The translations under genes and the position numbers were made by a program. From a virus, in the IMG/VR virus record IMGVR_UViG_3300035181_000096, positions 1 to 24,354 of that record: DNA of 24,354 nucleotides; one strand, 5' to 3'. Positions 1 to 24,354 of this stretch are shown here, piece by piece. Position 1 is the first letter of the stretch; each line of letters opens with the position of its first letter. The notes under the pieces were generated by a model. That model searched no databases. It was not told where the DNA came from and was given only the letters and a program-made list of their open reading frames with translations.

Positions 1-12
1 GCACCAGAATGA
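1..12 (+). CDS. 3' end of upstream gene (partial)
   Basis: Frame 1 reads three sense codons and then TGA at 10-12. That TGA overlaps the ATG of the next gene at 9 in an ATGA arrangement, the same coupling seen elsewhere in this operon (for example at 18081). This suggests the window opens on the last codons of an upstream gene. By position before a portal block it could be the large terminase subunit, but nothing in the sequence shows that. Confidence 0.35.
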   Translation, partial: APE

Positions 13-404
13 GCCGGATAGCCGCCATGACGAATCAGGATTCGTCAGCAGACATTCAGGTCGTCGACATGACCGAGGACCCCGAGAACGCGCAGATGCA
101 TCTGATCGCGAAGATGGCGGCTACCAATCTGAACGAACACTACCCAAACCACCTGTGGATGGTGGGCTGGGCACCGGGCCGAGTGCTTGCCATCAAGCAC
201 ATGCTGGGCGATAGCAAGTACGGCTACACTGTTGATGCTGCCAAGGCCGCTACGGTCAGCGAGCTAGAAACCGCCATTGTCATGGGTGGCGGCGAGCTCC
301 TGGAGCGACTCGGCCTGCCACGCAGGGCGTGGAACGGTGATATGCCTACACACACTTACGAGGGCGTTCGTGCCCAGGACCAGATCATTCTTCCAGGAGG
401 CTAA
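9..404 (+). CDS. Hypothetical phage protein, 131 aa
   Basis: I do not recognise this family. The product is soluble, with an acidic N-terminal stretch and a mixed Trp-, Gly- and Leu-containing core (WMVGWAPGR near residue 50, MGGGELLERLGLPRRAW near 92-108); no membrane segment or signal peptide is visible. The start at 9 is preferred because it makes an ATGA overlap with the upstream stop. An in-frame ATG at 27 is the alternative and would remove six residues. The stop is followed one base later by the next ATG, and the AGGAGG for that gene lies inside this gene's last codons, so the two are translationally linked. Its position before the portal suggests a late or packaging-associated role, but no function can be assigned. 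Confidence 0.75.
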   Translation: MSRIAAMTNQDSSADIQVVDMTEDPENAQMHLIAKMAATNLNEHYPNHLWMVGWAPGRVLAIKHMLGDSKYGYTVDAAKAATVSELETAIVMGGGELLERLGLPRRAWNGDMPTHTYEGVRAQDQIILPGG

Positions 405-405
405 C

Positions 406-753
406 ATGGCGATTCAGAACAACTTGTCCGGTCCGGGAGCGGCCCCGCTACCCGCCGCGACGCTGGCAGCACATCCCGGCTGGGACCAGAACAACCCCGA
501 CACGTGGTTGCCGCAGAACTTACAGGCTGGTCTTCACAACCAACCGATCGGCACTGCGGTTCCAGGCTGGAATCCGGGCACTGCTCCAGCAGCCGCCGTT
601 CCAGCCGCCGTTCCAGCCGCCGTTCCAGCGAACATGCAAGTCCCTGCCAGACCTTACCGGGGCGGGGTACCCGCCAGACCAATGCTGAGCGCTCAGGAAG
701 CTCAACGAGCAGTTAACATGGCGAAAGCCAGGTTTAGAGGAAGAGGGTACTAA
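406..753 (+). CDS. Pro/Ala-rich hypothetical protein, 115 aa
   Basis: A near-ideal AGGAGG (395-400) sits five bases before ATG 406, which fixes the start; a longer upstream reading in this frame has no comparable signal. The protein is low-complexity. A Gly/Pro/Ala N-terminus is followed by Asn/Trp/Pro-rich sequence (WDQNNPDTWLPQN, residues 25-37), then an AAVP repeat at about residues 62-74. The C-terminal tail is basic and ends in RFRGRGY. No catalytic motif or membrane segment is seen. Such Pro/Ala linkers are usually disordered. With 755-937 and 1086-1388 it forms a run of small, charged, low-complexity products of unknown function. Confidence 0.7.
   Translation: MAIQNNLSGPGAAPLPAATLAAHPGWDQNNPDTWLPQNLQAGLHNQPIGTAVPGWNPGTAPAAAVPAAVPAAVPANMQVPARPYRGGVPARPMLSAQEAQRAVNMAKARFRGRGY
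592..627 (+). repeat. 12-bp tandem repeat, three copies
   Basis: GCCGCCGTTCCA occurs three times head to tail with no mismatch. It lies inside the 406-753 gene and encodes the Ala-Ala-Val-Pro repeat. A repeat length divisible by three allows copy-number change without frameshift. Confidence 0.9.
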
Positions 754-754
754 C

Positions 755-937
755 ATGACAGCACGAGCAACGAAGGCCAAGGGCCAAACTGCAGAGCATA
801 AGCCAGACTCTCGCAAGCGGGACATCACTGGTAACGCGATGCAGAAGGGCAAACACATCAAACCCATGACTGGCCGCGATGCCGGTGAGCATGGGAAGTC
901 ATGGTCTGACCATTTTGGAGATAAGAAGCGGGGCTAA
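755..937 (+). CDS. Small basic hypothetical protein, 60 aa
   Basis: ATG 755 lies one base after the previous TAA, with a purine-rich GAGGAAGAGGG (737-747) upstream as ribosome binding site. The product is strongly hydrophilic and Lys/Arg/His-rich, for example RATKAKGQTAEHKPDSRKR (residues 4-22), with no hydrophobic core. It could be a nucleic-acid-binding or disordered protein. I do not recognise a family. The matching translation signals and tight spacing to 406-753 support it as a real gene. Confidence 0.6.
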   Translation: MTARATKAKGQTAEHKPDSRKRDITGNAMQKGKHIKPMTGRDAGEHGKSWSDHFGDKKRG

Positions 938-1085
938 GATTGGTGTAGGTGTTACACTGCGGGTATGCTTACAGCCGCCCGCCTATCAGTAACACCAATC
1001 CTGCTCGGTTATGAGATTGGATACCTGCCCGTTGGCATCTACATTGCTATCGGGTCTTTGATTTGGTGTTACAGGAGAAGCAAAC
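938..1085 (+). promoter_or_regulatory. Structured leader with mutually exclusive stems
   Basis: This is the longest stretch between confident genes in a compact operon. GATTGGTGT (938-946) is complementary to ACACCAATC (992-1000). GGTGTTAC (948-955) is complementary to GTAACACC (989-996), with an inner GCGGG/CCCGC stem (959-963 with 978-982). GGTGTTAC recurs exactly at 1065-1072, directly against the AGGAG (1073-1077) of the gene at 1086. The segment 989-996 could therefore pair with either copy. Pairing with the second copy would put a stem beside that ribosome binding site. The complementarity is seen directly; a regulatory role is inferred. Confidence 0.45.
950..958 (+). promoter_or_regulatory. 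Candidate extended -10 promoter
   Basis: TGT followed by TACACT resembles an extended -10 element (TGnTATAAT). I see no good -35 at 16-18 bp. It lies in a 15-nt segment nearly identical to one at 1602-1616, just after a gene end. Transcription would begin around 964-966, next to an ATG at 965. A competing reading is TTGGTG (940-945), an 18-bp spacer and TATGCT (964-969). Confidence 0.35.
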
Positions 1086-1120
1086 ATGGCAGAAGTTCTA
1101 CAAAAGGGCAACCCCGGTAA
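965..1120 (+). CDS. Possible 51-aa single-pass membrane peptide
   Basis: ATG 965 opens 51 codons ending in TAA 1118-1120. Residues 11-35 form one hydrophobic stretch (starting PILLGYEIGYLPVG) containing a single Glu, followed by a basic tail (RRSKHGR, residues 37-43). This is the layout of a small single-pass inner-membrane protein with its C-terminus in the cytoplasm. It fills an otherwise empty 148-bp gap and overlaps the 1086 gene by 35 bp in another frame. There is no good ribosome binding site, unless the transcript starts at about 964-966 and is leaderless. It could be a leader peptide, a small holin- or pinholin-like protein, or chance. The lack of a translation signal keeps confidence low. 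Confidence 0.35.
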   Translation: MLTAARLSVTPILLGYEIGYLPVGIYIAIGSLIWCYRRSKHGRSSTKGQPR

Positions 1121-1388
1121 GAAGACACCGCAGACGCTCAAAGACACAGTCGATTTCTACACCTCCGGGGGCAAGACCGGGGAAGCCAAGGAAGTCATCC
1201 GCACCCGCAAGGACAAGCTCGAGGCCGAAGAGACCAAGGCGGTCGGCGGTAACGAGTACACGCCACTCAAGCCTGACACCCATAGCGAAGACTCGAAGAC
1301 CGACACAAATCCAGCAGGTATTTCGTTCTTTGGCACTGGTCGTCGCCGCGTGGGCGACCCCAAGGGACGTGACGCTGGCGATCTGTAA
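1086..1388 (+). CDS. Hydrophilic hypothetical protein, 100 aa
   Basis: AGGAG (1073-1077) precedes ATG 1086 by eight bases. The product is rich in Lys, Glu, Thr and Asp with little hydrophobic core, and includes a charged helical segment (about residues 30-52) ending RTRKDKLEAEETKA. The C-terminus is basic and Gly-rich (FFGTGRRRVGDPKGRDAG). It is probably partly disordered. No family is recognised. Its start lies inside the structured leader, so its translation may depend on folding of 938-1085. The next gene starts two bases after its stop. Confidence 0.7.
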   Translation: MAEVLQKGNPGKKTPQTLKDTVDFYTSGGKTGEAKEVIRTRKDKLEAEETKAVGGNEYTPLKPDTHSEDSKTDTNPAGISFFGTGRRRVGDPKGRDAGDL

Positions 1389-1390
1389 CC

Positions 1391-1732
1391 ATGAAAGAAA
1401 ACACCTTCCGTCACTGGATAGGTGTGGACTTCGATGGAACTCTGGCTACGTACGACCACTTCCGCGGAGATGACCACACCGGCGAGCCCGTAGAGCCGAT
1501 GGTCAAACTTGTTCGCAAGTGGCTCCACGAGGGTAGGGAAGTGCGGCTATTTACAGCTCGCAAGCCCCACCCCGCGCTCCGGAAGTGGATGCGTCAGCAT
1601 TTAGGTGCTATACTGCCCATAACCAATGTGAAGGACCCTGGAATGATCGCACTGTACGACGACCGGGCGATCAACGTCCAAAGAAACACTGGCAAGTTAT
1701 TTGGAGCAGAGAATGTTCAAACCGGAAAATAA
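1391..1732 (+). CDS. HAD-superfamily phosphatase / nucleotidase-like protein
   Basis: This 113-aa protein has the HAD signature: motif I DFDGTL with the nucleophile Asp13 and acid/base Asp15, motif II Thr55 in LFTAR, Lys81 in NVKD, and the metal-binding acidic pair Asp90-Asp91 in YDDRAINV. It is a minimal HAD fold with a short cap (residues 19-35) and matches a type common in phages. By family knowledge it should remove phosphate from a small substrate, perhaps a nucleotide, in the cytoplasm; the substrate cannot be read from the sequence. The start ATG lies two bases after the previous stop and has a poor ribosome binding site, which suggests coupling. Its 3' end overlaps the portal start by 20 bp. 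Confidence 0.85.
   Translation: MKENTFRHWIGVDFDGTLATYDHFRGDDHTGEPVEPMVKLVRKWLHEGREVRLFTARKPHPALRKWMRQHLGAILPITNVKDPGMIALYDDRAINVQRNTGKLFGAENVQTGK
1606..1614 (+). promoter_or_regulatory. Candidate extended -10 promoter before portal
   Basis: TGC plus TATACT forms an extended -10 element within the HAD gene, about 100 bp upstream of the portal start. The surrounding TAGGTGCTATACTGC (1602-1616) matches TAGGTGTTACACTGC (946-960) at 13 of 15 positions. No convincing -35 is seen. It could supply portal transcription independently of the upstream genes. Confidence 0.35.
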
Positions 1733-3863
1733 GGCTGTAGCACCGACCGCTCAAGGAGCAGGCCCTTCAAGCGGAGCAGGGATTGGCGGCATCGACTGGC
1801 TGAAAAGAGCCAACGACGCATACAACTCCAGTACGACCTACATGGACACCAACTATCGCAAGGCGTGGGACGATAGCATTCGCGCGTTCCATAGCCAGCA
1901 CCCGAATGATAGCAAGTACAACCAACCGGCGTACGAAAAACGCAGTCGCCTGTATCGCCCCAAGACGCGCACCATCATCCGCAAGAACGAAGCTGCGAAC
2001 GCCGCTGCGTTCTTCAGCAACATGGACACCGTGTCCATCGGAGCAGAGGACCAGACTAACAAACTGCAACTCGCAAACTCCGAGATAATGAAGGGCTTGC
2101 TTGAGTATCGTCTCAAGAAGTCTATCCCTTGGTTCCAGGTTGTGCAGGGCGGCATCCAGGATGCACAGACAATGGGCGTGGTCTGCGCTCATCTGTACTG
2201 GAAGTTCGAGGAAGACCCAGAAGCCCCTAAGCAGACCATGGAGCCGAATGGGCCACTAGAAAGTGACCCAGAGGAAAACCCAGAGCAAGAGAACCTGCCG
2301 GTGGGTGCATTCACAATGGATACTCTGGTGTCCGAGCAGCAGGAGAAGCCTGCGCCCACCCAGACAGTGAACACCGTAAGGCCTCTGGTAGACAAGCCAT
2401 GCATCGACATCACTCCAGTAGAGAATATCCGCATTGACCCTGCGGCCGACTGGACTGACCCAATTAACTCCAGCCCGTACGTTATTCACTTGATACCCAT
2501 GTACATCATGGATGTTAAGTCGAAGATGGGGTCCGGAGAGTGGAACGTCCTTAGCGACGGTATGCTGAGCCGGGCCACCACGGTCAGTGATAGCACTCGC
2601 CAAGCCCGCCAGAAGGACCGTGACGACCCTACCAGCAGCGATTCTCGCTCTACAAGTGACTACGAAGTGGTGTGGGTACACCGGAACATCCACCGCCACA
2701 AGGGCCGGGACTACGAATTCTACACTTTGAGCGACTTGGCCCTCCTGAGCGTCCCACGCCCATTGAAGGAATCTGTTCTTCACGGCAAGCGCCCGTACGT
2801 GATGGGTTGCTGTATTTTGGAGACCCACCGGGTAATGCCTAGCGGGGTGTACCAGTTGGGTAAGGGCCTTCAGGACGAGGCCAATGAGGTTGTTAACCAG
2901 CGCCTGGACAATGTGAAGTTCGCATTGAACAAGAAGTGGTTCGCCAAGCGCGGTCGTGATGTGGATATCGGCGGCTTGATTCGCAATGTCCCCGGTGGCG
3001 TGGTCATGATGGATGACCCAGAGAAGGACGTACGAGAGATCAGCTGGCCGGACGTGACCCAGAGCGCGTACGAGGAGCAGAATCGTATCAACCTGGACAT
3101 GGATGAGCTGCTGGGTAACTTCAACCCAGCAGGGCTCATGTCCAGCGGTGCCCACCAGAACAGCCCCGCGCGCAACATGTCCATGCTCAATCAAGCATCT
3201 GGTACGATGGTTGAGTACATGATTCGCACGTACGTGGAGACGTTCATCCAGCCTGTACTACGACAACTCATTCTGCTGGAGCAGTACTATGAGACAGACG
3301 AGGTTGTGCTGGCCTTGGTCAGCAAGAATGCAGCGTCGTTCCAGAGGTTTGGTATGGATCAAGTAACAGACGACCTGCTGAAGAGCGAACTCACTCTTAC
3401 AGTCAACGTGGGGATGGGTGCTACAGACCCAAGCACTAAGCTGAACAAGTTCCTGTCCGCTATGAGCTCATTCAGCCAGATGGCTAAGTCTCCCCCACCC
3501 GGCGTTAATCTGCAGGAAGTTGGCAAGGAAATCTTCGGTCACCTCGGCTACAGCGACGGGTCTCGGTTCTTTACCAACGACAATCCCCAGGTCTTGGCTA
3601 TGCAGAAGCAGCTCCAGGACATGAGCAAGATGCTGCAGGAAACGCAGCAGAAGCTCAACGACAAGACAATGCAGAACACTGTTGGGTTGCAGAAGGTTCA
3701 GGTCACCAGCGATACCAAGGAACGCATCGCAGCTAATAAGGAAGAGAACGCCAACAAGCGTACAGCAGTGACTCACATCGGAGCGCTGCTGATGGCCCAA
3801 CACAATCACCACAGCCAAGCAGTGCTGAAGAGGATGGATAATGTCGCAACAAAACCCGAATGA
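1713..3863 (+). CDS. Portal protein (P22-like)
   Basis: The portal is the dodecameric channel at the unique capsid vertex through which DNA is packaged and released. ATG 1713 is preferred over an in-frame TTG at 1701 because GGAG (1703-1706) is correctly spaced. The product is 716 aa, close to the 725 aa of the P22 portal. It has a Trp/Tyr-rich N-terminal region, a central wing/stem part, and a low-complexity acidic Pro/Glu-rich insert at about residues 170-210. The Gln/Lys-rich helical C-terminus (about residues 630-690) resembles the barrel or coiled-coil end of P22-type portals. It is followed by scaffold and coat genes in the expected order. Its end overlaps the next gene by 23 bp. Identification rests on size, order and overall character, not on a single catalytic motif. 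Confidence 0.85.
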   Translation: MFKPENKAVAPTAQGAGPSSGAGIGGIDWLKRANDAYNSSTTYMDTNYRKAWDDSIRAFHSQHPNDSKYNQPAYEKRSRLYRPKTRTIIRKNEAANAAAFFSNMDTVSIGAEDQTNKLQLANSEIMKGLLEYRLKKSIPWFQVVQGGIQDAQTMGVVCAHLYWKFEEDPEAPKQTMEPNGPLESDPEENPEQENLPVGAFTMDTLVSEQQEKPAPTQTVNTVRPLVDKPCIDITPVENIRIDPAADWTDPINSSPYVIHLIPMYIMDVKSKMGSGEWNVLSDGMLSRATTVSDSTRQARQKDRDDPTSSDSRSTSDYEVVWVHRNIHRHKGRDYEFYTLSDLALLSVPRPLKESVLHGKRPYVMGCCILETHRVMPSGVYQLGKGLQDEANEVVNQRLDNVKFALNKKWFAKRGRDVDIGGLIRNVPGGVVMMDDPEKDVREISWPDVTQSAYEEQNRINLDMDELLGNFNPAGLMSSGAHQNSPARNMSMLNQASGTMVEYMIRTYVETFIQPVLRQLILLEQYYETDEVVLALVSKNAASFQRFGMDQVTDDLLKSELTLTVNVGMGATDPSTKLNKFLSAMSSFSQMAKSPPPGVNLQEVGKEIFGHLGYSDGSRFFTNDNPQVLAMQKQLQDMSKMLQETQQKLNDKTMQNTVGLQKVQVTSDTKERIAANKEENANKRTAVTHIGALLMAQHNHHSQAVLKRMDNVATKPE

Positions 3864-4149
3864 CGAACTACAGCAACTGATCGATTCATCGGTGCTAGGT
3901 AAGCAGATCGAGAGTTTTGTTGTGTCTGATGTTGGTAAGTACTTGCAAACCCGGGCAAAGCGGGTATATAATGCAGCCATCGATGAGTTCAAGTCAGTCG
4001 ACCCCACTGATACAGACGCAATCCGAAAGATCCAAACGGATATTTGGAAAGCCGAAGCGTTCATGGGCTGGCTGGGGCAAGGAATTCAAGAAGGATTAAC
4101 CGCCCTAGGCATTTTAGAAGGAATAGAAGATGACCCGCAAAATCTTTAA
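3841..4149 (+). CDS. Small helical protein between portal and scaffold, 102 aa
   Basis: ATG 3841 has an upstream GAAGAGGA and overlaps the portal end by 23 bp; the gene itself overlaps the scaffold start by 20 bp. The product is acidic and predicted mostly helical, starting with a Gln/Asn-rich segment (SQQNPNDELQQLID). WKAEAFMGWLGQGIQ (residues 69-83) is amphipathic. I do not recognise a named family. Small helical proteins at this place are frequent in podovirus head operons, but their role is unknown. The tight double overlap indicates stoichiometric co-translation with portal and scaffold. A consensus-like promoter sequence lies inside this gene. Confidence 0.75.
   Translation: MSQQNPNDELQQLIDSSVLGKQIESFVVSDVGKYLQTRAKRVYNAAIDEFKSVDPTDTDAIRKIQTDIWKAEAFMGWLGQGIQEGLTALGILEGIEDDPQNL
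3943..3972 (+). promoter_or_regulatory. Candidate sigma70 promoter upstream of scaffold/capsid
   Basis: TTGCAA (3943-3948), an 18-bp spacer and a perfect TATAAT (3967-3972) lie within the coding sequence of the 3841 gene, about 160 bp before the scaffold start. The spacer contains a small CCCG/CGGG inverted repeat. It could boost transcription of scaffold and capsid, the products needed in greatest amount. Confidence 0.5.
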
Positions 4150-5170
4150 TCGACTGATGAAGCCGCAGGGCGACGGTGGTGGCGACGACGGCACCGGAGG
4201 TTCTGGCCCTAGCGGTGGTGATGCTATTGGGACGGGCAATGACGCTCGTGTAGCATTGCTGAACAGCATTGGTGACAGTGCTGACAAGGGTCGAGCAGAA
4301 GATTTGGCAGACATCAACGACGACGGGACCACTACGCCGTTCGTAGTCCAGACTGCAGAGGGCGATACAGACCCACTGATTACTGACCCCGTGGTCCCAG
4401 ACCCGGTAGCCGTTCCCCCAGTCGCAGAGCCAACACGGACAGCCCAGATGATCACCCGCAAGGTGAATGGGCACGATGTTACAAAGAGCCTGGAGGAGTG
4501 GCTGATCGACGCGCAGAAAGTAGTTTCTGCCGATGAATATCTGGTCGAGGCCGCCGGTATCCGTAAGGATGCCATTCGCGGTACTCCACCTCAAGAACCG
4601 AAACCTCAAGCGACTAAAGCGCCTGTGGTGGACGACGAAGCTGAGCTTCGGGCGCAAGTCCGCGCCTTACAAATGGGCACTGAAGAGGAGGCAGTCACCG
4701 CATTGCGAAGTTTGCGGACTACGGCTACTACTGCTCTACCAGCAGAAGAAATTAGCCGGGTGATTGACGAGCGTCTGATGTTCAACACCGCAATTGCGGA
4801 CTTTAACAAGGAGTTCAGTGACCTTGTCAAAGATCCACAGCTCCACCGCATGGTGCTTGAAGCCGACCGCGAACTCGTTCGCAAAGGCGACACGCGCCCA
4901 TACGCGGAGCGCTACACTGAACTGGGTACTACTGTTCGTGCATGGAGAGACAATCTGATCAAACAGCATGCTCCCGTCCCTGCACCCGCGCCAGCCCCTG
5001 TGGCTTCTCTGGATGCTAAACGTGCAGCGAAGGCTGCGGCCCCCAAGCCGCCAGTCGCCGCCAGCACAACTGCACAGACTCAGGCGGATGACGACGGAGA
5101 AGAGAACACCAGCGACGTGATTGCGAACATGGCAAAGGCACGAGGCGGTCCAGGTTGGATGCGCTCGTAA
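4130..5170 (+). CDS. Scaffolding protein
   Basis: AAGGA (4118-4122) precedes ATG 4130. The 346-aa product has no enzyme motif. A Gly/Asp-rich N-terminus leads into an acidic Pro/Val segment (about residues 75-105), a helical region (about 160-280) and a Pro/Ala-rich linker (APVPAPAPAPVA, about residues 281-292). The C-terminus ends near SDVIANMAKARGG. An acidic, extended, helix-rich protein between portal and coat is the hallmark of scaffolding proteins; P22 gp8 is 303 aa. Such a protein co-assembles inside the procapsid and leaves before or during packaging, using a C-terminal helix to bind coat. It has few CTA codons and no CTAG, a bias shared with the capsid gene. Assignment is by position and composition. 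Confidence 0.75.
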   Translation: MTRKIFNRLMKPQGDGGGDDGTGGSGPSGGDAIGTGNDARVALLNSIGDSADKGRAEDLADINDDGTTTPFVVQTAEGDTDPLITDPVVPDPVAVPPVAEPTRTAQMITRKVNGHDVTKSLEEWLIDAQKVVSADEYLVEAAGIRKDAIRGTPPQEPKPQATKAPVVDDEAELRAQVRALQMGTEEEAVTALRSLRTTATTALPAEEISRVIDERLMFNTAIADFNKEFSDLVKDPQLHRMVLEADRELVRKGDTRPYAERYTELGTTVRAWRDNLIKQHAPVPAPAPAPVASLDAKRAAKAAAPKPPVAASTTAQTQADDDGEENTSDVIANMAKARGGPGWMRS

Positions 5171-5198
5171 TCAACACTCATCTTTAGGAGAATTCCAA

Positions 5199-6188
5199 AT
5201 GTCAGGTCAAGTATGGGCAGTGAACTCCCTCGGGGGCTTCATGTATTCCCGCCAGCTGAGCAATGTGCTCCGCATGTCGGTTCAACCGTTGGTCAAGTTC
5301 CGTCAGTTCGCTGACGTTCGTGACGCATCGCAGCAAGGCAAGAAAAAGGGTGACATATTCACCTGGGACGTGTTCTCTGACGTCGCCACCAACGGTGGCG
5401 TTCTGCAGGAAACCAACACCATGCCGGAAACCAACTTCACGATCACTCAGGGCACCCTGACCGTGACCGAAGCTGGTAACAGCGTTCCTTACTCTGGCAA
5501 GCTGGACAACCTGTCCAAGTTCCCAGTTATGGAACTGATTCAGAAGGTTCTGAAGAACGACGCTGTCAAGACATTCGACCGTCTGGCATGGGCACAGTTC
5601 AACCAGACCCTGCTGCGGGTCATCCCCACAGGCGGCACCGACACCGCAGCTCTGACACTGACTACCAACGGCACCGTGACTGGTACGAACAACATCGCAT
5701 ATAATAACGCTCACGCCAAGGCCCTGACGGACTTGATGAAAGAGCGCAACATCCCCGCGTATCTGGGGGATGACTACTACACGCTGGCATGGCCCACGAC
5801 CCTGCGTACGTTCAAGAACAACCTGGAAACCATCCACCAGTATTCTGACACTGGCTTCAAGTTGATCATGAACGGCGAAATCGGTCGCTACGAAAACAAC
5901 CGTTACGTAGAGCAGACCAACATTGCCAAGGGCGTCGGTACCACAGGTATCGCGAACACTGCTGGCGGCGACATGGCGCCGTGGGTCAACGCGAAATCCG
6001 ACTGGATGTTCACATTCGGCAACGACACCGTCGCCGAAGCTGTGGCAGTGCCTGAGGAAATGCGTGGTAAGATTCCATCTGACTACGGTCGGTCTAAGGG
6101 TGTCGCGTGGTACTACCTCGGCGGCTTCGGCATTGTCCACACTCTCGCTGCGAACGCTCGCATCGTGAAGTGGGATTCCCAGGCTTAA
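5199..6188 (+). CDS. Major capsid (coat) protein
   Basis: AGGAG (5186-5190) lies eight bases before ATG 5199, giving 329 aa; a longer upstream in-frame start at 5121 would run into the scaffold and lacks a signal. Residues around 70-100 (ETNTMPETNFTITQGTLTV, then a Gly/Tyr-containing strand) resemble the N-arm/E-loop part of the N4 gp56/P22-coat type of HK97-fold capsid proteins. The rest alternates helices and strands with no catalytic motif. It follows the scaffold directly and shows strong codon bias (CTG, AAC, GGC), as expected for the most abundant virion protein. A long antisense reading frame over it is a by-product of that bias. The coat role is secure from context; the exact family is less so. 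Confidence 0.85.
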   Translation: MSGQVWAVNSLGGFMYSRQLSNVLRMSVQPLVKFRQFADVRDASQQGKKKGDIFTWDVFSDVATNGGVLQETNTMPETNFTITQGTLTVTEAGNSVPYSGKLDNLSKFPVMELIQKVLKNDAVKTFDRLAWAQFNQTLLRVIPTGGTDTAALTLTTNGTVTGTNNIAYNNAHAKALTDLMKERNIPAYLGDDYYTLAWPTTLRTFKNNLETIHQYSDTGFKLIMNGEIGRYENNRYVEQTNIAKGVGTTGIANTAGGDMAPWVNAKSDWMFTFGNDTVAEAVAVPEEMRGKIPSDYGRSKGVAWYYLGGFGIVHTLAANARIVKWDSQA

Positions 6189-6208
6189 TCAAGTAAAGGA
6201 ATAGAATC

Positions 6209-6748
6209 ATGACTACCAAAAGCATGGCGTATGATCACGCCGCATACTTGACCCGTATGTCCCACGCCTACGGCCAGAACGCTGCGGGCGCAAGCACCAA
6301 CTTCGGCAAATTTGTGGCTTTCACTCAGCTGCAAGTCATGTCGATCACTGGCGCGAACATCACGGCTGGCACCTCCACACAGACTCAGTGGAACGGCACT
6401 GGTACACAGGTCGCCATCAACGCTGACCAGTTCTACGGCATCCACGTGATCGCCGCTGGCGCTGTTATCGGCACTGGCACTACCACTCTGGGCACTACTA
6501 CCCACGGACCGTTCTCGCTGTCCACAGGTACTGGTACCGGCACGATGGCGGCTGGCGTCTGGACTCAGATTCCTCTGAGCGGTACGGGTACGACTGGTAA
6601 CATCCAAGCGGGTACGAATACCGCACTGGGCGGTATCACAATGTACCCCGGCGACACATTCCATATTCTTCGCGGTACAGACGCTACGGCGGCCAGTGCG
6701 TTCGCGATCGAGTATGGGGTCGTGCCGACCGCCAACGTAACTTCTTAA
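6209..6748 (+). CDS. Probable capsid decoration / head-associated protein, 179 aa
   Basis: An AAGGA ribosome binding site (about 6195-6199) precedes ATG 6209. After a helical N-terminus (residues 1-35) the protein is almost entirely Thr-, Gly- and Ala-rich beta sequence, with runs such as GTGTTTLGTTTHG and STGTGTGTMAAG. It has no Cys, no membrane segment and no signal peptide. Genes directly after the coat often encode decoration or accessory head proteins, and the Thr/Gly beta composition fits. It shares the capsid gene's codon bias, suggesting high expression. I do not recognise a specific family, so decoration is inferred from position and composition. Confidence 0.65.
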   Translation: MTTKSMAYDHAAYLTRMSHAYGQNAAGASTNFGKFVAFTQLQVMSITGANITAGTSTQTQWNGTGTQVAINADQFYGIHVIAAGAVIGTGTTTLGTTTHGPFSLSTGTGTGTMAAGVWTQIPLSGTGTTGNIQAGTNTALGGITMYPGDTFHILRGTDATAASAFAIEYGVVPTANVTS

Positions 6749-6761
6749 GGAGAAGACCATC

Positions 6762-7175
6762 ATGGCAAATGTTCACACAAAGAAGGCATACGCAGGTATG
6801 CAAGAGTCCCCAGTCAAGAAGTCCGAAGCTTCCAAGACTGTGGGCGAGGGCAACAAGAAGGCCGTGTACGAAGGCCAGATCGCTGAGAGTATGCCGTTCG
6901 CAGCCCCGTTGAACAACGGCGCTCCTGCGGAAATCTCCGGGATTGGGCGCACGTTCAACGATATTGGTGAGCGGTCTGGCTTCATTACCGACGGCTACCT
7001 GGACAAGAACGGCATGCCTTACGGTGAAGCCGCCAAGCTCAACTTCTTGCCGCCCGGCATGGACATCAGCAATCAAGAGAACGCTGAAATCCACGACATG
7101 CCGATGCGTAAGCTGGTTGACCTCAGCTACCCCGGCGATGGCTGGAGCCCAGCTCCCCGCGACGTGCAGGAATAA
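6762..7175 (+). CDS. Hypothetical protein with LPPGM motif, 137 aa
   Basis: AAGGAG (6747-6752) overlaps the previous stop and serves ATG 6762. The N-terminal 40 residues are Lys-rich and probably disordered. Residues 93-105 read LNFLPPGMDISNQ and are followed by a conserved-looking HDMPM. The gene at 7253 carries the related FNQLPPGMEIGNQ followed by SMPL, so the two proteins share a C-terminal-half module. No enzyme family is recognised. By position it is a minor virion or assembly protein. It is the last gene before a strong intrinsic terminator, so it ends the highly expressed scaffold-capsid transcript. Confidence 0.75.
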   Translation: MANVHTKKAYAGMQESPVKKSEASKTVGEGNKKAVYEGQIAESMPFAAPLNNGAPAEISGIGRTFNDIGERSGFITDGYLDKNGMPYGEAAKLNFLPPGMDISNQENAEIHDMPMRKLVDLSYPGDGWSPAPRDVQE

Positions 7176-7210
7176 ACTGCTAACTGCCCTGCGGGCATTG
7201 TGGTAACATG

Positions 7211-7241
7211 AGCGGGCCTCCCATGTGGGGCCCGTTTTCTT
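7211..7241 (+). terminator. Rho-independent terminator
   Basis: The stem pairs 7211-7220 with 7227-7236, containing CGGGCC (7213-7218) and GGCCCG (7229-7234), around a six-base loop. TTTTCTT (7235-7241) follows. This is a canonical GC-rich hairpin plus U-tract. It lies 36 bp after the 6762-7175 stop and just before the ribosome binding site of the next gene, so it would reduce transcription beyond the capsid block. A smaller TGCCC/GGGCA hairpin (7185-7197) precedes it. Confidence 0.85.
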
Positions 7242-7252
7242 AGGAGTACGAA

Positions 7253-7684
7253 ATGCATCCTCTACAAGAGAAGTTTCAAATCACGGTACCCAATAAACAG
7301 GAGACCAAGGACGATGAGAACTGGGTGTTCCCAGGGGTCGACAACCGGGCATCGGCGTCGCAACGCGACTGCCTAGGTGGGTCTCATGGCTTCTGGAACA
7401 AGAAAGACGAAGTCACTCTAGTTGACGACCGCAAGTTCAATCAGCTACCCCCGGGTATGGAAATTGGCAACCAGATGCGAAAGCAACGGGACTCCATGCC
7501 ACTTTCCCTAGCCGGAGCCACTGATGTGTCCAGCAAGGTAGTTGAGCAGGGTTCTATCGACAAGGGCTTTGCTCGGTTGGAGATGAAGGGCACTGACGAC
7601 CAGTACACCGGCGAACACGTAGATCACTTCTACGGCGATGCTGGTGGCTTTGTTGAGCGCAATAACTACCTCGACCGCGAGTAG
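7253..7684 (+). CDS. Hypothetical protein with LPPGM motif, 143 aa
   Basis: AGGAG (7242-7246) precedes ATG 7253. The product is hydrophilic and acidic. Residues 62-74 read FNQLPPGMEIGNQ, matching the module in the protein at 6762, and are followed by a MPL element. The N-terminal part has Trp/Gly features (ENWVFPGVDNRAS, GGSHGFWNK) not found in the other protein. No catalytic motif, signal peptide or membrane segment is present. The two LPPGM proteins are probably diverged paralogues, separated by the terminator. The function is unknown, but a virion-associated or assembly role is likely from context. Confidence 0.75.
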   Translation: MHPLQEKFQITVPNKQETKDDENWVFPGVDNRASASQRDCLGGSHGFWNKKDEVTLVDDRKFNQLPPGMEIGNQMRKQRDSMPLSLAGATDVSSKVVEQGSIDKGFARLEMKGTDDQYTGEHVDHFYGDAGGFVERNNYLDRE

Positions 7685-7687
7685 TAA

Positions 7688-8323
7688 GTGATCTCCCTCC
7701 GCTCGGCGCCCACCAAGTCCTCAGTTGATGAGGGGGTGGATAATGCTGGGCGGAAGTTGAAGACCTCCCTTACGTTCATCTGGATGCAGTGGTTCGATAG
7801 ACTGAGCGTAGCGCTCAGTTCGTTGTTCGGGGATAATGGCGGTACCAATCTAGAGGCGCCATACGGGCATCTTCTAAGCACAGCGAGCCAGACAGCGGCA
7901 GCGGCTACGATCACCTCTGTACTACTGAACACCACGACGTACTCTAACGGCATCTCGATAGGTACCCCCGCTAGTCATATCGTGTTCTCTAAAGCTGGGA
8001 TGTACTCTATACAGATAGGGTTCCAGCTATCAAATACCGCAGCCGCAGACGACGACTTTACAGTCTGGGTGCGGAAGAATGGCGTTGATGTGCCGAACAG
8101 TGCGTACATTCAGTCGGTCCCATCTAGCCACGGTGCGACCAATGGGCACACGGCATTGTCGTTTTCAGACCAATTCTCGCTGGCTGCAGACGACTACCTA
8201 GAATTTTACTGGACCACGGACAGCGGAACATCATCCATCGTGGCCTACAATTCAGGAGTGGTACCGACCCACCCGAACAGCCCGAGCGTCATTGTGACGT
8301 CTCAATTCATATCAGCAACCTAG
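7688..8323 (+). CDS. C1q/TNF-like beta-rich virion protein, 211 aa
   Basis: The frame opens with GTG at 7688, three bases after the previous stop, without a clear ribosome binding site. A second in-frame GTG at 7736, after GATGAGGGG, is an alternative start giving 195 aa. Residues 1-45 hold a helical, basic segment. From about residue 70 a jelly-roll-like domain follows, with strands around ISFxxAGxYxIQ-type sequence (here IVFSKAGMYSIQIGF), VWVRKNGVDVPNS, HTALSFSDQFSLAADDYLEF and VIVTSQF. This pattern recurs in phage head-fibre or decoration proteins with a C1q/TNF-like fold. It likely trimerises and projects from the virion. The family call is from remembered pattern, so it is moderate. Confidence 0.65.
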   Translation: MISLRSAPTKSSVDEGVDNAGRKLKTSLTFIWMQWFDRLSVALSSLFGDNGGTNLEAPYGHLLSTASQTAAAATITSVLLNTTTYSNGISIGTPASHIVFSKAGMYSIQIGFQLSNTAAADDDFTVWVRKNGVDVPNSAYIQSVPSSHGATNGHTALSFSDQFSLAADDYLEFYWTTDSGTSSIVAYNSGVVPTHPNSPSVIVTSQFISAT

Positions 8324-8331
8324 GAGTAGTC

Positions 8332-8691
8332 ATGCCAAAAATGGACCTTAAGCGATCATACGGAGCCGTGTATGGTCACGACACCGTCAAGTACGAACAG
8401 GATGGTAAGCACTTTGACGGGCAGCTTAATCAACTGAAGCCTGCGAGCGACCCCGTCAGTGACAAGAAGGTCCCGACGCATGTCATCGAGAACGATAAGC
8501 TAGCGAATGCCAAGGCGTTCCTATCTCAGATTCTCAAGGAGAATCCCCTGTCCAAGCCCGTGGTGTATCGTGAGGCTGAGCAGAACAATCAGAAGTGGGA
8601 CGAGGTGCGAGATGCCTTCGTGGCTATGGGGGTTGTCAAATACACCCAGCAGGGTATCGAGATGTGGAAGCTCCCAGAGGCATCTGAATAA
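8332..8691 (+). CDS. Hypothetical protein, 119 aa, possible winged-helix C-terminus
   Basis: AGGAG (8322-8326) overlaps the previous stop and serves ATG 8332. The N-terminal half is Lys/Asp-rich (YGHDTVKYEQDGKHFDG). The C-terminal half reads as three helices (about residues 57-71, 76-87 and 88-101) followed by a short beta hairpin (KYTQQGIEMWKL, about residues 103-114), compatible with a small winged-helix-like fold. I do not recognise a family. The stop and the next start share one base (TAATG), which couples it to the methyltransferase-glycosyltransferase gene and hints at a shared pathway or stoichiometry. The fold is inferred from helix patterning only. Confidence 0.7.
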   Translation: MPKMDLKRSYGAVYGHDTVKYEQDGKHFDGQLNQLKPASDPVSDKKVPTHVIENDKLANAKAFLSQILKENPLSKPVVYREAEQNNQKWDEVRDAFVAMGVVKYTQQGIEMWKLPEASE

Positions 8692-10250
8692 TGGTCTGGA
8701 ACATTTCTGCCCCCTACAAGCCCGAGAGCCAGAAGATTGTCTGGCATGTCGCGCCGTACCTGCGCGGTCGCGGACTGGACGTCGGCGCTGGAGACTTCAA
8801 GGTGCTGCCGCACGCTATCAGTGTGGACAACATGAATCACTCCCAGTTTGGCTTCCAAGTGAAGCCGGACATTCTGTCAGAGGCCGACGACCTAGCCGTG
8901 TTCGCGGACCAAAGTATGGACTTTGTCTATAGCAGTCACACACTAGAACACATTCAAGATACTGGCAAGGCCCTGCGCGAATGGTTCCGTCTGGTAAAGA
9001 TTGGCGGATACTTGGTTCTGTACCTGCCACACAAGGACTACTACCCCAACATCGGCCAGCAAGGTGCCAATACGGACCACAAGCACGACTTTCTTCCTGA
9101 AGACGTGATTGGGAAGATGCCTAGCGGCTGGGATTTGATTGAAATGGAGGAGCGCAATGGAGACGACGAGTACTCGTTTCTGCTTGTATTTAAGCGCCTC
9201 CAGGGCAATAAACGCCTACGGGGCTACCTAGCCCCTAGGCCCGCAAAAACGGCGCTTGTGGTGCGGTATGGGGCCTTCGGAGACCTAATGCAAAGTAGTA
9301 GTGTATGGGCTGGGCTTAAAAAGCAGGGCTACTACGTAACTCTGCACACGGCGGACCCCGGGGCGAAGGTCATTAGCGAAGACCCTAATCTTGACAAGAT
9401 AGTGGTATTCGACAAGGATCAAGTACCCAATGCGAATCTGGTAGACTTTTGGGGCTACTGGAAGACGCGTGTAGACAAGTTTGTCAACCTGAGCGAATCG
9501 GTGGAGGGAACCTTCCTTGCCATGCCCGGCCGCACCGCCCACGGATGGGCTCCACTCATGCGACACAAGCGCATGAACGAGAACTACGTGGCCTTCCAAC
9601 ACGAGATGGCGGGGGTACCTCATGATCCTCAAATCAAATTCTATCCTACTCAGGTTGAACGAGACTGGGCTGCTCAGACTCGTAAGAAAATGGGCAGGGG
9701 TCCTATCGTTGTATGGAGCCTCGCTGGTAGTTCTGTTCATAAAACATGGGCTGGACTCGATGCCATTCTTGCTAGTATCATGGTCAGTTTCCCTGAAGCT
9801 GTTGTCGTACTGGTTGGCGGTCCTGAGTGCGCTATTCTAGAAGCTGGGTGGGAGAACGAGCCGCGTATTATTAAGACAAGCGGCAAGTGGTCCATCCGCC
9901 AGAGCCTCTCGTTCTTGGAACATGCCGACTTAGTCATTGGCCCCGAGACCGGGGTGTTGAATGCTGCTGCTAACATGAGCATGCCCAAGGTTGTCTTCCT
10001 ATCACACTCCACCCATGAAAACCTCACACGAGACTGGCGAAATGTGTTTCCACTATCTAGCGTGGGTACTGTCTGTCCGGGACGTGGCAATGATGAGGCA
10101 CCTGCCTGTCACCAGCTCCACTACGGATTTGCCTACTGCAAGCGAGACGAAACTACGGGTACCGCTCAGTGTCAGGCTGATATCCCAGGAGAACTGGTTT
10201 GGGAAACCATCGAAAGAGCTCTGAGTCCGATGCTACTGAAAGGCACCTAA
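8691..10250 (+). CDS. Methyltransferase-glycosyltransferase (GT9) fusion
   Basis: The 519-aa protein has two enzymes in one chain. Residues 1-165 are a class I SAM-dependent methyltransferase: motif I GLDVGAG (28-34), a downstream acidic position in ISVDN, then MDFVYSSHTLEHI and GGYLVLYLPH. Residues about 186-515 are a GT-B glycosyltransferase of the GT9/heptosyltransferase type. It starts VVRYGAFGD (190-198), has WSLAGSSVHKTW (342-353, the nucleotide-sugar-side motif) and GPETGVLNAAA (417-427), then PKVVFLSHST. It should act in the cytoplasm on a sugar acceptor. The acceptor could be host LPS precursors, a virion protein or a metabolite. The gene is wedged between head proteins by TAATG and TAA/ATG junctions, with no sign of frameshift. 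The domain calls are strong; the role is unknown. Confidence 0.85.
   Translation: MVWNISAPYKPESQKIVWHVAPYLRGRGLDVGAGDFKVLPHAISVDNMNHSQFGFQVKPDILSEADDLAVFADQSMDFVYSSHTLEHIQDTGKALREWFRLVKIGGYLVLYLPHKDYYPNIGQQGANTDHKHDFLPEDVIGKMPSGWDLIEMEERNGDDEYSFLLVFKRLQGNKRLRGYLAPRPAKTALVVRYGAFGDLMQSSSVWAGLKKQGYYVTLHTADPGAKVISEDPNLDKIVVFDKDQVPNANLVDFWGYWKTRVDKFVNLSESVEGTFLAMPGRTAHGWAPLMRHKRMNENYVAFQHEMAGVPHDPQIKFYPTQVERDWAAQTRKKMGRGPIVVWSLAGSSVHKTWAGLDAILASIMVSFPEAVVVLVGGPECAILEAGWENEPRIIKTSGKWSIRQSLSFLEHADLVIGPETGVLNAAANMSMPKVVFLSHSTHENLTRDWRNVFPLSSVGTVCPGRGNDEAPACHQLHYGFAYCKRDETTGTAQCQADIPGELVWETIERALSPMLLKGT
9215..9239 (+). other. Strong hairpin at domain junction
   Basis: GGGGCT and AGCCCC (9220-9225 and 9230-9235) form a tight stem around a four-base loop. 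CCTA (9215-9218) and TAGG (9236-9239) extend it, with one bulged C at 9219. It sits at the linker between the methyltransferase and GT9 domains. No T-tract follows, so it is not an intrinsic terminator on this strand. A translational pause or a fusion scar are possibilities. Confidence 0.5.
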
Positions 10251-11204
10251 ATGGCTACCTCCGGCGTATATTCATTCTATGTTACTCGCGACGACATTGT
10301 AAGGGAGGCGCTGCTGAACATTAACAAAATCGATGGGATAGACCCCATCGAGAGCGTGATTATGAACGACTGCGTTCGTAAGCTCAACCTGTTGATCAAG
10401 CAGTGGATGGGTAAGACTGATTTTGCGCCGGGGCTTAAGGTGTGGACTCGTAAGCGGGCACACCTGTTTCTTCATAGCACTACGGGTCAATACACGCTTG
10501 GGCCATCAGCGGTTGGCTGGGCGGACTCGTACGTACAGACGTATACTACAGCATCTCTAGCCGCCAACGCCACAGTGGTACCGCTCACGTCTATATCAGG
10601 CATGAACGTAGGCGACCACATCGGAATTGAGCTGGACAGTGGTGATCTGTACTGGACTGCTATTGCCTCCTTCGGGGCACTAACGGCTAACCTGACTGTC
10701 GGGGTGCCAAGCACCTCGGCGGCTGGTAATATCGTATTCACGTACACCACGACCCCGCAGCAGCCACTGATGATCGAAACGGCCACGCTGCGGGATGATC
10801 AGTACAACGACACACCCCTGAATATCATGCAGTCGCGGGATTATGACTTCCTGCCGAACAAGGTCAGTCCGTCCAACTATGGCGACCCGACTGCCGTGTA
10901 CTTTGAGAACCAACTCGGGTACAGCTACATCTACACAGATGTTGCTGGCAGCAACGACGTGTCTAAGCACATTGCTCTCACGTTCATGCAGCCCGTGCAG
11001 GACTTCGTTAACAGCACGGACGCCCCATACTACCCTCAGGAGTGGTATCGTCCCCTGTGCTGGGGCCTGAGCCGCGAGTGCGCTCCAATGTTCAATGCAC
11101 AGTGGACTCCCGTACACGAGGAGAACTACAAGGATGCCCTAGCTATCGCTAGGGAGAAAGACCCAGAAGTAGAGACTCGGTACTTCCAACCTGGACAAGA
11201 CTGA
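10251..11204 (+). CDS. P22 gp4-like head-completion / tail accessory protein
   Basis: This protein binds below the portal after packaging and starts the tail platform. The N-terminus (about residues 7-45, with DDIVREALLNINKI and CVRKLNLLIKQWM) matches the helical pattern of P22 gp4 (packaged-DNA stabilisation family), followed by a WTRKRAHLFL strand. At 317 aa it is nearly twice the size of P22 gp4 (166 aa). The extra length includes a beta segment at about residues 98-165 (VVPLTSISGMNVGDHIGIELD and later strands), as in longer family members. It starts immediately after the preceding TAA and ends in a TGATG overlap with the gp10-like gene, the P22 order. Confidence 0.8.
   Translation: MATSGVYSFYVTRDDIVREALLNINKIDGIDPIESVIMNDCVRKLNLLIKQWMGKTDFAPGLKVWTRKRAHLFLHSTTGQYTLGPSAVGWADSYVQTYTTASLAANATVVPLTSISGMNVGDHIGIELDSGDLYWTAIASFGALTANLTVGVPSTSAAGNIVFTYTTTPQQPLMIETATLRDDQYNDTPLNIMQSRDYDFLPNKVSPSNYGDPTAVYFENQLGYSYIYTDVAGSNDVSKHIALTFMQPVQDFVNSTDAPYYPQEWYRPLCWGLSRECAPMFNAQWTPVHEENYKDALAIAREKDPEVETRYFQPGQD
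11137..11154 (+). other. Hairpin near end of gp4-like gene
   Basis: CCCTAGC (11137-11143) and GCTAGGG (11148-11154) form a perfect seven-base-pair stem with a TATC loop, about 50 bp before the gp10-like start. No T-tract follows. It could affect translation coupling or mRNA stability, or be incidental. Confidence 0.35.
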
Positions 11205-12625
11205 TGAAAGACATAACGATATTCGGGACGGGGCTGAACTCGACGTCGTTCGCGATATCGCCTGAGGATCGTCTCAACTGCTACTACGAAGTCCGACAAG
11301 GCCCTGAGGGTACTCGCTACATCGTACAGGGTACCCCCGGAAGCCAGATTCTCTGGACTCTACCTACTGGCCCAGTTCGTGGATGGAGGGTGGTGGGGAC
11401 AGTACTGTATGTCGTAGTTACCGGGTTCCTGTTCACTGTGTCGCAGACAGGCACTATGGTCAAGGTGGGTGCTCTCAGCACTACGTCTGGAGTAGTGTCT
11501 ATGGCAGACACGTACACGCAGCTCGGTATCGTAGACGGTACTGCGGGATACGCATACAATATCGCATCAGCCACGCTGACTGTGATAACTGATGGTAACT
11601 TCCCCAACGGCGCTACGACCATCACAGTGCTGAGCAGCCGGTTCATAGTGGAGAAGCCCAACACCAGAGAGTTCTACTGTAGCGCCATCCTGGATGGTCT
11701 CACATGGACTTACATCAGCCTGCCCATATTCGGCACCAAGGAGCAGTACAGCGACTTGCTGTCTGCGGTAGATGCGTTCAATGGTGTACTGATCCTGTGG
11801 GGCACTGCTAGCATAGAGTTCTGGCAGGACGCAGGGACCAGCCCACAGCCATTCTCCCTCATTCAGGGAGCCACGCGGACCTATGGCCTAGCCGCGAAGG
11901 CGAGCCGTGCAGCGGTGAACAACGAGCTTCTATTTCTGGGAGTGGGCATCCAGGGAGGGTACACTATATTCAGTACGTCTGGATACGACCCCAAGCGGGT
12001 GTCTACCCCAGACGTGGAGGCCCTGCTAGCTCAGCTGGCGATCAGCTTTACGCTGGCCGACGCCGTGGCTATGACGTACAGCGTCAACGGACATGACATG
12101 TACCAGTTGACATTCCCCACAGCCAATATCACGCTGCTGTATGCTGTGGACACTAGGCTGTGGTCGTACACCCAGACTGGCATGGTCAAGGGCAGACACT
12201 TTGGACAGACCAGCGTAAAATTCGCTGGGCTTACTCTGTTTTGTGACTCTACCACTGGCAACATATACCAGATGTCCACACTGGCGTACAGCGACGCTGG
12301 ACAGCCGATTGTGCGGCAGATAACTAGCCGCTCCATACGAAATGGCGGGAACGAGTTCGCTATTACCGAACTGCAACTGCTGATGGACACCGGAGTCATG
12401 CCTCAGGGCAGCGATTATCACATCAGCCTGGAGGTTAGCCGTGACGGGGGGCGCACATTTGGCAGCCCTAGACCACGGACTATGGGCTATGTCGGTCAGT
12501 ACAGGACCCCACGAGTGAAGTGGGACCGCATGGGCTCGGCACGTGATTTTGTACTCAGGCTGACAATGGCTGATCCCGTACCATTCGTGATCGCTGGCGA
12601 AAGTATCGAGACTACCGCAAAATAG
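11204..12625 (+). CDS. P22 gp10-like packaged-DNA stabilisation / tail hub protein
   Basis: The 473-aa product is almost exactly the length of P22 gp10 (472 aa) and has the family's all-beta, propeller-like composition. A short N-terminus (ITIFGTGLNSTSFAISPEDRLN) leads into many Val/Thr/Ile strands with recurring Gly and Trp turns (GWRVVGTVLYVVVTG; VLILWGTASIEFW; LYAVDTRLWSYTQ). The C-terminus (ISLEVSRDGGRTFG, then YRTPRVKWDRMGSARDFVLR) is typical of tail-hub proteins of this group. In P22 the hexameric gp10 plugs the neck beneath gp4 and anchors the needle and tailspikes. It overlaps the gp4-like gene by one codon position (TGATG). A promoter follows its stop. Confidence 0.88.
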   Translation: MKDITIFGTGLNSTSFAISPEDRLNCYYEVRQGPEGTRYIVQGTPGSQILWTLPTGPVRGWRVVGTVLYVVVTGFLFTVSQTGTMVKVGALSTTSGVVSMADTYTQLGIVDGTAGYAYNIASATLTVITDGNFPNGATTITVLSSRFIVEKPNTREFYCSAILDGLTWTYISLPIFGTKEQYSDLLSAVDAFNGVLILWGTASIEFWQDAGTSPQPFSLIQGATRTYGLAAKASRAAVNNELLFLGVGIQGGYTIFSTSGYDPKRVSTPDVEALLAQLAISFTLADAVAMTYSVNGHDMYQLTFPTANITLLYAVDTRLWSYTQTGMVKGRHFGQTSVKFAGLTLFCDSTTGNIYQMSTLAYSDAGQPIVRQITSRSIRNGGNEFAITELQLLMDTGVMPQGSDYHISLEVSRDGGRTFGSPRPRTMGYVGQYRTPRVKWDRMGSARDFVLRLTMADPVPFVIAGESIETTAK

Positions 12626-12627
12626 GC

Positions 12628-12656
12628 TTGCATGTGCGCGTGCCATGCGCTATACT
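12628..12656 (+). promoter_or_regulatory. Sigma70-type promoter for the ejection block
   Basis: TTGCAT (12628-12633) and TATACT (12651-12656) are separated by exactly 17 bp. The site lies in the 67-bp gap after the gp10-like stop, so it is intergenic. Transcription should begin near 12663, about 30 bp before ATG 12693. GCATG (12630-12634) and CATGC (12644-12648) form an inverted repeat spanning the spacer, a possible operator or hairpin. Confidence 0.65.
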
Positions 12657-12692
12657 TGGGCGAGTACAATCAACATGGTATAGGCTCTACCT

Positions 12693-13142
12693 ATGACTAC
12701 CCTAGCTCATGAGATTGTTGATGCTCACAACACCGATCTCCTGTCTGGCGAAGCATTAACGATCAAAGACATCTGCATAGCAGATCGTGAAAAGAACTAC
12801 TCCGATAACGAGCTGGACGGGCTGTCAGTCTACAACGCCCTCCCAAAGATCATGTCCCTCGGTACGAAAATGTACCGTGCTGGTGACACACTCTGGCTTA
12901 CAGATGACTTACCAGAAGGCGGCGTAGAGTTCCACACATCCAACACCGAGAATGGAGCAGGGCTCATCAAGAACATACTGTTGTTTTTCGGCCTCTTAAA
13001 GTCTAAGGGGTATCTGTACGCAGTAACCCACTACGATTTTCCACAGATTAATCATCTATTCTCTAAGACGGACTTGAAGGTCCAGATAGATGAAATCAAC
13101 GAGGGTAAGTATAGGACTTACCGTGCGAAAGTGAGTTTGTAA
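12693..13142 (+). CDS. Hypothetical protein at the start of the ejection block, 149 aa
   Basis: This is the first gene after the 12628 promoter, with only a weak AGG before ATG 12693. It is a mixed alpha/beta soluble protein: an acidic N-terminus, then YNALPKIMSLGTKMYRAGDTL, a Gly-containing loop (TSNTENGAGLIKNI), a hydrophobic helix (LLFFGLLKSKG) and a closing strand (YRTYRAKVSL). The order of elements resembles GNAT-like acetyltransferase folds found in some podovirus internal proteins, but I see no clear acetyl-CoA pyrophosphate-binding loop, so this stays speculative. In P22 the genes at this position are the needle gp26 and gp14. It has no coiled-coil needle character. It is most likely a small virion or assembly protein. 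Confidence 0.7.
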   Translation: MTTLAHEIVDAHNTDLLSGEALTIKDICIADREKNYSDNELDGLSVYNALPKIMSLGTKMYRAGDTLWLTDDLPEGGVEFHTSNTENGAGLIKNILLFFGLLKSKGYLYAVTHYDFPQINHLFSKTDLKVQIDEINEGKYRTYRAKVSL

Positions 13143-13143
13143 T

Positions 13144-14601
13144 ATGGGATTTGTATCACACGTGGCCGACGCAGTCGGCAGCGAAGTCAACCACATAGGC
13201 GATGCTCTCGCCCCTATTGCGCTGCCACTGGCGGCAGCAGCGGCTATCTACTTCACAGGCGGAGCTGCTGGTCTGTGGGAAGGGGTGGGTGAAGCCGCGA
13301 TTGGAGAAGGGGCTGCGGCAGATGCTGCGATGGCCGAGACTGCAGGTGCCGGCGTTGGAGGAGGGGCGCTCGCTACGAATGCTGCCTACGACGCTGCGAT
13401 GGCCGAGACTGCAGGTGCCGGGGCTGTGGGTACTGCCGAGGGCCTTGCGGGCGATGCTCTTGGGGCTGGAGGTGAAGGGGGCCTTGGTGTTTTCTCCCCG
13501 GATGCTGCCGGACCAGCGCAGGTATTTGACCCCGGTGCTCCGATAGAAGGAGTGCCCTCTGCCCCTGACATTACAGGGGTAGGACCTACGACAGTTCCGG
13601 GTCAACCGTGGACCATGGACCAGATAACCAAGGGACTGAGTACTGCGAACTCACTTGTAAAAGCCAACCACGGAGGCTCTACTGGTGGCGGAGCTGGTGG
13701 GGCTGGCGGAACTAATGGCGGCTCGTTCGGCGGGTTGTTCGACATGGACTCGACCATGCCGCAGTTACTTGGATCACTGGGTAGCATCTATGCAGGTTCT
13801 CAGCTCGGGGATGCGATTAAGACTGCTAGCGGTCAGCTCCAGGCTGGTGGCGATAAAGCCATTGGAACCATCCAAGAGAAGCTTGACCCTTACAACAATG
13901 CTGGACGGACTGCGCTTGATCGCTACCAGAAGGGTGTGGCTAGCGGTGGGGAATTTGACACTAAATTCACTATGGCTGACGCTCAGAACAGCGAGGCTAT
14001 GAAGTTCGCTCAGGCTCAAGGAATAGACACTATACAGAACAGTGCTGCCGCCAAGGGCGGACTACTCGGGTCTAACACTCTGGCTGGGCTGACGAAATTC
14101 GGACAAGCGAATGCTGCCCAGTACGAAGACCAAGCCTATCAGCAGTGGCTTTCGAACCGAAACGCAAATCAGAGGGGTGTAGAAACTCTAATGAGTCAAG
14201 GCTACGGCGCGGCTGGCGCAGAGGCAAGTAGCATCAGCGGCATACAGCAAGAAATTGCCAAAGCTCAGGCATCTGGCATTGTTCAAGCCGCCAAGGCTCA
14301 GCAGGACGCTATGGGGAACGCGATTGCTGCGTACGGAGCCCTGAAACCCTCTAGCGTAGCGAACACGAAGCCCGACACGAAGCCCGACACGAAACCCAAC
14401 GCTGGTGGAACTAGTGGAACTGGCGGAACTGGTGGCGGGGTATCCGGCACCAACCCGAACGATATGGGCCCTCAGCAAGACCCGAATGATATGGGCCCTC
14501 AGCAAGACCCGAATGACATGGGCCCTCAGCAAGACCCGAATGATATGGGCCCTAAGCAAGACCCGAACGATATGGGCCCACAATTCACTATGGAAGATTG
14601 A
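13144..14601 (+). CDS. DNA ejection / internal virion protein (P22 gp7-like region)
   Basis: The 485-aa protein has a hydrophobic N-terminal segment (residues 21-45, APIALPLAAAAAIYF) and a long Gly/Ala-rich linker. Its conserved core is at about residues 275-357: FTMADAQNSEAMKFAQAQG, then NSAAAKGGLLGSNTL, QYEDQAYQQWLSNRNANQ and a final GYGAAGA. This core matches the pattern of virion DNA-transfer proteins such as P22 gp7, which leave the capsid and help form the channel across the envelope. The C-terminal tail holds TKPD and PNDMGPQQD repeats. It starts one base after the previous stop with a weak ribosome binding site, so it is probably coupled. The next gene follows four bases after its stop. 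Confidence 0.8.
   Translation: MGFVSHVADAVGSEVNHIGDALAPIALPLAAAAAIYFTGGAAGLWEGVGEAAIGEGAAADAAMAETAGAGVGGGALATNAAYDAAMAETAGAGAVGTAEGLAGDALGAGGEGGLGVFSPDAAGPAQVFDPGAPIEGVPSAPDITGVGPTTVPGQPWTMDQITKGLSTANSLVKANHGGSTGGGAGGAGGTNGGSFGGLFDMDSTMPQLLGSLGSIYAGSQLGDAIKTASGQLQAGGDKAIGTIQEKLDPYNNAGRTALDRYQKGVASGGEFDTKFTMADAQNSEAMKFAQAQGIDTIQNSAAAKGGLLGSNTLAGLTKFGQANAAQYEDQAYQQWLSNRNANQRGVETLMSQGYGAAGAEASSISGIQQEIAKAQASGIVQAAKAQQDAMGNAIAAYGALKPSSVANTKPDTKPDTKPNAGGTSGTGGTGGGVSGTNPNDMGPQQDPNDMGPQQDPNDMGPQQDPNDMGPKQDPNDMGPQFTMED
13324..13421 (+). repeat. 29-bp direct repeat in ejection protein gene
   Basis: The same 29 bases occur at 13324-13352 and 13393-13421, offset by 69 bp (23 codons). Both copies encode AAMAETAGAG in the Ala/Gly-rich N-terminal linker. 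The in-frame spacing points to an internal duplication. Confidence 0.85.
14365..14400 (+). repeat. 12-bp tandem repeat encoding TKPD
   Basis: ACGAAGCCCGAC occurs twice exactly and a third time with two changes (ACGAAACCCAAC), encoding TKPD-TKPD-TKPN. It precedes a Gly/Thr-rich stretch and the larger 27-bp repeat. Confidence 0.85.
14455..14583 (+). repeat. 27-bp tandem repeat encoding PNDMGPQQD, about 4.8 copies
   Basis: Units start at 14455, 14482, 14509, 14536 and 14563; the fifth is partial. Each encodes PNDMGPQQD, with QQ changed to KQ in the fourth. The few differences are mostly synonymous (AAC/AAT, GAT/GAC), which suggests recent expansion. The repeat forms the acidic, Pro-rich C-terminal tail of the ejection protein, ending FTMED. 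It has no spacers, so it is not a CRISPR array. Confidence 0.92.
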
Positions 14602-14605
14602 TAAT

Positions 14606-16297
14606 ATGGGACTCGATGCAAACAACATTCTCTCCGGTGGTGGACGGCCAGTAGATATCGCTGGCGCCATTGACAAGGGTAACGTGACCGCGCACAACGC
14701 TATGATCACGGAGAACCTACGTAAGGAGAATCAGGATGAGCAGGTCATGCAGGACTACATGCGAGTTCCTGGCACTGACTTGCACACATCCAAGGGTGTA
14801 GAGCAGGCCCTTGGACACCTACAAGGTCGGATAACCCCCAAGGCATACGCGGGGGTAATTGATCGGCTTAACAGCCTTCGTAATAGTGAGACTCAGTACG
14901 CCGCTGGTCTTCGTAAGGCCACCAAAGATCAGCTCGAGCAGGAAGAGGAAGAGACCAACTACATTGTTGATCGGGTTGGCCCTATCATCGAGAAAGAAAC
15001 TGACCCAGACGTGTGGGCACAGAAGCGAGATGCTACTCTAGAGTCGGTGGCTAAGGACAAGCTGCCCAACGGTCAGCCACGTCTATCCCCAGAAATCATA
15101 GGTAAGTTGAAGACTCTGCCAAAGTCTGCCTTCGACGCCATGTACTCCATCAGTGGCAACAAGCAGACACAGATTAAGTTGGCGAAGCAGGAGGCTGAGA
15201 CCAAGCTGACCAACGCCCGGGCGGCTGCTACTGAGGGTCTTGGGTCTACAGAGGAGTGGACAGACACTGCGGGCAACACCTACCTCAAGGGAACCAAGAA
15301 CGGCAAGACCGTCAAGATTGGTAGCGAGGGTGAACTCATACCTGTGGTGGCTATGCCCCCGGGGTCTGTCAAGCTGGGCGCTCGCCCTGACACCGGAGCT
15401 GCTAAACTCAAGGCTGGACAGGAGCTGCTGGACTTCGAGAAGAATCCCCCTAGCCCCGCTGAAGAGCAGATGGCTCGCACCTACATGGTCAGCCGCAAGA
15501 TGGAGTCTCTGGGTCAGAATAGCCCTCTGCGCCCCCGCATTGCGATGCTGGCTGCTAAGATTGCCGTGGATGAGGGCCGAGACGTTCTGGCCGACAATAC
15601 CGCGTACAAGGCCGAGACTGGTAACGTCAACAACATGACCAAGCAGTACGGGGTCATCAAGTCTGGTGAACAGACTGTGCTGGGCAACCTCGAGCTCATG
15701 AAGGGTCTCGTGGACAAGGTGGACGATACCGGGGTGCCGGCCCTAGAGCGTTGGACTCGAGCCGGAAAACGGGCTATTGAGGGCGATCCAGATGTCACTA
15801 AGCTCGATGCGCTGGTGCAGTCCACTCAGGCGGACATTGCCAAGGTGTTGTCTGCGGCTACGGGTGCAGGCGGTGTCCCTGTCGAGGCCTTGAAGAAGGC
15901 CCAGAAATACATGGGCGAGAACCTCACATCCGACCAGTTCAAAGCCCTGTATGAGATCGTGCCAAAGGAAATGGCAGTGCGTACAGACAAGATGGAAGCA
16001 CAGATTGCTGGCAGTCTCAACAAGATTCGTCGCCTGACACAAGCTCCCGGGGCAAAGACGTCTAGTTCTGATGAGGTCACGCTGCCTGAGCCAGAGGCTC
16101 GTCAGGAGTTGAAGCTCGCTCGTGAGAAGGTTCGCACGGCTACTGACCCTGAGCAGAAGCGTCTGGCTACTGAGGTGATGCGTAAGCTGGAGTCCGCTCT
16201 GGGAGGCAGGGCTGCGGATACAGCCCCCGTGGAGCGCAGAACCTCCAAGTCTGGTAAGCCGATGATCAAAGTCGACGGACAGTGGGTGTACGAATAA
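14606..16297 (+). CDS. Internal virion / ejection protein, 563 aa
   Basis: ATG 14606, four bases after the previous stop, gives 563 aa. The same frame stays open upstream to 14405, but that part only reads the 27-bp repeats in the wrong frame. The protein is hydrophilic and predicted largely helical, with charged coiled-coil-like stretches (KATKDQLEQEEEETNY near residues 106-121; EARQELKLAREKVR near residues 497-510). The C-terminus is SGKPMIKVDGQWVYE, a type of ending I associate with phage injected proteins. No catalytic motif is visible. It corresponds by order to P22 gp20, though I cannot claim sequence homology. The stop overlaps the next ATG (TAATG). Likely role: DNA delivery during infection. 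Confidence 0.7.
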   Translation: MGLDANNILSGGGRPVDIAGAIDKGNVTAHNAMITENLRKENQDEQVMQDYMRVPGTDLHTSKGVEQALGHLQGRITPKAYAGVIDRLNSLRNSETQYAAGLRKATKDQLEQEEEETNYIVDRVGPIIEKETDPDVWAQKRDATLESVAKDKLPNGQPRLSPEIIGKLKTLPKSAFDAMYSISGNKQTQIKLAKQEAETKLTNARAAATEGLGSTEEWTDTAGNTYLKGTKNGKTVKIGSEGELIPVVAMPPGSVKLGARPDTGAAKLKAGQELLDFEKNPPSPAEEQMARTYMVSRKMESLGQNSPLRPRIAMLAAKIAVDEGRDVLADNTAYKAETGNVNNMTKQYGVIKSGEQTVLGNLELMKGLVDKVDDTGVPALERWTRAGKRAIEGDPDVTKLDALVQSTQADIAKVLSAATGAGGVPVEALKKAQKYMGENLTSDQFKALYEIVPKEMAVRTDKMEAQIAGSLNKIRRLTQAPGAKTSSSDEVTLPEPEARQELKLAREKVRTATDPEQKRLATEVMRKLESALGGRAADTAPVERRTSKSGKPMIKVDGQWVYE

Positions 16298-18084
16298 TGG
16301 CTGGCGCTGTACCTGAAGACGACCTGCCGGACGAGCTCCGTGGGAAGACCGTACCTGCAGACGATCTGCCGGATGAGGTATCTCACGAGACCCCGCAGCA
16401 GATTGAGAAACACGTCAAGAAGCCTGCTGGGCTAGCGGACATCGTAGCTGGCGCTTACAACTCCATACGGGGCGTCAAGCAGAACATCGCCAAAATGGCT
16501 ATAGAGTCACTGACTACTCCGGTCATTGGTGCAGCCGGGGCGCTGACAGCAGCGGTCAAAGGGCCAGAAGCTGGAGCCAACCTTATCCGTAAGGGACAGG
16601 CCAAGGTTGACAGGGCCCTCCCCACGAGCCCAGAAGCCCAGCAGATGTCTAGCAACATCGCCAAGCCGTTTGAGATGGCGAGCGCCAAGCTGGGGGACAT
16701 TGGTGAATCTATCACAGGTGGCCCAGCGGGTCGCACTATCGGAGAGAACGCCATTGAGGTTGGTGCTGCTCTTCTAGGTGCTGGTGGCATGACCAAGGGC
16801 TTGATCAAAGGTGCGGGTGTGAAGCCCGCGCTTACCCAGCGTCAAGATGCTATTGACCGGGCGCGTAAGGTGGGATACCTAGCCAACCCAGAGGATAGCG
16901 CTGGCGGTGCCGTGAATCGGGCAGGTAGCACGATAGCGAACCCCGGGTCTCTAGACCGAGAAATCGCCGCGAAGAACGCCAAGGTTACCACTGATCTCGC
17001 TAAGAAGGACTTGGGAATCGCGCCGAATGAGCACCTGAACGACGCCAACATTCGGGCTGTTGAGGACAAAGCCCTGAAAGCCTACAGCGAGATAGCAGAC
17101 GCTGGGGACCGCATTGGTCTGGTGATGACCCCAGATGAGCAGCTAGCCGCAGCGCTGGGCAAGGTTGATGAATCCCTACACCCTCGCAAGGGGGCGTATC
17201 CCACTCTGAACACAAACCCAGCGCTTGAGCGAGTACGCAGCGCGCTGATGAATCCAGACCAGCCTCCAAATGTACGCACTGTGATGGAGACAGCTCGTCA
17301 GCTTCGTGAAGACGCAATACATGACCTGAAGAGCCCCACAGTGTCTGCAACAGAGAAAAAGCAGCACCTTGCCATGAAGTCGGTAGCTACTGCTCTGGAG
17401 GACTTTGTCGAGCGCAAGCTACAGAGTGGCGTGTACCAAGGTGGTGAAGCCGTGGGCATGGGCACTGGGCCACAAGCAAAAGGGCCAAGCCTTCCAGGCC
17501 CGGCAAAGGACCAGCTTGCCCGCGTTGGAGAATCTCAGCCTCCGGTGGGGCAGCATACTCCGGCTCCCCCAGCTACTAAAGAAGGTGGATTACTACAGCA
17601 CCAAGCGGCTGATGGCCCTGAGCTTTTCAACAAATACCGTCAAGCCCGTGTTACACTGGCGAAGGCTCGGGACATCCGCGAGGCTGCTAACCTCGAGACT
17701 GGTCATGTGGACCCCGCCAATCTGGCTAAGAAGAGTGACAAGTTGACAGGCAGTTTGGCCGACATAGCTCAAGCCCACAAGGCGATGGGGAACGTAGTGA
17801 AGGGCATCGAGGGCAAGACATCCAACGAGGGTCTCCGTGCTGGCGACGCAGCCGTTGGTGCTGAGGTTGCCCATGGGCTCGCTAGCGCTACAGGCATTCC
17901 ACTCGTGGCTCGTAAAGTGATGGCTAGCCGCCTGTATCAAGAATTCATGGCTAATCCCACAGCGTCGAGCCTCGACAAGCTGAAGGCCATGGACCCCGCA
18001 CTCGCTATGAAGGCTCAGGCAGCAATGTCAGCCGCAGCCGTGGGTGCCCAGAATTCACAGCTTCCACCTAGAGCACAAGAATGA
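16297..18084 (+). CDS. Internal virion / ejection protein with tandem N-terminal motif, 595 aa
   Basis: ATG 16297 overlaps the previous stop as TAATG; an upstream in-frame ATG at 16282 would extend into the preceding gene. Residues 5-13 and 19-27 repeat VPxDDLPDE (DNA 16309-16335 and 16351-16377), followed by a basic helix. Two Ala/Gly-rich, mildly hydrophobic segments (PVIGAAGALTAAV, about residues 73-85; AIEVGAALLGAGGM, about residues 152-165) could contact membranes. The remainder is helical with an Ala-rich C-terminus. I take it as an injected protein in the place of P22 gp16, without claiming homology. The paired N-terminal motifs look like docking tags and recur in another form in the 968-aa protein. 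It overlaps the ATP-grasp gene by ATGA. Confidence 0.7.
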   Translation: MAGAVPEDDLPDELRGKTVPADDLPDEVSHETPQQIEKHVKKPAGLADIVAGAYNSIRGVKQNIAKMAIESLTTPVIGAAGALTAAVKGPEAGANLIRKGQAKVDRALPTSPEAQQMSSNIAKPFEMASAKLGDIGESITGGPAGRTIGENAIEVGAALLGAGGMTKGLIKGAGVKPALTQRQDAIDRARKVGYLANPEDSAGGAVNRAGSTIANPGSLDREIAAKNAKVTTDLAKKDLGIAPNEHLNDANIRAVEDKALKAYSEIADAGDRIGLVMTPDEQLAAALGKVDESLHPRKGAYPTLNTNPALERVRSALMNPDQPPNVRTVMETARQLREDAIHDLKSPTVSATEKKQHLAMKSVATALEDFVERKLQSGVYQGGEAVGMGTGPQAKGPSLPGPAKDQLARVGESQPPVGQHTPAPPATKEGGLLQHQAADGPELFNKYRQARVTLAKARDIREAANLETGHVDPANLAKKSDKLTGSLADIAQAHKAMGNVVKGIEGKTSNEGLRAGDAAVGAEVAHGLASATGIPLVARKVMASRLYQEFMANPTASSLDKLKAMDPALAMKAQAAMSAAAVGAQNSQLPPRAQE

Positions 18085-19394
18085 AAGTCCTAATCATAGA
18101 TCAAGATGGGGTTGGCCTGAGCTTCGTGCTGCGGGCCAGTGCCGCTGGACACGATGTTAAGTGGTTTGTCAAGCCACGACCAGCTAACAGCCCGGATGTA
18201 GGAAAGAACTTCAAGGGGGTGAAGAAGGTAGACAACTGGGTCTCGGAAGCCAAGTGGGCCGAACTCATCATCTGCACCAGCAATGATGACTACATCGAGC
18301 GTCTGGCCTTTTTCAAGGAGAAGGGCTACCCGGTGTTCGCCCCCAGCCCCGAGAGCGTTAATCTCGAGATCGACCGCAAGGCAGGAATGAAACTACTGGA
18401 GAAAGCAGGTATAGAGTGCGTTCCGTACAAAACATTCAAGACAATGGGCGAGGCCGAAAAGCACGTCCTAAAGACAAGCGAAAGGTTCGTGTTCAAAACT
18501 CTAGGCGACAACGAAGACAAATCTCTCACCTACGTCAGCAAGTCACCGGCGGATATGATAGCCTGGATGAGAAGGACACCGCCCCCCAAGGGCGAGGTGA
18601 TGCTACAGACCTTTATAAAGGGTATTGAAATGGGCGTATCGCGCTTCATGGGCGCGAAGGGCTGGGTGGGGCAGTGGAATGAATCGTTCGAGCACAAGAA
18701 GCTAATGTCTGGCAACCACGGCCCCAACACGGGTGAGATGGGAACCATTGCCTACTTCACCAAGGAAAGCAAGCTGGGTACCGAGACTCTCGGCAAGCTG
18801 GAGAAGGAGCTGCTCAGTCTCGGACACCTAGGTGACATTGCCATTGGCTTCATGATCGACGAGGCTGGCAAGCCGTGGCCCACGGAGTTCACATGTCGCT
18901 TCGGCTGGCCCATCGCTAACATGATGCTTGGTGCCACGCAGGGAGACCCCATTTCTTGGATGAAGGATGCGCTCGATGGAAAGGACTCTACATCGTTTAA
19001 GGAAGACATTGGTTGCTGCTTGGTTCTTGCTCACGACAAGTTCCCCCATACTGAGGACGTTAAAGCCGCTTCCGGAACGCCAATCTACGGAGTGACCAGA
19101 GGCAACAAGCCGCACCTCCACCCTCAGGCCGTGCAACTGACCAAGCAGCCCAACATGCAGGGTGACAAGCTGGTGGAGGAATTTGTCTGGACCACTGCTG
19201 GGGACTACATTGCTGTGGTGACTGGCTTTGGCAAGGATGTCAAACAGGCGGCGAAAAGGGCCTATAAGACTGCTGACCAGCTACACGTGTCCAACATGCT
19301 CTTGCGAGATGACGTAGGCGAAGCTCTGGAAGAGCAGTTGCCGAAGCTCCACGCTATGGGCTACGCTCTGAGCTGTGAGTATGGACAGCATTGA
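18081..19394 (+). CDS. ATP-grasp ligase, PurD (GARS)-like
   Basis: The 437-aa protein has the length and domain order of phosphoribosylamine-glycine ligase (PurD, about 430 aa): a small N-terminal alpha/beta domain (MKVLIIDQDG), the ATP-grasp domain with RFVFKTLGDNEDKS and EVMLQTFIKGIEM, and SGNHGPNTGEMG (210-221), close to the PurD DGPNTGGMG loop. The C-terminal lobe ends LLRDDVGEAL. The metal-binding element, normally EFNCRFGDPE, reads EFTCRFGWPI here: the Asn is Thr and the DPE is lost. The N-terminal GGREHAL of PurD is also absent. So ATP-dependent carboxylate-amine ligation is likely, but the substrate may not be phosphoribosylamine and glycine. It sits between two injected-protein genes, joined by ATGA and a 14-bp overlap. 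It may act on a metabolite or a virion component. Confidence 0.82.
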   Translation: MKVLIIDQDGVGLSFVLRASAAGHDVKWFVKPRPANSPDVGKNFKGVKKVDNWVSEAKWAELIICTSNDDYIERLAFFKEKGYPVFAPSPESVNLEIDRKAGMKLLEKAGIECVPYKTFKTMGEAEKHVLKTSERFVFKTLGDNEDKSLTYVSKSPADMIAWMRRTPPPKGEVMLQTFIKGIEMGVSRFMGAKGWVGQWNESFEHKKLMSGNHGPNTGEMGTIAYFTKESKLGTETLGKLEKELLSLGHLGDIAIGFMIDEAGKPWPTEFTCRFGWPIANMMLGATQGDPISWMKDALDGKDSTSFKEDIGCCLVLAHDKFPHTEDVKAASGTPIYGVTRGNKPHLHPQAVQLTKQPNMQGDKLVEEFVWTTAGDYIAVVTGFGKDVKQAAKRAYKTADQLHVSNMLLRDDVGEALEEQLPKLHAMGYALSCEYGQH

Positions 19395-22287
19395 AGACTT
19401 CCTGAAGAAGTACCCAGCTCCTACAGAGGTGGCTGCCGAGGAGTCACCCCCAGAGAACGAGGGTCTTAAGGGATTCATGGAGAAGTGGAAGACCTCTGGC
19501 ACGAAGGTGCCAGAGGGGAACGCTGCTAAGATTCTTGGGGAAGCTGCTAAAGACACGGCGTCAAACGCTGAGTCCGTAGCCCGTGGCGCTCTGTCGGTAA
19601 TTCCAGGTCAGTTTGGTGACATGGAGGAGCTTGGTCGCAAGGGCGTAAATACCCTCGCCAACATGACCGAGAAGGCTAAGCAGAACAAGTACTCTAAGCC
19701 TACAAGGGTCATATCTGAAGAGCCAGTGCTGAACACGACTGAGGACTTCCTGAAGAAGTACCCGCAGCGGTTCACCGAGCCTACCCCTCAGACTACTGGA
19801 ATGGAAATGCTAGGGGCCGCTGGGAACCTGGGCGGTATGGAGCGGGGTATCCGCACTGTAGCCGAACTGCCGGGTAACGTCATGCGAGCTGGTAAGGACT
19901 TCGCTGTAGCTGCCGGAGAGACTGGAAAGAGCAAATTGCTTACCTCCCCCACTGCTGAGGAAAAGGCCGCATTCGAAGCTGCCGAGAAGAAGGGTGAAGA
20001 TACTTGGGGCAGTATGAAGATGTTCCGCGACCCCAAGGGCACTATCTTCAAGCGCACTGATGACTCTAAAGCTGAGTGGAAGGGCATGGATGCTCTACAC
20101 GCTAAGGTGCCCAAGAGGAAAGCTGATCTAGACGCCAAGGAAGCTGCTCGGGATGCCCATAGGGAGCAGGTGCCTAGGGATGGCACATTTGAGGATTACA
20201 ATAAATGGCAGGAGGAGCATGATGCTCTTGCAGAAGGCGCGAACGCCGCCCGCAATCTTCTCTACAGCAAGCACAGCACCAAGGGTCTAAAACTAGGTGA
20301 TGTCCTCAAGCACGACGATCTGTTTGCTGAGCATCCAGACATGGCTGACATCAATGTCACCATAGGCACCCCAGCTGAGATGAAGGGTGCCTATGCTCAC
20401 TACCACGGCCCTACACGAACAATCACGCTCAGTGGTCAGACATGGCGTGATCTTGTGCGCGGCATGCCAACTGAGGACAAAGCACTTACAGCCGTACTTC
20501 ATGAGGCTCAACACGACATAGATAACAGTCGTAGGCTCGGCGGTGAAACTAATCTAGACTGGGGCAGTAGCGTCGGTGAGGTTCAGGGTGCTCGTAAGGG
20601 TAAGAACAAGGTAGATGAGAAGACTGCCTTCAAGCTCTACCAAGCTAACCCCGGGGAAGTTCGTGCTCGGTACGCTGAGGAGGGGTATCGCATACCGAAT
20701 GACCAAGCCCCACACCCCATGGAGCTCGGACAGAAAGGTACGTTCGATCTACACCCCGCTAGCTGGGTTCCAGAATCAGAACTAGGCACTCGCCCTGCGG
20801 CTACAGTGGGTAAGACACGCCCCAAGCTGTCAGCCCCTGAGCCAATGGCTACGATGGAAGAAGCTCTGGGAAAGGAGGGCACGACCCTGAAGTCTCTGGA
20901 AACACTACCGATGTCTAAGGGCGTGGTCAATGTGTCCACGGTACGAGATGCTTTGAACCGAGTTGGGGCCAGCAAGCCTGAGCGCGAGGCGCTAGAGTCT
21001 TTCCTCCCCGATGAGGGCACCATCAAGGCTAGCGATCTAGTCGAGCAGTTCCGTGCTGCTACTAAGGACTTCGAGCTCACACCTCACCACCACAAGGAGT
21101 ACGCTGACTACGGGCTGGATGTGCTGCGGGATAGAATGCCCAAGGGTGCTCGTACGACCACATGGCGAGTAGGGGACGGGGTCTCCGGCAGCACTGGCAA
21201 TCACTTCTCAGACCCTCAGTACTTCGCCCATACCCGTGCGTTTGAGGAAGACGGTGTTCCGCACGTTGTAGAGATGCAGAGCGATTTGATGCAGAGGAAG
21301 ACAAAGCCTCTATCAGCAGATGAGCGTAAGTCTCTAGAGGAGGGGAGTGCGAGTATTGAACGGCAACGTAAGATACTGGCTGGACATGATCGTAGAGCTT
21401 TCTCCAACACTACAGAAGACTACCTCAATACCCTCAAGGCTCTAGAGAAGGAGAATCCGGACGCTGCCACCTCCATGTTCCCTATGGTGGAGGATGGGGA
21501 CGACTCATGGGCCACCCTTGACCATCATAGAAAGAATATTGCAGACCATGACCGAGTAGGGGTGGGCGCTAATGATGAAACTGCGGCTAACAGTCGTAAT
21601 TCTTCTGAAGTTCTAGACCGCGCGTTCTATACTCTAGACCGGCAACTCGCACTTAGGGCCAGAGAAAACAAGAATAGACTAAATGAAGCTGGTGCCACCA
21701 AAGACCTCACCCCCATGAAGAAGACCCACGTGGAGAGACTGGTAAAGGAGGAGCTGAACCTAGCTCGTAAGAATGGACAAGAGAGGGTACGATTCGCTAG
21801 TCCAGACACTGTAGCGAAGGTTGAGGGGTGGCCTGATGCGGGTGGGCTTCACGACTACATACTGAGGGATAAGCAAGACTTAAAGCTTCTAGAGAGCGAG
21901 TTAGAAAAGGAAAAAGAATGGTCAAGAAACAACCCCTCCGCAATTCCTAAGGGAGCTAACAGTGCTGAGGTCTGGGAGGCGAAGATCACATTCCGTAAAA
22001 ATCACCTGAGAGATCTCGAGGAGGAATTGGAGGAGTTCAAAGGTAAGACGTACAAGCCCGAACACCAAGGTATCTACGACAACTACAAAGAAATCGAGAA
22101 GTACCTAAAGAAGATCGGAGGGACTGAGTACACAGACCCTCATGGTCACACTTGGATCGAAGTGCCGAGTACAGGCCCCAAGTCCCCAGTCAAGGACGGG
22201 CGAGTTCCGTTGTTTAGTATGACAGGTGCTCCCCTTGCGGGCGGCGCTGGGGCGGGGTACAATGCCAACCAACCGGAGCGCAAGTAG
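19381..22287 (+). CDS. Large polyvalent virion protein with zincin (HEAQH) motif, 968 aa
   Basis: ATG 19381 is chosen; an in-frame GTG at 19375 adds two residues, and neither has a strong ribosome binding site. Residues 5-12 and 121-128 repeat EDFLKKYP. A zincin-type motif HEAQH (374-378, in AVLHEAQHDID) is followed by PGEVRARYAEE (Glu426), a pairing typical of metallopeptidase-like domains in large polyvalent phage proteins. A further module has GNHFSDPQYFAHTRAF and VVEMQSDL (about residues 608-637), like the FVEEIQSDW element of the same proteins. Helical, Lys/Glu-rich segments fill the rest. It is presumably packaged and injected, perhaps cutting a protein or peptide barrier. Catalysis is inferred from motifs only. 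It overlaps the ATP-grasp gene by 14 bp. Confidence 0.78.
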   Translation: MDSIEDFLKKYPAPTEVAAEESPPENEGLKGFMEKWKTSGTKVPEGNAAKILGEAAKDTASNAESVARGALSVIPGQFGDMEELGRKGVNTLANMTEKAKQNKYSKPTRVISEEPVLNTTEDFLKKYPQRFTEPTPQTTGMEMLGAAGNLGGMERGIRTVAELPGNVMRAGKDFAVAAGETGKSKLLTSPTAEEKAAFEAAEKKGEDTWGSMKMFRDPKGTIFKRTDDSKAEWKGMDALHAKVPKRKADLDAKEAARDAHREQVPRDGTFEDYNKWQEEHDALAEGANAARNLLYSKHSTKGLKLGDVLKHDDLFAEHPDMADINVTIGTPAEMKGAYAHYHGPTRTITLSGQTWRDLVRGMPTEDKALTAVLHEAQHDIDNSRRLGGETNLDWGSSVGEVQGARKGKNKVDEKTAFKLYQANPGEVRARYAEEGYRIPNDQAPHPMELGQKGTFDLHPASWVPESELGTRPAATVGKTRPKLSAPEPMATMEEALGKEGTTLKSLETLPMSKGVVNVSTVRDALNRVGASKPEREALESFLPDEGTIKASDLVEQFRAATKDFELTPHHHKEYADYGLDVLRDRMPKGARTTTWRVGDGVSGSTGNHFSDPQYFAHTRAFEEDGVPHVVEMQSDLMQRKTKPLSADERKSLEEGSASIERQRKILAGHDRRAFSNTTEDYLNTLKALEKENPDAATSMFPMVEDGDDSWATLDHHRKNIADHDRVGVGANDETAANSRNSSEVLDRAFYTLDRQLALRARENKNRLNEAGATKDLTPMKKTHVERLVKEELNLARKNGQERVRFASPDTVAKVEGWPDAGGLHDYILRDKQDLKLLESELEKEKEWSRNNPSAIPKGANSAEVWEAKITFRKNHLRDLEEELEEFKGKTYKPEHQGIYDNYKEIEKYLKKIGGTEYTDPHGHTWIEVPSTGPKSPVKDGRVPLFSMTGAPLAGGAGAGYNANQPERK
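19396..19763 (+). repeat. Two copies of a 20-bp repeat encoding DFLKKYP
   Basis: GACTTCCTGAAGAAGTACCC occurs at 19396-19415 and again at 19744-19763, identical at all 20 bases, near the start of the 968-aa protein gene. Identity at synonymous positions suggests duplication or conversion. The span given covers both copies; the DNA between them is not repeated. Confidence 0.85.
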
Positions 22288-22289
22288 AT

Positions 22290-24354
22290 ATGCCAGCTTT
22301 CCTTTCACCAGTATTCGGAGCAGGGGCTCAGCTCTTCACCAATGGGGGCCTTCCTCTCTCCGGTGGAAAGATTTACGCCTACCTCGCAGGTAGTGTCACT
22401 CCTGCTGCCACGTACATAGATTCATCCCAAGGGGTGACGAATGCAAACCCGATCATCCTAGACTCCGCTGGTCGGCCTCCGCAGGAGGTCTGGCTAACTG
22501 GAGGACTCCAGTACAAGTTCGTGGTAACCGACTCTGCTGGAACTCCAGTAGGATACACTTACGACAACGTGGGTGGTGTCAATGACGCCAACTACCCCAT
22601 GAGTTCCATCAACGAGTGGATTCTGGGCAGTACCCCGACCTACATCGGAGCAACTCAGTTCTCGGTACCGGGTAATCAAACTGCGACCTACGTGGTCAAC
22701 CGTCGGGTCAAGGCTAGCGTGACCGCTGGCACTGCATACAGCAGTATCAGCGCGAGCAGCTTCGGTGCAGGCATCACTACTGTAACCGTGGTGAACGACA
22801 GCACCCCTCTGGACTCCGGCCTGTCTGTTCTCCAGTACGCGCTTATCTCTGGCAACCCGAACAGCCTCCCCTCAAGTCTAATCACCTCGGGCTCCATGCA
22901 GGCGCAGGCATATACCAACTTCACCACTGGTGGAGCGACTGGTGCCTACACGCTCACACCTCTACCAGCCATCGCAGCGTATGCGGCGGGGCAGGAGTTC
23001 GACGTTACGTTCCACACAGGAAACGCCGCGAACGCGACCATAGCTATCAGTGGTCTGGCAGCTATCAGTCTAGTCAAGCGGACTGGGGCGGGTAGCTATG
23101 CGAACGTGGCTCTGGGCGACACTCCGACGTCTTGGCGATCTAAGGTGGTTGTGATGCCCGGGGGCACTACGGCCCTCGTGCGTGAACCAGTAGCCTTGCC
23201 AGATGGAATGACTGTGCTGGCCCCGTCGGCGGGGGATAGCTCCAGCAAGGTGGTACCCTCTAGCTTCGTACAGAGTGCTATCGCCTTGGCGGTTACTTCT
23301 GCCGGAGCAGTGGCTGCGTGGGTAAGCGGAGGCACGTACACTCTAGGGAATGTGGTGTACAGCCCAATCAACTTCCACACGTACCGCCACACGACAGCAT
23401 CCAGCAGCTCGACTACGGACCCAAGCCTCGACAGTACGAACTGGACCGACTTGTCGTCCACCATAGGTACGGGCGGTCAAGCCATCACCAGCAATATCAC
23501 TCTCACAGCCTTCAGCAGCGCAGCGATCACTGTCACTCCTACCACTCCCGGCTTGTATGTGACCCTTCCTGACGCGACAACTTGCTCTACTGCGGACAAC
23601 CTCTTTTCCGTCTACAACGCAGGCGACTACGACTACGGCGTAAAGAACAGCGCGGGAACGCAGCTCGGTTGGGTCCGCGCTCGCACGGGTGCAATGATTG
23701 GCCTGTCCGACAAATCCACCGCTGCGGGTATCTGGGCTTACTACGGCCTTGAAAAAACAGGCATCACAGCCTCTTACATCAACCTCACGCTGGTAAACAT
23801 GGGCAACACCATTCGGCGTATTGCGCTGGATGCAACCCGCACTTGCTTCTTGTTTGGCGGTACGGACTGCTACGCGATTGTTTATGACGCATCGACGCAG
23901 ACTTGGGGTGCTGCTACATTGGTGAGGGCATCAATTGCGAGTGGTGCATTCTTGGGTGTGCTGAGCGCTGCTAATCAGGTGTTGGTTTGTTCCAATGATT
24001 CCGCCACTGGAATGTCCACAGTTACCCTGACCATCAGCGGTACTACGGTAACGGTGAACGCACCCATAAGTACAACCTTAGCGGGCAACTGGTCGTCATA
24101 CGGACAACTCATTCCGGTAAGCACTTCATGGGTACTGAGCTATGGACGAGCCACGAACATCAGCGGCATCCGCGCCATATCCGTTGCAGGAACTGTTCCT
24201 ACTGTTGGCGCTGAAACTGCTGTGGCTTCTAGTTTTGCGATTGGCGTAACACTGTTTGCATCTGGCGCTGTGGTGCGGACGCTAGGCTGGAGTGGATCGA
24301 CAAATATCAATTGCATCCCTTATACGCTTTCGGCAGGTACTACCCTCACTGTTG
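22290..24354 (+). CDS. Tailspike / tail-fibre receptor-binding protein (5' part)
   Basis: The frame is open from ATG 22290 to the window edge (688 codons, no stop), starting three bases after the previous stop. The N-terminus (about residues 1-100) has the tailspike head-binding pattern: GGKIYAYLAG, TYIDSSQGV, PIILDSAGRP, LQYKFVVTDSAG, YDNVGGV. Residues about 344-390 (WVSGGTYTLGNVVYS, then DSTNWTDL) resemble a CBM5/12-type carbohydrate-binding module. Beyond about residue 425 come repeated Thr/Ser/Val beta strands with Trp and Gly turns, possibly a propeller or beta-helix that binds receptor. It follows the ejection genes, as the tailspike does in P22-type phages. The C-terminal region is missing, so enzymatic activity cannot be judged. 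Codon use changes near 23560. Confidence 0.82.
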   Translation, partial: MPAFLSPVFGAGAQLFTNGGLPLSGGKIYAYLAGSVTPAATYIDSSQGVTNANPIILDSAGRPPQEVWLTGGLQYKFVVTDSAGTPVGYTYDNVGGVNDANYPMSSINEWILGSTPTYIGATQFSVPGNQTATYVVNRRVKASVTAGTAYSSISASSFGAGITTVTVVNDSTPLDSGLSVLQYALISGNPNSLPSSLITSGSMQAQAYTNFTTGGATGAYTLTPLPAIAAYAAGQEFDVTFHTGNAANATIAISGLAAISLVKRTGAGSYANVALGDTPTSWRSKVVVMPGGTTALVREPVALPDGMTVLAPSAGDSSSKVVPSSFVQSAIALAVTSAGAVAAWVSGGTYTLGNVVYSPINFHTYRHTTASSSSTTDPSLDSTNWTDLSSTIGTGGQAITSNITLTAFSSAAITVTPTTPGLYVTLPDATTCSTADNLFSVYNAGDYDYGVKNSAGTQLGWVRARTGAMIGLSDKSTAAGIWAYYGLEKTGITASYINLTLVNMGNTIRRIALDATRTCFLFGGTDCYAIVYDASTQTWGAATLVRASIASGAFLGVLSAANQVLVCSNDSATGMSTVTLTISGTTVTVNAPISTTLAGNWSSYGQLIPVSTSWVLSYGRATNISGIRAISVAGTVPTVGAETAVASSFAIGVTLFASGAVVRTLGWSGSTNINCIPYTLSAGTTLTV

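Follow-up and report, generated by a model that had tools for sequence, protein, structure and literature searches.

Why would a phage place a relative of the purine-synthesis enzyme PurD directly behind its DNA-ejection genes? The question is raised by one gene in the window, by which we mean the whole stretch of DNA analysed, a virus record from IMG/VR that is 24,354 bases long. A preliminary description of the window had proposed a PurD-like ATP-grasp ligase that is tied to the virion and either joins a different amine or acid or modulates host purine metabolism. The reading that we favour, with a probability of roughly 55%, is that the gene encodes a carboxylate-amine ligase of the PurD fold that has left purine synthesis and belongs to the core of a virion-morphogenesis operon in podovirus-type phages with P22-like ejection proteins. 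The features concerned are listed in Table 1.

Table 1. Positions of the ligase gene, its altered motifs and its neighbours in the window.
Feature	Position	Strand	Basis
Head closure Hc3, P22 gp10-like	11204..12625	+	phrog_578 4.5e-80; bait in core-gene test
149-aa ORF, no family match; slot elsewhere holds GNAT or Asp/Asn hydroxylase	12693..13142	+	
ejA, first ejection-type gene, P22 gp7-like	13144..14601	+	phrog_598 "DNA ejection" 2.3e-12
ejB, second ejection-type gene; ATG 14471 likelier start	14405..16297	+	cluster c2, 48/48 loci
ejC, third ejection-type gene; ATGA overlap with ligase gene	16282..18084	+	synteny, 48/48 loci
PurD-like ATP-grasp ligase, 437 aa	18081..19394	+	ORF, Pfam GARS_A/GARS_C, TIGR00877, AF2, PDB match
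DQDGVGLS; PurD equivalent GNGGREHA, N-domain loop lost	18099..18122	+	column statistics
FEHKK; PurD equivalent QDHKR; Glu204 in place of Asp214 (glycine site), Lys216 (ATP) retained	18687..18701	+	alignment columns
SGNHGPNTGEMG; PurD equivalent GPNTGGMG, second Gly to Glu219	18708..18743	+	alignment columns
EFTCRFGWPI; PurD equivalent EFNCRFGDPE; Thr in place of Asn (Mg element), Trp of Asp, Ile of the glycine-amine Glu	18885..18914	+	
970-aa protein, next gene downstream; HExxH (zincin-like) motif at 20500-20514	19375..22287	+	cluster rows
Tail-fibre-like ORF, continues past window end	22290..24353	+	cluster c1; phrog_26190 8.9e-10

The full-length PurD-type layout that had been described is borne out. 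The Pfam model GARS_A is found in the 437-residue protein above its cut-off (5e-9, 36.7 bits against 27), GARS_C scores below its own (6e-7, 30.1 bits against 34.8), and the NCBI purD model TIGR00877 spans residues 1-414 at 86.9 bits, far below its cut-off of 288; a PHROGs search with the protein matched no family. A profile of the ligase family aligns with solved PurDs from end to end. Structure prediction and comparison with PurD, which had been suggested as a check, give an AlphaFold2 model (55 sequences in the alignment, mean pLDDT 93.9) whose best PDB match is 2yw2, the A. aeolicus PurD (Z 36.4, rmsd 2.9 A, 386 residues aligned). The model has the full-length PurD fold: the top solved structures are all PurD, with PurK, PurT and biotin carboxylase at Z 22-24 and every non-PurD ATP-grasp fold at Z 24 or less. 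A library of predicted viral structures held no close model, its best matches being general ATP-grasp proteins at a TM of about 0.4. With PurD, or GARS (TIGR00877, PF01071 plus PF02843; PDB 2yw2 and 1gso), the phage family shares the N, ATP-grasp and C domains, the ATP-contact lysines, Glu183, Glu269, the glycine-site Arg273 and an R-x-D-[IV]-G ending.

What, then, has changed? Column statistics set 56 phage members against 8 true PurDs; among the 116 columns invariant in PurD, 32 are retained in at least 90% of the phage members and 51 in fewer than 10%. The motifs named in the preliminary description lie as claimed, with SGNHGPNTGEMG at residues 210-221, EFTCRFGWPI at 269-278 and LRDDVGE at 408-414, and the GGREHAL element is indeed missing, DQDGVGLS (residues 7-14) standing in place of the GGREHA loop; G7, R11, E12 and H13 of E. 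coli PurD are retained in 0/56 members. The GPNTG loop is present as described but itself departs from PurD, GPNTGG having become GPNTGE, with Glu in all 56 phage members at a position that is Gly in 8/8 PurDs. A search for conservation of EFT and GWP found E-x-T-x-R invariant in the 56 members (E269, T271 and R273, as is P277) and the Trp of G-W-P nearly so (W276, 52/56); the altered motif is therefore neither chance nor a sequencing error.

The roles of the affected residues are known from A. aeolicus PurD, in which K143, E192 and K214 contact ATP and Asp212, Arg287 and Glu292 make up the glycine site (PMC8880213); we carried these residue numbers to the phage family by alignment and took the roles from that study. 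The family keeps the residues matching K143, E192, K214 and R287; K103 has become Arg, E185 Gln, D212 Glu, and E292 Ala, Ile or another residue. In phage numbering K139, K206 and E269 are invariant, E183 is found in 54/56 members, and the Glu and Lys of the FEHKK element are each present in 56/56. The glycine-site trio is thereby broken, with Arg in 56/56, Asp replaced by Glu in 56/56 and the Glu in 0/56, as is also the count for Glu295 of E. coli PurD. Also unlike PurD, the phage family has lost PGN, the second Gly of GPNTGG and the Asn of EFN, reads GWP[A/I] for GDPE and x[D/E]Y for the C-domain GGR, bears a C-terminal extension, LPxLHxxGYA, and is found in viral late operons. With GARS_A above the Pfam cut-off and the ATP and Mg residues retained, the protein falls within the ATP-grasp superfamily. 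Because these residues are kept and others, among them the glycine-site Glu, are lost, the alignment suggests that the chemistry has probably been kept and both substrates changed. That the enzyme ligates a different amine or acid, as had been proposed, stands as the natural reading of a pocket consistently unlike that of PurD across the phage family.

A scan of viral contigs with the single protein returned 15 relatives at 63-80% identity, and a scan with an alignment at least 273 contigs with relatives, of which the best 80 were examined. The catalytic residues are invariant across the 56 phage sequences at identities down to 38%. In eight unsaturated phage pairs dN/dS is 0.05-0.15, approximate values given high synonymous change, and the intact phage family is under purifying selection. 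The sole clear relative in INPHARED is the metagenome-assembled MW202796 (37% identity); the family is widespread, yet it has no PHROG, and no annotated phage isolate represents it in the collection that we searched.

Clustering of neighbours in 79 non-redundant loci gives the order connector, Hc3, small enzymes, ejA, ejB, ejC, PurD-like gene and then tail fibre. In every locus whose upstream region shows both Hc3 and ejA (48/48), the genes ejB and ejC separate ejA from the PurD-like gene, and some ejection-type family is found upstream in 64 of the 68 loci that have at least 6 kb there; loci L053, L071, L073 and L089 are without a recognisable ejection cassette upstream. This order, together with phrog_598 and phrog_578 in the window, identifies a P22-type ejection operon. 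The label "ejection" for ejB and ejC, which match no family, comes from their position and from the annotation of Xanthomonas phage PBR31, in which internal proteins A, B and C precede the tail spike; the ejC slot matches that of its "putative internal protein C". The 4-bp ATGA overlap between ejC and the ligase gene (18081-18084 in the window) recurs in about 30 loci, and the downstream ORF of the window starts at GTG 19375 or ATG 19381, overlapping by 20 or 14 bases. These stop/start overlaps, which had been read as an argument for the virion, speak for co-expression and not for physical presence in the particle. Likewise, the placement between two injected proteins holds upstream, where the neighbour is ejection-type by synteny, and is less certain downstream, where the window has an HExxH protein of uncertain placement and most relatives have the tail fibre next. 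HExxH occurs in all nine listed members of that 970-aa protein's cluster and recalls the zincins of polyvalent proteins (PMC5512222); the protein may be an injected one of polyvalent type.

Between Hc3 and ejA, 40/48 loci hold at least one of an Asp/Asn beta-hydroxylase (PF05118), a GNAT-containing family, so labelled from tested members that include GNAT acetyltransferases, and a P-loop-like family. The hydroxylase and GNAT, as neighbours of protein-modification type, count in favour of a ligase of the virion module.

Several observations on this module stand on their own. The PF05118-like genes (for example L046:3892-4479, L133:5000-5560 and L131:14782-15675) are a second type of protein-modifying enzyme in it. 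Family c13 (L082:4529-5113, L075:2948-3520), in the same slot, has no Pfam match and starts with a P-loop-like GLPRSRTAW recalling sulfotransferases. The C-terminus of the ejA protein (window 14405-14601) contains a tandem repeat of the peptide DPNDMGPQQ in about five copies. At 8691-10250, within the structural module, the window encodes a SAM methyltransferase fused to a GT9 (heptosyltransferase-like) domain, with relatives in 27/79 loci.

Is the PurD-like gene a fixed part of this operon or a passing one? We used an alignment of Hc3 as search bait, so that loci were not picked by the ligase gene itself. Every bait contig that extends 9 kb or more downstream carries the gene (26/26, missing in none), and 34 bait contigs have it in total. 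About 13 of the bait contigs were new, and the bait alignment came from known carriers, so the result covers the lineage and not all P22-like phages. Within this lineage the PurD-like gene is a core gene, not a movable metabolic gene. In two more distant isolates of similar order, Xanthomonas phage PBR31 and Rhodoferax phage P26218, the slot is without the gene. The tie to the virion module that had been suggested is thus stronger than one window allows, given the fixed order, the core status and the retention in place of a copy that appears dead.

This last copy is a shorter version of 389-390 aa, found at the same place in four Hc3-selected contigs (L174, L177, L189 and L221) and, altogether, in six contigs from separate samples that make up about three lineages (98-100%, 82% and 57% identity). 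It is without E96, R99, K147, K206 and E219 and carries E183Q, E204T, E269K and T271K; a second PurD-like copy was sought in each of the six contigs and none was found. The family of the 970-aa protein is also downstream of three of the four degenerate copies first sampled. Among the degenerate copies dN/dS is 0.05-0.26. The predicted structure, from an alignment that included intact relatives, has a pLDDT of 92.4 and matches 2yw2 at Z 27.9 (rmsd 3.2, 349 aligned). Judged by its residues, this branch is catalytically dead, and it evolves under purifying selection. That a dead version stays conserved in this slot is our strongest evidence that the protein body has a function of its own, which points to the virion or its assembly. 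Alternatively, the activity could have become dispensable and the protein be drifting slowly, though dN/dS is low.

How might a ligase of the virion-morphogenesis operon work? In intact members Mg-ATP would be bound and a carboxylate other than free glycine, held by Arg273, would be phosphorylated; the acyl phosphate would then be attacked by an amine other than phosphoribosylamine. The ligase may act on, or travel with, late gene products such as tail-fibre or ejection proteins. The protein body may in addition serve non-catalytically, during assembly or as part of the particle, and this would explain why one branch keeps the protein after losing catalysis. A more specific version, which we offer tentatively, is a virion-associated ligase that forms amide links between an amino acid or other carboxylate and either the tail or ejection proteins or, after ejection, some cellular target, with one branch a structural pseudoenzyme in the same place. 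T4 Alt and the polyvalent proteins (PMC5512222) are likewise enzymes encoded among virion genes, and their transport inside the particle is established or predicted; they differ in fold and activity from the PurD-like protein, which may be packaged as well. Tagging of the C-termini of ejection proteins was considered and rejected: a conserved C-terminus was looked for in these proteins and is absent, and their frequent final Gln, Lys or Glu stems from the ATGA overlap. A literature search found no paper on ATP-grasp modification of internal virion proteins. Two questions are raised, what the ligase joins and why the protein persists without catalysis; both can be put to a direct test, since there are an intact enzyme, a dead copy in the same slot, a clade of cellular sisters and, in hosts that can be cultured, prophages.

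The cellular sister clade bears on a different reading, in which a non-purine ligase produces a small molecule in the infected cell or alters some component of the host, such as an amide of the cell envelope or of a metabolite, and is merely expressed with the late operon. Its members are annotated as "phosphoribosylglycinamide synthetase C domain-containing" proteins (Halarchaeum WP_123078225, Roseomonas WP_207415351 and Sphingomonas WP_187715999) and occur in three of 385 alphaproteobacterial genomes, each of which has a separate purD. They resemble the phage family in [FW]EHK, TGEMGT, EFTxRFG[YN]P and the C-terminal extension, and differ in being about 30% identical and in lying outside phage operons. 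In a tree the phage members form one clade and the cellular sisters another, and both together stand apart from PurD (SH-aLRT 99, 96 and 100). Several sisters adjoin a methyltransferase, a haem-oxygenase-like iron enzyme and a SET protein, and those in L143, L145 and L124 possibly belong to biosynthetic clusters. Such surroundings and the separate purD are another sign of a non-purine amide ligase, and the small, biosynthetic-looking clusters lend themselves to the small-molecule reading, as do other phage amidoligases thought to target cell walls or metabolites (PMC10580990). The ATP-grasp enzymes of LUZ24- and OM43-type phages (Amidoligase_2, COOH-NH2_lig) are like the present family in their predicted carboxylate-amine ligase chemistry, but belong to other families, and their genes accompany a glutamine amidotransferase in early or metabolic modules instead of following ejection genes (PMC3890496, PMC10580990). 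A free metabolic enzyme would not be expected to hold its place beside the ejection genes over 40-80% identity, to be core and not patchy, or to leave a dead copy retained in place, and we consider this reading rather unlikely.

Improbable, in turn, is a structural or scaffold protein in all members that only looks like an enzyme: the degenerate branch, conserved despite its lost and changed catalytic residues and still predicted to fold alike, would suit it, but catalytic residues invariant in 56 other members down to 38% identity are hard to explain without catalysis.

There remains the reading as an auxiliary metabolic gene, a viral PurD that raises the output of purines. Several virome surveys list viral purD in this role (PMC11097641, PMC12043954, PMC11360552), and, leaving aside the family identity of those genes, they favour it together with the PurD homology over the full length and one prophage host assembly without a detectable purD. 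Prophages with the PurD-like gene are found in two Paraburkholderia, a Rhodanobacteraceae strain and a Nevskia MAG, and in four further genomes out of 299 that we searched from the family to which the Paraburkholderia host belongs. The exception is the Rhodanobacteraceae strain ZG21-1 (locus L105), in which purH is present and no purD was detected, beside purH or elsewhere; the best PurD-type match in its genome is the prophage gene itself, and 20/20 relatives have purD, an absence that may be an assembly gap. The other seven of the eight prophage hosts carry their own true purD (557-578 bits). A literature search found no paper on prophage phosphoribosylglycinamide synthetase in Burkholderia. 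Rather than being patchy, host-like in sequence and set in a nucleotide-metabolism context, the gene is core (26/26), lies in a late operon with no nucleotide-metabolism region in the loci read, and forms a clade apart from PurD. A role in purine metabolism, the modulation of the host included, is thus very unlikely, and we reject it on motifs (the glycine-site Glu and the GGREH, PGN and GGR elements are gone), on the score against the purD cut-off, on context and on host purD. Homology pipelines would tend to call the phage family purD; if the virion-module reading is true, some "viral purD" genes taken in virome surveys as virus-driven purine synthesis could be late virion-module genes.

Records filed as phage may also hold genuine purD. 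INPHARED hits in faecal records titled "Bacteriophage sp." and in Pseudomonas phage Y11 were considered as members of the family; the four examined have canonical GGREHA and E[FY]N[CA]RFGDPE and were rejected. These four (MT835525, OQ572412, MT836023 and MT838306), of which three are faecal scaffolds and one is the UNVERIFIED record of phage Y11, contain canonical purD genes and may be bacterial DNA or misassemblies.
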